This document shows, piece by piece, positions 1-64,000 of a stretch of 64,000 nucleotides of DNA. The stretch is from Chloropicon primus (lineage: Eukaryota > Chlorophyta > Chloropicophyceae > Chloropicales > Chloropicaceae): positions 1,426,001 to 1,490,000 of the forward strand of contig CP060756.1 of the NCBI GenBank assembly GCA_023205875.1, read 5' to 3'. Under the pieces are notes generated by a model, which saw only the letters and a list, made by a program, of their open reading frames with translations, searched no databases and was not told where the DNA came from. Numbering within the stretch: the first letter of the stretch is position 1; every line of letters begins with the position of its first letter. The position numbers and the translations under genes were made by a program.

Positions 1-484
1 TTCCGTCGCCATCTCTCTCTGTCTCTCTGTCTCTCTGTCTCTCTGTCTCTCTCCTTTGCTCCTTCGTGGCGTTTCTCGCGCTTTTGCCTTTTTTGGCGCT
101 CTGACGTCGTCGAGTCGAGTCGACTGCCTGGGACGGACAAAAACCAAAATCATGGGAAGTAATCTGACCTGGAAGCTCAGGATGGGGAGGGGAGAGGGGG
201 AGGGAGGGGGAGGACAAACACCGGAGTTTAGTTCCCAAAGGGAGGAGCGAACAAGAGCAAGTGAGAGGGATGAAAACCCTTGGACCACATGTTTATTATT
301 CACTTTTACGCAAACAAGAGCAGACACAGACACAAGGGAAAGAGAGGAGTCAGATCAGATCGGGTTCGCACACACCCACGCACGCACGCACGCACGCACA
401 TAAAAAAACAAGAGGCCCGTGGAGCTGAATTGCGATCTTTTTGCGGTCCCCAGCACGCTGCGCTGACGCAATCCCAAAAGGCAC
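1..484. other. intergenic, simple repeats
   Basis: No gene is supported here. The stretch starts with a CT/GTCT-rich microsatellite (about 10-55) and holds a CACG tetranucleotide array at about 370-400. It lies downstream of the sialyltransferase gene and may contain its 3' UTR or a small last exon (see that gene). Confidence 0.5.
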
Positions 485-2185
485 TTACCCGTACATACAA
501 AAATGGCCGTGAATCCCCGTGGCCATCCAAAGCCTGTACACAAAATTTTCCGCCCGGATCGGGTGGGCGCTGCTCACTTTCATTCTCGGGATAAAGTACT
601 TGCCGCCCCCCGAGGAGAAGCCGTACATGTCGACCCTGTCGCAGACCCCGAGCCTCAGCAGCTCGATGATGGCCCTCACCCTGGTCACCCCCCCCGACGC
701 GTGCTGCTGCTTTTCCTTCCCGTACGCCCTGATCACCACGTGGATGTTCTTCGCCTCCTTGTACAGCTCGATCATTTGGTTGGCGTCCCTCCTCCACTGC
801 GAGAGGAAGGGCGCGCCGTACAGCAAGGGCTTCTTTCCCCCCGAGAGCTTGGCCGGGTTCAGCTCGTTTGGGATGTACTTGGGGAAAAGGTTGTAGGTGG
901 TCGGCGTCGTGTCCGGCGCGAACTCGGTCCCCAAGTAGTTCATCTTGTCGAACAGGCCGTCCGACCTGCTGCCCACGGCCTCCTGGAAGGGCTTGGTGAT
1001 TACGTTGTAGCGTATCACGAAGTCGTGCTCGTCAATCTCCTCGCCGAACTTCCCCTTGATCACGTTGTCCGCGTTTCCGACAACCGCGCAGGTTCCCAGC
1101 CTCAGCTTCTTGAAGTCCTCCAGCTTGCTCAGCTTCTCCTCCCACTTCATCTTGGACTTGACGAAGTAAGCCTTCTCGTACCACTGCCTGAGCTTCTTCG
1201 CCCCCGAGTTGTACGTCTCGTCAAAGCAGTCCTGGTGCAGGATGAGGCACGGGTACTTCTCAGCGGACACGTGGAGGATCTCCCTGGAGACGTTCAGGGG
1301 CAGGACCGCCCAATCTGGCGGAACCCTCTCGCCCCCCGTGGAAGCTCTATTCTTCTGCCTTTTCCTCCTCCTCCTCCTCAGGAGGGTCCTCCTGCCCGCG
1401 GGCGCCCCGGACGCGACGTCTTCCTTTGGCCGGGCGGCGTTGCCCTTTGGAGACTTGTAGCAGTACTCTGGAGGCTTGAGGGAACCGTCAAAGTCGTCCA
1501 CTACTTTTTGCACCTCTGGGTCCAGGACGATCTTCCGGCCGGCCTTGGACTCCTCCATGTGCTTCTTGATGGCCTGGTACTTCTTTTTCCGCTTCTTCTC
1601 CCTCTCCCTGTCGTACTTGTCAGTCGAACCGGTGGCCGCCCTGAACTCTCTCTCGAGCTTCTCCACCTCTCGCCTATCGAGTTCGTACTGTCTTCTCTCC
1701 TCGCCCGTCCTCCGCTGGTTCTCCGCCATGCGCTGCTTCCCCGCCTTGATCTCCTCCGCCAGCTTCGCTGCCTCCGCGCTCAGCTCCTTGGCCTCCTTGC
1801 CCCCACTGGCACTACTGGCGCTGTCCCCCTTGCTCTTCTTCTCCTTGTCCTTCTTCTTCTTCTTCTTCGTCGCCGCTGCCAAGGCCTCCTCCACCTCCTC
1901 CTTCCGTATCTCCTCCTCCACTTCGAACTCCACCAGCGCCGCTTCCGCGTTCACCAAGTCCCGCTTCACCTCCTTCTCCACCATGTCTCCCACCTTCACC
2001 ACCTCCTTCTCGGCCTGCACGGTTTTGGTAAACGCGGACCAGTCGCTCACCTGGTTCCCTATGAGCACCCCAAACAGCAAGAGTATGGTGACCAGAAGGG
2101 AATACATCTTGACCTTACTGACCTGCGCATTCTCACTCCTCTTCGTCTTCCTCCACTCGTGTTCCTCACACGGAGACCCCTCCAT
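485..2185 (-). CDS. GT29 sialyltransferase-like type II membrane protein
   Basis: A 566-residue Golgi-type glycosyltransferase. A single membrane anchor sits at about residues 27-43, followed by a long charged, Lys/Glu-rich stem with coiled-coil character (about 60-215), then the catalytic part. Sialyl motif L is visible from CAVVGN at 366 to IRYN at 391-394, motif S around 497-523 (SGGVTR to MYGF), and a VS-like H-x4-E pair at His541/Glu546. These are hallmarks of CAZy family GT29. Plants and green algae carry GT29-like proteins whose donor may not be sialic acid, so the substrate is open. It is head-to-head with the oxidoreductase at 2424. The stop codon TAA lies inside a perfect splice donor (GTAAGT), so a further small exon to the left is possible, though all family motifs are already present. 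Confidence 0.85.
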   Translation of the reverse strand: MEGSPCEEHEWRKTKRSENAQVSKVKMYSLLVTILLLFGVLIGNQVSDWSAFTKTVQAEKEVVKVGDMVEKEVKRDLVNAEAALVEFEVEEEIRKEEVEEALAAATKKKKKKDKEKKSKGDSASSASGGKEAKELSAEAAKLAEEIKAGKQRMAENQRRTGEERRQYELDRREVEKLEREFRAATGSTDKYDREREKKRKKKYQAIKKHMEESKAGRKIVLDPEVQKVVDDFDGSLKPPEYCYKSPKGNAARPKEDVASGAPAGRRTLLRRRRRKRQKNRASTGGERVPPDWAVLPLNVSREILHVSAEKYPCLILHQDCFDETYNSGAKKLRQWYEKAYFVKSKMKWEEKLSKLEDFKKLRLGTCAVVGNADNVIKGKFGEEIDEHDFVIRYNVITKPFQEAVGSRSDGLFDKMNYLGTEFAPDTTPTTYNLFPKYIPNELNPAKLSGGKKPLLYGAPFLSQWRRDANQMIELYKEAKNIHVVIRAYGKEKQQHASGGVTRVRAIIELLRLGVCDRVDMYGFSSGGGKYFIPRMKVSSAHPIRAENFVYRLWMATGIHGHFCMYG

Positions 2186-2423
2186 CTTGCTTCAAGGCCC
2201 CCAAGATGATCCTGCGGATCTTGTCTTGGTCAGTGTCCCCCGTCGGTTTGTGGACCACAACAACGACAGGACAGGACAGGACCGAGCGGAGGGGAAGAGG
2301 GAGGGGAAGGGGAAGGGGAAGGGGAAGGGGAAGGGACTCCTTATCGTATCGTATCGTATCGTATCGCATCGTGTTGTGTTGTGTCTTGTTTGGTGGGTGG
2401 GGAAGGGAAGAGCGGGAGGAAGG
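2186..2423. promoter_or_regulatory. divergent promoter with repeats
   Basis: A 238-bp spacer between two head-to-head genes. It contains a GGGGAA-type purine array (about 2290-2336) and a pentanucleotide TATCG array (2342-2366), continuing as CATCG/TGTTG variants to about 2382. No TATA box is evident. Confidence 0.45.
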
Positions 2424-3776
2424 ATGGGTGTGCTGCAGGGAGGGGGGTGGATGTCGAAGAGGGGAGGGGGAGGACAGTGCCGGTGTCGGTGCCGGTGTCG
2501 CTCGAGGGGGTCTGTCACGGCTCGAGCCGAGACGAGCGGGAGGGGATCGGGGGGAGAGAAGACACGAAAGGTCGTTGTGCTAGGGGGCGCAGGGAGGGTG
2601 GGGAGCGCAACCGCGGCTGCGATTTTGAGGGAGAGGGAGAACGACGCCAACCTCGCGGGGACGCGGGTCGTTCTGGCGGGGAGGAGGCCGAGGGAGGAGG
2701 CCTTCGCGTCCCTCCCGCCAGAGCTCACCGGCAGAGTCTCGTACGAGCGTTGCGACATCGGGGACCCTGCGAGTCTCGACCGCCTCCTCGCGGCCCAGGG
2801 CGGCGAAGACTGCGCGCTCGTGATCCACGCGGCCGGGCCGTTCCAGCAGACGGAGTCGTGCCCCGTCCTCGAGGCGGCGATCAGGAACAAGACAGGGGGC
2901 TACATCGACGTGTGCGACGATGCCGAGCACACCAGGAGAGCCAAGGCGGACCTGGGCGCGAGGGCTCGGGACAGGGGAGTCCCCGCGGTCGTGAGCTGCG
3001 GGGTGTACCCAGGCCTCTCCAACGTGATGGCTTCTTTCATGTGCGAGGAAGGCACGCCCTTCCCCGAGAGCAAGCCCAAGAAAGTGCGTTTCTCGTACTT
3101 TACCGCGGGTTCTGGCGGGGTGGGAGCGACCATCTTGGCCACCAGCATTCTCCTCCTGGGGGAGCGCGCGACGCAGTTCGTCGAGGGGGAGCGACGTGAC
3201 GTGGAGACCTACTCGGAGAGGAATGTCGTGGAGTTCGGTCAGAAGCTGGGGAAGAGGGAGGTCTTCAACCTGAACTTGCCAGAAGTGTTTACGGCCCACG
3301 AGGTGCTGGGTGTTCCGAACGTGAGCGCTTACTTTGGAACTTCCCCTGGCGTATGGAACTTCATGATGGGGTTGATGGCAAGTTTCCTGCCCGAGAGCCT
3401 CCTGACCAGCAGGGCTTTCGCCAACGGGTTGGCTCAGCTCCTGATGCCGCTGGTCGTCGCGGTGGACAACCTCGTGGGGAAGACCACCGCCATGAGGATT
3501 GACGTCAAGTACGACAATGACAAGACGAGCTCGAGCCTCTTCGTCCATCCAGACACTGCGTACACCGCGGGGACTTCGACAGCGGCGTTCGCTGCCGCTG
3601 TTTTGAGCGGGACGGTCCCTCCGGGGGTGCACTACCCGGAGGAGAGGTGCGTGGTCCAGGACTACGAGTCCTTCTTCAAGCTCAGCTCATCGAAAGCTCA
3701 GGCCTTTTTGGTGGCGCAAGCCCCGTGGAGGCTGGAGCAAGTCGGGGTCAGAATCGGAATGGGCATGTACCTGTGA
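2424..3776 (+). CDS. saccharopine dehydrogenase-like oxidoreductase, probably plastid
   Basis: A 451-codon open frame with an N-terminal Rossmann fold: the dinucleotide loop GGAGRVG is at residues 54-60, followed by beta strands with VVLAGR and the HAAGPF segment typical of the saccharopine dehydrogenase-like (Sacchrp_dh_NADP) family. The C-terminal half carries a hydrophobic segment near FMMGLMASFLP. The first ~45 residues are rich in Gly, Arg, Ser and Cys and lack acids, resembling a plastid transit peptide. I chose the ATG at 2424; a second at 2451 is equally possible, and the frame upstream of 2424 is only antisense to the GT29 gene. Plant relatives are annotated as trans-acting enoyl reductase-like or saccharopine dehydrogenase-like proteins, so substrate and reaction are unknown. 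Confidence 0.85.
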   Translation: MGVLQGGGWMSKRGGGGQCRCRCRCRSRGSVTARAETSGRGSGGEKTRKVVVLGGAGRVGSATAAAILRERENDANLAGTRVVLAGRRPREEAFASLPPELTGRVSYERCDIGDPASLDRLLAAQGGEDCALVIHAAGPFQQTESCPVLEAAIRNKTGGYIDVCDDAEHTRRAKADLGARARDRGVPAVVSCGVYPGLSNVMASFMCEEGTPFPESKPKKVRFSYFTAGSGGVGATILATSILLLGERATQFVEGERRDVETYSERNVVEFGQKLGKREVFNLNLPEVFTAHEVLGVPNVSAYFGTSPGVWNFMMGLMASFLPESLLTSRAFANGLAQLLMPLVVAVDNLVGKTTAMRIDVKYDNDKTSSSLFVHPDTAYTAGTSTAAFAAAVLSGTVPPGVHYPEERCVVQDYESFFKLSSSKAQAFLVAQAPWRLEQVGVRIGMGMYL

Positions 3777-4012
3777 GGAAATCGCGGCAGGCACAAAGAA
3801 GGTTGTGACCAATGCACTTTCCGCGAACCTTTATATCACGCGCCACCAGTGTTTTTTGTACAAAGAAGGGGAGATGGATCATAGTCCTGTTCCAGATCAC
3901 ACATGTCATATCACATCATCATATCATATCATATACATCATATCCATTATACACACGACACCGCCGACACCTCTTGTTCCACGGTCTCCTCTCTGCCATT
4001 TCAAGAGAGTCA

Positions 4013-4903
4013 TCACAGGAAGTCGTCGTCATAACTGATCAGGTTTCTGTTCCCGTCCGCGCCCCCTTGGCCGGACTGCTGCACAGGTTTCGGAGGCGAC
4101 GCTTTTGCTGGTGCTGGCCCTTCTCCTACTGCCCCCGCTGCCCCCGTGTCCGACACCCCCAGGAGCTCGTCTTCCTTGGACCAGTTAATAAACAGCTCCA
4201 CGCCGTCCCGCAGTTTCGGAGGGGCCTTGCCCAACTTTGACATGTCCACTATCCTTCTCGCCACTTGAGCGTCGTCAAAAGTCACAAAGCAGTACTTGTT
4301 CCTGTTGATGCGGGGGCCTGGGCCCGCGCCCGGGCTCTCCCTCTTCTGCTTCTTGTCCGAACCCATCAACAACATGTTTGAGATCGAGCCGTATCGCTCG
4401 AACAGGGCACCAAGCTCAGCCTCGTCGCAGTCGAAAGGCAGGTTGGACACGTAAATCGTGGCAGACTTCGCAGCCAGGGCAGGTGCTGGCGCCGTTGCCT
4501 GGGCCGGCCTGTCCCGCTTCGGCCTCTTCGAGGGCGTCAGTCGAGTCGGAGCCCCGGAGGAGGAGCCCAGTTGCTGCGAGCTCGAGTTCCTTGGCAGACC
4601 AGCCCCAGCGAGCGACTTGGCCTTGGCCAAAGTCGCCTTCCTCTCCGCCTGCGCCTCCGCCCGCGCCTTAGCCTCGGCCGCGAGCACCCTCTTCGCCTTC
4701 TCGAGCGGGTTGAGCGGGGCCTCGCCCTCGTTGTCGCTCACCTTGAACTTGAGATTCATGGTCGGCTGCTTGATCGTCACCCTCTTCCGAGAGTACTTGA
4801 GGTGGTAGTCCCGCGTGGTCTGCATGTTTTGCACGCTGACCTCCCTAAGCAAGGCGTACTTGGCCCGCAACAGGCCCTCCGCTTCCGTCTCTTTCTGCCC
4901 CAT
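4013..4903 (-). CDS. RRM-domain RNA-binding protein
   Basis: A 296-residue protein. An N-terminal helical segment is followed by a Lys/Ala/Glu-rich coiled-coil-like stretch (about 70-105) and a low-complexity Ser/Pro/Ala linker. One RNA recognition motif lies at about 145-235, with RNP2-like IYVSNL and RNP1-like KYCFVTF. The tail ends in a short acidic motif (ISYDDDFL). The layout (short N-terminal helix, linker, single C-terminal RRM) loosely recalls NELF-E or spliceosomal accessory proteins, but I cannot assign an orthologue. A nuclear RNA-processing role is inference. Confidence 0.8.
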   Translation of the reverse strand: MGQKETEAEGLLRAKYALLREVSVQNMQTTRDYHLKYSRKRVTIKQPTMNLKFKVSDNEGEAPLNPLEKAKRVLAAEAKARAEAQAERKATLAKAKSLAGAGLPRNSSSQQLGSSSGAPTRLTPSKRPKRDRPAQATAPAPALAAKSATIYVSNLPFDCDEAELGALFERYGSISNMLLMGSDKKQKRESPGAGPGPRINRNKYCFVTFDDAQVARRIVDMSKLGKAPPKLRDGVELFINWSKEDELLGVSDTGAAGAVGEGPAPAKASPPKPVQQSGQGGADGNRNLISYDDDFL

Positions 4904-5178
4904 CGCGATCGAATCGATATCGATCGAGCTCCCCTCCCTCCCCCCACCGACGACGACGACAGACGCCTCCTCTTCTCTCTGGCCTCGACCTCGAGGGGGG
5001 GGAAGGGGTGCAGGAAGGAAGGGAAGGGTTGGGAGAGGGGCGAGAATGCCGTGCTACAAGCGGAAGGTCACCGGTGGTGTGCGAGAGGGTGTTGCTTGGC
5101 TTGGTTTTAGGACGTACGTGCCACGTCACCATCTCATATTACTACAGGACACATCATATCAAGTTTCAAGTTTCAAGG

Positions 5179-6160
<982 letters not shown>

Positions 6161-6574
6161 GTTTCCTCTCTTCTCCTCTCTGCGCTCGACCTCCCCTTCC
6201 TTCCGTCCTGTCCTTCTTCGCTCCCTTCCCCTTCCCTCAAAACCCTCGACATCGAGATCATCATCGAGTCACCCACAGATCATGGTCTCGAGGGCAGGGA
6301 GGAGGACTCGTGGAGGGGGTGGGGGGCAATGCCTAATGCCTGGCCCGGGGCGGGTTCTGGGGAGGGGAGCGTCCAAGGAAGGGACCCTTGCACTCGTTTG
6401 CCAAGACTCAAAACCAAGCGTGGGGGATCGAACTACATGTAAAAAGCGAAACTTAACATGGGCCGCAAGGGCACGTCATCTGGTATCAGAGGGAGCCCAG
6501 CAAAGACCGATGCGTGCCAGACAAGAATCAAGGAGAATCTCGAGTGGCCGCAACATCTTATGCCCCTCACCACT

Positions 6575-6607
<33 letters not shown>
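6161..6607. promoter_or_regulatory. ARF1 upstream region
   Basis: 447 bp between the ARF1 start and the 3' end of the next minus-strand gene. Pyrimidine-rich near ARF1, with a CT dinucleotide array at about 6573-6609 running into the neighbour's stop codon. I see no gene. Confidence 0.4.
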
Positions 6608-6609
<2 letters not shown>

Positions 6610-7337
6610 AGGAAAGCTGGTCGTACACAAAGTTCTGCAGCTTGATGTCCTCGTCCACGGCGAAGGCCTTCGCCTTCTCCAAAATAGGCATGATCTCCTT
6701 CTCCTTGACCTCGCTCTCCATGTAGCCTGTGCATTGCCGAAGGAAGGGAAAGGGTGGGTGGGTCAGGAGCCACGAAAAGCGCGGAAGAGAGAGCAGGCTC
6801 CCTGCGTGTCTCCCCCTCGTGCTGTGTGCAAACGACGACGACTCACCTTCGAGAGCAGAAACGGAGTCAAAGACCATGACGGACTTGAAGTCCCAGTAGC
6901 TCTTGCAGATCATCCTGGTCGCCCCAACGTACCCTGGGACTCCCTTCTTCATGACCTTGTCGGCCTCATCCAACAGCTTGTCCATCTCGACACCAGCAGC
7001 CTCGTCAGGGACCTTGCATTGAACCATGCGGCAGACCTGAGGGATTGAGGGGCAAGAAGGGGAGAGGGTCAGGTTTCATACGAGCGGGGCGCGTAGGTCA
7101 GCAGGCACGCACTCGGTCGGGCGCGATCGGTCGGGAGCGCGCGTCCGTTGGAGAGGAGATCCTCTCGATCCCCCACCCCAAAGTTTTTTTTTTACTCACT
7201 TTGTTGACGGGAATCTCCGCGTAAGCCCTGACGGACTGCCTCTGCTGCGCCCTGTGGGCAACGGCTCCCCTGAGAGAAAGGGACTTTCTCGCGGCACGCA
7301 AGGTTGTTGGAAGCATCGTCTCTGGAAGCGTTGTCAA
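6608..7337 (-). CDS. unknown organelle-targeted small protein, three exons
   Basis: Exons 7337-7200, 7036-6847 and 6726-6608 join in frame with GTGAGT donors and CAG acceptors (introns 163 and 120 bp) to give 148 residues. The N-terminus is rich in Arg, Ser and Ala without acids up to about residue 40 and ends in a QRQSVRAYAE-like cleavage region, which suggests a mitochondrial (or plastid) presequence. A second Met at residue 8 could be the true start. The mature part is helical, with segments VPGYVGATRM, YWDFKSVMVFDS and KLQNFVYDQLS. The size and style fit a respiratory or ATP-synthase accessory subunit, but I do not recognise the family and assign no function. Confidence 0.75.
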
Positions 7338-7492
7338 ACTCTCTCTCTCTCTCTCTTTATCCTTCGCTCGTCAAGGGGTTTTGTTTTTGGGCTCGCTTCC
7401 AGATTTTTTGTGGAGGGACATGGACATGGGGGAGGAGGATAGCTTGTCTGTCTTGTCTTTGCATGATTGTTTGTGAAGTGCCTGGATTTTGA

Positions 7493-7497
7493 TTACA
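7493..7497 (-). terminator. TGTAA polyadenylation signal, YAK1
   Basis: TGTAA on the minus strand about 10 nt after the YAK1 stop; this is the standard green-algal poly(A) signal. Confidence 0.5.
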
Positions 7498-7506
7498 AGG
7501 GTGGCA

Positions 7507-9054
7507 TTATACGTCGTCCTCCTGCTCTTCCTTGTTACCAGGAAACATGAAGTTAGTCGCACCATCATAACTTTGCGAGAGAGGATACGTCATCCTCCTG
7601 GTGGCGTGCCAAACCGCTGGTGGCGTGCCAAACGGAGTGAGGTTTGGCGTGGGGTGGATCTGCTGGCCCCCCATGACCGCCTGGCAGGCCGCCGCGTGGG
7701 CCTGGGCGTGAATCATCTCCATCCTGACCCTCTGCTGGTGCTGCTGCGCCACGAAACCAGTCGCGTCAAATACATCCCCACTGCTACTAGCCGAGAACGC
7801 CCTCGTCCTGGCAGCCACCGGGAGCTGCGTCGCGCCGGAGGGCCAGAAGTGCCCCCTCGGAACTTCGGGCTGCGGCACGAAGGGCTCGGTCCACTCCGCG
7901 CCCGTGATGAAGGGGTGCTGCATCGCTTGCCTCGGAGTCCACCTCCGGTGGGGGTCGAGCGTCAGCAAGCCGCCGAGGAAATCCAGGAAGGCCTGCCTCC
8001 TCCTCTGCTCCTTCTCCAAGGCCCCCGGCTCGTTGCTGCACCTCATGGGGTAGGACCCGATAATATCCGCCAGCTTCGTCTTCGTGAAGTAGCACTTCCC
8101 GGGTTTGTGGCTGGAGTTGCTGGACGCCTCGTACTCCTCCTCGGTCATCAGCTGATACGTCCCGTTCTCGTGGTCCACCTTGAAGTACTTGCCCGTGTTC
8201 TTGGAGAACCTCAGCATGTTTTCCATAGGATGCCCCAGCATCTCAATTATCCTGGAAAGCAGGTCGTATTCTGAAGCCCCCGGGAAGAGCGGCAGCCCGA
8301 GGAAAAGCTCCGCGGCTATGCACCCCAGCGACCACATGTCGATCGAGAACGTGTACGGGTAGCCCAGGACCACCTCGATGGACCTGTAGAACCTGCTCTG
8401 GATGTACGAGTACACGGTGTGGTCGCTGAAGCAGGCGGACCCGAAGTCGATCACCTTGACCGCCGCGCTCTCGTGGGGGTTCTCCAAGAGTATGTTCTCC
8501 GGCTTCAGGTCGCAGTGTATGACCCCGGCGTCCCTCAACGCGATGAGCGCTGTCAGTATCTGCGACACGAGCGCCCTCACCAGGTTCAGCGACAGCCCGT
8601 GGAAGTGGTTCATCTTCAGCAGCTCGTACAAGTTGTCGTGCAGCAGCTCGAAGGAGATGCACAGGTGGTTCTTAAATTTACAGAAGTCAAGCATCCTGAC
8701 AATGTGGTGCTTGTTCTCCAGGTCGTACTGGCTGTTCAAGTACTGCAAGATCGCTATCTCCATCCTGGCCTGGTGAAAGTACGCGGGCTGGTTCTTGATG
8801 ACCTTGACAGCGACGTGCTTCCCCGTCTCGCTGCAGGTGCACCGAACCACTTGCCCGAACGTCCCGTGCCCCAAAATTCCATCGATGTGGTACCGCTTCC
8901 CATTTATCAAGATCTCGTCTCCCTGGTAAAGAATCAGGTCCGAGTTCTCGTTGTCCCAGTCCTCGTTCGCCACCGGGACCGAGGGCTGCGTCAGCGCCCT
9001 CCGATCCTCAAGGCCCTCCTCGTCGTGGTGGTGGTCAGCGTCGTCCACCTGCAT
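7507..9054 (-). CDS. YAK1: YAK1-type DYRK protein kinase
   Basis: 515 residues. A short acidic/His-rich N-terminus leads to the YAK1-style segment NENSDLILY just before the kinase domain. Glycine loop GHGTFGQV, catalytic lysine in VAVKVIK, catalytic loop HCDLKPEN and DFGSAC are present. The activation loop has the DYRK autophosphorylation motif YSYIQSR. Oddly, the P+1 loop reads YRSIEV where family members have YRSPEV. The C-terminus is a low-complexity His/Gln/Pro tail. YAK1 kinases act in TOR-linked growth and quiescence control, in nucleus and cytosol. The gene is intronless and divergently placed from the CAF-1 subunit, 1.1 kb away. Confidence 0.9.
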   Translation of the reverse strand: MQVDDADHHHDEEGLEDRRALTQPSVPVANEDWDNENSDLILYQGDEILINGKRYHIDGILGHGTFGQVVRCTCSETGKHVAVKVIKNQPAYFHQARMEIAILQYLNSQYDLENKHHIVRMLDFCKFKNHLCISFELLHDNLYELLKMNHFHGLSLNLVRALVSQILTALIALRDAGVIHCDLKPENILLENPHESAAVKVIDFGSACFSDHTVYSYIQSRFYRSIEVVLGYPYTFSIDMWSLGCIAAELFLGLPLFPGASEYDLLSRIIEMLGHPMENMLRFSKNTGKYFKVDHENGTYQLMTEEEYEASSNSSHKPGKCYFTKTKLADIIGSYPMRCSNEPGALEKEQRRRQAFLDFLGGLLTLDPHRRWTPRQAMQHPFITGAEWTEPFVPQPEVPRGHFWPSGATQLPVAARTRAFSASSSGDVFDATGFVAQQHQQRVRMEMIHAQAHAAACQAVMGGQQIHPTPNLTPFGTPPAVWHATRRMTYPLSQSYDGATNFMFPGNKEEQEDDV

Positions 9055-10194
9055 CCTCCTTCTCTAACGCGCGTGTAAAAAAACAGTGTGAAACCCAACC
9101 CAATTGGTTCACATCTCTACGAACAACCTCTGCCCCATCCACAGTCCGTCCCCCGGAGAGTCCCGTCACGTGTCCCTCTTCTCTCGTTCGTTCGTTTGTT
9201 CCTCCTCCTCGAAAGGGAAGGTCGTGGTGTGTGTGTGCGAGTCCCCTTGGAAGGAACACCAGTCGCCCCGCAACGCTTCACTCCCCGATCTCCCTCCGTG
9301 TTCCAGCCCCTCTCTCGCGCGTTGCGTTCCCCCCTCTCTCGCGCCGTCCTTCGGTGCGCGTTGGTCTGGTCTCTCTCCCTCTCTCTCTTCTCTCGAGTCG
9401 ATCGGATCGCGTCCGTCCCCCACTAGGCCCTGGGGCGCCAAAAATCCCCCGTGGCCTCGTCGTGCCTGGCGGGAAGAGGAAGAGGAAGAGGAAGAGGAAG
9501 AGGAAGAGGAAGAAGAACCGTCAAGGGGGAAACGTCAGGGGGAAAGGGAAGGGGATTGTACAAGAAGACAAGGAAGACAAGACAAGACAAGACAAGACAT
9601 CGAGGAGAAAAGACAAAGACGTACGAAGGCAATGGCCTGACAATGGCTTGGCTTGGCTTGGCTTGGAGAACAACAAGAACAAGGGAGGGGGAAGAAAAGA
9701 AAAGAAACGAAAAGAAACGAAAAGAAAAGAAAAAATGTGGTGTGCGAAGCGTGCAAGACACGGAGCAATGCAGCAACAAGAAGAATGTTCTTTGCAAACG
9801 AGAATAAGTCATTGCAAAGAAGAAAAGAAAAGACTTTTTTTTTCTTCTGTTTTTGCTTGTGTTTCCTCCCAAGCCCAGACAGAAGAACAAAAAAAGGGAA
9901 GAAAAGAAAAGAAAAGAAAAGAAAAGAAGAAGGGTGGAGGATTAGTGAATAGAGTAGAACAGAAAACCTTTCTTTCCCCTTTCTGTTTTCTTCCCCCCCT
10001 TCGTTGCTTCTGCCTCCTTGCCTCGGGCCTCGGGGTCTTGAAATTTTCCTACCGAAATTTCTCCCTCCAAAAGCAAAAGCAAAAGAGAAAAAGAAAGAGA
10101 GCAGGTAAGAGCGAGGCAGGCGATTGGATCGATCGTCGATCGCGCTTGGCCGAGGCAGGCTAGGGTACACCTTGGCGGAGGAGGGCAAGACGCC
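9055..10194. promoter_or_regulatory. 1.1-kb divergent intergenic region, repeat-rich
   Basis: This is the longest gene-free stretch. It separates YAK1 (minus) from CAF-1 p60 (plus). It holds GAGGAA hexamers (about 9474-9517), ACAAG pentamers (9576-9599), GGCTT pentamers (9645-9666), AAAAG/AAACG pentamers (about 9691-9735 and 9899-9927) and poly-T. Frames crossing it are low-complexity and look non-coding. Confidence 0.5.
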
Positions 10195-11973
10195 ATGAAG
10201 GTGAACACGCTGCAGATCCTGTGGCACGACAAGAAGCCGGTGTTCTCGGTGGACTTCAGCGCGGAGGGGGACCTCGCGACGTGCGGGGCGGACAAGGAGA
10301 TCCGGCTGTGGAAGGTGGTGGACAAGCCCGTGGTCCCGGCAAACAACAACAACAACAACAACAACAACAAGGGGGAGGGGCAACAGCAAGGGGGGGAGGC
10401 CCCGTCGTCGAAGGAGGAGACTGCCGCGGGGGTGGAGTACCTCTGCAGCCTGTCGCACCACCAGAAGACCGTGAACGTGGTGAGGTTCTCCCCCGACGGG
10501 AGCGCCATAGTCTCCGCGGGGGACTCGGGGGAGGTCGTGGTCTGGAGGAAGAACACCAAGGCCGAGCAGAGGCAGGAAAGGACCCCGGCCAAGGCGGAGG
10601 CGGAGGCGACTGCGGGGAAAGAGAGGGCCGACGCCGCCCTCGCCTCGCCGTCCGCCTTGGGATCCGCCGCGGAGCCCAGCTCGCCCTGGGCCCAGAGCTC
10701 GGCGCCCTGGAAGCCGTCGGGGGTGCTGCGGGGTCAGACGGACGACGTGCAGGACGTGGCGTGGTCGCCCGACAGCTCTGCCGTGGTGACGGGAAGCGTC
10801 GAGAACGTCGCGTTCTTGTGGGACGCGGGGAAGCACAAGTCCATCACGGTCCTCGACGGCCACCACCACTACATTCAGGGGGTGGCTTGGGACCCTCTGG
10901 GCGAGTTTGTGGTCACCCAGAGCGGGGACAGGAGCTGCAGGGTGTACGCCCCGAAGGCGAAGCCGAAGAGGAAGAGGAAGGACGCCCAACCGCCCAAGCC
11001 GACGACGTGCGCCGCGAGGATGCAGTCGTGCGGCGTGACCCTGCAAAGCATCTTGTCCAAGCTCCAGACGACGACCAAGGAGGAGGTCGACGGCGGCGAG
11101 GTCGGCGAGGCCCCCCCGGCGGGCACCACGGCCCCTGAAGCCCAGGGGCCGGGGGAGGCGGAGAACCCGGTGGCAAGAGACGACGACGACGGGGAGGCTC
11201 AGCAACAGAAGAAGCAGAGGGTGGACCAGCACCAGTCTCACTTTCTGTTCCACGACGAGACGATGCCATCGTTCTTCCGCCGGCTCTCTTTCTCCCCCGA
11301 CGGGTCCTTCTTGGCGTGCCCCGCTGGGCTATACAAAAAGGCGGTCTCCAACAACAAGCCGGGGAACTGCGTCCACATCTTCAAGAGGGGACAGTGGTCC
11401 AAGCCCATGGCGACGCTCCCTGCCCTGAGCAAGGCCGTCGTGGCCGTGAAGTTCTGCCCGGTCGTCTTCGAGAAGACGGAAGCCCAGCAGGAGCAGCAGC
11501 AAGGGAAGGGGAAGTGGGACTTCGACCTTCCCCACAAGATCTACTTTGCGGTGCTCACTCTGGACAGCGTCATCATTTACGAGACGGATTCCATGAAGCC
11601 CACCGCCCTCATCTCCGGCTTGCATTGCGCGTCGCTCACCGACCTTGCCTGGTCACCGGACGGACGCAGGATTGCCGTCTCCTCGCACGATGGTTACTGC
11701 AGCCTCATCTCCTTCTCGGAAGGGGAGCTCGGCAAAGCACTTCTTCCTGCCAAGGTCTCGATGATGGTGCCACAGGCGCAGCAAGCAAAGGAAGAGGCCA
11801 GCAGCTTGGATCCACCCGCAACGCCGGCGCCAGCGTACACCAAGGGAGCTGGTCCACTCGAGAGTCAGAACCAGACGCCTCAGCCGACAGCCCAGGCTCA
11901 AGCAGTCGAGCTCGTGAGGAATCCAACCACGAACGCGACCGTGAAGCGGATAGCACCCATGCAGATCAGGTAG
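10195..11973 (+). CDS. CHAF1B: CAF-1 p60 subunit (CHAF1B/FAS2-like), WD40
   Basis: 592 residues that begin MKVNTLQILWHD, the characteristic N-terminus of the chromatin assembly factor 1 middle subunit. WD repeats follow: ATCGADKEIRLW, VNVVRFSPDGSAIVSAGD, DVQDVAWSPDSSAVVTGS, YIQGVAWDPLGEFVVTQS, and later SLTDLAWSPDGRRIAVSS. Long Glu/Ala/Ser insertions separate blades, including a polyasparagine run near residue 45. The tail is Gln/Ala/Pro-rich and ends IAPMQIR. CAF-1 deposits H3-H4 on newly replicated DNA. No introns are evident. Confidence 0.92.
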   Translation: MKVNTLQILWHDKKPVFSVDFSAEGDLATCGADKEIRLWKVVDKPVVPANNNNNNNNNKGEGQQQGGEAPSSKEETAAGVEYLCSLSHHQKTVNVVRFSPDGSAIVSAGDSGEVVVWRKNTKAEQRQERTPAKAEAEATAGKERADAALASPSALGSAAEPSSPWAQSSAPWKPSGVLRGQTDDVQDVAWSPDSSAVVTGSVENVAFLWDAGKHKSITVLDGHHHYIQGVAWDPLGEFVVTQSGDRSCRVYAPKAKPKRKRKDAQPPKPTTCAARMQSCGVTLQSILSKLQTTTKEEVDGGEVGEAPPAGTTAPEAQGPGEAENPVARDDDDGEAQQQKKQRVDQHQSHFLFHDETMPSFFRRLSFSPDGSFLACPAGLYKKAVSNNKPGNCVHIFKRGQWSKPMATLPALSKAVVAVKFCPVVFEKTEAQQEQQQGKGKWDFDLPHKIYFAVLTLDSVIIYETDSMKPTALISGLHCASLTDLAWSPDGRRIAVSSHDGYCSLISFSEGELGKALLPAKVSMMVPQAQQAKEEASSLDPPATPAPAYTKGAGPLESQNQTPQPTAQAQAVELVRNPTTNATVKRIAPMQIR

Positions 11974-12095
11974 GGGGTTAGGTCCGGGAGAAAAGGCGAG
12001 GGCTTTGTATAATTGAATAACGGATTAAGAGAATGCAAGAGCTCTGCTTCGTTGAAGGGAACGGTACTGTTTTCGTGTTTCAGTCTTCATTGCAT

Positions 12096-13197
12096 TTACT
12101 TTGCGAGTTGCAAGGTCGGATGCAGCTTCGTGATGCTGACGTGACCGTCCCTCACTGCCGCCACATCCCCCCCCTCCTTTGCAGTCTTTGAATCGAAAAC
12201 CCTCTCCCCCGTGGGCGACCACTCCATCTCCATTGCGGCCTCGTCCACAACCTTGAACAAGGACGTGTATCCAACGCCCTGCTCGACACTGGTCTGGAGC
12301 CACTCCATTCCCAGCTTCCCCTCCTTCTGCCTGTCCCTCGCCGAGCTCGTGGCCCACAGGGGGACGTTCACGTTGTAAAACACTGATCCTGGATCCTCCC
12401 CCTCCTTGAAGCCTTGATTCCAAAGGAACTCGGTCACCTCCAAGGCAACGTCAACCGCGGACTCAAGGTCATCGTCCGTCCAAGAGTCGTACCCCTGTTC
12501 CCCAAGCGGCAGCGCGCGCGAGCGGAAACCAAAACCGAGTCAGTGGCGGGAAACGAACACGATCGCACGAAGTGGTGCTTACCTTAAATGGGAAAGAGAC
12601 GGCAACGGCCTTCCTCCCATGAATGCACGCCTCTAGCGCGGCCCCGACTGTTCCTGAAGACAGGATGGAGCTCCTGCCCAGGTTGTGGCCCACGTTGGGT
12701 CCCGATACAACAAAGTCCACATCTTTGGCAAGCTCGTACAAGCCGAGGTTAACGCACGACGCCGGCGATATCGGAACGCGTGCCTCATCCTTGCGCAGGT
12801 CCACAGCGAAGTTGGATTGTGGGGGCTTGAGGCTCTTCGAAACGTAGCTCCAGTTCGAATCGGGAAGGCACACGAAAGTAGGCCAGTTCAGCTTCCGTCT
12901 CATCCCCTCGGCGAACCTCGCGAAGAAGGGCGAGGCGGGTCCATCGTCATTGGTGAGAAGGACCCTCCTCGGCGGATTCGCCTGCCCCGCCCCCTGATCC
13001 GCCCCCTGATCTGCCCTTGCGTCCCTCTCGCTCCATCCCGAGGTCGCCATGCCCCTCAGACTCCCTCGGCCTGCCCTGTGCCTGCGCCCCGTCGGTCGTG
13101 GTGTTTGTTGCGTGTTCGCCCGCGTCGACCCCGGAAGCAATGCGTTGTACGTCCTCGCCCTCTTCGCACCTCGTATTGTGGTCCTCAAGCTTGTCAT
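12096..13197 (-). CDS. SurE-family 5'/3'-nucleotidase, two exons
   Basis: Exons 13197-12583 and 12494-12096 join in phase 0 across an 88-bp intron (GTAAGC ... CAG), giving 337 residues. SurE metal-binding and core motifs are present: LLTNDDG at the start of the domain, SGPNVGHNLG, and SGTVGAALEA. After the splice the chain continues with the family's C-terminal segment containing FYNVNVP and ending LQLAK. The first ~50 residues are Arg/Thr-rich and may target an organelle; an alternative start is the Met of MATSGW. SurE proteins are divalent-metal survival phosphatases acting on nucleoside monophosphates. Confidence 0.88.
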
Positions 13198-13347
13198 GAC
13201 ACCATCCTGGGTGGCGCGCCTTCAATCCTATCCGGTTGGACGCGGAGGAGGACCGGCCAAGGAAAGGAGGTCACATCATGGGATGGAGGGAGGGCAATGG
13301 GGGGCAAGGAGTCTGGGATATACGCAAACGATGTCACACGTAGGGAG

Positions 13348-13352
13348 TTACA
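13348..13352 (-). terminator. TGTAA polyadenylation signal, PIG-S
   Basis: TGTAA on the minus strand 42 nt beyond the PIG-S stop codon. Confidence 0.45.
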
Positions 13353-13393
13353 TTATACATACAAGGTCTTCTGCGGTCTTGGCGAGCTGATGA

Positions 13394-14482
13394 TCAGAAC
13401 AAGGAGGAGGCCAGGGACCTCAGCACGATGGAGATCACGGGGAGGAAGTACGGGCACATGAGGAGCAACCTGTGGAGATCTGGGATAGTGGTTGTCCCCG
13501 TGCCAACCAGGCTCGGGTGGAAGAGAGACCTCGAAGTGTCCAAGTACGCCGAGCTGATCTTGTCCGCGCCGCCCTTGAAGAGGTTGGACGTCTTCAGACT
13601 CGGCTTGAGCAGCTCCAAAGCCTCCCGCTGAATCGGAGCAAAGAAATGCCCCGAAGCGTACTCCTCCAGAGATTTCAAGTTGCTCGCGATGCCCCTAAGG
13701 AGCACGAGGCGCTGAAGGTAGTCGAAATCCTTCTTGAGGACGTACAGTGGCACGTCCCGCTTCCCCCCGTACAGCACCATTCTCAAATGCTTTGAGAAGA
13801 GGCCCAAGCACTCCTCCTTCGCCTTCGCTTCGACCCCGCGGCCCCCCGCGCGCGGAGGGGGGGGGGCACAGACCCCACCGAAGCCTTCTACGTTCAAGAA
13901 AGTGGTGTTGGGCTCGGCCGATCCCCCTGGACCGTCCGCCAAGCGAGCCACGTAGTGCACCACCTTGGCCCTCGCGCTGAGCTCCAGGGAGAGGTCCTCC
14001 GCTTGTTCCAAGTCTCGTCGAGTCGCCCCGTCCCTCCAAATGAAGGACGAGCCACCCGCCCCGCTGCCCGGGCCATCGGCGTCCCCTCCCCCGCACGAGA
14101 TCGTTTGCCCCGTGAACTCGTGCCTCACGCTCCCAGGAAAGTTCTGTCCCAGCTCCCTCTCCGTCTCCTCGAAGCTCCAACCCGGTGGTTCCCCCTTGCC
14201 GCCTCCCCCCCTCGCGCGCCCGTCGCACACCGTGAACACGACGTGAACCCCTTCCACGAAGTCCCTCTGCCTCTCCGCTTGCCTTCCTTCCTCCTCCGTC
14301 AACGCCCTCCACTCAAAGTACGTCATCTGTTGTATCTCCTTCCTCGCTGCAGCCATCCTTTCTATCGGCATCCTGTTCCACTCCTCCGGCAACGTCGTGT
14401 AGAACAGCCCGATTGCTCCCACCACCACCACCACCCCGTACACCCCCATCACCTTCCTCACCCTCCCCTTCCCCTCCTCCAT
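13394..14482 (-). CDS. PIGS: GPI transamidase subunit PIG-S-like
   Basis: 362 residues with a transmembrane segment near each end (about 9-27 and 335-357), the topology of PIG-S in the ER GPI-anchor transamidase. Family-like features are VHVVFTV near residue 80, GFGGV in place of the usual WGG(V/I), a following LFSKHLRMVL segment, and a C-terminal helical part ending FHPSL ... DLHRLLLMCPYFLPVISIVL. It is clearly shorter than animal PIG-S (about 550 residues), with compressed luminal loops and a Gly/Pro-rich insertion, so the assignment rests on order and topology more than on long identity. Confidence 0.72.
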   Translation of the reverse strand: MEEGKGRVRKVMGVYGVVVVVGAIGLFYTTLPEEWNRMPIERMAAARKEIQQMTYFEWRALTEEEGRQAERQRDFVEGVHVVFTVCDGRARGGGGKGEPPGWSFEETERELGQNFPGSVRHEFTGQTISCGGGDADGPGSGAGGSSFIWRDGATRRDLEQAEDLSLELSARAKVVHYVARLADGPGGSAEPNTTFLNVEGFGGVCAPPPPRAGGRGVEAKAKEECLGLFSKHLRMVLYGGKRDVPLYVLKKDFDYLQRLVLLRGIASNLKSLEEYASGHFFAPIQREALELLKPSLKTSNLFKGGADKISSAYLDTSRSLFHPSLVGTGTTTIPDLHRLLLMCPYFLPVISIVLRSLASSLF

Positions 14483-14736
14483 CCTGTCGCTCCCCTCAGC
14501 TCAGCTCCCCCCCCCCCAAGCGCAGCGAAGGCGCCATCCCTCCATTGCGAAGAAGGCCAAGGGCGGCGAAGGTGTCGTGTGTCGTGTGCTTGAGAAAGAG
14601 GCGGAGCTCCAAGGCGAAGGAAACGACGGACGGGGGAGAAGGGAGCGCGCGGGGTGTGTGTGTGGTGGTGGTTGGGATCGTGTTCTTTTTTGTGTGTGTG
14701 TGAAAAGGAGAGAGAGAGAGAGAGGGAGAGAGAGAG
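14483..14736. promoter_or_regulatory. divergent promoter PIG-S / SF3A2
   Basis: A 254-bp head-to-head spacer with a GT array (about 14658-14702) and a GA array (about 14708-14736) ending directly at the SF3A2 start codon. Confidence 0.4.
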
Positions 14737-15405
14737 ATGTCTGACTTTGGGAGCAAGCCGGGGTCTGGGGGAGTGGCGAGCGGGAGCCAGACCAATGTGA
14801 GCAGGAGGGAGAGGCTGAGGAGGTTGGCTTTGGAGACCATCGACTTGAGTAAGGACCCGTATTTTATGAGGAACCACGTGGGGAGCTACGAGTGCAGGTT
14901 GTGTCTGACGGTCCATAGCAACGAGGGGAACTACCTGGCGCACACGCAAGGGAAGAAGCACCAGCAGAACTTGGCCAGGCGAGCGGCGAGGGAGGCCGCG
15001 GACAACCCCCAGGCCGTGGACGGGAAGCACACGAAGAAGAAGATCCTGCCCAGGAAGAACCTCGTGAAGATCGGACGGCCGGGGTACAGGGTCACGAAGC
15101 AGTACTGCAAGGAGACCAAGCACCGCAGCCTCCTGTTTCAGGTCGATTACCCTGAGATCGAGGAGGGCATAAGGCCGAGGCACAGGTTCATGTCGAGCTA
15201 CGAGCAGAAAGTGGAGCCGTGGGACAAGAAGTACCAGTACTTGGTGTGCGCGGCCGAGCCTTACGAGACCATCGCTTTCAAGGTCCCGAACATGGAGCTG
15301 GAGAGTAGCACGACGACGGCCGGGGAGGAGAAGAAGCCCTTCTTTCACTGGGAGCCAGACAAGAAGGTGTACGTGATGCAGGTCCACTTCAAGCCCTCTG
15401 GTTAA
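14737..15405 (+). CDS. SF3A2: splicing factor 3a subunit 2 (SF3A2/PRP11)
   Basis: 222 residues. It starts with the family block ending in RRLALETIDLSKDPYF, then a matrin-type C2H2 zinc finger (YECRLCLTVHSNEGNYLAHTQGKKHQ at about 47-72), then the conserved region RPGYRVTKQ ... SLLFQVDYPEI and PYETIAFKVP. It lacks the Pro-rich repeats at the C-terminus of animal SF3A2, as plant and fungal proteins do. The protein is part of the U2 snRNP SF3a complex that helps select the branch point. No intron is evident. Confidence 0.96.
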   Translation: MSDFGSKPGSGGVASGSQTNVSRRERLRRLALETIDLSKDPYFMRNHVGSYECRLCLTVHSNEGNYLAHTQGKKHQQNLARRAAREAADNPQAVDGKHTKKKILPRKNLVKIGRPGYRVTKQYCKETKHRSLLFQVDYPEIEEGIRPRHRFMSSYEQKVEPWDKKYQYLVCAAEPYETIAFKVPNMELESSTTTAGEEKKPFFHWEPDKKVYVMQVHFKPSG

Positions 15406-15558
15406 CACGGGCAAGCTGTGGCTTTTTGGTGGGGAAGGTTGTTGCGGGCGGTGGGCGGTCAGGGGACTACTACTGGGGCCACCGCAATCCTTCCTCATAG
15501 GAGTTTCTGCTAGAATTTTGGCTACCGCATAACGTACCACGGTGGTGGGATAACTGTA

Positions 15559-15563
15559 TTACA
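15559..15563 (-). terminator. TGTAA overlapping the BIG stop codon
   Basis: The last codons read TTG TAA, so the stop itself supplies TGTAA. The partner gene SF3A2 ends only 153 bp away on the other strand, leaving little room for either 3' UTR. Confidence 0.35.
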
Positions 15564-18500
15564 ATGCTGTATTGATGAACTTCAAGATGCGCTCCGAGAA
15601 GATCTTGCTTGTGATGTGCAGGATTTGAGGCGTGGAGTTCTCGCACTTGATGAGGTCACTCAGCTTGGTGAAAAGGGGGATGATGTTCCTCTTGAAGAGG
15701 GATTCTGGCAAGTCGAGCACAGCCTTCAGAGAGTGCTCAAGGATTTCCCTTCTGTACGAGCACTCGTCGTTCCCAAACTTGCCAGACGTCTCGAGAAAAG
15801 TCTTGAGTTCACCGAGACTCAGCTCAAGCAAGACGTCTGCTACATCATTCATCACCTTGTCGCCCAAGGCATCCCCAGTCTCGACAATGTCCATGAGCAC
15901 GCTCAAGCAGATGTGGAAGGACTGCTTTTCCACCTCCAGGAGGGGAGGATCCGGCAGGCCGCTGCTCGACTGCAAGTCCCCATTCGCCTGCATAAGCGCC
16001 ATGAGGCGGGCCCGCTGCTCGATGTCCAAATTGACCGCTTTCGACTTCTTCGCCACTCCCTTGAGCAACTCGAGGAGGACCAGCTTGGATTTGCTTTCCA
16101 GCTTCGTCTTAAAGGCGGAATAAAACTGTCCGATGCACTTCGCCAGGAGTATCTGCACAGAAATTTTGCACTTCACCGCAGCAAGCTTCCTGGCACCAGG
16201 ACCCTCGATGAGGCTCTTAGCTCTCCTCCTCGCCCCTTGCACGTTGCCGTTCGCCTCTGAGACGGGTTCGTCCTCAAGGCTGGAAAGCAAGGGCTGCAAC
16301 GAAGGTCTAGTCTCAGAGAGCGCATTCCTCAGACCTTCGAAAACATAGTCCAGTTCCTTCTCTGCCACTTGGTCTCCTATCGCCAGCAGCAACCTCGTAA
16401 AGGCCTCGACACCCATGGCGGCCAAGTTTTCATGATTCCTCTTCACAAAGCCGCAAACGAAATCTACGAGCTGCGGAAGCAAGGGTGTGAGCTCGGCATA
16501 GAATTTCGTGAAGAGATCGATCACGTGCTGCAAGCAGTTTGTACACGTCTCATACAGCCAGGCATCGACCTTGGATCTGTCAGAGTCACTGACAAACGTG
16601 GTGATCTCCGTGACCTCCATGCGGACTTGGTCAAAGATAGGGAAGAGGATGCTGTTGAAAATACGCACCCAGAAATCAATCGTGAAGGTGCTTCCATGGT
16701 AATCAAGGATGTCGAAAAGGACTTCAAGAGACGTGTGTCTGATCTCTTGCCTGGTGTCAAAAGTCAATTCAGACAAACCTGCAAGGAGTGGAAACCAAAA
16801 GTACAAGTGAACATCCTTGTCGGTGAACAGAATTGTTCGCTGGGACAAAGTCTTGTTCAAAGCTTGGGAATCCTCCTCCTCCTCCTGGGAGGCCTGCTTA
16901 TGCTCTTCGGGAGATTTGCCCAATTCTTCTGGTGGAGCTTCCAGCTCTCCCAGCTCCCCCTCTGCCAGCTTCAAGGCACAAAACCTCAGGAAAGCAATCG
17001 CATTCAGAGAGACATCGCTTAGCGAAGAATTCGCAAAAGCGATAAGGCAGTTGACGCAATCAGTGAAGGTAGCCGTTTCTGTTTCAGTGACATGGGAAAA
17101 GTATTCGCGTACGATCTTTTCAATGGTAGAGAACGCCAAGGCAACCAGCTGCCTGTTCTCATCCGAAGCCGCCGCAGTGAAGACCATGAACATGGACTTC
17201 CACCCTGACTTGACATTCGAAACTCTTGCAAGAATGAATTGGGACACGCATCTGATGATCAACTCCCTGATTTCGACAGCCTTGCTTTGTCTCATGACCA
17301 AAACGAATGGCTTCAAAAACTCATTCTGGAACGTGTAGTTCGCAAGCTCGTCCCTCTCCAAGAACTTCATTGCCAGCTGCCTGAGAGCATCAATGGCATA
17401 CATGGCCACGTTCAGAGTGGGGTGACAGCCCACAAATATGAAGAAGTCGGCCAATATGGCCCAAATTCTCGACCAAACAATGCGAACTCTGTTCATGTTG
17501 TAATGAGCGACTTCAACTATTTTTGTCAGACTGTAGACCCTCGGGGACACCTTGCTCTCCAACTCCTGCGAAGACACCTCGCAGAGAGCCTTGACAAAGT
17601 GAACGACAGCAGTGCTACTGAGGTTGCTGCTTGATTCGAACACTAGCACAATATTGGCAGTGGTACTCGGACCGAATGTATCAATGATGGATGCACTCAC
17701 TTGAGCTGGTGACATCGGCACCTTCTTCTTGAATCTCTCTTTCTTCGGAGTCATAGTAGGGGTCATGGGCATGCCAAGCATGTCGTCTGTGGCAGTCTTT
17801 CCTTGCTGCTCACAGACCCTCTCATACTGACTGATGCTGGTCAGCACAGTCTTCCACCCCGTGTTCAAGTGATTTCCTGCGTCAAGAGCAACATTCAGAA
17901 GTGTTTTGAATGCTTCGCCTCTCTTCGCATGCATGTTCATGACAGGCATGTGTAGGTGTGTTGCCTTTGCCAAGGAAGTCAAAAAGGCATCCCGCACGGT
18001 CTCCATCTCCAATGGAGCCGCAACTTTGATGACAAAGTAGAGGGCGTCCATGCACAAGGAGGTGATCGATTCATCATCGCTCTCCTCAAATGCGACACTG
18101 ACTGCACCGAGAAGCGGAGCCCAGGCAACTTCCAGCATGGGTCTAATGTCCTCGCTTCCAGCGGCCGTCAGCCACTTCGTAGCCGTGCCTTTCTCTTTCA
18201 TCTCCTCGTGGGTTTGGCGGATCTGCTCCTCGTTTGGCTCTAGTTTCTTCGTTTGGCTTCCTCCAAAGACATTCAAGATGGCATCCAAGCCAGGGAGGCC
18301 GGACCTTGATTTGGTTTCTACCTCCACGCTCACGTCATCACCGTCATCCCCCTTGAGCTTGAACTCGTTGGTCACCACGTTTTGATAAATTTCTGTCAAG
18401 AACTCCTCTGGGAGGTCCTTCTCCTCGTTGATTCCCCTGTTGTTCTTCTTGAACTCCTCGAGCGTCATTTTCTGCTTCACTTGATCATTGTGGGCATCAG

Positions 18501-21048
18501 TCTGGAGCATGATCACAGAGTAAGCAAAAACGTAGGCTGCGTCCGTGTTAGCAAACGCCGTGTTTGGGTTGCATATGCAAAACCTTTCTGCGTACTTGAG
18601 CATAAATCTATCGATTTTTTGTGCTTCGCCTGGAAGCCTAAAGCCAGAGAGGAAATGTCTCAAACCCTCATCGAACTTCATGTCTGTGAAGTCCAACATC
18701 TCTACGTAGGAGTACATGACGTCCAAGTTGAACTGATCGGCGTCGCCCAAGAATTCACCAATGCTGCTCTTGTCAAGCCCTTGGGCGGCCATCAAAAAGT
18801 CTGCAACATCTTTGGGCGACTTGCCCAGTGCTCCTAACTTTTGGAGATATTCAAGGCCCTTCTTCGGCTTCTTCTTGAACAGCTTGAGACCTTTCTGGTA
18901 ATTCATCTTGTACGCTTTCTTCTGCTCCAGCTGATCCATCTCGCGTTGACTTTCGCCGTCCTCGTCGAGCTTATCCTCGTCCACTGGGTCAGCGTCATTC
19001 ACGGAATCATCGGCTTCATTGCTGTTCTCGGAATCATTTGATGAGCGAGGAGCATCTGCGTCCTCTGTCGCGAGGGACTTCACAATCCCCACCAAGCACT
19101 GGAGCGAGAAGAACTTCAAGTTAAACTCCATTGTTGAGGTGAAGCCCGAGCCGTCCATTGGAATTCCGCCTTGCACCATCCGCACCAGGCCGGCAATAAG
19201 CCTTTCGTAAACGTTAGACTCGTTGAGGTCGCAATCATAATTCACAAAAATGTCAGACAAGATTTGCTTGTCACAGCACATGGAGTACAAACACCTGAAC
19301 AGCACGACCCACTGGGAGTAAAGATCGTAGCTGGATATGAGGCCCTTCCCTGTTTGGAACTGCTGGGACTCCAGCGGTTTCAAGAATATCATCGGGAAGA
19401 ACACACTGAACTGTGACTTCAACGATGACCTGCACTTCTCTACCAAGGTTTGGAAGATGGACGCCGACAGCTGGAACGTTGGGGAAATAATAGATGCAGC
19501 ATTTTTCAGCAGGCTCAGGCAAAGGTACTGCTTCACGGCCTCGACGAACCTCTCGTGCGTTTGGAAGATCTTGCCCGAATTCTGCAAGAGGACCTTTATC
19601 AACTCCAATGAGAGAACTTTCCCTCGGATTGCAAGTTGGTCGCTGGCGCTGGCCTCGCTCGTCTTCATGCTCAGCTTGCACAGAGCGCGGAAGACCAAGA
19701 AGACGTCCTTTCGAATAACAAGCACGTCCTTTGGAAGCTGCCCCTCTCCATCCATAGCAAAGGTGCCGATAGATCGGTTGTTCGTGGACTGAATCTCCGC
19801 TTCTGCGTCTGCTTCAGCGGCGAGCGCCTCGTCTTCCACATCCTCGAGCCCGTGAATTCCCCCTGCAAGCCCACCTTTAGGCAAGTCCTCAAAGACAAGG
19901 TTCAGAAGCTCCTGCACAGCTTTTTCAGGGTCAGACCCCTTGTTCTGCGCTGCTGGGTTAGACGCAACAATGTCTGAGACAATGATGCGTGTGATTTCCT
20001 CCCCTGGGAGCTCCATCTTCCCCATGACCGCCATAAGCATTTGGATCAAAGCACCTTTCGCGAACAATTGGATCGTCTCGCTTTTCGATCCAAGGAAGAT
20101 ATGGTAGCACGTCTTCACAATGAGCATAAGTGCCTCCCCGTGTATTCCTATGGTCTGCGCTAAGATCATGGAGAGCAAGACTTTCAAGATCTTCTTCTCC
20201 ATGTTTTCATCTCCGTATTCGTGTGCAGCCGCAGTCGCTTCCAGCAGTTGCCCCGCGGGGTTCGATCCTTGCCTGCCCTCACTCTTGCCCTCCAGAGTGG
20301 TCACATGCCCCCCAATGAAACCCTTGGTCACCAGCATGTACGCGACATCAAGCATAGAGTCCACCACTTTCGTCTGCCTCACTTTCATCGCATTCGCGAC
20401 CACGGCGATTGCATTCCGGAACTCAGTGAATGACGCCACAGCATGCGGGATGCCCCCCTTCCTTCCCTTGTCGCCGTCGTCATCGCCTTGAGCAACCTCT
20501 GCGTCGCTTTTTCTTCCTTCTTCCTCAGCCTTGGAGACTGTGGCTGGCTCCTCGGCCGCACCGCTTCCTTGCTGTTTGACCTCAAGGCCAGCCTTCACTT
20601 CCCCGTCGTCTTGGGCCTCTAGCGTGAGAGACACCCCAACTTCCTCCTCCTCCTCCTTTCGCTCGCTCTCCTCCTCCTTCTTCTCCTCCTCCTCCACCGT
20701 GCTCGTGGTCGCAGCATCGCCTCCCTCAGTCCCATTCTGATTCGGGGCCTCGCTCGAGGGCGTCGCAGCCCCGGCAGTCTCCTTGTCCCGTCCCTCCACC
20801 AGGGGGAGGAGCCGCACCTCTTCGTCCACGTTCGCGGGTGAGTACGCCTTGAGCGCTGCGAGAGCCTCCTTGGCTGATTTGATCAGGTCGCTCTGCCGGC
20901 GCGAGCTCCCCTTGATAACGATGGCCAAGGCCGTCTCAAGGATCTCCTTCAACTGGCCCGCTGTCGTCATGACGCGCGATGCCGCACAGGCCCTCCCTTC
21001 TCCTCGTCCCCTCGGGTTCGTCCCCTCTCGCACGCACTGCAAATGCAA
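15559..21048 (-). CDS. large Sec7 ARF guanine-nucleotide exchange factor (BIG/ARFGEF)
   Basis: An intronless 1,829-codon frame; the more likely start is the Met of MTTAGQLKEIL at 20970 (1,803 residues). It shows the BIG domain order: N-terminal dimerisation/cyclophilin-binding region, HUS box region, Sec7 domain, then HDS repeats. The Sec7 glutamic finger is in SSIGEFLGD; the hydrophobic groove is followed by TDAAYVFAYSVIMLQTDAHN, which is diagnostic. Acidic low-complexity segments lie near residues 95-170 and between the HUS box and Sec7. BIG proteins activate ARF1-class GTPases at the trans-Golgi network, and an ARF1 gene lies 9 kb away. Confidence 0.95.
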   Translation of the reverse strand: MHLQCVREGTNPRGRGEGRACAASRVMTTAGQLKEILETALAIVIKGSSRRQSDLIKSAKEALAALKAYSPANVDEEVRLLPLVEGRDKETAGAATPSSEAPNQNGTEGGDAATTSTVEEEEKKEEESERKEEEEEVGVSLTLEAQDDGEVKAGLEVKQQGSGAAEEPATVSKAEEEGRKSDAEVAQGDDDGDKGRKGGIPHAVASFTEFRNAIAVVANAMKVRQTKVVDSMLDVAYMLVTKGFIGGHVTTLEGKSEGRQGSNPAGQLLEATAAAHEYGDENMEKKILKVLLSMILAQTIGIHGEALMLIVKTCYHIFLGSKSETIQLFAKGALIQMLMAVMGKMELPGEEITRIIVSDIVASNPAAQNKGSDPEKAVQELLNLVFEDLPKGGLAGGIHGLEDVEDEALAAEADAEAEIQSTNNRSIGTFAMDGEGQLPKDVLVIRKDVFLVFRALCKLSMKTSEASASDQLAIRGKVLSLELIKVLLQNSGKIFQTHERFVEAVKQYLCLSLLKNAASIISPTFQLSASIFQTLVEKCRSSLKSQFSVFFPMIFLKPLESQQFQTGKGLISSYDLYSQWVVLFRCLYSMCCDKQILSDIFVNYDCDLNESNVYERLIAGLVRMVQGGIPMDGSGFTSTMEFNLKFFSLQCLVGIVKSLATEDADAPRSSNDSENSNEADDSVNDADPVDEDKLDEDGESQREMDQLEQKKAYKMNYQKGLKLFKKKPKKGLEYLQKLGALGKSPKDVADFLMAAQGLDKSSIGEFLGDADQFNLDVMYSYVEMLDFTDMKFDEGLRHFLSGFRLPGEAQKIDRFMLKYAERFCICNPNTAFANTDAAYVFAYSVIMLQTDAHNDQVKQKMTLEEFKKNNRGINEEKDLPEEFLTEIYQNVVTNEFKLKGDDGDDVSVEVETKSRSGLPGLDAILNVFGGSQTKKLEPNEEQIRQTHEEMKEKGTATKWLTAAGSEDIRPMLEVAWAPLLGAVSVAFEESDDESITSLCMDALYFVIKVAAPLEMETVRDAFLTSLAKATHLHMPVMNMHAKRGEAFKTLLNVALDAGNHLNTGWKTVLTSISQYERVCEQQGKTATDDMLGMPMTPTMTPKKERFKKKVPMSPAQVSASIIDTFGPSTTANIVLVFESSSNLSSTAVVHFVKALCEVSSQELESKVSPRVYSLTKIVEVAHYNMNRVRIVWSRIWAILADFFIFVGCHPTLNVAMYAIDALRQLAMKFLERDELANYTFQNEFLKPFVLVMRQSKAVEIRELIIRCVSQFILARVSNVKSGWKSMFMVFTAAASDENRQLVALAFSTIEKIVREYFSHVTETETATFTDCVNCLIAFANSSLSDVSLNAIAFLRFCALKLAEGELGELEAPPEELGKSPEEHKQASQEEEEDSQALNKTLSQRTILFTDKDVHLYFWFPLLAGLSELTFDTRQEIRHTSLEVLFDILDYHGSTFTIDFWVRIFNSILFPIFDQVRMEVTEITTFVSDSDRSKVDAWLYETCTNCLQHVIDLFTKFYAELTPLLPQLVDFVCGFVKRNHENLAAMGVEAFTRLLLAIGDQVAEKELDYVFEGLRNALSETRPSLQPLLSSLEDEPVSEANGNVQGARRRAKSLIEGPGARKLAAVKCKISVQILLAKCIGQFYSAFKTKLESKSKLVLLELLKGVAKKSKAVNLDIEQRARLMALMQANGDLQSSSGLPDPPLLEVEKQSFHICLSVLMDIVETGDALGDKVMNDVADVLLELSLGELKTFLETSGKFGNDECSYRREILEHSLKAVLDLPESLFKRNIIPLFTKLSDLIKCENSTPQILHITSKIFSERILKFINTAL

Positions 21049-21574
21049 AACCTGACTGCTTGCAGGTCTTTCACCCCGCTACTTGTTCCTCGTTCTCCCC
21101 CCTCGGTTGTGTATGGCGTGGAACTTGCCGACCAAGTCCTTGCTAGGTATGCTGGCGAGCTCGGTGATCACTCGCAAGGCTGCCTCGTGGTCGCGTGCAC
21201 AAGCGAGCCCGTCCCCCGCGTTCGTTGTTCCCTCGGCCGGAGGAAGGAGGTGAAAACTCAAGCGTAAGTTTCGGCACACTTTGTTCCTCAAAGTCTCGTT
21301 TCCAATGCCTTTCGCCGCCCTCAACAGAGCACGAAAGGAGTTCCGCCACCCGCCTATCGTCGCCCGCCCGCCCGCTCCCCCCCAAAGGGCTCGTCACCTT
21401 CCTCTCTCCGCTCGGCTCTCCGCTCCGCTCGGGTCGCCGCCCAATATCTCGAGGGACGAGTCATGGCATGGCATGGGGGCAAGGGGGAGACGGGGGGAGG
21501 GGGGCTGTAGTTGTTCTAGGACTTGTGGTCAGATTAAGAAGTAGAGTGGTTACACCTTCTAACAGTAAAGTCTT
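21049..21574. promoter_or_regulatory. BIG upstream region
   Basis: 526 bp between the BIG start and the SNX1 3' end, both on the minus strand. Pyrimidine-rich on the + strand with TCTCCGCTC runs near 21405-21432. No gene or RNA is recognised. Confidence 0.35.
21550..21554 (-). terminator. TGTAA polyadenylation signal, SNX1
   Basis: TGTAA on the minus strand about 20 nt after the SNX1 stop codon. Confidence 0.5.
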
Positions 21575-23198
21575 TTAGGCTGCCGCAGTGAGGGCGGTGA
21601 CAAGGTCTTTCCATTGCTTGGCCTGCTCCTCTGCAAGGGCGGCCTGCTTGGAGGCCAAGCCTTCCAGGGTGTACAGGAGGTCCGTCTTCCTCTGGCCGTG
21701 GTAGGCCGCGACCTCCGTCTTCATCCTTTCCTTCATGAGATCGTACCTGTCGTTGGCCTCGTCAAGCTTCCTGGTTGATTCGTTGAGCCTCTGCTCGGCG
21801 TCGGAGAGCTTCTCCTCCTTCACCCCAGGAGTGGCCCTGAGCTTGGCCAAGGCGTTCTTCTTGCTCTCCACGGACGCCTTCTTGTCGTGCTGCCTCTGCA
21901 AGGCGGAGCTCCTGTCGGACATCACGGTCCTCAAGCTCTTCACGTGCCTCGAGTACTCCTTCATCGGCTCCACAAACTGCAAATCGAGGTCAGTCAAGAC
22001 GCCGCCGATAGTCTCGTCCTTGAGAAGCTTCTCGGCAACCTTGACGAACTGGCTGCCGACCTTGGAGCCCTCGTCCTCCTTCTCCCCCAGCTTGCTCAAG
22101 CCCTCCCCAAAGGCTTCCATGGCCTTGAAGAGCTTCCTCTGCCTGCTCGCGAGCTTGTCAGCGTGGGCGTACATCTCTCCCATGTGGGTCTCCAAGGCCT
22201 GGGCGTACGTCTTCACCTGGAGGTACTCGGGGTCCTCGGACTCGTCCGCGGTCTTTCCGGTGATCAGGGAGGTTGTGCTGCTGGCGACGCCCTTGAAGAA
22301 TTTCTTCGCACCGAGAAAGCCCTTCTTGACGGCGCCCGTGTCTGCGCTGGCGGAAGTCACCTCAAGCTGCCAGGCCGTCTCCGCGGCCTCCAGGAAGAAC
22401 TGGAGCTCAGAAGAGAACTTCAGGACGGGGTGGGCGCACAAGCGGTTCACGAAGACGTTGAGGGCGTGGCACCTCCTCTCAATGAAGTCGGTGCCCATGG
22501 AGTACTTCTGAATCACGTCCTTCTCAGGCAGTGGAGGCACGATGACTCCCGGGTTCTTCTCTCCCAGCTTCTTGCTGAGCCAGGCAAAGTCCCTGAACCT
22601 CCTGATCACCTCCACGTCCCGCTGGGCGTACTGGGGGAGGCTCGTCTCAGTGCTGACCCTGTAGCTCACATAAGCGCCGATGCCCTCCCCCTGCTTCACG
22701 GGGTCGTACACTTTGACGACCAGGTCCCCCGTCGTGGTGGGGCTCGTCGCCTGGCCAGGGGAGGCGACGGTCTCGTCCCCATCGCCGTTCTGGTTTTCGA
22801 TTTCGATTTCATTCCACCAAACAAGCAAGACGAAGACCAAGAAGAAGAAGAAGAAGAAGAAGTCAGTCCCGTTCTGCCTGCGGTCCTCGGCAGTCAAGTC
22901 GTCCCCACGAGCGAGCGAGCAAAAAGCAAAACCCTTCCGGCACCACTTTTCCTGCCAAGCGCAACCCCTCCCGCCCCTGGACACCTCCTCTCGCGTGGGC
23001 GCCCACGCCTCCGAGCCCCCGCCCCTTCGTCCGCCCAAGCGGTTCACCGCAACGGAGAACAACACACACGCGCGCGCGCGCGCGCATTGGAGGTTCCCTT
23101 CACTCGTGGGTTGGTTGTGTGTTTTCGTTTTGGTGGAGGTGACTTACATTTTGTCCGTCGATGACGACGCTGTCGTACGGCGGTGGTGGTGCGGCCAT
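21575..23198 (-). CDS. SNX1: sorting nexin 1-like PX-BAR protein, two exons
   Basis: Exon 1 is 23198-23148 (17 codons, MAAPPPPYDSVVIDGQN) with donor GTAAGT; exon 2 is 22789-21575, joined in phase 0 across a 358-bp intron, giving 421 residues. The PX domain (about 40-150) has the phosphoinositide-binding RRFRDFAWL and VVPPLPEK-like (VIVPPLPEK) motifs. The C-terminal half is a long helical BAR/Vps5 domain. SNX1 is the membrane-bending part of plant retromer. Reading straight through the intron would add a poly-Phe stretch from a GAA repeat, which argues for splicing. Confidence 0.9.
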
Positions 23199-23505
23199 AC
23201 TCCTGGAAGACTGTTGCGCGTGTCCGTGTGAGTATTCCGTGTGCTCGCCTCTTTCAGTTGGCAAAGTGTCTTGGCGCAAGGTCTCTCCTCTCTCTCTCTC
23301 TCTCTCTGGGCCTGGGCTGGTTTAGGTTTTCTCATTTTCCCATCCATCGACATCACCGAGAGGCCCTGGGGGGGGGGGATGGAGGGAGGTCGTCCTTAGG
23401 AATGAGTGAATGGAGGGGTTGGGGGTAAATGTATATATATATTTATGTGTGTGTGTGTGTGTGTGTTCATAGGATATGGTTATGGTACTGTTCAGGTTTA
23501 AGTGT
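23199..23505. other. intergenic, SNX1 promoter and ABCE1 3' region
   Basis: About 300 bp containing a CT array (about 23288-23308), a G run (23370-23378) and a TATA/GT array (about 23431-23465). No gene is seen. Confidence 0.4.
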
Positions 23506-25686
23506 TCAATCGTCCGCCGCGTCAAAGACAAAGTAGTTGCCAGCCTTCTTTTGTTCCTGGTCCTGCTGACTTCCCCTCTTGTTGACGCGGGGCCTATAGT
23601 TCTCAGGGTCCCTCCTCAGGGTGACGTCCAGCTGGTTGAGGAACCTGTTGAAGCCGCCCACGAGGCCGACGGGCGTCCTGGCCGTGCACTCCACTCCGGG
23701 CCTTCCCTCGTAGAGGACGACCTTGTCCGAAAGAGCCGAGGCCATGACGAAATCGTGCTCCACGACCATGGCCATCTTTCCCAAGTGGTTCACCACCCAC
23801 CTCCTAATCACCTTTGCGGTTTGGACTCTCTGCTCGCAATCGAGGCCGGCGGAGGGCTCATCGAGGAGGTACACGTTCGCCTTCTGGGCGAGGCACATGG
23901 CGATGGCCACCCTCTGAAGCTCACCACCACTCAGGTCGCACACGTTCAGCTCCCACAAGGCAGGAATGGATAGGGGGTTCATGACCATGAGCCTGAAAAG
24001 CCTGTCGCTGCAGGCGTGGTTCACGTACTTCTCGAAGAGGAACTGGGTGGTTCCCCTGAACTTCCTCAGCTTTGGCGCGTACACCTGAGGCTTGTAGGCC
24101 ACGCCGATGTCTCGGAAGCTGCCCTCGTGGGTCTGGGATCTGTTGCCCTCCTCGTCCTTGGGGTCAAACTTTCCGGAGAGGAGTTCCATGAAGGTCGTCT
24201 TACCGCTACCGTTCTGCCCCAACAAGCCAACGCAGTCGTTTCCGGTGAAGGTACCAGCCTCCACGTGCAAGGTGAAGGACTTGCCCTTACCCTTACCGAG
24301 AGTCTTGCTCATGTCCGGGTAGTTGATGCCCAGCTTCTTGTTGGACTTCTCCCTCGCCGCGTCGTTCTCAGCGCCCTCTCCTCCCTCACCACCTCCCCTC
24401 ACCGCAAAGGTGATCGCCTCTTGCCTGAACCTCATGTTCTCCGCAGGGAAGTAGCCGGCGAGGTAGTTGTTGATTCCCACGGTGTTGGTGGCAATCTTGG
24501 TGACCACTCCGTAGGCTCCGGGCTCTCCATACAAGCAGTTGACGTAGTCCGCCATGTAATCCAGGACAGCCAAATCGTGCTCCACCACGATGACGTACTT
24601 TGGCCTGTCGCCCTCCCCCTTGAGGGACGCGAGCTCCCTGATGACCTCGGTCGCCTCGATCCTCTGCTTAATGTCCAAGAAGGAAGAAGCCTCGTCGAAG
24701 ATGTAGACGTCCGCTTCCCTGGCAGCCACGGCGCAGATGGCGAACCTCTGCAGCTCACCGCCGGAGAGCTGCTGGACCTCCCTCTCCAGGAGGTGGTCGA
24801 TCGTCAAGGCCTTGGTCAGGTGCTTGAGAGCACCCCTGTCGTCGCACCGCTCCAGAATCTCCCCCACGACCTTTCCCTTGGCAAACTTGGACACGAAGTC
24901 CACGTCCAGCTGCACCTTGGTCACCACCTTCAAGTCGTCCTCCAGCAGCTTGGTCAGGTAGGTCTGCAAGTCGCTTCCCCTGTGGTACGTCACGATGTCC
25001 TGCCAGGAAGGAGGGTCCTCAAAGTTGCCCAAGTTCGGCTTGAGCTTTCCCGCCAGGACCTTCAGGGCAGTCGACTTTCCGATTCCGTTCGAACCCAGGA
25101 GACCGACAACGTAGCCCGCCCTCGGGGAGGGGAGTCCGTGGAGCTTGAACCCGTTGGGCCCGTAGCGGTGGATGATGCCCGTCTTCAGGTCGTTTGGGAG
25201 GTTGACTATCTTGATGGCGTTTCCTGGGCACTTCTTGGCTCTCGTGAGGCAGGCCGCGCACGCGTCCTCGGATATCACAATACGCACCTTGGGCACCGGG
25301 TTCCCGTTCTCGTCCGTGTCCTGCTTTGGGAATCCTGGCATGCCCTGCCTCTGCACCTGAATGCAGTCTGTCCTGCACTGCTGTGCAATCCTTTGCAGAA
25401 ACATGAACGGTTCTGTCCCTGGTTTGCACTTGTTTTGGTCTAGCACAAGCATACGTTTTTTTTCCATCCCGCTTCCATCTCCTTTCCTCTCGAGGCCCTT
25501 TGCCCCTCCCTTTCCCTTCTTCCCCATCTTGTCGTCCTCCAGGTCCAGGTCCAGGTCAAGTCGTCCTCCTGTGTGTGTTCTGTGCTCTTCCTCTTTGTTG
25601 TTGTTGTTGTTGTGTTGGGTTCCCCTCGTTGGTTCCCTCCTCGTTCGAGCGCCGCCTTCTTCAGGAGGAAATTCGGGTGATGACAT
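23506..25686 (-). CDS. ABCE1: ABCE1/RLI1 ribosome-recycling ATPase with atypical Fe-S domain
   Basis: The start is uncertain: ATG at 25686 gives 726 residues, ATG at 25527 (MGKKGKGG) gives 673; canonical ABCE1 is about 600. Two ABC domains are complete: Walker A GSNGIGKST and GQNGSGKTT, signatures LSGGELQRFA and LSGGELQRVA, Walker B with catalytic Glu in FDEAS and LDEPSAGLD. The C-terminus (FRRDP-like LRRDPENYRPRVNK ... GNYFVFD) is typical. The N-terminal ferredoxin-like domain is not: it keeps six of eight cluster cysteines (NKCKP, QQCRTDC, ACAAC, KKCP), with an insertion of about 12 residues after CKP. ABCE1 splits post-termination ribosomes and is essential in eukaryotes. The gene is divergent from VPS39. 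Confidence 0.95.
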   Translation of the reverse strand: MSSPEFPPEEGGARTRREPTRGTQHNNNNNKEEEHRTHTGGRLDLDLDLEDDKMGKKGKGGAKGLERKGDGSGMEKKRMLVLDQNKCKPGTEPFMFLQRIAQQCRTDCIQVQRQGMPGFPKQDTDENGNPVPKVRIVISEDACAACLTRAKKCPGNAIKIVNLPNDLKTGIIHRYGPNGFKLHGLPSPRAGYVVGLLGSNGIGKSTALKVLAGKLKPNLGNFEDPPSWQDIVTYHRGSDLQTYLTKLLEDDLKVVTKVQLDVDFVSKFAKGKVVGEILERCDDRGALKHLTKALTIDHLLEREVQQLSGGELQRFAICAVAAREADVYIFDEASSFLDIKQRIEATEVIRELASLKGEGDRPKYVIVVEHDLAVLDYMADYVNCLYGEPGAYGVVTKIATNTVGINNYLAGYFPAENMRFRQEAITFAVRGGGEGGEGAENDAAREKSNKKLGINYPDMSKTLGKGKGKSFTLHVEAGTFTGNDCVGLLGQNGSGKTTFMELLSGKFDPKDEEGNRSQTHEGSFRDIGVAYKPQVYAPKLRKFRGTTQFLFEKYVNHACSDRLFRLMVMNPLSIPALWELNVCDLSGGELQRVAIAMCLAQKANVYLLDEPSAGLDCEQRVQTAKVIRRWVVNHLGKMAMVVEHDFVMASALSDKVVLYEGRPGVECTARTPVGLVGGFNRFLNQLDVTLRRDPENYRPRVNKRGSQQDQEQKKAGNYFVFDAADD

Positions 25687-25984
25687 TTTCCCATTCCCAT
25701 TTGGAAATGTCAGGAGAGGAGAGGAGGAGGAGGAGGACACAACCGGGGGGACAGGGAGGAGGAAAGGGAGGAGGACAGGGAGGAGGAAAGGGAGGAGGAC
25801 AGGGAGGAGGAAAGGGAGGAAAGGGAGGGAGGGAAGCGACGTCGACAGGAACAGGAACAGGACTGGGAACAGGGATTGGGAACAGGGATTGGGAGGAAGG
25901 AAGAGACGGGGAGAAGGGAGGGGGAGGGAGGGGAACACCAACACCAACACCAACACCAACACCAAGGAGGAGGGGAGGGACGGG
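25687..25984. promoter_or_regulatory. divergent promoter ABCE1 / VPS39 with repeats
   Basis: A 298-bp spacer. It contains GGGAGGAGGA-type arrays of about 18 bp (25750-25830), repeated GGGATTGGGAACA (25868-25892), and a hexanucleotide AACACC array (about 25936-25964). Confidence 0.5.
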
Positions 25985-28918
25985 ATGCAGAGGAAGGTGT
26001 TTGAGCTGGCGCAGGAGCAGTACACGAAGGCAGGGGGAGGGGTGACCGCGCTGGCGTGCTCGACGGTGACCAGGGACGATGGGCAAACAACGCAGACGTG
26101 GAGGAGGGACGCGACCGCGAACACCAGCGAGGGGGCCACGTCGAGCGAGGACGTCAAGCAACTGCTCGTGGGATTGAATGACGGGAGGGTCGAGGAGTAC
26201 CGGTTCGACACAAAGCGGCAGGGCTCGAACCTCGAGCTGTACAGGACGGTGAAGGTTGGGAAGAAAAGCATCGATCAGGTGTGCGTCATATCCTCGGGGT
26301 CGTCCAAGGCCCTGTGCGCCTTGTCGGGCGGAGTCCTGTGGCTCCTTCCGAGCGACGACTCGGGCGCCTCCCCAACGCAGGTCAAGGCGGGGGCTCTGAG
26401 GGGCCTGTTCTACATCGCCCAGGACCTGTGCAACTTGGAGTGCAGGAACCTTTTGGGACTGTGCAAGACCTCCCTGGCGCCGGGGCTGCCGAAGAAGTTG
26501 AAGCTCGTCTTCCTCGAGGTCGGGAGCTTCGCGCCGGGGGGCGCCGCTCAGTTCCACGTGCTCCACGAGCAAGTGATCGACGCCAAGGACGTGGTCCCGT
26601 CTTCCGCGCATGTTCGGGAGGCCGTTTGGTACGGCGACTCGGTGCTGCTGAGGACGGACAAGAATTACGTCCAGTTCAGCTTGTCCACAGGGGTGGCCAG
26701 GGAAATATTCGCGCACAACAACAAGGGTAAGGGCGCCAAGGGTCAGCAGGCGGGAGGCCTCTTCTCCGGGGGGTCCGCCCAGGACCAGGGGGGCAACGAG
26801 GTCTGCGCTCACCAGTACATGATTCCGATCGTGGAGCAGAAACAAACTATCCTCCTGGTGGAGGACATAGGCACCATCGTGAACATGGCCGGGGAGCCGA
26901 CGGGATCGATGGTTCAGTTCCCCATAGAGCCCATGGCTATCCACGCCATGTGCTTCCCTTACCTGCTCGCCGTCTTCGCAAAGTCTGTGTACGTGTACGA
27001 CATCCGCAAGGACCTGAGGGACGCCCACGTGCAGACCATCCCCTTCAGCAACTACTTTTTGAGCCCCACAAAGGTGGACAGGGTGCCGGTGACGTCGTGG
27101 ACGAGCGTGACGCCTTCGGGTGAGAACCAGATCTTCATCATGGTGGGCCACAGCGACATGCTCCTGTTCCTTTCCCAGACCCCGCTGGAGGAGCAGTGCA
27201 AGGAGATGCTCAGGGCGAGCAAGTTCCAAGAGTGCCTGCAGATCGCTTACACCAGCCAGCTCCCGAAGTACAGGGAGTACCTGATAGAGTTCTCCTGTGC
27301 GGAGGCAGCGTTTCTGCTGATCGAGAGGCTGGAGTTCTCCCGCGCGCTGGAGTTCCTCGGGGAGTGCCAAGAGTTCGAGCCCAACCAGCTCTTCCCCCTT
27401 TTCCCGGAATACACCAAGCCCTGGAAGACTCAGGTGAAGAGAAAGCGGTACTGGAGCATGCACCCTCCGCTGTGCTCGCTGGAGGACCTCGTGGGGAGGG
27501 CGACCAACAATGAGGGAGCGGGGGGCGCTCATGCGCTGCCGGACCGAGAGATCAAGGTTGCGATCGTCGACTTCGTGCTCGAGCTGCGGGCCAGGACGGG
27601 GGAGGGGGAGGAGACCGTGTTGGCGGACGGCGTGGACACGCTCTTGGCTCACCTCTTGCTCGACGTGGAAGACGTCAAGGGCCTGGAAGCCCTTTGCAAA
27701 GGACCGAACAAAGTTTTGATCCCCGAGGTTGAGAAGAGGTTCTGCTCCTCGGGAAGGATCCACGCCCTGGCCCTGCTTCGAGAGAGCCAGGGGGACTGCT
27801 TTGGCGCCGCCGAGCTGTGGACGAGCCTGTCCGAGGGCAAGCGGAGCGAGCTGCCGACTCCCGGCGCCTTCTTGACCGGCAAATCCCTCGGCGACGCCGT
27901 GTCCCTCGAACTGGCGAGGGTGGTGAAAAGGTCTGGACCTGGGGCCAGGGTTACGGGCACCTTTCTGCCCTGGCTCATGGACAGGTCCGTCGAAGTGAGC
28001 CTCAAGCTCCTGGCGGACATCTCCCTTCCGGTGGGGGAGACCATGGCGATGGTGAACGAGACGAAGCGGACCAGCTGCCGGTGGAGGTACCTCGATTTCG
28101 TGGTGAACGTCCAGGGGAGCACCGACCCCATGCACCACTCGGAGTTCGCCCTCTCGATGGTGAACCTGTGGAAGTCTCTCGAGTCCGGGGAGGGGGAGGC
28201 GGAGGAGGTTGGTGGGGCGACGGCGGAGGAGGTGTGCACCCGGCTCCAGGACTTCTTGGAGCACTCGGACTACTACAACACCCAGGCCGCGATCTCGGCG
28301 CTCAAAGGCACGACCCTGTGGCGGGAGCAGGTCATCGTGAACAAGAAGATCGGGAACCACAAGGAGGCCTTGCACATCCTGACCTTTGTGATCGGGGACA
28401 GCGAGGCGGGGGTGTCGTACTGCGAGGATCTCGGTTCCCAGGAGGGGTACTTGACCCTGCTGGACATGCTCCTCAACCCGGAGACCGGCCCGCCCCTGTA
28501 CGGCGAGGCGGTCCGCCTGCTGAGCTCCAAGGGCGCGTCCCTCAACCCGCTCAAGGTCCTGGACTCCCTGTCGGACAAGATGCCGATGCCCCTGGCCTAC
28601 GAGACCCTGGCCAGGATGCTCCGGGAGCGCCAGCACCGGAAGAGGAGCGGCCAGGTCCTCAAGGGCCTGGCTCGGGCGAACGAGCTCTCGGTCGCGCAGC
28701 AGAGGGTGGTCTCCCTCTCCGAGCACGTCGAGATGACCGCCGACCGGGCCTGCCGGGTGTGCAACATCAGGATCGGCACCAAGGTCTTCGGCCTTTACCC
28801 GAACGGCGTTCTGGTCTGCTACCGTTGCATGATGAGGTCGGGCAAGGACGCCCAGCACGTCTGCCCGGTCACGGGGAGGGACTTCAGCAAGGAGGAGGGG
28901 TGGGGGGACTGTATTTGA
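25985..28918 (+). CDS. VPS39: VPS39/VPS3 (TGFBRAP1)-type HOPS/CORVET subunit
   Basis: 977 residues. An N-terminal citron-homology (CNH) beta-propeller (about 10-310) is followed by a clathrin-heavy-chain-like helical repeat region and a C-terminal zinc-binding Vps39_2 segment with CRVCNIRIG, VFGLYPNGVLVCYRCM and CPVTGRDF. These proteins bind Rab7 or Rab5 and tether endosomes and vacuoles. I cannot decide between VPS39 (HOPS) and VPS3 (CORVET). The upstream ORF extension before the ATG at 25985 is repeat sequence and not part of the protein. Confidence 0.88.
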   Translation: MQRKVFELAQEQYTKAGGGVTALACSTVTRDDGQTTQTWRRDATANTSEGATSSEDVKQLLVGLNDGRVEEYRFDTKRQGSNLELYRTVKVGKKSIDQVCVISSGSSKALCALSGGVLWLLPSDDSGASPTQVKAGALRGLFYIAQDLCNLECRNLLGLCKTSLAPGLPKKLKLVFLEVGSFAPGGAAQFHVLHEQVIDAKDVVPSSAHVREAVWYGDSVLLRTDKNYVQFSLSTGVAREIFAHNNKGKGAKGQQAGGLFSGGSAQDQGGNEVCAHQYMIPIVEQKQTILLVEDIGTIVNMAGEPTGSMVQFPIEPMAIHAMCFPYLLAVFAKSVYVYDIRKDLRDAHVQTIPFSNYFLSPTKVDRVPVTSWTSVTPSGENQIFIMVGHSDMLLFLSQTPLEEQCKEMLRASKFQECLQIAYTSQLPKYREYLIEFSCAEAAFLLIERLEFSRALEFLGECQEFEPNQLFPLFPEYTKPWKTQVKRKRYWSMHPPLCSLEDLVGRATNNEGAGGAHALPDREIKVAIVDFVLELRARTGEGEETVLADGVDTLLAHLLLDVEDVKGLEALCKGPNKVLIPEVEKRFCSSGRIHALALLRESQGDCFGAAELWTSLSEGKRSELPTPGAFLTGKSLGDAVSLELARVVKRSGPGARVTGTFLPWLMDRSVEVSLKLLADISLPVGETMAMVNETKRTSCRWRYLDFVVNVQGSTDPMHHSEFALSMVNLWKSLESGEGEAEEVGGATAEEVCTRLQDFLEHSDYYNTQAAISALKGTTLWREQVIVNKKIGNHKEALHILTFVIGDSEAGVSYCEDLGSQEGYLTLLDMLLNPETGPPLYGEAVRLLSSKGASLNPLKVLDSLSDKMPMPLAYETLARMLRERQHRKRSGQVLKGLARANELSVAQQRVVSLSEHVEMTADRACRVCNIRIGTKVFGLYPNGVLVCYRCMMRSGKDAQHVCPVTGRDFSKEEGWGDCI

Positions 28919-28953
28919 TGACTTTTTGTACGACGAATGGAATGATATATTTT

Positions 28954-28958
28954 TGTAA
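28954..28958 (+). terminator. TGTAA polyadenylation signal, VPS39
   Basis: TGTAA about 36 nt after the VPS39 stop codon, in an AT-rich patch. Confidence 0.55.
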
Positions 28959-29030
28959 TGATACAATCAATAGTGGATTGAAGAATGATGACGCACAAGT
29001 TAAGTTCTTCTTTGATATATCTTATTGCTG

Positions 29031-29615
29031 CTATTGCTGCCCGAGGGACTCGCTGGCGGACTCCCCGTCGGGCTGGCACCGCTCGGACCCCACGCGCCAC
29101 CTCTCGTCCAGCGTCCCCAGAGCGCACGAGAAGGGCGGCTTCCCCAGCTTGTCGTTCACCAGGTTGTGCTGCTCGCACACCCAGACCGAGAAGGCCGCCC
29201 TGGACTCCAGCCTCGGGGGCTTGGCCTCGACCTCCCTGGCGAAGTCCTCCCTGCAGTGCGCGCACGGGTAGAGGTGCGCCAGCCCCCTGACCAGGTCCCC
29301 GGCCCTCTCCGCGTCCCTCGGGGTGGGCCTCGCGGGGTAGTAGGCCGCCACCGTGTGCAGCAGACCCCACGTCCTCGCCCCGAGCTCCTCCCTGTCCAGC
29401 GGGCACGACGACGACGACGACGACGCCGCCAGGAGTTCCCTGTGCCGGTGGTAGGCCCTCACGAGTTCCTCCTTGGAGTCCTTCGTGTTGGTGTTGGTGT
29501 TGGTGTTGGTGTTGTTTGTTGTATTCTTTATGTTTGATTGTTTGTGTGTCCTGTTCCTGAGTGTATTGAAGAGGTCCACCTTAGACCTACACACCCTCTC
29601 CTCGCACTCCTCCAT
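29031..29615 (-). CDS. ERV1: ERV1/ALR-type FAD sulfhydryl oxidase
   Basis: 194 residues. An N-terminal segment with a Thr-Asn repeat (residues about 28-46, encoded by a CAACAC hexamer array) precedes the Erv1/Alr domain: RTWGLLHTVAAYYPARPT, the redox pair CAHC in LYPCAHCREDF, the FAD-binding WVCEQHNLVNDKLGKP, and a final FSCALG. ERV1 reoxidises MIA40 in the mitochondrial intermembrane space; plant-type enzymes instead carry an additional C-terminal CX4C. Here a late Cys in SERCQPD lies in the tail. The start is set at MEECEERVC because upstream codons look non-coding. Confidence 0.88.
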   Translation of the reverse strand: MEECEERVCRSKVDLFNTLRNRTHKQSNIKNTTNNTNTNTNTNTKDSKEELVRAYHRHRELLAASSSSSSCPLDREELGARTWGLLHTVAAYYPARPTPRDAERAGDLVRGLAHLYPCAHCREDFAREVEAKPPRLESRAAFSVWVCEQHNLVNDKLGKPPFSCALGTLDERWRVGSERCQPDGESASESLGQQ

Positions 29616-29977
29616 CCCTCCCAAGCCCAAGGCCAACCCAGTGCGCTCCTCGTCCTCCTCGTCCCCCCTCGTCCTCGTGGGGTGGGGAAAATGTCGATAT
29701 TTCCGTTGATGGATCCTGATTTTTTTCTTTTTTATTTTGATTTTGAACTGAAGCGCGAACCCAGGGAAAGGCGGGAACTGTGTGGAATGTAGATTTCCCC
29801 TCTTGAGGAAGCCTGACGTTACAAATCCTCCGGACACAAACAAAAGAGAAGAAAAAGAGAGAACGAGAGAGAGGGAGAACGACACGAACCCTTGCTCGCC
29901 CGAGAGCAACACAACACGCGACCACCACCAACACCACGACGGAAAGGATAAGAGACATCCCTTGACTTGAAACCAGG
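29616..29977. promoter_or_regulatory. divergent promoter ERV1 / histone H1
   Basis: A 362-bp spacer with an AT-rich patch at 29700-29755 and a GA-rich segment (about 29838-29880). No gene is seen. Confidence 0.4.
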
Positions 29978-30424
29978 ATGCCAAGAACGCCAGCAAGGAA
30001 GACGAAGAAGGCCGCACCGAGCCACCCACCGTATGCGGACATGGTCAAGGCAGCCATCGTGGCGCTCAAGGACAGAACAGGATCGAGTGCGGTGGCCATC
30101 GCCAAGTACTTGGACGGGAACTACAAGTTGCCAGATACCTACAAGAAGTCGCTCTCGCTGACGCTCAAGAAGCTCGTCGAGAGCGGGAAGCTCGTCAAGG
30201 TCAAGGCGTCGTACAAGTTGGGTTCCCTCAAGACCGAGCCCAAGAAGAAGGTCGTGAAGAAGAAGCCTGCGGCGAAGAAGAAGACCACCGCGGCCAAGAA
30301 GAAGACCGCACCCAAGAAGAAGGTCGCCAAGAAGCCAAAGAAGCCTGCCGCCAAGAAGCCAAAGAAGGCCGCACCAAAGAAGAAGACCGCCGCGAAGAAG
30401 AAAATTGTCAAGAGAAAGAAGTAG
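29978..30424 (+). CDS. linker histone H1
   Basis: 148 residues. A short basic N-terminus is followed by the H15 winged-helix domain (about 14-80: HPPYADMVKAAIVALKDR, GSSAVAIAKYL, LKKLVESGKLVKVKASYKLG) and a Lys/Ala/Pro tail of PKKKVAKKPKK-type repeats. It binds linker DNA between nucleosomes. It is a solitary, intronless gene; no core histone neighbours are present. Confidence 0.97.
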   Translation: MPRTPARKTKKAAPSHPPYADMVKAAIVALKDRTGSSAVAIAKYLDGNYKLPDTYKKSLSLTLKKLVESGKLVKVKASYKLGSLKTEPKKKVVKKKPAAKKKTTAAKKKTAPKKKVAKKPKKPAAKKPKKAAPKKKTAAKKKIVKRKK

Positions 30425-31211
30425 ACTCCTTCCTTCGCCTGCAAGCGATGGAGACCGCCGTTGTGCAGTCCTGGTCTGTATAAGTTTTCCATATCACAAA
30501 TGTAATCCAAATTCGAGCTTCAAGATAAAGAGGCAAGGAACGGGCGACGAGGACGACGACCGCTCTTCTTCTCCCGGTGGTGTCGCGCAAAAGTCAGCCT
30601 CCCTCCCTCCCTCTCCCTCTCCGCGCGTGTGTGTCTCCCTGCCGGCGTGCGGGAGGGCAGGAGGGACCCGAACAGCCCCGATCCAACGGTTCCAGCGCGG
30701 GAGGAACGTGGGTCGACGACCCGAACTCTGCGGGAGGGGACGCCGAGAGACCGGCACGACTCGTCGCCCTCCGTGCACGAACAAGGAATGCCCGAATCGC
30801 AATTACGCCACCACGCTCGTGAATCATGACAAATAAGTGAGGCAGGGTCCATTGCTCCCCCGACCCCCGTCCTCATCCCCCCCACACACACACACCACCA
30901 CCGCCACCAGTGGTCCACCACCCATGAGAGATCCTCATCATCATCACAGGACACGAAAGGCATCGAAAATCCAACACAGAGGGATTCCAACATTAACATA
31001 ACAACCCAAGATCGCCTCTCCCCCCTCTTCTCTGCCTCCTTTCCTCTCCCAACCCACTGCATTACCCTCCAACGCCGCCGTCCCTCTCTCCTCATCCAGG
31101 CCGTGACCGTGACTCCATTTTGGAGATCGAGCGGAGCTGCAGCAAGAAAAGTGAAACGGCTGCAGAGGAGGGGACAGAGAGTACAAGAGACCCGACGCCA
31201 CGACGACGACG
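30425..31211. other. intergenic, H1 3' end and P450 upstream region
   Basis: 787 bp. The first ~100 bp contain the H1 3' UTR with its TGTAA. The rest holds a CCCTCTCC run (30600-30620), a CA array (30881-30898) and otherwise unremarkable sequence. Frames here lack domain character; no tRNA was recognised. Confidence 0.45.
30501..30505 (+). terminator. TGTAA polyadenylation signal, histone H1
   Basis: TGTAA 77 nt after the H1 stop codon. It implies a polyadenylated rather than stem-loop histone mRNA; I saw no histone stem-loop. Confidence 0.5.
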
Positions 31212-32891
31212 ATGGAGTACGTGATACCATGTGGAGCGCTCGGGATTGCGCTTGCGCCAGGGGTGAGCATCGCGGTGAAGCTGGCGACGCTTGCGGGCTT
31301 GGCGACCGTTGTGACGCACATTCCCATGGTTGCGGCCATGTGGAGACACAGGACGGTGCCGACGGCCGGGAGGCCTCTGCCGTTCGTCGGGAACATGCTC
31401 GAAATCTTTGATGTGAGGGGCGACGGCGTCGACCTTCACCTGCTCTACGACGAGTGGGCGAAGGAGTACGGACCCGTCTTCAAACTCTTCATCGGCACGA
31501 GGTGCGTGATCGTTGCGGCGGATCTGGACCTGGTGAGAGAGGTGACCCTCCGCAAGTTTTCCGCGTTCAACGCCCGGGCGGGCCCAAGCAGAGACTCGGA
31601 GACGAAGGTGCTGGGCGAGCAGGAGAGGAAGCAGGCAAAGTACTCGATCTTCAACACGAAGAACCCGATGCTGTGGAAAGGACTGAGGTCCAATGCCAAC
31701 GCAATCTTCCACTCTGTGGACAAGATGGCAGGCTTCGCGCCGCTCATGAAGTCCACCGCCGACGAGCTCGCGGACAGGCTCGCCTTGGTGAAGGAGGGCG
31801 AGTCCGTGGACATCTGGCGCTTGTTTGGGGACATGACGTTGGACGTGATCGGCAGCACAGTCTTCGGAGTGAGGTTCAATTCGATTCACAGCCCAGAGGG
31901 AGCAGAGGCGGTGAAGGCGGCGAGGACGATATTCAAGTACAATATCCTGGGAGGAAACCCGTACGTGATGGCCGCGTTCGCGTGCCCTTCCTTCCTTCAG
32001 CCGGCGCTGAAAACCTTGTCGGAGAGGTATCCCACCAAAGCGATGAGGGAATTGAGCGAGGCTCGTGGCCTTATCCACGAGATCAGCGAGCAAGTGTACA
32101 ACCTCGCGACCGCCGAGGAGGACAATGCGCCTGCTGGCCCCAATGACGCTGAGCCTGCCGCCGGCAAGAAACTGAGTGACTCGTACCACTACAACGGGAA
32201 CTCCTTCCTCAAGCTATTCATCGAGGGCCGCAACAGAGACACAGGCGCGCCCCTCCAAAAGCACGAGATACTCCCACAGGCCTTCATCTTCCTGCTAGCC
32301 GGATATGAAACGACCGCCAACACGCTGGGATCCACGATCTACATGCTCACGCAGAACAAAGAAGCCGAGGAGAAGCTCATTGAGGAAATCGACAGGCTGG
32401 GAAAGGGCAAGCCAGGGCTTCCCTCCATCGAGGAGCTGAAAGATTACAAATTTTTGGATGCTGTCCTGAATGAGGTCCTCAGGATCATGGGGCCAGCCCC
32501 CCTGTTTACCCGGGAGGCGCTGAAGGACGTTGATATGAGCCACGGCGGAGTCGGTCGCATTGTCAAGGGCACTTCGGTGCACATCGCGTCGCACAGTTTG
32601 CACATGAACCCAAAGCATTGGCCTGAACCAAGACGCTTCCTCCCCGAGCGATTCGTGGAGGGCACGAAAGCCTACGCGGCGCAGAACCACAAGGCGTGGA
32701 TGCCATTCGGCTCAGGGCCGAGGATGTGCGTGGCCTCGGGGTTTGCGTTGGTGGAGGCCAAGCTCGCGCTCATCACCCTGTACAGGAGGTTCAGGTTCGA
32801 GCACGCCCCAGGCCACAAATTCGTGACAAAGATGATTCTCACCGTGGGCCCGGTCGACGGAATACAGGTCCTCGTGAAGAAGAGGGAGTGA
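31212..32891 (+). CDS. cytochrome P450, cluster copy 1
   Basis: 559 residues. An N-terminal hydrophobic anchor leads to PTAGRPLPFVGN. The I-helix oxygen-binding motif is AGYETTANT, the K-helix ExxR is in NEVLR, the PERF region is PERFVEG, and the heme loop is FGSGPRMCVAS with the axial Cys. The Gly normally two residues after Cys is Ala. Overall style (PGP...GN hinge, GYETTA) resembles CYP3/CYP711-clan enzymes, but I cannot name a family. Substrate unknown; probably ER-bound. It is tail-to-tail with copy 2, 74 bp away. Confidence 0.92.
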   Translation: MEYVIPCGALGIALAPGVSIAVKLATLAGLATVVTHIPMVAAMWRHRTVPTAGRPLPFVGNMLEIFDVRGDGVDLHLLYDEWAKEYGPVFKLFIGTRCVIVAADLDLVREVTLRKFSAFNARAGPSRDSETKVLGEQERKQAKYSIFNTKNPMLWKGLRSNANAIFHSVDKMAGFAPLMKSTADELADRLALVKEGESVDIWRLFGDMTLDVIGSTVFGVRFNSIHSPEGAEAVKAARTIFKYNILGGNPYVMAAFACPSFLQPALKTLSERYPTKAMRELSEARGLIHEISEQVYNLATAEEDNAPAGPNDAEPAAGKKLSDSYHYNGNSFLKLFIEGRNRDTGAPLQKHEILPQAFIFLLAGYETTANTLGSTIYMLTQNKEAEEKLIEEIDRLGKGKPGLPSIEELKDYKFLDAVLNEVLRIMGPAPLFTREALKDVDMSHGGVGRIVKGTSVHIASHSLHMNPKHWPEPRRFLPERFVEGTKAYAAQNHKAWMPFGSGPRMCVASGFALVEAKLALITLYRRFRFEHAPGHKFVTKMILTVGPVDGIQVLVKKRE

Positions 32892-32965
32892 GGACAATCA
32901 ACCCAGATCTTAAGATAATCAACAATTTCATTTACTTTTCCTATGCATTTCGCACCCTGGTCGCT

Positions 32966-34689
32966 TCAAGCGAGTCGCTTTCGGACAAACACACGAACGC
33001 CGTTCACGGGGGAGAGCGTAACTCCCATCGCGGTTTTGAATTCGTGCTTGGTGTCGTAATCGAACCTGTACTTCTTGTACAACGTGATGAGTGCGAGCTT
33101 GGCCTCCGTCAGAGCAAAGTTCGACGCGACACACATCCTTGGGCCCAAGCCAAAGGGGAGGTGGGCCCTGTGCACTTGCTTCTCGTAGATCTCGCTGCCC
33201 TCCACGAAGCGCTCGGGCAGGAACCTCTGAGGCTCCGGGAAGTACTTCTCATTCCAATGCAAGGAATTCATCGTCAGGTGCACCGTAGTGCTCTTGTACA
33301 CGGACAAGCCATGGATCGTCAAGTCCTTGGAGGATTCTCTCGTTGTGAGCGTCGCCGGGCCAAATACTCTAAGCACCTCCTTGACAACAGCTTGGAGGTA
33401 CGTGTAATCTTTCAGTTCCTCGATGGAGGGAAGCCCTGGCTTGCCCTTTCCCAGCCTGTCGATCTCCTCGACGAGCTTCTCCTCGGCCTCCTTGTTCTGC
33501 GTGAGTAGGTAGATGGCGTACGCCAATGTATTCGCCGTAGTCTCGTAACCCGCGAGCAGGAAGGTGAAGGCCTGGGCGACAACCTCATCCTTGGAGAGAT
33601 TTTTGTTCGTCTCCCTGTTGTGACCCTCGATGAAGAGCTTGAGAAAACTGTTGCCGTTGTAGTGGTACGGGTCATCTGGCGAGCCAATTTGCCCGCTCTG
33701 AGCGAGATCGAACACCTGGTCGCTCACTTTGCCGAGATGCTCTGCTGCCCAAAATTGCTCTCTCATCGCTTGGGTTGGATACCTCTCCGCGAAGAATTGA
33801 AGAACCGGGTGGATGAACGAAGGCGTCACCAAAGCCAGCAGTAAGTAAGGGTTGTTAAAGGAGAAAGGGCTGGAATTCTTGAAGATGATCCTCGCGGCCT
33901 TCACCACATCCGCGCCCTCCTCCTTCACACTCTTGAACCTCACTCCGAAGACCGTGCTGCCCACCACGTCCAAGGTCATGTCCCCCAGTGCCCTCCAGAT
34001 ATCCACGGACTCCCCCTCCTTCACTTTGCCAAGCCTTTCCGAGAGCTCCTGGGCCGCCTCCATCATCAGGGGTGCGAAGGACGAGAGTTGCTCTGCCGAG
34101 TGCAGAATACCGTGCGCGATGCTTCGGATGCCTTTCCAGTAGGTGTCCTTGGCGCGCAAGATCCCGTAACGTTGCGAGTTCTGTATGGTGGGATGAAAGA
34201 ATTGCAGAAGGCCCGTAGGAGGCAGCGCGCGATTCGTGAACGCTGAGAAGTGCCTCAATCCAATCTCTCGGACACTCTCCACGTCATTGAAGACGAGCAC
34301 GACGTTGTTTCCCATGAACCACTTGAAGGTCTTTCCGTACTTTCTCTCCCAGACCACGTACTGCTCGTGCAAAGCCTTTGTTTTCTTTGATATGTTCCCG
34401 ACGAGGGGCAAAGGCATCGGGCCTGGGAAGTGTCTGTACCTCCAGAGGTTCCAGAGCATCTTGTGGTGCCAGTACACCGTAAGCAAGGCCGCGCACGCCA
34501 GCTGAAGAGACAGACCAAAGAAGAACGACCGTCCGTTAGATTCACCACCGGAACGCACAAGCACAAGCCAAACCAACAAGTCCCTCCCCTCCACTCCACT
34601 CGTACCGCTCGAAGTGTAACGCTTCGTTCTGGCGTCAGAGCGATTGCGGCCACCGCCCCCAGCGTCCCTGCCAGCGCCACGGAGTCCAT
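32966..34689 (-). CDS. cytochrome P450, cluster copy 2, two exons
   Basis: Exon 1 is 34689-34606 (28 codons, MDSVALAGTLGAVAAIA) and exon 2 is 34501-32966, joined in phase 0 across a 104-bp intron (GTACGA ... CAG), giving 539 residues. This model reproduces the N-terminus of copy 3, whereas reading through gives a longer basic extension unlike its paralogues. Motifs: HFPGPMPLPLVGN hinge, AGYETTANT, KEVLR, PERFVEG, heme loop FGLGPRMCVAS. Long blocks are shared with copies 1 and 3 (LLTQNKEAEEKL, GDMTLDV, VEGSEIYEKQVHRAH), so the three arose by local duplication. Confidence 0.88.
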
Positions 34690-34838
34690 CCTCCCCTCGT
34701 GTCGTCCGTTTCCGCTTCGTTTCGCGCGCGTCTTGTCTCCAACACTGTTCCACTTTTGCTGGAGCTGAAAATAAAATCATCTAACGCTTCGCTTTTTGCT
34801 TTTCGCTCTCGAGGGGCTGGCGACGACGAGGCCCGAGG
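34690..34838. promoter_or_regulatory. divergent promoter of P450 copies 2 and 3
   Basis: A 149-bp spacer between head-to-head paralogues, probably a shared promoter. It contains CGTTTCGCG-like GC blocks and an AAATAAAAT patch near 34771. Confidence 0.45.
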
Positions 34839-36443
34839 TTGTTGTTGTTGGGCATGAGCATGATGTTAGGGGCGACGGTGGGGGCGGCTGTTGCTGCGAT
34901 AGCCTATGCACCGCTGGAGACCAAGTCCAAGTGGTTGCTGGTCTGTGGCGCGGCGGTGGCGTACGCTTCGAGAGATTTGGTGAGGGCCATGTGGAAGCTC
35001 AGGAAGGTGCCGGGGCCCTTGCCCTTGCCCTTGCTCGGCAACGTTCTGTCCTTCGCCAATCAGGAGATTCACCTCACCTACGCCAAGTGGCACCTGCGTT
35101 ACGGAAAGACTTTTAAGTGGTGGGCCGGTCCTTACCCCGTGATTGTGACCTCGGACCTCGAGGTCGTCCATCGGGTGGGCCTCCGAAAATTCAGCCAGTT
35201 TAAGAACCACACCCCTCTCCCTGACCACGTCGTCCCTCTGTTCCCTGGCGAGATGAAGGTGATGAGGTTCGGGATGGACGTGAGCCGAGACTTGAGGTGG
35301 AAAGGTTTGAGGAGCACCGCCAATTCCATTTTCAGATCGAGGGAGGTCATGTCGGCCTTCGCGCCGCTGATGAAGGCCTCCGCTGACGCCCTCTCGGAAA
35401 GGCTGGGCAGAGTGAAGGAGGGGGAGTCCGTGGACATCTGGAGGGCTCTGGGGGACATGACTTTGGATATCCTGGGTACCACCGTGTTCGGCGTTCGCTT
35501 CAATTCCGTGCAGAGCGAGGGTTCTGAAGCCGTCGAGGCAGCGAGGACCATCTTTAGAATTCGTATTGCCTCGTTCGAGTGGAATCCGTACTTGGCGCTC
35601 AGCCTCATCACGCCCCGTTTTCTTACCCCTTTGCTGGTCTGGCTGTCCCGGAAGGCGCCGACAAAAACGATGAAGGAAGCCGACTGGGCGGTTGGCGTCC
35701 TTGCTCGCTTGAGCGAGGCGATGTACGAGGATGCCAAGAGGGGGCTCGAGGAGGGCACAAGCGATCACCAGAACTTCCTCAAGCTGTTCATTGACGCTCA
35801 CAATCGAGAGACGGGGGACCTCCTGACCCAGGACGAGGTGAAGGCTCAAGCCATCTTGTTTCTCCTCGCGGGTTACGAGACCACGGCGAATACATTGGCG
35901 TATGCCATCTACCTCCTCACGCAGAACAAGGAGGCCGAGAAGAAGCTCATCGAGGAAATCGACGGGCTTCGCTGTGCGACTCCTTCACTAGAGGAGCTCA
36001 AGTCCATGGTGTACCTTGAGGGCGTCGTGAAGGAGTCCCTCAGGCTTTATGGTCCGCTGCCGTTCACGGATCGACAGGCTTCAGAGGAAGTCGAGCTTGG
36101 CGGCGGCGTTGTGGCCCTCAAAGACCAAATCGTGCTCATCGACACCAGGGCCATGTCGCTGGACGAGGCGTACTTCCCGGAGCCTCAGAGGTTCCTGCCC
36201 GAGCGCTTTGTGGAGGGCAGCGAGATCTACGAGAAGCAAGTGCACAGGGCCCACACGCCTTGGGGCATTGGCCCAAGGATGTGCGTGGCCGCCGACTTTG
36301 CGTTGGCGGAGGCCAAGCTCGCGCTCATCACCCTGTACAGGAGGTTCACGTTCGAGCACGACCCAAAGTACGAGTTCAAGACCTCCATGGCGGCTACTCT
36401 GGGTCCCGTCAATGGCGTGAGAGTGTTCGTGAACAAGAGATAG
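34839..36443 (+). CDS. cytochrome P450, cluster copy 3
   Basis: 534 residues from 34839; the ATG at 34854 (MSMMLGATVG) is an alternative. Motifs: VPGPLPLPLLGN, AGYETTANT, KESLR, PERFVEG, and heme loop WGIGPRMCVAA, in which the first aromatic is Trp instead of Phe and the post-Cys Gly is Ala. It is shorter than copy 1 in the region before the I helix. It pairs head-to-head with copy 2. Confidence 0.92.
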   Translation: MLLLGMSMMLGATVGAAVAAIAYAPLETKSKWLLVCGAAVAYASRDLVRAMWKLRKVPGPLPLPLLGNVLSFANQEIHLTYAKWHLRYGKTFKWWAGPYPVIVTSDLEVVHRVGLRKFSQFKNHTPLPDHVVPLFPGEMKVMRFGMDVSRDLRWKGLRSTANSIFRSREVMSAFAPLMKASADALSERLGRVKEGESVDIWRALGDMTLDILGTTVFGVRFNSVQSEGSEAVEAARTIFRIRIASFEWNPYLALSLITPRFLTPLLVWLSRKAPTKTMKEADWAVGVLARLSEAMYEDAKRGLEEGTSDHQNFLKLFIDAHNRETGDLLTQDEVKAQAILFLLAGYETTANTLAYAIYLLTQNKEAEKKLIEEIDGLRCATPSLEELKSMVYLEGVVKESLRLYGPLPFTDRQASEEVELGGGVVALKDQIVLIDTRAMSLDEAYFPEPQRFLPERFVEGSEIYEKQVHRAHTPWGIGPRMCVAADFALAEAKLALITLYRRFTFEHDPKYEFKTSMAATLGPVNGVRVFVNKR

Positions 36444-36515
36444 ACAGGGTGACGAGGTTGCGGACCGCAGTCAGGAGATCCGAGACAAGAATTGTATTTC
36501 ACTTTAGATCTTTGT

Positions 36516-37070
36516 TCACGCGCCCTTGTCGAATTCCTCGCCCTTCAAGTACTTGAGGATGTTCTCGGGGGACGAGGCGCCGTACGGGTCGTCGTCCACG
36601 CTCCCGTTCTCGCACTTTCCAGGTTCCACGAAAGTCTGCTCGATCTTCATGTCGTTGGCCACGACGGCGTACCTCCAGGACCTCTGGCCGAAGCCGTGGT
36701 TGTCCTTCTGGACGTTCATGTTCATGGCGTTGGTGAACTTGAGGGAGCCGTCGGGGATGACCTTGACGCTCTTGAGATCCTGGGCCTGGGCCCACTTGTT
36801 CATGACGAACGAGTCGTTCACGGAAAGGCAGTAGATCTCGTCGATCCCGAGCTTCTTGAACTCCTCGGCGTTCTTCTCGAACCCGGGGAGCTGGTACGTG
36901 GAGCAGGTCGGGGTGAACGCGCCCGGCAGGGAGAAGAGGACGACCTTCTTCCCCTTGAAGTAGTCCTCGGAGGTGAACGTGACCCACTTGAAGGGGTTGT
37001 CCCCCCCGATGGATTCGTCCCTCACCCTCACCATGAAGTCCACCTTCGGGAGCGTGTCTGGCAAACTCAT
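36516..37070 (-). CDS. type II (PRX5-like) peroxiredoxin
   Basis: 184 residues. The peroxidatic Cys56 is in PGAFTPTCS; Cys81 in IYCLSVND is the expected resolving Cys of type II enzymes; a further Cys153 lies in EPGKCENG. The RSWRYA block with the active-site Arg is present. No targeting extension, so probably cytosolic. Reduces peroxides using thioredoxin or glutaredoxin. Confidence 0.96.
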   Translation of the reverse strand: MSLPDTLPKVDFMVRVRDESIGGDNPFKWVTFTSEDYFKGKKVVLFSLPGAFTPTCSTYQLPGFEKNAEEFKKLGIDEIYCLSVNDSFVMNKWAQAQDLKSVKVIPDGSLKFTNAMNMNVQKDNHGFGQRSWRYAVVANDMKIEQTFVEPGKCENGSVDDDPYGASSPENILKYLKGEEFDKGA

Positions 37071-37109
37071 GACCTCGTGTCGTGCGTACGCGTCGCCCTC
37101 CTCCTCCTC

Positions 37110-37153
<44 letters not shown>

Positions 37154-37445
37154 GGGTCAGTTTGGTTCTAGGGTTGTGATGTCATGACGTTCGCGATGTG
37201 AGTGTAACGCTCGTCCTCTGTGGTTTACATTCCCCTGACGCGCGTTGGGATGCGGATCCGACCGAGGAGTCATGCTCGTGTGACGGTGTCGAGCACACGG
37301 CGTGACCGACCGTGAGGGACAGGACGACGCCGGCGCAGAACGAACGGGGAGCCGGCGACGAACACGGACACGGACACGGACGAGGACACGGACGCACGCA
37401 CGGACGGACGGACGGAGAGACTTGAGGACTTGAGGACTTGAGAAG
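37071..37445. promoter_or_regulatory. divergent promoter peroxiredoxin / GMPP
   Basis: 375 bp with a TCG trinucleotide array (about 37110-37154) and a GGACAC/GGAC array (about 37360-37414). No gene is seen. Confidence 0.45.
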
Positions 37446-38531
37446 ATGAAGGCGATTATTTTGGTGGGAGGGTTTGGGACGAGGCTGAGGCCGCTGACGT
37501 TGTCCGTGCCGAAGCCCCTGGTGGACTTTGCGAACAAGCCGATGATCCTGCACCAGATCGAGGCCCTGAAGAGGGCCGGGGTGGACCACGTGATTCTGGC
37601 GATCGCGTATCAGCCGAACGTCATGATGGACTTCCTGAAGGAGTACGAGGAGAAGCTGGGGATCAGGATCACTTGCTCGGAGGAGAAGACCCCGATGGGG
37701 ACGGCTGGGCCGCTGGCGATCGCGAGGGACCTGCTGGACGACGGCACGGGCGAGCCCTTCTTCATGCTGAACGCGGACGTGATCTGCGAGTACCCTCTGC
37801 GGGAGGCGCTGACGTTCCACCGCGGGCACGGGGGCGAGGCGACCATCCTGGTGACCCGGGTCACGGAGCCCAGCAAGTACGGCGTGGTGGTCTTCGACGA
37901 GGGCTCCGGGGCCGTGGACCGGTTCGTGGAGAAGCCCAAGGAGTTCGTGGGCAACAAGATCAACGCGGGAATTTACGTGCTGTCCCCCTCGGTGCTGAGC
38001 AAGGTCGAGATGAGGCCCACGTCGATCGAGAAGGAGGTCTTCCCCCTGGTCGCCCAGGAGAACAAGCTGTACGCCAAGGTCCTGGAGGGGTACTGGATGG
38101 ACGTGGGCCAGCCCAAGGACTACCTCACGGGCCTCGACCTGTACCTGGGCAGCCTCGCCAAGAGCGGGTCGGGCCTCCTGGCCAAGGGAAGCCACGTCTC
38201 GGGCAACGCGATCATCGACCCGACCGCGGTCGTCGGCGAGGGCTGCGTCATCGGCCCCAACGCCTGCATCGGCAAGGACTGCGTGATCGAGGACGGGGTC
38301 TGCCTGAGGAACTGCATGGTGTTCCCGGGCACCAGGATCGGCAAGCACAGTTGCGTCACCGGGTCGATCATCGGGTGGAAGAGCCGGGTCGGCCAGTGGG
38401 TCAGGCTCGAGAACATGTGCGTCTTCGGGGAGGACGTCCAGTGCAAGGACGAGCTGTACGTGAACGGCGCGGTCGTCCTGCCCCACAAGGAGATCAAGGG
38501 AAACGTCTCCAAGCCCGAGATCATCATCTGA
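37446..38531 (+). CDS. GMPP: GDP-mannose pyrophosphorylase (mannose-1-phosphate guanylyltransferase)
   Basis: 361 residues, the usual length of GMPPB / plant VTC1. The nucleotidyltransferase signature [11 protein letters not shown] is at 8-18, [12 protein letters not shown] follows, then [16 protein letters not shown], and a C-terminal left-handed beta-helix of hexapeptide repeats ([17 protein letters not shown]). Makes GDP-mannose for N-glycans, GPI anchors and, in plants, ascorbate. Confidence 0.98.
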
Positions 38532-39470
38532 GAGAGATCTGAGAGAGAGAGAGAGGTTTTGGATGAGGTGAGGAGGAATATAGGAGGAATGTCGTCGTGC
38601 GAGAGAGGAGGAAAGCAAGCAAGCAAGCAAGCAGCTCTTTCGTCGTCGTTGTTGTTGTAATACTTTTTCGAATTTGTTTGTTTTTTCAAGAATGAAACGG
38701 ATCAAAGAATGAAACGATCGATCGTCGGTCGTCTTCGTCTTCGTCGAGAGAGAGTTGTCCCAGAGAGTTGTCCCAGAGAGTTGTGAGTGGTTTCCTGCTG
38801 AAAGCCTTTAATGACTCCACGTATCCCCTCGACACCTCGCCGGCCGGTGTGTCGTCGTCCAAGTCTTGGCCGGATGAATGGAAGGAAGGAGAACGAGAGT
38901 CGAGTGGATGAGAGAGTCGAGTGGATGAGAGAGGGTAGGGTAGGGTAGGGTAGGACCCCCTTCGCCGAGGCCCCGCGGGCCCTCCTTGGGTCCAGGAGAA
39001 AGGAAGATATTTCCGAGTTCTTAGAAAAGTTCGTCAACTTAAGAGGGTGTTTTCTACTCTTCTCTCCTTTTGTGGCTCTCATCCTTCCCATTGGTGGAAC
39101 CCAGCGAGGGATTTCTACACAAGCGTGGGATTTCTACCAAGAGACCGATAAGAACACGATAAGACAGGGGTGACGGGGACGAGAAGACGACCACCACAAC
39201 CACGAACAACACGAACACGAACACGAACACGTACACGACACAACACGCTTTCAGGGGGGGGACAACAACACACAACCCTTCCTTCCTGCCCTAACACACG
39301 CACAACACAACCGCTTCCTTCGCTTCGTACGTGTTCGCACTTGGTTTCGCGAGCGACCGAGGCACCGGGGCACCAGACTTGAAAAAACGCGTGGTGTTTT
39401 GTGCGTTTCGCGGGAACCCAGCCCAAGCCAACCCAAGCGAACTCAACTCAACGTGGCTCCGACGTACGCC
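38532..39470. other. intergenic, repeat-rich
   Basis: 939 bp between GMPP and the next plus-strand gene. It holds a GA array (about 38541-38556), GCAA repeats (38616-38632), the GMPP poly(A) signal, a 17-bp tandem duplicate (38899-38915 and 38916-38932), a GGGTA pentamer array with G-quadruplex potential (about 38932-38954) and ACGAAC hexamers (about 39203-39230). No supported gene. Confidence 0.45.
38656..38660 (+). terminator. TGTAA polyadenylation signal, GMPP
   Basis: TGTAA 125 nt after the GMPP stop codon. Confidence 0.45.
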
Positions 39471-39884
39471 ATGACAGCAGGAGCAGCAGCAGCAGCGGCG
39501 GCAGCGGGGGGGGCGAGGGTTCTGAGCAGCAACCCCCGGACGCGGTCCCGCTTTGGGATGATGAGGATGACGAGCAGCTCCTCCTCCTCGTGCTCGGTGC
39601 GCTCGTTCGCGCTGTCCCACCACCACCACGGCGGCGACCAGGCGTCCACCTCGTCGCCCTCGCCGACGAACCTGTCGGCGATGAGCTCCAAGGTCAACCT
39701 GTCCCTGCAAGCCCCGAGCTGCCCGGTGAACATGAGGCTGGAGAAGGAGCTGATGTCCGCGGGGGGGGAGGGGTCGGGCCTCCCCCTCGAGGTGCGGCGC
39801 CTGGCCGGGGACTTTGTGGACTCGGAGGAGTGCAGCTCCGTCCCGCAGGGGTGGTGGAAGTGGTGGCGATACCAGGGCCTGTGA
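39471..39884 (+). CDS. unknown 137-residue protein with aromatic tail
   Basis: I do not recognise this protein. Third codon positions are strongly G/C, as in neighbouring genes, and the antisense frames lack this. The N-terminus (polyalanine, then Ser/Arg-rich with almost no acids to about residue 65) looks like a transit peptide. The mature part contains KVNLSLQAPSCPVNMRLEKE, an acidic Cys-containing stretch (VDSEECSS), and an unusual Trp-rich end, WWKWWRYQGL. A 24-codon upstream extension from 39399 is possible. Likely organellar by inference only. Confidence 0.6.
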   Translation: MTAGAAAAAAAAGGARVLSSNPRTRSRFGMMRMTSSSSSSCSVRSFALSHHHHGGDQASTSSPSPTNLSAMSSKVNLSLQAPSCPVNMRLEKELMSAGGEGSGLPLEVRRLAGDFVDSEECSSVPQGWWKWWRYQGL

Positions 39885-40045
39885 GGGCTCCTGCCGGGGG
39901 GGGGGAGCAGCGCGGGGATGAAGCTTGTACACTATACACACACGGACCAGTTTTGGAGTAGAAGGAGAAACAGAAAGGGGAAACACACAAAAAAAATGAA
40001 CTCTTCTTTTCTTAACACGATGCTTTTCATTTTCCAAAACTGTCC

Positions 40046-40230
40046 TCACCGCCGCGCCGACGAGGTCCTCGTCAGCTCCCTCTCCGTCCTGTGCTCCGGC
40101 GTCTCCCTGTTCTGGTAGTCGATGTGGACGAAGGCCCTCTCCACCTCGTCGAGGGCCTCGATCTTGTGCTGGAGGTCCAACCCAATGTCGTGGGAGTGCT
40201 GCACGCTCATGTTCGCCTGCGCCGTCGCGA

Positions 40231-40273
<43 letters not shown>

Positions 40274-41341
40274 CCAACAACAACAGAGTCAGCAACAAGA
40301 AAGACGGCGACAAAATCCCAAGGCCGCTGCCGCTGCGGCCGCTCTCTCCGTGCGCCTACTCACCGGGAGGATCACCTCGAGCTCCACAAAGTACTTTTGC
40401 CCGAAGAAGTAGGCCCGAATCTCGTCCGGCATGAGCATCTTGTGGTGGTTGTCCGCCATGTCCTTGATCACCTGGACAAAGGTCTCGTCCGCGCCCTTGC
40501 CCACGAGCTTGTCCGTGTGCTCCATCGCGACCACGATCCACCTGACGATGATGTAGACCGAGATGAGCGCGCCGCCCGCCGAGTCCACCCACCAGACCTG
40601 GGGCAGGTTGCTGGCCAGGGCCGCCGTCAGGAGGGCCACGCAGTTGGACAGGATGTCGTTCAGGTGGTCCTCCGTCAGGGCCAAAGCCGCCCCGGACTTC
40701 TCCTTCATCGTGGAGCAGAAGACGAAGAGGGCGATCTTCGCCGCGGTGGCCACCCCGAGGACCGCGTAGGCGACCACGTCCAAGTGGATGAACGTGGGCT
40801 CCTTGTCCACCAAGCCCCTCCACAGCGTGAGGACGGAGCTCTGGATCACCTCGATGGAGCAGACGGACATGATCCCCGCGGAGATGATGACGCCTATCGT
40901 CTCCAGCCGCGTCTTTCCCACGGGGTACCGCGGGTCCGCCACCTTCATCTTGTACTCCGCGAGCGCGAGCACGAGCTGGGAGAGGATGTCGACGACCGAG
41001 TCCACGAGGGAAGCCATGATGGAGTTCGAGAGCGTTACGACGTAAATCATGAGCTTGGCCACGAGGAGCACGACGTTGGCGCCCAGGGAGAGGTAGATCG
41101 CGAACTTCACCCGCCTCTCCAGCCTCAACTCCGCGGGCGTGCCCCCCTCCCCTCCCCCGCCCGTGCTCGCCCCCCCCGCCTCCCCCTCGGTCGGGTCCAC
41201 CCCCGCCAGGAGAGGCTGCCTGATCTGCGCCACGTTCGTCCTGTCCGAGCTGTCGGCGGCCGACCAGACCTCGATGTCCGAGGCCTTGCTCCCCACATAC
41301 GAGCCCTCCGTGAATATCTGCACCTTGCAAGACGTGCTCAT
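40046..41341 (-). CDS. Mn-type cation diffusion facilitator (MTP8-11-like), two exons
   Basis: Exon 1 is 41341-40364, exon 2 is 40216-40046, joined in phase 0 across a 147-bp intron with a GA array, giving 382 residues. The start is set at MSTSCKVQIF; a frame open to 41521 is probably 5' UTR. Metal-site pairs are DSVVD in TM2 and DHLND in TM5; the DxxxD form in TM5 is typical of Mn-CDF proteins rather than Zn transporters (HxxxD). After the splice the cytosolic domain continues HSHDIGLDLQHKIEALDEVERAFVHIDY, as in the family. It likely moves Mn2+ into Golgi or vacuole. Confidence 0.92.
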
Positions 41342-41609
41342 GACGACACGACGAGACGAGACGAGACGAGAGAACGCCCTCGGGCCTCGGCCTCTGCCCC
41401 TCCGGTAACGCTTTTTGTTTCGGGGAGAGAGGTGAGAAATCAATCCTGGCCTGGCAGGCTTGGCTCGGGCTCGCCGGAGGGGAGACAAGAGAAGAGACGA
41501 GACAAGAAGAGCAAGTCTCAATCGATCAAGACGATCTTCAACAACAAAAACAACAAATCCATATAATTTACGAACTTAGTGAATCAGAAAAACGGCGAAC
41601 AAAACATGC
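41342..41609. other. upstream region of the Mn-CDF gene
   Basis: 268 bp including a GACGA pentamer array (about 41349-41371) directly upstream of the CDF start. Confidence 0.4.
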
Positions 41610-42893
41610 CTACAAGGGAGGACAGGTGGGATTGCATTGGAACGGCTCACCCAGGGTGTAAACACAAGGCTCCCGGGTCCTCGCGACCTGGTTCCTCAAC
41701 CAAAGCCCGAGGTAGTCCCTGAGGCTCATTCCGTCGACCTTGACGCCGCTCCAGCCGCTGTCGGTGAGGCAGCCGGCGCAGTGGGTGAAGCAGGTGTGCA
41801 GGAACCCTCCGTTCTTGCCGGCCCACCAGGTCCCAGTCCAACTGATGAGGTCCCAGAGACTCCTACTCTTGTCGTTGAGGTAAGGAACCACGAGGTTGTT
41901 CTCGTTCTCGGGGATAGTCTGCTGCGAGACGTTGTAGATGACCGATATCGTGTACATGTCGTACACGCTGTTCGCGAGGAAGACGGGGGTCTTGATGTGC
42001 CTGTACTGGTTCTGGGCGAAGAAGCACTTGTACTGTTCGTTCATGTTGTCGGCGAGGCAACCGGGGCTGTGGATGTCCACCTGCTGCATCTCGTACACGT
42101 ACTTCATGACCGAGGGGTACCAGGGCTCCCCTTGGAAGTTCGGGGTGTCGGGGAAAAACCCTGAGAAAGAGATGGCTTTGTAGTTCTTGACAGACGGGCC
42201 GAGCCTGGTCTCGAACCAGTCCGCGTGCAGCAAGGTGGCCAGGCCTCCCGCGGAGCACCCCGCCAGCACCACGTCCGTTGCGAACGTCATCCCCTTGCCG
42301 TACTTCAGGTGCCAGACGGTCGCCTCGAGGATGTTCTTCCCTCTGAAGTAGATTTCTTCCCCGTTCACCGTGATGGGCTCAGCGACGTTGCCGCTGAAGG
42401 ATGCCCCGTCGCAGTACGCGACGTCCACCAGGTTCCAGTTGTAGAAGTCCGGGTTCTCCTTGGGGTCCGCGCTGAAGATCTGGGAGGACCTGTCCGACCT
42501 GGTCTGGGCCCACTGCTTGCTCGAGCCGAGGATGGTCTTGCTCCTCTCGTAGCAGTCCTGTTCGTTGAAGCACCAACCCCCTCCCTCGAGGAACACGAGC
42601 CACTTGTCCTTCCCGTCGCCCCATCCTTTCCTGAACCAGTAGCCCGCAGGCGAACCGTCGAGGCACAAAGCTCCGGTTTCCGTGGCGTTCGGTAGGAGCT
42701 CCAGGTACACGGTCCCCGCCGCGTCCGGTGCTTTGCCAAAGGTTGCATCCCAAGCCGCTTCGAGGGGACGGACCAAAAGGTTCTCTGCGGCCTCCGCCAA
42801 GTCACTCAGCAGCTGCGCCTCCACCCCGGGCGTCGCCAGTGCGAGTGTCGCCAAAGCCACCAGACCCACGAGCCTCCTCATCTTCCTCTTCAT
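41610..42893 (-). CDS. pectin acetylesterase / Notum-like hydrolase, copy 1
   Basis: 427 residues with a signal peptide (LVGLVALATLALATPGVEA) directly after the chosen Met. The PAE fold is recognisable from LCLDGSPAGYWFRKGWG, GGGWCFN, the nucleophile motif GCSAGG with Ser, and later HTCFTHC. Many cysteines fit a secreted protein. Family members deacetylate pectin or (Notum) palmitoleoylated proteins; the natural target in this alga is unknown. It is followed by a tandem paralogue on the same strand. Confidence 0.93.
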   Translation of the reverse strand: MKRKMRRLVGLVALATLALATPGVEAQLLSDLAEAAENLLVRPLEAAWDATFGKAPDAAGTVYLELLPNATETGALCLDGSPAGYWFRKGWGDGKDKWLVFLEGGGWCFNEQDCYERSKTILGSSKQWAQTRSDRSSQIFSADPKENPDFYNWNLVDVAYCDGASFSGNVAEPITVNGEEIYFRGKNILEATVWHLKYGKGMTFATDVVLAGCSAGGLATLLHADWFETRLGPSVKNYKAISFSGFFPDTPNFQGEPWYPSVMKYVYEMQQVDIHSPGCLADNMNEQYKCFFAQNQYRHIKTPVFLANSVYDMYTISVIYNVSQQTIPENENNLVVPYLNDKSRSLWDLISWTGTWWAGKNGGFLHTCFTHCAGCLTDSGWSGVKVDGMSLRDYLGLWLRNQVARTREPCVYTLGEPFQCNPTCPPL

Positions 42894-43527
42894 CCCTTCC
42901 CTTCCCTTCCCTTCCCTTTCGCCCTCCAACCCCACTCCAACCAAGTTCCTCAAGCCTTCTGTACACCTCCTCTCCTCCAGACCTCTCTCTCCTCTCCTCT
43001 CCTCTCCTCTCCTCTGTCCTTCCCTGTCCTGTCCTGTTGTCCCGTCCTGCAGACTTCCTCTCCGCTCTCTCTCTCTTGATCGACTGATCTGCCCGTCAGT
43101 CCATCTCGGCAAGATGGGGGGCAAGATGGGGCAAGATGGGGCAAGATGGCGCAGGGGAGGAGGGAGGAGGAACAAGACGACCAGGAGAGGAACCACGAAC
43201 AAAGAGGGAATCTTTACAAACACCTGTACCTCAGGAACTCCCTCGCGGAAGAGAATCCTAGCGACTTGAAGGACGAGACCAGTGAAGCCTTTTGGTGCAG
43301 ATGGTTCACCTCAGAGCTACTGGCCGTGAGCTTGAGGCGACCGTCGATGGGCTTGAGGCGAGGGCGGGGGGCGCCATCGCCGACAAGACAGATCTACGAC
43401 TGCAGGCAGATGAGCTGAGGAAGGAGATCAGCGACCCGAGGTGGACCAAGGTGATGGGGGGGACGAAAGAAAGGACAAAACAAAACAAAACAAAAAACAA
43501 ACAATGTGGAATGACAATGACAACGGC
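42894..43527. other. region between the two pectin acetylesterases
   Basis: 634 bp. Repeats: TTCCC pentamers (42895-42917), CTCTC pentamers (42987-43015) and a 10-bp GGCAAGATGG array (about 43109-43149). From 43146 to about 43470 the + strand looks coding in two successive frames (see the candidate gene there). Confidence 0.5.
43146..43480 (+). other. candidate small gene, two frames, unresolved
   Basis: From the ATG at 43146 a hydrophilic frame reads MAQGRREEEQDDQERN ... LYKHLYLRNSLAEENPSDLKDE to about 43285; from about 43310 a different frame reads ATGRELEATVDGLEARAGG ... LQADELRKEISDPRWTK. Both segments have protein-like composition. A GTGAGC donor at 43326 and CAG acceptor ending 43405 (80 bp) would join the frames in phase but would drop part of the second segment. 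No family is recognised and the structure is uncertain. Confidence 0.25.
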
Positions 43528-44793
43528 TCATAACTGCAGCTCCGAGGGAGGGCAGGTGGGGTTGCAAGAGTGGGGTGGGGCACGGGTGTACTGGCACGGC
43601 CTCGTCGTCCTGGAGGGCTCGCCTTGCATCCAAAGGGAGATGGAGTCCCGCAGGTTTCGCCCGTCGACGATGACGCCGTCCCACCCGGGGTTCTTCAGGC
43701 CGCCCACGTGGGTCATGCAGGACGTGATGAAGGCGCCATTGCCCGCCTTGGACCAGGTCTTGGTCTCGGTGATGTTATCCCAAGTGCCTCTCGCCTGGCC
43801 GTTCAAGTAGGGAATGACATCGTTCATTTGGTTCGCGCGGACCGTCTTCTTCGAAATGTTGTCCGCGTTCTGCACCGTCCACGCGTCGTAGACGCTGTTC
43901 GAAAGGAAGACCGGGGTCTTGATGTAGCGGTACGCTGTTTCGGGATACCCACATTTGTACTCCTCTCCGGCGTGATCCTTGGCGCAGGGCGAGTCGAACC
44001 TCAGGTCCATGGCTTTGTAGGCCCACTGGAGCATCTTGCTGAGCTCGTTCTCGCCCTGGAAGTTCGGCCCGTCGCTGAAGACTAGCCCGGAGAAAGGAAT
44101 CGCCCTGAAAGTCTCCACGTTTGGACCCAAGCGCTTGCCCAGCCAGTCGGCGTGGTAGAGGGTGGCCACCGCGCCCGCGGAGCTTCCAGACCAAACGATG
44201 TCGCTCGCACCCAGCATGCCCTGCCTGTGGTTCAGCTGCGCCATCGTCGACCCGAGGATGCTCTTCCCTCTGAAGTAAAGGCTCTTCCCGTCCACCACGG
44301 CGGGCTCAGAGGCGTTCCCGGTGTAGACCGAGCCGTCGCAGTATCCCACGAACACGGCGTTCCAGTTGTAAAAGTCCGGGTTCTTCGCGGAGTCCGTGCT
44401 GAAGATGGGCTCGCCCCTCGTCTGCTCGGTCGGCCAGCGCTTGCTCGAGCCCAGGACGGTCTTGCTCCTCTCGTAGCAGTCCTCCATGCTATAGCAAGCT
44501 CCCCCTCCCTCGAGGTGCACGAGCCACTTGTCCTTCCCGTCGCCCCATCCCTCCCGGAACCAGTAGCCCGCAGGCGAACCGTCGAGGCACACAGCCTCTC
44601 TGTTCCTGAGAGTGTGAAGCTTGAAGCTCTTCCTGGGGTTGAACGCCGCGACGACCTCGTCGCCGAAAGCGTCGAAGCCCTCCTTCACCGGGTTGAAGGC
44701 GTCAGCGAGCGCCTTTCCGATGTCAACGGCCTCGGCCACTCCAGACAAAGCCACCGCCGCAAAGACCGCCACCGCAACAATTGTCGCCCTCAT
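43528..44793 (-). CDS. pectin acetylesterase / Notum-like hydrolase, copy 2
   Basis: 421 residues, tandem paralogue of the preceding gene, with its own signal peptide (VAVFAAVALSGVAEA). Shared blocks include CLDGSPAGYWF, LEGGGACYS, ERSKT(I/V)LGSSK and NPDFYNWN. The nucleophile loop reads SGSSAGA instead of GCSAGG: the Ser is kept but the Cys before it and one Gly are changed. The two copies are clearly diverged, so the duplication is not recent. Confidence 0.93.
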   Translation of the reverse strand: MRATIVAVAVFAAVALSGVAEAVDIGKALADAFNPVKEGFDAFGDEVVAAFNPRKSFKLHTLRNREAVCLDGSPAGYWFREGWGDGKDKWLVHLEGGGACYSMEDCYERSKTVLGSSKRWPTEQTRGEPIFSTDSAKNPDFYNWNAVFVGYCDGSVYTGNASEPAVVDGKSLYFRGKSILGSTMAQLNHRQGMLGASDIVWSGSSAGAVATLYHADWLGKRLGPNVETFRAIPFSGLVFSDGPNFQGENELSKMLQWAYKAMDLRFDSPCAKDHAGEEYKCGYPETAYRYIKTPVFLSNSVYDAWTVQNADNISKKTVRANQMNDVIPYLNGQARGTWDNITETKTWSKAGNGAFITSCMTHVGGLKNPGWDGVIVDGRNLRDSISLWMQGEPSRTTRPCQYTRAPPHSCNPTCPPSELQL

Positions 44794-45250
44794 CTTGCTC
44801 GCACTCGTGTCAACGCCGACTCAACCAGCAAAGTGTTGTGCGCCTCCCGCCGCTCGTCTCAGCGCCTCCCGCCGCTCGTCTCAATGCTCGTCACCGCCCG
44901 CCTAGTCACGATACAAGATCATCTCCCCACCAAGAAAAAGTAACCGCCTTTCTCCTTCTCGGGAGGAGGGGGGGGAGGAAGGGGAGGGAAGGAGTGCGCG
45001 CGCGCGCGCGTGTGTGTGTGTGGGGAGGGAGTCACGAGGCCATCGACACGCCCCAATTGCCACGAAGGACTCTTGCCTGCGCAGTATACTTTCTCTCTAC
45101 TCTACTCTATTACAACAAAATGCTTTATCATCCTTGGGTGGGGGTGGGGGTGGGCCAACACACGAGGCAAGACAAGACCAAGCGGCGGGTCATCCCCCGC
45201 GCCCACTGCGCTCTCCCTCCACTTCTTCCCTCCTCTTCGATCCACCTCAC
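44794..45250. other. intergenic, PAE copy 2 upstream and PSB33 3' region
   Basis: 457 bp. It contains a perfect-but-one 22-bp tandem duplicate (44841-44862, 44863-44884), a CG then GT array (44996-45021), the PSB33 poly(A) signal, and a GGGGGT repeat (about 45138-45154). No gene is seen. Confidence 0.45.
45110..45114 (-). terminator. TGTAA polyadenylation signal, PSB33
   Basis: TGTAA on the minus strand 137 nt after the PSB33 stop codon. Confidence 0.4.
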
Positions 45251-46267
45251 TTATAACCGGTTGGTGGAGTCGTCCGCGCCAAAGTTGGTGAGAGTCTGCG
45301 CGGTGTAGCCCACCGCGGAGATGCCCACGAGCCAGAAGACGGCAAGCCCGACGAAGTTCTGGTAGAAGAGGCAGACCCCCGTGCCTGCCACGGCCACGAT
45401 TCCCACGGCCACGATCCCGGCGACGAGGGTGGCGGGGGAGATGTTTCCGGCCGCCTGCGGGACGCCCTCGGGCTCCAGGGAGGGGGCGTCATCGGGGTTC
45501 GAGCCCTCCAGGTACATCTTTGGCTCGAGTCCGTACACGTTGTTCGACTCTATGCTCGTGTCGCTCCCGCCCCTCGTCGAGGCCCCCGGCATCGTGAAGT
45601 CGCTCCTCAGTCCCGACTCCGGCTGCCAGTCCTTGAGGGAGCCCTCAGGGTTGACGTAGATGGCCCCGGCCCTGGAGGCGGCCTGGTACACCTCGATGGG
45701 GCGGCAGGTCTCCTTGGGGGTCAGCTTCCTCAGCACCGGGTTGCTCGGGTACCAGTCCAGGATGGACCCGTCCCTGATGGAGAAGACCGAGGCCGTCGTG
45801 GGGCAAATAATCCCGTAGTCCTGGGTGAACTTGGCGGGCAGGAAGCCCTCCGAGTAGAACGCCTCCGCCGTCGACTTGGCCTCGATGGCGCAGATCTCCT
45901 TGCGGTACCAGAAGACCATGATCTCCTTGCCGTCCACGGTCACCACCTTCCTCTTTCCCATGGGAAGCTCCTTGGTGCTGAGCACGGGGACGAACTCGTC
46001 GCCCAAGGGAGGGAGCTCCGGCTCCGGCTCCCGCTCCGGCTCCGGCACGGCGGCCCCACTCGACTCCGGCTCCGCCTCCGCGGGTCCCGTCGCGCGCATC
46101 ACCCACCCACCCCTCTCCCTCCCCCCTCTCCTTCTCTCCCTCCCCCCCGCGTAGTTCGAGTTCGAGGCCTTGGCCTTGGAGTACCCCAAGCCCCCCCCCC
46201 CCTTGTTCCCCCTCCTCCCCCCCCTCCTCCCCCACCCCCTCTTCATCCCTCCCTCCAGCACCACCAT
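45251..46267 (-). CDS. PSB33: PSB33/LIL8-like thylakoid protein (ligand-less Rieske fold)
   Basis: 338 residues from the ATG at 46267; the frame is open to 46384, but the extra segment is acidic and unlike a transit peptide. The N-terminal Arg/Gly/Ser-rich part suits plastid import. A Rieske-like domain (VLSTKELPMGKRKVV ... KEICAIEAK ... GIICPTTASVFSIRDG) lacks the Cys/His pairs that bind 2Fe-2S (CPH is KST, CPWH is CPTT), as reported for plant PSB33. Two hydrophobic segments near the C-terminus (VAGIVAVGIVAVAG, NFVGLAVFWLVGISAVG) anchor it in the thylakoid. PSB33 stabilises PSII-LHCII. It is strong evidence for a photosynthetic green lineage. Confidence 0.88.
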   Translation of the reverse strand: MVVLEGGMKRGWGRRGGRRGNKGGGGLGYSKAKASNSNYAGGRERRRGGRERGGWVMRATGPAEAEPESSGAAVPEPEREPEPELPPLGDEFVPVLSTKELPMGKRKVVTVDGKEIMVFWYRKEICAIEAKSTAEAFYSEGFLPAKFTQDYGIICPTTASVFSIRDGSILDWYPSNPVLRKLTPKETCRPIEVYQAASRAGAIYVNPEGSLKDWQPESGLRSDFTMPGASTRGGSDTSIESNNVYGLEPKMYLEGSNPDDAPSLEPEGVPQAAGNISPATLVAGIVAVGIVAVAGTGVCLFYQNFVGLAVFWLVGISAVGYTAQTLTNFGADDSTNRL

Positions 46268-46400
46268 TCCCCTTTCCCCTCCAGCCCTTCTCTCGTCTTC
46301 CTCTTCCTCCGGGGTCGTTCCCTCTCCTTCTCCTCCTCTTCTTCTCCGCTCCGCTCCGCTCCTCAACTCCGTTGTCGACCACAAGTTCCGCTCCCTTTCT

Positions 46401-46433
46401 AAAACCTAAAACCTAAAACCTAAAACCTAAAAC
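46401..46433. repeat. interstitial telomere-like array (AAAACCT)4.7
   Basis: Perfect tandem copies of AAAACCT (TTTTAGG on the other strand), close to plant TTTAGGG and Chlamydomonas TTTTAGGG telomere units. It sits in the head-to-head promoter of PSB33 and the cyclophilin gene, not at a chromosome end. Confidence 0.85.
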
Positions 46434-46499
46434 GGGGAGAGACGAGGAGGACGAGGAGGCGATCGGGCGCTGGCGCTCTCTTGAGGAGGGGGGGGGAAG

Positions 46500-46763
46500 A
46501 TGAGTGGGTACGTGAGGGTGGAGACCACGATGGGAGGGTTCGAGGTGGAGGTCTATAACAAACACGCACCAAAAACTGCGAATAACTTTGTGCAACTCGC
46601 AAAGAGAGGATACTATGACGGGACCACTTTCCATAGAGTCATACCGGGCTTTATGATCCAGGGGGTGAGTAAGAGGAACTGAGGAACTGAGGACAACAAA
46701 CAAAAAACGAAAAGAAAAGAAGACGAAAAGAAGACGAAGAGGACTGACAAACGGGTCGCCATC

Positions 46764-46811
<48 letters not shown>

Positions 46812-47154
46812 GACTCGAATCGAATCGAATTAGGGGGACCCGACAGGGACGGGGAAGGGGGGCTCCTCAATCTACGGAGGGAAGTTTGAGGACGAGCAGA
46901 CGAGCCTGAGAACGCTCAAGCACGTGGGAGCGGGGGTGCTGAGCATGGCGAATGCGGGGCCGAACACGAACGGAAGCCAATTCTTCATCACCCTCGCGCC
47001 GACGCCCCACCTGGACGGGAAGCACACCATCTTCGGACGCATCTCTTCCGGCATGGCCGTGGTGGAGAGACTGGGAAGCGTGGTCACGGATAGGAACGAC
47101 AGACCCACCACCGAGGTGAAGATACTGAGGGCGGTGCCCGTGGAGGTGCGGTGA
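46500..47154 (+). CDS. PPIL1: PPIL1-type cyclophilin, two exons
   Basis: Exon 1 is 46500-46664 and exon 2 is 46834-47154, joined in phase 0 across a 169-bp intron (GTGAGT ... TTAG) with a CT array, giving 161 residues. Single-domain peptidyl-prolyl isomerase: [18 protein letters not shown] with the catalytic Arg, then [23 protein letters not shown]. Length and the V-x-V-E-T-(T)-G start match PPIL1, a spliceosomal cyclophilin. Confidence 0.95.
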
Positions 47155-47291
47155 GGAATCCGAACAGTCTACTACTACAAGCACATATAATAACTACACT
47201 ACTAATCGACTGGTTTTGCTCACCACTACCGAAAACCAAATCAAACAAACAAACAAACAAACAAACAAAAAACAAGAAGAATGCTTCCCCT

Positions 47292-49571
47292 TCACGCGCT
47301 GGCGTCCAGGGCTGAGTACGCTTGCCCCGCCCCGCCCTTCTTCTCGTGGTGCCGGAAGAACCACAAGCTGTAGACGCAAGCCGCGCCGAGCAGGGAGGCG
47401 AGGGAGATGAACGCCAGCACGATGAAGTCCCTGGGGTTGCTGAACAGCATTCCGAAGCCCTGGATGACGCAGTAAAGGGTCCGGTACGTGGCGACCTGCA
47501 TGCTGTTCATGACTCCCCTGGATTCCTCCTCCACCCTCTCCTGCATCACTTGCGTCTCTGCGAGATCAAACATCCAAAGAGCGGCGCGCGACACGATCAT
47601 TCCCGCGATCAGCGAGTAGTCCGACAACCAGCTGGGGCCGAACAGCATCAGGACCACGACGCTGGGGGCCATGGTCACCACAAAGAACCAAATGGATGTG
47701 AGGCCCACCCTCTCCACCTTCCCCCCGTTCCCCTCGCCTCCGTTTCCCGATGATGAGACCAGCCACGCGTACAGGAATGTCCCCGCGAGGCCAACGACCG
47801 CCCCGATCCCCCTCTGAAAGCCAAGAACGCTCGAAGGCACTTCCCTCCACGTCAGGTAGCTCGTGATCAGAGTGCCATTGTCCAGGACAGTCATGTAAAG
47901 CATGGAGTAGGCCAAGGAGGCGAGGAACACGTGGTGGCTCACGTACAGCTTGAGCGATTCTAGCACCGTGCGCTTTTCTCCCTTGCCGCCCGATACCTCC
48001 TCCTCCACGAGGCCCTTGTACACGACCTCCTTGTCGGTGATCTTCTTCATCTGCAGGCGGGGAACAGTCTCATAGATTTCCCTCAGCACGCAGTACTCGA
48101 TGGGCCAGGAGAAAAAATTGAAGAGGGCGAGCACCAGAATGCCAACCAAAGAGGAGGACAAGGCCCGCTCCCTTCCGAACAAGTCCAGAAACACGCCGAT
48201 CACACCCGGGGCCATGACCTTGCAAAGCAAGTCGATCCGCTGGAGCGTGACGTTCATCCTGGACAGCTTTTCCCCTTCCTCGTCCGCGATCACGACCACC
48301 CAGTCCTTCTCCAGCGCAATGGTCTGGATCTGGTTGCACACCTCCCCGACAACCCCAAAGGCGATGATGGCCAAGTAGGAGCACAGCATGTACGCGTCCA
48401 TGTGCAAGGCGCCTCCCGGGCTCCCCCCGCTCCTCTGATCCCTGACCACCATCACGACCAGGGCACCGCAAGTACCAAAGATGCACGAGTTCTCCACCAT
48501 AATGGCGTACCACAACAGCTTCAGTCTATACGTCTGGTCGATCAGCACTCCCGCCCTCGGCATCAGCAGGACAACCCCAAGGTACTGCACGAGCCCGAAG
48601 AGCGCTCCGGGCAGGAGGGTGTCCTTGAAGACGTGCATCATCACGATGGGCACGGCAAACTGCCACATTCGGTCCTCCCAGGCCGACAGCGTGTGACTGA
48701 GGCACATCAGGTAAAAGAACGACGTGGAATTGGAGCTTGGGCCCAACCCTGACCCCTCCCCGGGCTCCTGACCTTCCTCCTCGTCGCTTAGAAGGCTTTC
48801 CTGCGCGCTGCCCCGGCCGAACCACCTGCGGCGCGTTCGCCCTCCTCGCCCCTCGTCCTTCCCCCACCACACAACCCCAAAGTAGGCCGAGGAGGCCAGA
48901 ACAAAAGCCAGGCCGATGAACAGCATCGCGGGGGCGCAGACTTCCGCAATTTGGTGGCCGGTCGACGACTCGTCAAAGTATCCCTTCGACGCGGAGAGGA
49001 GGATCCCCAGGCCCAGCACGGACAGACTCGAGCAGAGCATCAGGGACATCGCGAGCTTCCCGCTCGAGCGCGAAGCGGACCCTCCCCCTCCCCCTCCCCC
49101 GATCCCGACCCGCGCGTCCAGTCCCGCGTGCGTGTGCCTGTGGTGCGCCATCTTGTGCGAGTGCTTGTACCTGAACCCCCCCTCAAAGTGCTCGTGCTCC
49201 ATCTCCTCGTCCGCCTTGTTGATGAGGTCCTCGGCGCAGCAGCGATACCCTCCGACGTAGTGCTCGTGCTCGTGGTCCTCCTCGTGCTCGTGGTCCTCCT
49301 CGTGCTTGTTGATCATGTCCTCCGTGTTGCAGTACACGCAGTCCCCATCCCACCCCTTCTTCCTTTCTATCCTCACGACGTCCTCCTCCCCGTGGACAAA
49401 GATGTGCTCGTGCCTGTCCGAAAAGTGGAACAACCTGTCGAGGCCAAACTTCCTGTACACCCATGGCGTCTCCACCTTCCTCACGTGGTGCTTGTACCTC
49501 CTCCTCCTCCTCCTTTCCTCCTCCACCTCCTCCTCGTTGTTGTTGTTGTTGTTGTTGTTGTCGTCCGCCAT
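47292..49571 (-). CDS. SLC40A1: ferroportin (SLC40A1) iron exporter with metal-binding N-terminal extension
   Basis: 759 residues from MADDN at 49571 (alternative Met at 49685). The transporter part has about 12 membrane segments and family motifs SHTLSAWEDRMWQFAVPI, EKDWVVVIAD and LQRIDLLCKVMAPGVIG. The N-terminal ~200 residues are unlike animal ferroportin: a polyasparagine/Glu start, WVYRKFGLDRLFHFSDRHE (37-55), and two related Cys/His/Glu-rich units at about 81-110 (CNTEDMINK ... EHEHYVGGYR) and 112-134 (CAEDLINK ... EHEHFEGGFR), followed by an HxH-rich patch (137-148). These suggest cytosolic metal sensing. A partial inverted copy of this coding sequence lies just upstream. Confidence 0.92.
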   Translation of the reverse strand: MADDNNNNNNNNEEEVEEERRRRRRYKHHVRKVETPWVYRKFGLDRLFHFSDRHEHIFVHGEEDVVRIERKKGWDGDCVYCNTEDMINKHEEDHEHEEDHEHEHYVGGYRCCAEDLINKADEEMEHEHFEGGFRYKHSHKMAHHRHTHAGLDARVGIGGGGGGGSASRSSGKLAMSLMLCSSLSVLGLGILLSASKGYFDESSTGHQIAEVCAPAMLFIGLAFVLASSAYFGVVWWGKDEGRGGRTRRRWFGRGSAQESLLSDEEEGQEPGEGSGLGPSSNSTSFFYLMCLSHTLSAWEDRMWQFAVPIVMMHVFKDTLLPGALFGLVQYLGVVLLMPRAGVLIDQTYRLKLLWYAIMVENSCIFGTCGALVVMVVRDQRSGGSPGGALHMDAYMLCSYLAIIAFGVVGEVCNQIQTIALEKDWVVVIADEEGEKLSRMNVTLQRIDLLCKVMAPGVIGVFLDLFGRERALSSSLVGILVLALFNFFSWPIEYCVLREIYETVPRLQMKKITDKEVVYKGLVEEEVSGGKGEKRTVLESLKLYVSHHVFLASLAYSMLYMTVLDNGTLITSYLTWREVPSSVLGFQRGIGAVVGLAGTFLYAWLVSSSGNGGEGNGGKVERVGLTSIWFFVVTMAPSVVVLMLFGPSWLSDYSLIAGMIVSRAALWMFDLAETQVMQERVEEESRGVMNSMQVATYRTLYCVIQGFGMLFSNPRDFIVLAFISLASLLGAACVYSLWFFRHHEKKGGAGQAYSALDASA
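49407..49482 (-). repeat. inverted repeat arm A (inside ferroportin CDS)
   Basis: On the minus strand this segment encodes ferroportin residues around ETPWVYRKFGLDRLFHFSDRHE. It matches 49669-49750 on the opposite strand with only a handful of mismatches and one short insertion. Confidence 0.85.
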
Positions 49572-49668
49572 CGCGCGCGCTCGGCGGTTATTGTCGCCGG
49601 GAGCAGCTGGCGCACCAGGACGAGCGAGGGGGGGAACCAAGCCAGGACGACCAGGAGGGAGGAGGGAG

Positions 49669-49750
49669 GAGGAAGGAGGAGACACCGTGGGTGTACGGCC
49701 GAAGGAAGTTTGGCCTCAACAGGTTGTTCCACTTTTCGGACAGGCACGAG
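49669..49750 (+). repeat. inverted repeat arm B (partial ferroportin copy)
   Basis: About 80 bp that read, on the + strand, as ETPWVYGRRKFGLNRLFHFSDRHE, nearly identical to ferroportin residues 34-55. It lies about 100 bp upstream of the ferroportin start and 15 bp upstream of the DUF2358 start. Coding potential stops soon after (DKQQQ then stop), so it is a truncated duplicate. Confidence 0.85.
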
Positions 49751-49764
49751 GACAAGCAACAACA

Positions 49765-50442
49765 ATGACGACGACGATGAGAAGGACAACGAGGACAGGA
49801 CCCACGACGAGGAAAACAGGAGGGAGGAGACGGAGGACGAGGAGGAGGTGTGAGAGGGAGGGGAGGAGGAGCAAGGACAAGATCGAACCGACGTCCGATG
49901 CGAACTTGGGGACGAGGCTGGCGTGGTACGCGAGTGAGGCGTTCGGGGATGCGGTGGCCCTGGTCAGGGGGAGGGGCGACGGGGGGGACGCGACCGCTAC
50001 CACGGGAGAAGAAAAAAAAACCATCATTGCCTGGGACGAAGCGGTGCAGAGGTTGAGGGACGATTACGACAGAACGTACTTCGTCACGGGGAAGATGGAC
50101 TTGGGCCTGTACGAGGAGGACTGTGAGTTCGCAGACCCCTTCGTGTCCTTCCGAGGCGTGGCGAGGTTCAAGAAGAACCTGGACAACCTCGGTGCCTTGA
50201 TGAAGGACGTGACGCTGGTGGTGGACTCCTTCGAGGAGATCGAGGAGGAGGGAACCGTCTCCACAAAGTGGAAGTTCAAGTGCGTGCTCGGGCTGCCCTG
50301 GTCGCCTCGCCTCTCCGCAAGCGGGGGGACGAAGCACGTCTTCAACCGGGAGAATCGGATGGTGCAGCACGTCGAGTCTTGGGACATAGACCCCTCGGTC
50401 GCCCTCAGGCAGCTCGTGACGCCAGGAAAAGCGAAGAAGTAA
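49765..50442 (+). CDS. DUF2358 (NTF2-like) protein, probably plastid
   Basis: 225 residues. The first ~40 residues are Arg/Thr-rich (MTTTMRRTTRTGPTTRKTGG), like a transit peptide. The domain starts at WDEAVQRLRDDYDRTYFVTG and continues YEEDCEFADPFVSFRGVARFKKNLDNLG, the signature of DUF2358, a SnoaL/NTF2-like family found in plant plastids and cyanobacteria with no defined reaction. It ends in a basic tail (PGKAKK). Its upstream region contains the inverted ferroportin fragment. Confidence 0.85.
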   Translation: MTTTMRRTTRTGPTTRKTGGRRRRTRRRCEREGRRSKDKIEPTSDANLGTRLAWYASEAFGDAVALVRGRGDGGDATATTGEEKKTIIAWDEAVQRLRDDYDRTYFVTGKMDLGLYEEDCEFADPFVSFRGVARFKKNLDNLGALMKDVTLVVDSFEEIEEEGTVSTKWKFKCVLGLPWSPRLSASGGTKHVFNRENRMVQHVESWDIDPSVALRQLVTPGKAKK

Positions 50443-50657
50443 CCACGCACCAACCCGTCTCTCCATCGGCCACAGCGTTCGAACTCCATCGCACATTACA
50501 CAGCACAGGTCGGTCCCCCTACTCCAGGCCTGAACCTAATTTTGGGAAAATCTTGAGATCAAGATCAAGCGTGATCTGGCTGATGTGGCGTGACAGCCGT
50601 CCTGTGTTCGGCGGACTCAGAGTTTGCGAGACGCTGGTGAACACAACAACGACGACG

Positions 50658-51809
50658 ATGACGATGACGATGACGGGCACGAGAAGGTCAACTTGGAAGA
50701 TGCTTAGAGGGGCGGGGCTCGCCCTCGCCGTGGGACTCGCGGGGGCGACGATTGCCCAGGGGGCGCAATGCCTCGACGGCTCCGACGACAACTGCCTGCA
50801 GTGCGCCGCTGAGGCTGACAACCCGTGGTGCGGGGGAACTCAGGACCCGGTTAATGAGATGTCCTGCACGCCGTTCACGTATCGCCCCATGAGCTTCAAC
50901 AACTTGAAGGGTCTCAACGAGTGGTGCGGCTTTGGCGACGACGACATCTACAAGATCCTCGCCTACGACGACAGCACCGACGACCAGGGCAACCCGGCCC
51001 CCTGGCCCTACCCGGGCGTCAGGGCCTGGGCCGCGCAATTCAACAACGACTGCTCCCAGGCCGGCGGCAACAAGGACTACTGGGTTTTTCACGCGTGTGA
51101 CGGCGCGGGAATCCAGGGAGGTGACTGCGCTGGCGACATAAAGTACGTGGAGCGTTTCGGCTTCCACTACGATGGTGCCAGGGAGGACAAAGGAATCTGC
51201 ACGCCTGACGGGCAGGGAGTTGGCTATGACAACCGCAAGTACTGCAAGTTCGTCCATCCCGGGACTGAGAAAGTTTACGACGACTACAAAGCGGGGTGGA
51301 CTGGGATAAACAATCCCGACGAGGACACATTTTGGGCGGCAGCGGGCCTGCCTTCTTGCGAGAACGCATTTAACAGCAAGGCCTCAAAAGGCTGGGCGGA
51401 CGACAGCGCTCTCATGCAGACGCTCAGCACCTTCCCCAGCTGGGCGTACGGCGGCGAACACCCCTACGCCTACACGGGGCAGTGGTTCTCGTTCCCGATG
51501 TACAGCTGGAGGGCCGTAAAGAACGGCAACGATAACCATTACCTGAGCTACCCTACCATCGCTGAGAATGGCTGGAAGGCCTTCGCGGACAACGAGCCGT
51601 GTGGAGACAGCAAGGACTATTGCGCCGGTGCCCCGCCCGTGGTGGACTTCATTATCGCAGGCCTGGATCAGGCCGACGGCAACCCAAAGATCGTCTTCGA
51701 CATGTGGAGGAGTGACGCTGACGGCAACATGATGAAGCTCAACGACGGCGGCGAGCCGTTCGTGCTCTATCCCGTCCACGAGAACGACGGCTCGTGCGCG
51801 CCCTGGTGA
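50658..51809 (+). CDS. unknown secreted Cys-rich protein
   Basis: 383 residues. A basic n-region and hydrophobic core (LRGAGLALAVGLAGATIAQGAQC) form a clear signal peptide; the ATG at 50700 would serve equally. The mature chain has many cysteines and aromatic/Asp/Gly-rich segments (CLDGSDDNCLQCAAEADNPWCGG, EWCGFGDDDIYKIL, YWVFHACDGAGIQGGDC, ENDGSCAPW). It has no membrane anchor. I do not recognise the family; an extracellular or cell-wall role is inference. Intronless. The upstream ORF extension overlaps the DUF2358 gene in another frame and is not coding. Confidence 0.8.
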   Translation: MTMTMTGTRRSTWKMLRGAGLALAVGLAGATIAQGAQCLDGSDDNCLQCAAEADNPWCGGTQDPVNEMSCTPFTYRPMSFNNLKGLNEWCGFGDDDIYKILAYDDSTDDQGNPAPWPYPGVRAWAAQFNNDCSQAGGNKDYWVFHACDGAGIQGGDCAGDIKYVERFGFHYDGAREDKGICTPDGQGVGYDNRKYCKFVHPGTEKVYDDYKAGWTGINNPDEDTFWAAAGLPSCENAFNSKASKGWADDSALMQTLSTFPSWAYGGEHPYAYTGQWFSFPMYSWRAVKNGNDNHYLSYPTIAENGWKAFADNEPCGDSKDYCAGAPPVVDFIIAGLDQADGNPKIVFDMWRSDADGNMMKLNDGGEPFVLYPVHENDGSCAPW

Positions 51810-52272
51810 TACAGAGAGGAGCGTCACTGCTGTTTTTAGGCTTTAGAGATGGGAGATCAGGATTGGACTTGCTCTCAGGCTTTGGATTGTTCAAGAAATG
51901 ACTTTGTAACGTACGCCCGCATCAGCGTCGTCCCCTCTCCCGAGACACTTCCTGACGTCCCTTACAAGCTTTCCCTTCATCTTGCTGGTGCTTCTTTTGG
52001 TTGGTCCTCCCTCGGCATTCTCACCAGTCGTCTCTCTGGTGCGTGTCCTGTGCCACCGTCTCGTGGGCGGCCTCCTCATCGTCTAATCCAGCACCACACC
52101 ACACCTCCCCTCCCTCCTGGATGGTTCCCCTCCCCTTCCTTCCTCTTCCCCTTCCCCTTCCCCTGCCTGGAGTCCGCCTTGGCCTTGGGTTCTCCCCACC
52201 TTGCCAGAAGAGGCGGGCGGAAGAGAGAGAAGAGAGGAGAGGAGAGGAAGAGGAGAGGAAGAGGAAGAGGAG
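51810..52272. promoter_or_regulatory. TAF9 upstream region
   Basis: 463 bp with CTTCCCC runs (about 52128-52165) and a GAGGAA/GAGAGGA array up to the TAF9 start (about 52205-52270). No gene is seen. Confidence 0.4.
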
Positions 52273-52779
52273 ATGGCGGAGGAGTCTGGGTCTGGAAGGG
52301 TGGAGGGGGAGCTGGAGATGGTGATGCCGGCGGCGGGGGCGGGGATAGATGGGGTCATGGCGAGCAACCACGTGCCGTATGCCGCGAGGGTCGTCGCGGA
52401 CCTCCTCAAGGAGATGGGGGTCGAGGAGTACGAACCGAGGGTGGTGTACCAGCTCCTGGAGTTCATAACGACGTACGCGCACGGGGTGCTCAACACGGCG
52501 GAGGAGTACGCGGAGCACGCCGGCCGCGTGGCGGAGGAGATCGTGTGGCAGGACATAGCGCTGGCGATAGGAAAGTCCAGGGGGCCCCAGGTGGACCCTC
52601 TGGGGGTCTTTGAGCCGGTGGTGCCCTCGGGGTTTCCCGCGAAGCCAAACGCCCAGCTGTTGAAGACGATGGCGGAGAGGATCAACGCGCAGAAGCTTCC
52701 GGATCTCTCGAAGAAGGCTGGCCTTTCCCTGCCGGGAGACGAGAAGATGCTGACGGCCCAAAACTTCGACATCAATTGA
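52273..52779 (+). CDS. TAF9: TFIID/SAGA subunit TAF9-like
   Basis: 168 residues with a histone-fold domain at about 32-105: ARVVADLLKEMGVEEYEPRVVYQLLEFITTYAHGVLNTAEEYAEHAGR, followed by the helix IVWQDIALAIGKS. The MGV.EYEPRV.YQLLEF block is characteristic of TAF9. The C-terminal part contains the conserved proline-rich patch and QNFDIN end. TAF9 pairs with TAF6 in TFIID and SAGA. The start is set at the first Met after a GA-rich leader. Confidence 0.92.
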   Translation: MAEESGSGRVEGELEMVMPAAGAGIDGVMASNHVPYAARVVADLLKEMGVEEYEPRVVYQLLEFITTYAHGVLNTAEEYAEHAGRVAEEIVWQDIALAIGKSRGPQVDPLGVFEPVVPSGFPAKPNAQLLKTMAERINAQKLPDLSKKAGLSLPGDEKMLTAQNFDIN

Positions 52780-52831
52780 GGGACGCGAACATCCGTAAGA
52801 GAGAGAAAGAGAGAGAGGCTTTTAGTGTATC

Positions 52832-52836
52832 TGTAA
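52832..52836 (+). terminator. TGTAA polyadenylation signal, TAF9
   Basis: TGTAA about 53 nt after the TAF9 stop codon. Confidence 0.5.
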
Positions 52837-52935
52837 TAGTATATGCCGTGGACAGAACAAGGTCCACACAGAAAAAGAATGACAAGAAAACTAAACTACA
52901 AACAAATGAAACAACAAACAAGCTTGCCGGGCATC

Positions 52936-55842
52936 TCAGCCCGTGTTCTGCATTCCGGAGGCAATGCCCTTCATCGTGATGGTCACGGTATCCTCGACTG
53001 CAGCGGTGTAGAGCGACCGGCTGGTGCTGGTCGAATTGAGCTGCAGCAGCCTAATCATGTCCTCAGACTTTGGCTGGAAGCTCTTCTTCTCGTGCGTGCC
53101 CTCAACGCCTTCGTGGCAGTCCCTCATGTTCTTCAGGTTGATGACCTGCAGAATGTTCAGCGGCGTGATGTAGGGGGCCCTCAAGGAGATCTTCTCCTGC
53201 AAGGTGGAGGTCTTGGAGGTCACCAGCAGACCCTCGTGTCCTGCCACCTGGAGCAGCAAGCTCTTCGTCTCCTCGAACATCGCCCTGAGCTCTTTGCCGA
53301 GCGCGCCCACTTCCTCTGGGTTGGTCAACCTCTTCTCGTAATACTCGGCGATGGCGGGGTCCAACTTGGCGAGAACCATCTCCACCAAGTCGATCGTCAC
53401 CTGGAAGAAGGGCCACTCCTTGTACATCTCTCTCAGCATGTCCAGCTTGCCCTCCTTGACCATCTCCTGCAAGGCTGTGCCGATGCCGAGCCAAACTGGA
53501 AGGCCGAAACGGGTCTGCGTCCACGCGAACACCCACGGGATGGCCCTCAGGGATTCGATGCCCGCGTTCGCCTTTCGCTTCGTGGGCCTGCTTCCGATGT
53601 TCATGCGCCCGATCTCAGTCTCGGGGGTCGCCGTCTTGAAGTACCTGATGAACCTCGGGTCCTTGTAAACCACCTGGCGGAACTTGTCGCAAGAGACGCG
53701 GCTCAGCTCCTCCATGAGGTCCTTCCACTCCTGCTTGGGGACCGGAGGGGCGTCCAGGGAGTGCTCCAGGGTGGCACTAGTGTACAGATCCAGGGTCCTG
53801 AAGCAAACGTTCTCATCCGCAAAGCTCTGCTCGATGATCTCGCCCTGCACCGTGATCCTCAGCTTCCCGTTGATGGTGCCCGCTGGCTGGGACCTGATCG
53901 CAAGGTGCAACGGACCACCGCCACGGCCCACGGTGCCACCTCTACCGTGAAAGAACGTCAAGGACACGCCAAACTCGTTGGCAACCTCCGTGAGGTCCAC
54001 CTGGGCCCTGTAGAGGGCGTAAGCCGCAGCGAGTCTTCCCGCATCCTTGCCACTGTCGCTGTACCCAAGCATGCACTCCTGGCGCCCGTCGATGTGGTTC
54101 AGGAACCATTTGCACGAGCAAAGCTTTCTCAACGTGTTCGGGGCCTCCGACAAGTCACCAAGGCGCTCAAACAGGGGAACCACGTGAAGGAGGGACTCCA
54201 CGTTGGCCTCCTTCTGCAGGAGAAGGACAGAGAGGACGTCAGAGGCTGACGTGGCCATGCTGATCACGTAGTTGCCCAGGGAGGATCTTGGCATCTCCGC
54301 GATGATCTTGAAGGTGCTGAGGCACTCCCTGACCTCCTCGCTGTACGTGGCCGTTCGCGGGAGCAAGGGCCTCTTGCTCTCCAGCTCGCTCAAGAGGAAC
54401 TCGATTTTCTTGTCCTCACTCCATTCCTTGTAGCTGCCCAGCCCGAGGAAGTTGGTGATCTCGTTCATGGTGTCCGCGTGCCTCTCCGCTTCCTGCCTGA
54501 TGTCCAGGCGGATGAGGCCCAGGCCAAAGGTGTTGATCTGCCTGATGAGGTCCTTCAGCCTGTTGTTGGCCACGGCGGTGTCCCCCGTGTCGCACAAGCT
54601 CTTGTGAAGCATGAGGAGGGGCTCCAAGATCTCTTCCTCGGTGATGTAAGCGTTTCTGCTCTTCAGGTAGTCCAGGACGCTATCGTTGGTGTTCAGGCAA
54701 GTGTGCAAGGCATCCCTCGTGTCGTGAAGGCGGTCCCTGATGTCCTCCAAGACCATCCGGTACGGCTGGTGCCTGGACACGGGCCTCCAGAAGTCACAGT
54801 AGTTCCTCCTCTTCCTCTCAAAGGCGAGGTGCTCCTCGTTCAACGTGTGGGACGCGTCGGCGACCTTCTTGTCGCAGTACTCGGCCAGCTCCTCGTTGCA
54901 CCTCCACATGCTCAGGTCGAACATGAGCTTCTCGACCTCCTGGAAGTACAAGTCGCAAGCCGCGTTCCTGGCGAGGATGACCACGTCCCTGGTGCACTCC
55001 GCCGTGACGAAGGGGTTCCCGTCCCTGTCCCCGCCCATCCAGCTGCCAAAGGAGATCACCGAGTGGTCCAAGGGCAAGGGCGGCTGCCCGATGCTCTGCA
55101 GGGCCGTGTCCAGCCTCCTGAGGTACTTGGCCGCGCCTTTGAAGATGGTCTCCTGGAAGTAAGACAAGCCGTGCCTCATCTCGTCCTGGGGCAGGGGCTT
55201 CTTCCTGCTCAGCTCGTCCGTCCTGAACGCGGCGTTGATGTTGCAGTGGAGGGCGTCCAGCAACTCGGACTTCTCGAACTTGTTCATCTTCACGTTGTTG
55301 TGCAGGTCCGTCAGAATCTTCCTGATGGCCGCGTTCTTCTTCAGGAGGCTCCTCCTCAGGGCCTGCGTGGGGTGCGCCGTGATCACGAGGGTGATCTTCT
55401 GCTCGCACAGGGCCTTGTAGATGGCGTTCCCCTCGGGGTCGCTCTTCCCCTCCTTGATGAGCCTCGCGAAGGTCTCGTCCGTGCTCCTCGTGCCCCTGCT
55501 CACCTCGCCGATCCTCTCGGCCAGCTCCTGCTGGGACGACTGGACGTCCTCGCTCAGGTTGTGGAGGTTGAGCATATTGCTGAAGATCGAGGCCACCATC
55601 AGGTGCTCCTCCGGGGTCAAGTTCCCCAAGTACTTCTCCAGCTCGTCGAACTCTTCCGGGTCCTTGCTGCTGCACCAGGCCTGGGACAGGGCGAAGACCA
55701 CCTCCGCCTTGTTCGCCAGCTTCACGTTGTGCGAGCGAAGCATCTGGTAGAAGATGCTCCTCAGCAGGGTCTCGTCCTTCCTCAGGAACTTCTTGGACCC
55801 GAGCCGACTGATCTCCATAAAGTCCACCGTGCTGTCCCCCAT
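52936..55842 (-). CDS. PPC: phosphoenolpyruvate carboxylase
   Basis: 968 residues. The catalytic His motif is VITAHPTQ, the second conserved loop is FHGRGGTVGRGGGP, and SRPTKRK and the terminal QNTG are plant-type features. It carboxylates PEP to oxaloacetate in the cytosol, an anaplerotic step. The N-terminus (MGDSTVDFMEISRLGSKKF) lacks the SIDAQLR phosphorylation motif of vascular-plant enzymes, so light- or PPCK-dependent phosphorylation at that site is not expected. Intronless; convergent with TAF9. Confidence 0.98.
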   Translation of the reverse strand: MGDSTVDFMEISRLGSKKFLRKDETLLRSIFYQMLRSHNVKLANKAEVVFALSQAWCSSKDPEEFDELEKYLGNLTPEEHLMVASIFSNMLNLHNLSEDVQSSQQELAERIGEVSRGTRSTDETFARLIKEGKSDPEGNAIYKALCEQKITLVITAHPTQALRRSLLKKNAAIRKILTDLHNNVKMNKFEKSELLDALHCNINAAFRTDELSRKKPLPQDEMRHGLSYFQETIFKGAAKYLRRLDTALQSIGQPPLPLDHSVISFGSWMGGDRDGNPFVTAECTRDVVILARNAACDLYFQEVEKLMFDLSMWRCNEELAEYCDKKVADASHTLNEEHLAFERKRRNYCDFWRPVSRHQPYRMVLEDIRDRLHDTRDALHTCLNTNDSVLDYLKSRNAYITEEEILEPLLMLHKSLCDTGDTAVANNRLKDLIRQINTFGLGLIRLDIRQEAERHADTMNEITNFLGLGSYKEWSEDKKIEFLLSELESKRPLLPRTATYSEEVRECLSTFKIIAEMPRSSLGNYVISMATSASDVLSVLLLQKEANVESLLHVVPLFERLGDLSEAPNTLRKLCSCKWFLNHIDGRQECMLGYSDSGKDAGRLAAAYALYRAQVDLTEVANEFGVSLTFFHGRGGTVGRGGGPLHLAIRSQPAGTINGKLRITVQGEIIEQSFADENVCFRTLDLYTSATLEHSLDAPPVPKQEWKDLMEELSRVSCDKFRQVVYKDPRFIRYFKTATPETEIGRMNIGSRPTKRKANAGIESLRAIPWVFAWTQTRFGLPVWLGIGTALQEMVKEGKLDMLREMYKEWPFFQVTIDLVEMVLAKLDPAIAEYYEKRLTNPEEVGALGKELRAMFEETKSLLLQVAGHEGLLVTSKTSTLQEKISLRAPYITPLNILQVINLKNMRDCHEGVEGTHEKKSFQPKSEDMIRLLQLNSTSTSRSLYTAAVEDTVTITMKGIASGMQNTG

Positions 55843-55911
55843 CTCTCCTCCTCCTCCTCCTCCTCCTCCTCCTCCTCTTGTTTCGGGTTGGGTTCGGTGC
55901 GTGAGCGAAAG

Positions 55912-55954
<43 letters not shown>

Positions 55955-56059
55955 CTGCAAGCGTCAAGCCCCTCTTGCTCTTGCTCTTGCTCTGAACAAG
56001 TTGTCCTCTCCTCTCGTGTGGTTTCCTCTCCCTTTTGAGGAAGGAGTGAGTGTTCTTGT

Positions 56060-56097
<38 letters not shown>

Positions 56098-56541
56098 CGG
56101 CGGGGCTGAGTTCTTGTGTTCTTGTGTTTATGTTTGTGTTATGCGTTCGTCCTCCTTGTCTTGTGTGGTGGTATGTTTGGTGTGTGTGTGTGTGTTGTGT
56201 CCCCCCCTCCTCCCGGGCGGGTCGTTCCCCTCTGTCCTCCTCGCTCGTGTGTCTCGTGGGCTCGGCCGAGTGCTTTTCTCCTTTTTTCTTTTTCTTAAGG
56301 AACGCCAGGAAGGGGAGAGGCGGACACCGGGACAACTGGCGGACACCAGGGATCAGATCCAACCAAGATCAGGAAGGCCAAGGCCAAGGAGGAGGACGAC
56401 GAGGACGAGACGGGGGGACGAGGAAGAGACGGGGGGACGAGGAAGAGACGGGGGGACGAGACGGAGGGAGGGACGCGGGGACACGGCGGGGGGGGAGAGG
56501 GAGACACAACACACAACACACAACACACACGACAAAGGATT
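55843..56541. promoter_or_regulatory. divergent region PEPC / amidase, repeat-rich
   Basis: 699 bp with a CTC array beside the PEPC start (55849-55877), a GA array (about 55916-55951), CTTGCT hexamers (55974-55994), a long GT array (about 56059-56095) and GGGGGACGAG repeats (about 56411-56460). Frames crossing it are repeat-derived. Confidence 0.45.
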
Positions 56542-58361
56542 ATGCTAATGCGGGGAGGGAAGGGGAAGGGGGGGATAGAGGAGGAGAACGAGGGGGGGTA
56601 CTGCTGCTACAAGGAGGAGGAGAGACGAGGGGAAGGGGGGGAGGAGGGAGGAGGGGGGAGGAGGGAGGGGAGGTGCGAGGACCCCGGGAGCAGACCCGTG
56701 CCGGACCTCCTGGCGCCGATCGCGGGGGAGGCGCTCCTCGACCCCAACAGAGGGAGGAAGGAGTGCGAGGAGGGGACGACGCGGGGGTACCCGGCGTGGA
56801 GGGTCGGCCTGACGTGCCTGGACGAGTTCGATCGGAGGGGAAAAGGGTCCTCGTCTCCGTCCGTTCCCCTTCGACTGAGGGGGTCCCTCGAGGCCAAGGT
56901 CCCCCACACCAAGATCTTCCCGAAGAGCCGCGGAACCTTAAGCGCCTCGCCCCTCGTCGTGTTCACCCTGGGCGGGACCTTCGAGTGGCCCGAGAGGTCT
57001 GAGTCTTCCCTCGGACTGAGGACGGGAGTCCTGCAGAAGGTGGACGTCCGCAACGCGAAGGACACGCTGGGGGTGGGTCTGGACCTGTACCCGAAGCGGA
57101 CGCTGCGCCTGCAAGCGAGGAGGCGGGCCGACCTTCCGAAGCAAGGAGTCCACCTGGGCATCCTGAGGTACGGCGTGACCCTGTCCAGGAGCACCAGCGG
57201 GAGCGGCGGGCCCCCCGGGGAGATCGGGGTCCGGGCGGAGCTCAGGACTCCCGTTGGGGTGAGCGTGACGGGCGAGGCGTCCACGAGCGGCGCGTGCGGC
57301 CTGCGGATGGGCGTGCAGATCAAGCCCACCTACGTTCGCGGCGGGTTCGGTCTGGTCTCCTCGGCCATCGCGGCGGCCGCGGACCTGAGGTCGGGGCGCC
57401 GGGGAGGCCAGAAGGAGAGGGGCCACCTCATTCCGCCGTACTCGGAAACGCTTGGGGGGGGGGAACCAAGCCGGGGGAAGGAGGAAAGGCGCCTCCCTGG
57501 CGGGTTCCTCTGCCACGAGCTCTCGGTCAGCTTCCAGGAGCCGAAGTTCGGGCCCCCGTGGGGGACTCACTTCCGCCGGGTCCCCTCGAGGCCCAAGCCC
57601 GTCTCGCCCACGTTGGACGCGGGGCTCTCGGGCGAGCCCCCCCAGGAGCAGGACCCGGCCCCGCAGAGGAAGAAAGAGATCGCGGTCGTGGGGGGTCACT
57701 GGATCGATCCCGGTGGCGATACGGGCGCCCCGGGGGAAAGGGAAATGAATCTGCACATTGCGGACAGGGTGACTTCCAAGCTGGCACGGAGGGGCTGGGC
57801 AGTTTGGAGGCCCGAGAACAACGAGAAGGGCAGGGAGGACTACACTTGGCCCGAGTACCTGGATTGGGTGGGGGACAGGACGAGGGACAACGTTGCCGTT
57901 GTGGAGATTCACGGGCAGGGCAAGATCGGGGAGATTCCGGCTCAGGGCGTGATCGGGGACGAGGGTTCCCCTCTGAATCGGGTGCTCGGAGAGAAATTCG
58001 GGTTCTTTCCCATCGACTACACGAGGAGGGGTGTTCCGAGGCACGGAGGCACCATCGTAGAGGCTTTTGACACGGACGAGTTCAGGAAGGTAAGGACGAG
58101 GGTGGGACCTTGTAGCGCTCCCCCGGACACTGACTTTTGTTCGTTCGTTAGTTGACTCCGCTTGAGAGGTACGCCGCAGCAGAGTCGGTCAGTGACTCGA
58201 TCGCAAATAGCGTCTGCAAGGCTTACGACGACGAGGCAAAGGCTGTTCTGCCCGGGTGCAGTGCCACGGGGTGCCCCGTGGACGTGGGTTACGCTCGAAG
58301 GAAAGGTTTCCGGGTCAAGTCTTACGGGGCTCCCCGCAAAAATTCTGCTGCGCCGTCCTAG
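56542..58361 (+). CDS. N-acetylmuramoyl-L-alanine amidase-like (Amidase_3) protein, two exons
   Basis: Exon 1 is 56542-58089, exon 2 is 58152-58361, joined in phase 0 across a 62-bp intron (GTAAGG ... TTAG), giving 585 residues. The C-terminal domain has Amidase_3 zinc-site features: GGHWIDPGGDTGAPG (His), the following GEREMNLHIADRV (Glu), VVEIHGQ (His), and GGTIVEAFDTDEFRKLTPLER with the putative catalytic Glu; the last helices come from exon 2. The N-terminal ~300 residues are predicted beta-rich, with alternating hydrophobic strands (VGLDLYPKRTLRLQARRR, LGILRYGVTLSRS, GVSVTGEAST), and are not recognised. An organellar location, perhaps plastid, is inference. No signal peptide is obvious. 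Confidence 0.72.
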
Positions 58362-58472
58362 TCCACCACGAAAGCAAAGAATAACTGTTATTCTCGAAAA
58401 AATGTACCAATATATACAATTATTTACGCAAAGGCAAATGTCCCTCGCCGCTGACATCCCTTCTTCCTCGCT

Positions 58473-59252
58473 TCACCCCCTGCTGAGATCCTCCGAGGCT
58501 TGCCTGAGCTTGCCGAGCTCCTCCGGCGTGGCCTCCCCACTCCCCCTCCACCTGACCTTCCCCCCCTTGTCCACCAGGAAGCAGTACGCCGTCAGCCGAT
58601 TCGAGATGTCCAGGAGTCGCTGGAACTCCCTCAGGTTCCCGAAAGCGGCCATCAGCTTTATGCCACCCACCGCCGAGCCCTGCTCCCTCTTTGCCATCTC
58701 CTTCGCCAGGCCTCCGAGGATCACAGACTTGAGCGGGCCTGCCCTGAACAGGAGCGACTCCACGCAGCAGAGCTCCAGGACCCCGACCTTGGCCTGGCTC
58801 GCCCTCGAGGAGGCCAGAAACCCCTCCGTCCAGGTTCTCAGGTGCCCCTTGGCGTTCTCCCGAAAGTACACCCCCACGACTGTCCCGGACGACCCCGCTC
58901 CACTCTCGTCGGTGAGGAGGCCAGCCACGTCCACCGGGCCCTTGGGGTGAGTGGGGACCGCGAGGCCGGGGTGGCCCGTCGAGAAGTTGATCGGATGGGC
59001 ACTCACGTTCCTAGGGAAGTCCTTGGACGTCCTGTGCGACAGGAGGTGGGGCGAGCAAGGGAACACCTTGCCCCCAGTATCTCGCATCTCATTCAGCTCG
59101 AAAAAGTACCCCTTCTGAAGCCTCTTCTTCTCGAGGTGGTCAAAGTGACGCTCCGGGACGCGGCTCAGTCGCAAGGCCCACCCCATTCGCGCCCCTCGGC
59201 CCCCCGGGTCAAGGCCCAGGCGCCTCACCGACCCCCCCAGCGACTGCAGCAT
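58473..59252 (-). CDS. ATP10: ATP10-like mitochondrial ATP synthase assembly factor
   Basis: 259 residues. After an Arg-rich N-terminal segment suited to mitochondrial import, the family pattern follows: a GGKVFPCSP motif, FPRNVSAHPINFSTG, then VVGVYFRENA, a central helical part, and the diagnostic end AYCFLVDKGGKVRWRGSGEATPEEL (compare LVD...RWAGSG in ATP10). ATP10 chaperones subunit 6 into the F0 sector. Convergent with the amidase gene. Confidence 0.88.
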   Translation of the reverse strand: MLQSLGGSVRRLGLDPGGRGARMGWALRLSRVPERHFDHLEKKRLQKGYFFELNEMRDTGGKVFPCSPHLLSHRTSKDFPRNVSAHPINFSTGHPGLAVPTHPKGPVDVAGLLTDESGAGSSGTVVGVYFRENAKGHLRTWTEGFLASSRASQAKVGVLELCCVESLLFRAGPLKSVILGGLAKEMAKREQGSAVGGIKLMAAFGNLREFQRLLDISNRLTAYCFLVDKGGKVRWRGSGEATPEELGKLRQASEDLSRG

Positions 59253-59390
59253 CCTCCTCCTCCCAGTAGTCCACCTGCTGGATTCCGCGCAATGAAGAAG
59301 CAGAAGCCTCGAAGATTGAAAATTGAAAGGGGCTCGTCGGAGTTTTTGGTGGAATGGAATGGAATGGATGATGGATTGTGATTCATGCGA

Positions 59391-59395
59391 TTACA
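59391..59395 (-). terminator. TGTAA polyadenylation signal, polytopic protein
   Basis: TGTAA on the minus strand 51 nt after the stop of the polytopic gene at 59446. Confidence 0.45.
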
Positions 59396-59445
59396 AAAAA
59401 ATGAAAACGGCAACGACCACCTCCACCGCCGACGATGGGGATCAC

Positions 59446-61182
59446 TCACTCCACTTTCTTGTACAGCTGCCTGTAATGGGTTCCCGCCGTGAAGACGTAC
59501 TTGAGGAAGAAGGCTCCTCCCCCGAAACGGAACAGGGTCGAGGTCAGCATGGAGGCCGAGGAGGCCAGCTTGAAGGCCGTCGTCTCGCTGCCCTCCACCA
59601 GAGGAGAGTGGCAGGCTGGAATCACCTGCATGTGGGTGGCAACCATGCTCGAAATTGTTGAAAGCCAAAGCATCTTGGTCCAAAATTTGGAAAAGGTCTG
59701 GAGATTCAAGCCCGCGGAGAAGTTCTTCTTCAGGTAGTCCTCGAGGTTGTAGATGATGACTCCGACCGCCGCCATGATGATGCCGTTGAAAAGGTGGTGC
59801 ATGTGCAGGAGAATGGCGTACCTGATGTTCACCTGGTGGATGGGAGGGTGCGAGAGCTTCTCCCTGATGCCTCCGACGGTGAAGGGGACGATGAGGCCCG
59901 CCATCACGGCGTACGCCCAGAAACCACTCACCACGACAACCAGGAGGCCATGGAACACGAAGTTGGTCCTCACGTTGTTGGCGCAAGTCTCGAAGGGCTT
60001 GTACATCACCTTGGGCAGGTGACCGATGACGGTGGCCACGTGGATGTTGGTGTTGATGGCCGTGAAGTTCACCGTGCAGAAGAAGAAGATCCTGTCGATC
60101 AACCATCCCGCCGTTGCGGGCGCGCCCGCGACCAACGTCCAGCTCGGGTGCATGAAGTGCCCACGCATCTTGGAGTTCATGTAAAACGCGGTGCTGAAGT
60201 ACGTGAGCTGAACGGAGATGCTGCTGATGGCGTCGAGCTTAGTCCAAAAGGTCGCCTGCGCCTTGCCCTCGCCCTCATCCCTCAAGCAAGGGAAGAGCTG
60301 GGCCCCCGCGATGACATACAAGGCGTGCATGGCCATCTGGTCGAACGCTTTCGAGTAAACCTTTCTTCGTCCGGGCACCATGGGCTCCACGAAGTACTCT
60401 CCTGGGGCAGTGGGGTCTGCAATACCGTGGTTGGCAAGAAGCATCCACGCCCCAAAGAGCATGTAGAAGAAGTTCACCCAAAAGTAAAGGAACTCTGCGC
60501 TGGCCTTCCTGGCCGCCTCCTTGTTCTTGAACTTGCCAACAAAAGGGCCAGTCATGGACCCACCGTTCATGGACAAGAGCCCCACGAGGGCAAAGACCAA
60601 GACGTAGAGGACGTTGGAGAACCAGTACAGAACATCGATATCGGGTGAGGTCGTGTAGCCCTTCGTAAATCCTCTCTCGGCCCACTCCAAGTTAATCGTC
60701 GACCCACCGTTGAGCAAGGTCATGACGATCTGGTGGAGTATCACCCAGACGTGGGAAAGGGGCAGGAGGAAGTACACAAGGGAAACCGTCTTGGGGGATG
60801 TGGAGCCCTTTCTCAGCGCACTCTCGAGGCAAGCCGGCATCACCGCCAGGTACACAGCCCTGTAAGGGAGCACGTTGTTTGCAAGATGGGCAATAACAGA
60901 CTTGCCACCACCTATCACCGTGACCAAGAAGTTCTCGTACTCCTCTTCCCCCGGCGTCTTCACGCCAAACCCCTTGGCAACCTGAAACAGTGAGGAGGCC
61001 AACACAAAGATTGCAGCCCACAAGTAACACCAGATTCTGCCCCTCGAGGCGTCGTTTGGCTTCATCTTGTGCGCCGTCAGTGGCAAGGCGGTCATCTTGC
61101 ACCAAAAGGCGTGGTATCCCCAGAAGAACACCACCACCACGCCAATCACAATGAACAAAGAATCCGTCGCAGGACTCTCCAT
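59446..61182 (-). CDS. unknown polytopic membrane protein (578 residues)
   Basis: The start is set at MESPATDSLFIVIG, whose first hydrophobic helix begins at once; the frame upstream is promoter repeat. About 10-12 hydrophobic segments are visible, e.g. IVIGVVVVFFWGYHAFW, LVYFLLPLSHVWVILHQIVM, VLYVLVFALVGLLSM, FVFHGLLVVVVSGFWAYAVMAGL. Loops contain LNGGSTINLEWAERGFTKGY and HMQVIPACHSPLVEG. No transporter signature is recognised. It is head-to-head with another unknown polytopic gene, and both share an FHG-plus-hydrophobic segment after a VRT motif, so they may be distant relatives. Confidence 0.75.
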   Translation of the reverse strand: MESPATDSLFIVIGVVVVFFWGYHAFWCKMTALPLTAHKMKPNDASRGRIWCYLWAAIFVLASSLFQVAKGFGVKTPGEEEYENFLVTVIGGGKSVIAHLANNVLPYRAVYLAVMPACLESALRKGSTSPKTVSLVYFLLPLSHVWVILHQIVMTLLNGGSTINLEWAERGFTKGYTTSPDIDVLYWFSNVLYVLVFALVGLLSMNGGSMTGPFVGKFKNKEAARKASAEFLYFWVNFFYMLFGAWMLLANHGIADPTAPGEYFVEPMVPGRRKVYSKAFDQMAMHALYVIAGAQLFPCLRDEGEGKAQATFWTKLDAISSISVQLTYFSTAFYMNSKMRGHFMHPSWTLVAGAPATAGWLIDRIFFFCTVNFTAINTNIHVATVIGHLPKVMYKPFETCANNVRTNFVFHGLLVVVVSGFWAYAVMAGLIVPFTVGGIREKLSHPPIHQVNIRYAILLHMHHLFNGIIMAAVGVIIYNLEDYLKKNFSAGLNLQTFSKFWTKMLWLSTISSMVATHMQVIPACHSPLVEGSETTAFKLASSASMLTSTLFRFGGGAFFLKYVFTAGTHYRQLYKKVE

Positions 61183-61572
61183 CTTGACAATCCTATGCTT
61201 GTTTCTCTTTTGTTTCAAGAGAAATGAGAAGAACGAAGGAACAAACGGACGGAAGGACGGAAGGATCAACTGGTTGCGCGCGTCCTTGTACGGCTGGCCT
61301 TGTGCTGCCTCCCGTACGCTCACGCAGTACGACGCGTGGCCCCCGTCTCCCTGTCGTGGTCTCCCTCCCACCTCCCTTGGTGTGTGGGGGGGCGTTGATT
61401 TTTTTTCCCTCCAAGGGATCGGTTCGGCTTTGCGTTTGTGGGGGATATCCACCAGGAGTCCAACAAACGGCTTGGCTTGGCTTGGCTTGGCTTGGCTTGG
61501 CTTGGTGCCTGCCTCTACTCTGCCTTCTTGGGGGGGGGCCAAGGCCACAGCACAGACTAAAAGAGACCACTC
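61183..61572. promoter_or_regulatory. divergent promoter of two polytopic genes
   Basis: 390 bp containing about seven GGCTT pentamers (61470-61505), the same unit seen upstream of CAF-1 p60, plus a G run (61531-61538). Confidence 0.5.
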
Positions 61573-64000
61573 ATGAAGAAAAGCAACGTGGAGGACAAGG
61601 TGGAACCTCCGCAAGTGGACACCATTGCCAACAGAGGGACGCCCAAGATCCTCAGATTTCACGTGCTGCAGGGGTTCAATTATCTCTTCGCCGGCGCCTA
61701 CTTTGCCTACCTCGCACTCTACGGGAGCGAGGCCAAGCCACACTACGTGAGCAAGCTATGGATGCAGCTGGAGGACCCGCCACTCAACCCTCTGGAGAGG
61801 ACGCTCCTGGCCATGTTCTGGCTCTGCCCCTCCTGCATCGGGCTTGGGTACCTCCTGATCCCCAAACATCTGGAGAGCGTGTACGGTTCCTTCTTGACAA
61901 TGTCAAGTGGGGTCATACTGGCGTTCCGCCTGGCTCTGACGCCGGCCCAGTACCTCACGCTCATTATTTTTCCTGTGGACTTTGGTGGAATCCTGTACAA
62001 GCTGCGGCTGCTGCGAGAGGAGTTCTGGGCCATTCCCAAGGAGTCCAGAAAGATTTTGTGGAACGTTCCTGAGGCTGCAGACAGGTCGACCATGTCCAGG
62101 CTCCTTGAATTCGAGTGTTACTTCTTTGCGGTGTACCTGTACGTGCTGTCCTTTGTGAGCACGGACGTCCTCCTGCCGGGGTGCAGCGGCACAAGGGTGG
62201 CCCCCTTCTCGAAGATCTTCTTCGGCTGCCAGGCGGTGGTCTTCGTGTACGTTGTGCCTGGCTTGAGGCAGGGGAAGAACCTGGTGGCCTACATGCTCCT
62301 CTGCAACAAGGCCATCGTGTCCTGCTTTTTGATCAAGGGCATCTTCTTTGACGGCGTGATTCCCAACACGATGGGCGCCTGGGTCCTGCTGCCGTACGTG
62401 ACGACCTTGGCCTTTGAGTTCCACCTGCTCCTGTGGAAGAGAGTGATGCGGTATTCCATATTTTCTCGCTACGTGACCAGAAGGCAAGCTTCGAGCGCAA
62501 AGTACTTCAGCATGCTGTTCGCCGTGCTCATCGTCACGTTATCCAATACGTGGTACATCTGCACGGGGAGCGGGCTGGCCTCGATCAGCAAGACGTACGG
62601 AAGTTTCCTTGACAGACTGGCTTTCCTTCCCGGCACGGACAAGAACGCGGATAGAGTGCGCTTCCTCGACGCGATGCTTGCTGGCGTCCTCTTCTTGTTT
62701 GTGATAGCGCTGGAGGAGGTGTTGGCGAAGAAGAACACGGCGAGGGTCGTATCCAGGATCCACTTTGTGCTCACCATTGGCGCCTTTACCTTTTCCATCA
62801 TGTTCAAAGTGTTCTGCAATTTGGACGTCAAGTCGAGTTGGCACGGCACCGTGGCTGCCTCTGATCACAGGGTTGGGATGCATTGCATCTACTGGGTTGT
62901 GAACGCGTTCCTGCGCGTGGCGTTTCCCCTTGCTTGCTTGTTCGTTCTCTGCAACGTGGATGGGCCCATCAGCTCTTGGACGATCTCGATGAAGGGGCCC
63001 AAGAAGACAAAGTCCCGCCTCGCGAGCACGATTGTGGTTCAAAACACCGTCAGGACGGCAATCAAGAGGACTATGATCTTCCACGGCATGAGCATGATGA
63101 TGTTTGCCTCTTTGGCCAGCACGCTGTTCACGTCTGGCTTGCCCACCTTCTTCCCCAACGACAGCATTTTTGGTGGGCACTACATCATCAAGCCCTTGGT
63201 GCCTCACAGCGTCGACTCGCAGCGCTCTCTGTTTTACGTCGGTCTTGTGATTGCGTTTGTTACGGTTATCATGGGGAGCGCCCTGGCGACCATCGACGGC
63301 AGGGCACTGCCAGTGGCCCAGTTTTTGAGCGCGGTGTGGCCACTCTCTGCTTGGGCGTTCTTGCTCGATTCCTGGATTTCTTTGGCGTATCAGAGGGGCA
63401 GCAAGCTCCACCACTACTTTGAACCCCTTTTCAGGGGCTCCATGGTCGTGAACTCCGAGCATATGACCTCCATAGCGGTGGTGGGCATGGGCACCGCCGC
63501 GCTGAGCCTGATGGTTGTGCTCTTCCTGAGGGTGAGGAGCGTCTCCGTGTACAACAGGAAAGTTCAGGCCCCCTCTGATTTTGCTGAGGAGCTCTCCCAC
63601 TCGCACAAGCAGTCGTACATCTTCCACAGCAGCGTCCTGGTCTTCTCTGCGAGCGTCTTCATGCTGAGGTCTTGCAAGTACGCCGACACGAGCAGCGTGG
63701 GTGCCATCTTCAAGGATTACTTGTTCGATGACATCGTGGCTTGCCTGACGATGATGAACTTCGGCTTTGTGATTTACGAGTGCAAGGAGGGGCTGCATCA
63801 CCGGAGTTTCTTGTCCAAGGTCACGTCACTGAAAACGGCGTGGATCCTTTCGGGTTACGTGTTGTTTTCGGCCAACAAGGCTCTGGGATACTTTGGTTTC
63901 TCCGACACGAGGATCGAGATGGTTTACTTGGTTTCGTACGTTGTGTACAACATTGTGATCCAGTTCCAGTCCGCTCGAGCTGTGGTCGAGGCGATCTACT
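61573..64000 (+). CDS. unknown large polytopic membrane protein, partial (runs off window)
   Basis: Open from ATG 61573 (MKKSNVEDKVEPPQ) to the last base without a stop, at least 809 codons; the C-terminus lies outside. More than 15 hydrophobic segments, e.g. LTLIIFPVDFGGILY, ACLFVLCNV, TMIFHGMSMMMFASLAS, LFYVGLVIAFVTVIMGSALAT. Segments resembling each other (an N-terminal FHVLQGFNYLFAGAYFAYL unit, and later VSRIHFVLTIGAFTF and RTMIFHGMSMM) hint at internal repetition. Cytosolic loops carry Arg/Lys-rich patches. Not a recognised family. It pairs divergently with the gene at 59446. Confidence 0.75.
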   Translation, partial: MKKSNVEDKVEPPQVDTIANRGTPKILRFHVLQGFNYLFAGAYFAYLALYGSEAKPHYVSKLWMQLEDPPLNPLERTLLAMFWLCPSCIGLGYLLIPKHLESVYGSFLTMSSGVILAFRLALTPAQYLTLIIFPVDFGGILYKLRLLREEFWAIPKESRKILWNVPEAADRSTMSRLLEFECYFFAVYLYVLSFVSTDVLLPGCSGTRVAPFSKIFFGCQAVVFVYVVPGLRQGKNLVAYMLLCNKAIVSCFLIKGIFFDGVIPNTMGAWVLLPYVTTLAFEFHLLLWKRVMRYSIFSRYVTRRQASSAKYFSMLFAVLIVTLSNTWYICTGSGLASISKTYGSFLDRLAFLPGTDKNADRVRFLDAMLAGVLFLFVIALEEVLAKKNTARVVSRIHFVLTIGAFTFSIMFKVFCNLDVKSSWHGTVAASDHRVGMHCIYWVVNAFLRVAFPLACLFVLCNVDGPISSWTISMKGPKKTKSRLASTIVVQNTVRTAIKRTMIFHGMSMMMFASLASTLFTSGLPTFFPNDSIFGGHYIIKPLVPHSVDSQRSLFYVGLVIAFVTVIMGSALATIDGRALPVAQFLSAVWPLSAWAFLLDSWISLAYQRGSKLHHYFEPLFRGSMVVNSEHMTSIAVVGMGTAALSLMVVLFLRVRSVSVYNRKVQAPSDFAEELSHSHKQSYIFHSSVLVFSASVFMLRSCKYADTSSVGAIFKDYLFDDIVACLTMMNFGFVIYECKEGLHHRSFLSKVTSLKTAWILSGYVLFSANKALGYFGFSDTRIEMVYLVSYVVYNIVIQFQSARAVVEAIY

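Follow-up and report, generated by a model that had tools for sequence, protein, structure and literature searches.

ABCE1 (RLI1) is the ATPase that recycles ribosomes in archaea and eukaryotes. Reviews describe ABCE proteins as having eight cysteines that hold two clusters, and the gene as single-copy and essential in most genomes (PMC6088178). According to PMC8153317, the clusters are held to be structural, and a study of yeast Rli1 reports that the single mutants C25S and C61S grow only without oxygen and that the double mutant is dead (PMC4523923). In canonical sequences, the cysteines follow the order C1-X4-C2-X3-C3-X3-C4P ... LC5IEV ... C1'-X2-C2'-X2-C3'-X3-C4'P, where C1 to C4 and C1' to C4' are the [4Fe-4S] ligands and C5 is the cysteine of the LCIEV strand.

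Single-[4Fe-4S] ferredoxins carry a CX2CX2C (or CX2D) motif after their first strand. In zinc ribbons and treble-clef fingers, a cysteine pair stands before a β-hairpin and a CX2C pair follows it at the start of a helix. The patchy exchange of an essential translation factor is known from EF-1α, which has been swapped across protists for its divergent homologue EFL.

The window analysed here is a whole stretch of 64,000 nucleotides from contig CP060756.1 of the tiny marine green alga Chloropicon primus, and it contains an ABCE1 gene whose N-terminal domain departs from the canonical pattern. We consider it likely that one new tetracysteine centre, binding either zinc or a single Fe-S cluster, has replaced the two clusters in what is the organism's only ABCE1, and that this protein represents a distinct clade, referred to as the altered clade in the following. 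In the register that we favour, its members differ from canonical ABCE1/RLI1 of archaea and eukaryotes in that four of the eight [4Fe-4S] ligands (C2, C3, C4 and C3') are absent, a predicted helix stands in for the loop that carries C2 to C4, arginine takes the place of C3' and one cysteine is new.

The ABCE1 gene of Chloropicon primus

The ABCE1 frame is open and intronless and aligns with relatives from end to end (Table 1). We chose the ATG at 25527 as the start because two close relatives (P0003 and P0004) begin with the same MGKK. The protein scores 644 bits against the NCBIfam RLI equivalog NF009945 (cut-off 469), and Pfam recognizes its ABC ATPase domains; Pfam found no match to Fer4_RLI (PF04068) or Fer4 in it. 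The overall architecture of ABCE1, including the hinge and the N-terminal domain, is present, and the Walker A, signature, Walker B and H motifs are intact in both ATPase domains and arranged in the order of RLI.

The N-terminal region reads NKCKPGTEPFMFLQRIAQQCRTDCIQV...SEDACAACLTRAKKCPG, with NKC-KPGTEPFMFLQRIAQQ-C-RTD-C-IQV around the first motif and ACAACLTRAKKCP as the second, where arginine stands at the third cysteine position. Reading the residues back confirmed that they lie where a sequence-only reading of this DNA had placed them, this arginine included. The protein contains neither CX4CX3CX3CP nor CX2CX2CX3CP as such, but retains six cysteines (C34, C51, C55, C90, C93 and C100).

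Table 1. Position in the window of the ABCE1 gene and of the features of its N-terminal domain; equivalences to canonical cysteines follow the favoured register, and counts refer to the 108-row alignment of altered sequences
Feature	Position	Strand	Remark
ABCE1 coding sequence	23506..25527	minus	673 aa, no intron; start ATG 25527
Altered N-terminal 'Fe-S' domain, residues 25-112	25192..25455	minus	predicted β-α-β-β-α-β
Cys34, equivalent to C1	25426..25428	minus	Cys in 75/108 altered rows, not invariant
Predicted new helix, residues 39-48	25384..25413	minus	would replace the canonical loop bearing C2, C3 and C4
Cys51, putative new or displaced C4	25375..25377	minus	108/108
Cys55, equivalent to the non-ligand Cys of the LCIEV strand (C5)	25363..25365	minus	108/108
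Lengthened hairpin loop, residues 61-80	25288..25347	minus	true length change, C. primus and close kin
Cys90, equivalent to C1'	25258..25260	minus	108/108
Cys93, equivalent to C2'	25249..25251	minus	107/108 (Ser in P0150)
Arg96, at the position of C3'	25240..25242	minus	Arg 103, Lys 4, Leu 1 of 108
Cys100, equivalent to C4'	25228..25230	minus	Cys in 85/108, not invariant

The assembly that we searched comprises 17,584,162 bases in 20 contigs, in line with the Chloropicon genome described in PMC12301720 as 17,584,162 bp on 20 chromosomes, complete from telomere to telomere except for one chromosome end. With the ABCE1 of the window as query, it yielded one full-length match (1712 bits; next match 50), and a canonical green-lineage ABCE1 (P0103, named Mesvir and taken to be from Mesostigma) led to the same single locus (592.5 bits; next match 34). 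No second ABCE1 was found in these 17,584,162 bases with either the altered or the canonical query. The single PF04068 match elsewhere in the genome falls within a 323-aa frame, which we take to be Tsr3. The assembly thus contains no ABCE1 other than the altered one, which is not a paralogue accompanying a normal gene, an outcome that the sequence-only reading had named as one that would overturn it.

Several neighbouring genes could be assigned. On the downstream side of ABCE1 lies a PX-Vps5 sorting nexin gene (21578-22801, minus strand); a linker histone H1 gene (29978-30421, plus strand) lies on the opposite side. Divergent to ABCE1 runs a gene for a protein with a Vps39 C-terminal zinc finger (PF10367; 25985-28915, plus strand), whose open frame extends back across the 5' end of ABCE1, so that a common promoter region is possible. 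A few kilobases from ABCE1 there is also a gene for an Erv1/ALR sulfhydryl oxidase (PF04777, 98.6 bits; 29034-29630, minus strand).

Register of the cysteines

For the comparison with canonical ABCE1, we used 205 canonical rows; motif sorting had assigned 89 of them to the canonical type beforehand, but not the other 116. All eight ligands and the LCIEV cysteine are present in 201 of them; the other four are N-terminally truncated. In the MAFFT alignment and in an hhalign comparison of the altered with the canonical domain profile (probability 98%), the altered GKECIxV falls opposite the canonical GKLCIEV, the altered C1 opposite C1, and C1'/C2' opposite C1'/C2'. The 'CGKECIxV' of the C. primus type hence matches the canonical 'MGKLCIEV', whose cysteine is not a cluster ligand. 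The C51-type cysteine is set against C4 by hhalign, with low confidence.

Segment lengths agree with this register. The distance from C1 to C5 is 22 residues in 201 of the 205 canonical rows (the other four do not have the N-terminus) and 21-23 residues in all 108 altered ones. From C5 to C1', 201 canonical rows have a distance of 17, and 88 of the 108 altered rows one of 15-17. In C. primus this second segment spans 35 residues, owing to a longer hairpin loop that its close kin share. The two cysteines of the first pair (C51-C55 type) are four residues apart in 89 altered rows, five in 13 and six in 6. Together, segment lengths and profile alignment indicate that the C2-C4 loop is gone and that the predicted helix replaces it. 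The C51-type cysteine, four to six residues before C5, would then be a new or displaced C4, and neither canonical cluster would keep its ligand set.

The sequence-only reading had arrived at another register, in which C2 and C3 are kept and about 12 extra residues separate the first two cysteines; the longer hairpin loop of C. primus suggested it. Profile alignment and segment lengths led us to reject this register: the C1-to-C5 spacing is close to the canonical one and leaves no room for an insertion. The three cysteines that the reading had counted as kept in the first motif do exist, but according to the profile alignment their CX3C is not the canonical C2-X3-C3. Its inference that exactly one cluster is lost, with all four ligands of the first remaining, is not supported either, as C2 and C3 are not retained and C1 and C4' are not invariant. 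The loss of canonical ligands in the organism's sole ABCE1, by contrast, is real and coherent and is common to the whole family.

Conservation within the altered family

The alignment of altered sequences has 108 rows, namely the window protein and 107 of its 123 relatives; 16 rows, mostly incomplete, were left out. C51, C55 and C90 are cysteine in every row and C93 in all but one, so that two near-invariant pairs stand out as in a tetracysteine zinc finger (108, 108, 108 and 107 of 108). C1 is not cysteine in 33 rows and C4' not in 23, and in the best FastTree computed from the ATPase domains these positions changed at least eight (C1) and at least 11 times (C4'), with supported and unsupported branches counted alike. 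C1 and C4' occur together with the quartet and the arginine in 66 of the 108 rows and are both absent from 15; their co-loss was not significant in a sign test (5 pairs).

Because the quartet is invariant while C1 and C4' were lost repeatedly, selection appears to hold CX3-5C plus CX2C and to release the two cysteines, C1 and C4', that the cluster proposed in the sequence-only reading needs. The pattern points to a quartet drawn partly from ligands of cluster II (C1' and C2') and partly from positions that are non-ligand in canonical ABCE1. In C. primus, where all six cysteines are kept, extra or other ligands are possible.

Other parts of the protein are also retained. After C1, the lysine and the proline of a K-P pair are each found in 104 of the 108 rows. 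The core catalytic residues of both ATP sites are invariant in all 108; the flanking ATPase sites vary slightly (for example, LSTGE in 2 of the 108 rows), and both ATPase domains of the altered clade contain extra insertions relative to canonical ABCE1.

Distribution and origin

A search with the N-terminal 200 residues gave 1745 proteins, the best 120 of which comprise 31 altered and 89 canonical sequences by cysteine pattern. With a profile built from 20 altered sequences, the best 120 of 7792 matches were all of the altered type, and PF04068 or PF00037 was among the precomputed domains of none of these 120. Both searches combined gave at least 123 altered relatives. Among the matches listed, the second motif is altered in 120 of the 123 and the CX3-5CI pair is present in 115, the rest being N-terminally truncated. 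The named members include the diatoms Seminavis robusta, Pseudo-nitzschia australis and Corethron (C. hystrix and C. pennatum), the bolidophyte Triparma laevis, the dictyochophyte Florenciella parvula and Amoebophrya sp. A25. Most of the remaining relatives are metagenome or transcriptome records; eight of the best 120 rows of the profile search come from MMETSP transcriptomes.

This large branch of ABCE1 in diatoms, Amoebophrya and other protists is apparently undescribed: judged by titles and the beginnings of abstracts, a search of the full-text literature, with subscription papers and bioRxiv mostly outside its scope, found no description of the altered clade.

In trees that used only the ATPase domains and included archaea as outgroup, the altered rows fall into a single clade (23 rows, support 100/100; 44 rows, support 100) on a long stem branch (0.56). 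C. primus is nested inside it, and Triparma and the diatoms form a subclade together with other rows. The canonical rows come out as one group with a support of 70/24 only. AU tests, with groups picked after a first tree had been seen, rejected placing the C. primus genes together with canonical genes of the green lineage (p-AU 1.75e-57) and the altered diatom and Triparma genes together with canonical genes of stramenopiles (p-AU 3.2e-32). For the altered clade as a whole, an origin among canonical stramenopiles (p 0.22) or canonical greens (p 0.079) was not rejected. The altered type most likely arose once and was then transferred or patchily kept. A single scan of the altered alignment against viral contigs found no relative that would suggest a viral origin.

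Canonical ABCE1 also occurs in stramenopiles. Among the best 120 of 7995 matches to a canonical stramenopile query, we found it in several oomycetes, Heterosigma, Nannochloropsis, Chrysoparadoxa, Rhizochromulina, Chrysophaeum, Spumella and an entry labelled as the diatom Pseudictyota dubia; mutual exclusion of the two types was not established within these 120 matches. Rhizochromulina presumably belongs to the same class as Florenciella. The Pseudictyota entry (P0309) is a canonical ABCE1 from MMETSP1175 under the taxid of this diatom, whereas the other named diatoms have the altered type: either diatoms vary, or some carry both types, or the label is wrong.

Predicted fold, putative metal centre and alternative explanations

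Structure models, made for altered sequences only, predict a ferredoxin-like β-α-β-β-α-β domain. Its Foldseek matches in the PDB are ferredoxin-like and weak (no E-value ≤0.001), and several are single-cluster proteins (1fxr, 1vjw, 1iqz and the P. furiosus ferredoxin 1siz, which we take to be single-[4Fe-4S] bacterial-type ferredoxins); no zinc-finger entry with a zinc-ribbon or treble-clef fold stood out among those listed. In the model, C51 and C55 lie just before the second strand of the hairpin, and the C1'-X2-C2' pair follows the third strand, at the N-terminus of the next helix. The four invariant cysteines can thereby meet at one end of the hairpin and may form a single metal site. This order of cysteine pair, hairpin and CX2C is that of zinc ribbons and treble clefs; the altered ABCE1 differs from them in that it is embedded in a ferredoxin-like domain and that its first pair is spaced by X3 to X5 instead of X2. 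To regard the domain as having turned entirely into a treble-clef zinc finger would go too far, since its model matched ferredoxin-like folds.

As to what the quartet binds, a structural zinc ion is the likeliest candidate, with about an even chance in our view; that ABCE1, of all Fe-S proteins in translation the most conserved, exchanged two [4Fe-4S] clusters for one zinc site throughout a branch of algae and other protists is a tentative reading, against which we lean slightly. A single Fe-S cluster ([4Fe-4S] or [2Fe-2S]) on the quartet is a somewhat doubtful but serious contender. In effect, cluster II would be kept, on C1', C2', the displaced C4 and the old non-ligand cysteine in place of C3', and cluster I lost. 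The spacing CX3-5C plus CX2C does not single out zinc, the partly single-cluster, ferredoxin-like fold matches fit an Fe-S centre as well as zinc, and the CIA Fe-S pathway is present in C. primus (CIAPIN1), so that such a centre could be assembled. Yet the CX2CX2C (or CX2D) signature of single-cluster ferredoxins, with its distant CP, is absent from the altered domain, where the invariant cysteines instead flank the central hairpin. Furthermore, the C. primus genome has no Yae1/Lto1 adaptor domain (PF09811) above the cut-off of 27.5, though PMC11838916 describes these adaptors as missing from many eukaryotes. The one sub-threshold match (16.8 bits) lies beside low-complexity sequence, in a scan for small, divergent adaptors whose control genomes gave no true positive. 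A quartet with no metal, or with a disulfide, is unlikely.

The remaining explanations fare worse than a new centre on the quartet. That cluster I is intact, on C34, C51 and C55 as C1, C2 and C3 and on C100 as C4', and that cluster II alone was lost, as the sequence-only reading proposed, is suggested by the presence of all four cysteines in C. primus and by the 66 rows that retain C1 and C4' with the quartet and the arginine; moreover, the growth of yeast Rli1 C25S or C61S without oxygen, as reported in PMC4523923, indicates that damage to a cluster need not abolish the function of ABCE1. We nevertheless consider it very unlikely, given that its register is not the favoured one, C1 and C4' were lost repeatedly, a predicted helix parts C34 from C51, and the (near-)invariant C1' and C2' are given no role. 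A divergent paralogue with another job, beside a true ABCE1 elsewhere, might be read from the long stem branch and from canonical ABCE1 in the same groups (Rhizochromulina and the Pseudictyota-labelled entry), which makes both types possible in some species. It is highly improbable in view of the single locus in the whole C. primus genome, the invariant catalytic core and the single-copy, essential status that PMC6088178 gives ABCE1 in most genomes. Finally, we found no support for an assembly error, a hidden intron or a pseudogene, the chance of which is negligible: the frame is open and strongly conserved, it aligns over its full length with relatives, and these come from other sources and show the same pattern, including the eight transcriptome-sourced rows. 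The sequence-only reading had likewise seen no plausible intron hiding the missing residues, and the sequencing error or different exon structure that it had listed as possible refutations are very unlikely.

Proposed mechanism and implications

Under a single centre on the quartet, the N-terminal domain would have kept its ferredoxin-like scaffold and shed both [4Fe-4S] ligand sets: the C2-C4 loop became a helix, C3' became arginine, and one cysteine arose, or C4 shifted, before the old LCIEV cysteine. C51, C55, C90 and C93 would close on one metal, which would serve as a structural staple only; since the role of the ABCE1 clusters is regarded as structural (PMC8153317), one such staple could replace both. 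As the altered proteins retain the two ATP sites together with the K-P loop that follows C1, ribosomes would presumably be split by the usual ATP-driven domain swing. In archaeal ABCE1, the K12-P13-D14 loop is described as one that would clash with NBD2 on closure and thereby couples closure to domain movement, and K15, N17 and E19 as being among the rRNA-contacting residues (PMC7196836). By analogy, the K-P pair of the altered rows would belong to this closure-coupling loop. K15, N17 and E19 would by position fall within the replaced segment, so the new helix probably remakes the rRNA contact.

The yeast C25S and C61S mutants (PMC4523923) resemble the altered clade in being short of a canonical ligand and still supporting growth; the altered clade, however, is natural and occurs in photosynthetic algae, whereas the mutants work only without oxygen. 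With a natural clade that does without both canonical ligand sets, as the sole copy in a chromosome-level genome, the question of why ABCE1 needs its clusters becomes directly testable. If the zinc reading is true, ribosome recycling in the altered branch needs no Fe-S cluster, neither iron nor oxidants would limit it, and ABCE1 clusters are structural staples that can be replaced. The altered clade may also bear on iron saving by plankton. Another likeness is the patchy replacement of EF-1α by EFL, with the difference that the factor concerned is a GTPase there, and here an ATPase of ribosome recycling whose metal domain has changed.

Cysteine variation in canonical and archaeal ABCE1

All canonical eukaryotic rows in which the domain is complete have the non-ligand cysteine of LCIEV. 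In archaea, a cysteine at that spacing is rare (4 of 71 loci with both motifs) and is present in Heimdallarchaeota and Kariarchaeota records (L029, L033 and L040). Among 80 archaeal loci, nine fail the motif patterns; these include four from Asgard archaea (L014, L027, L031 and L053; Jordarchaeum, two Heimdallarchaeota and one Lokiarchaeota) in which the second cysteine of motif 2, a ligand of cluster II, is absent and the motif reads LCEGEGIC, LCSGVAIC or LCAGAGMC.
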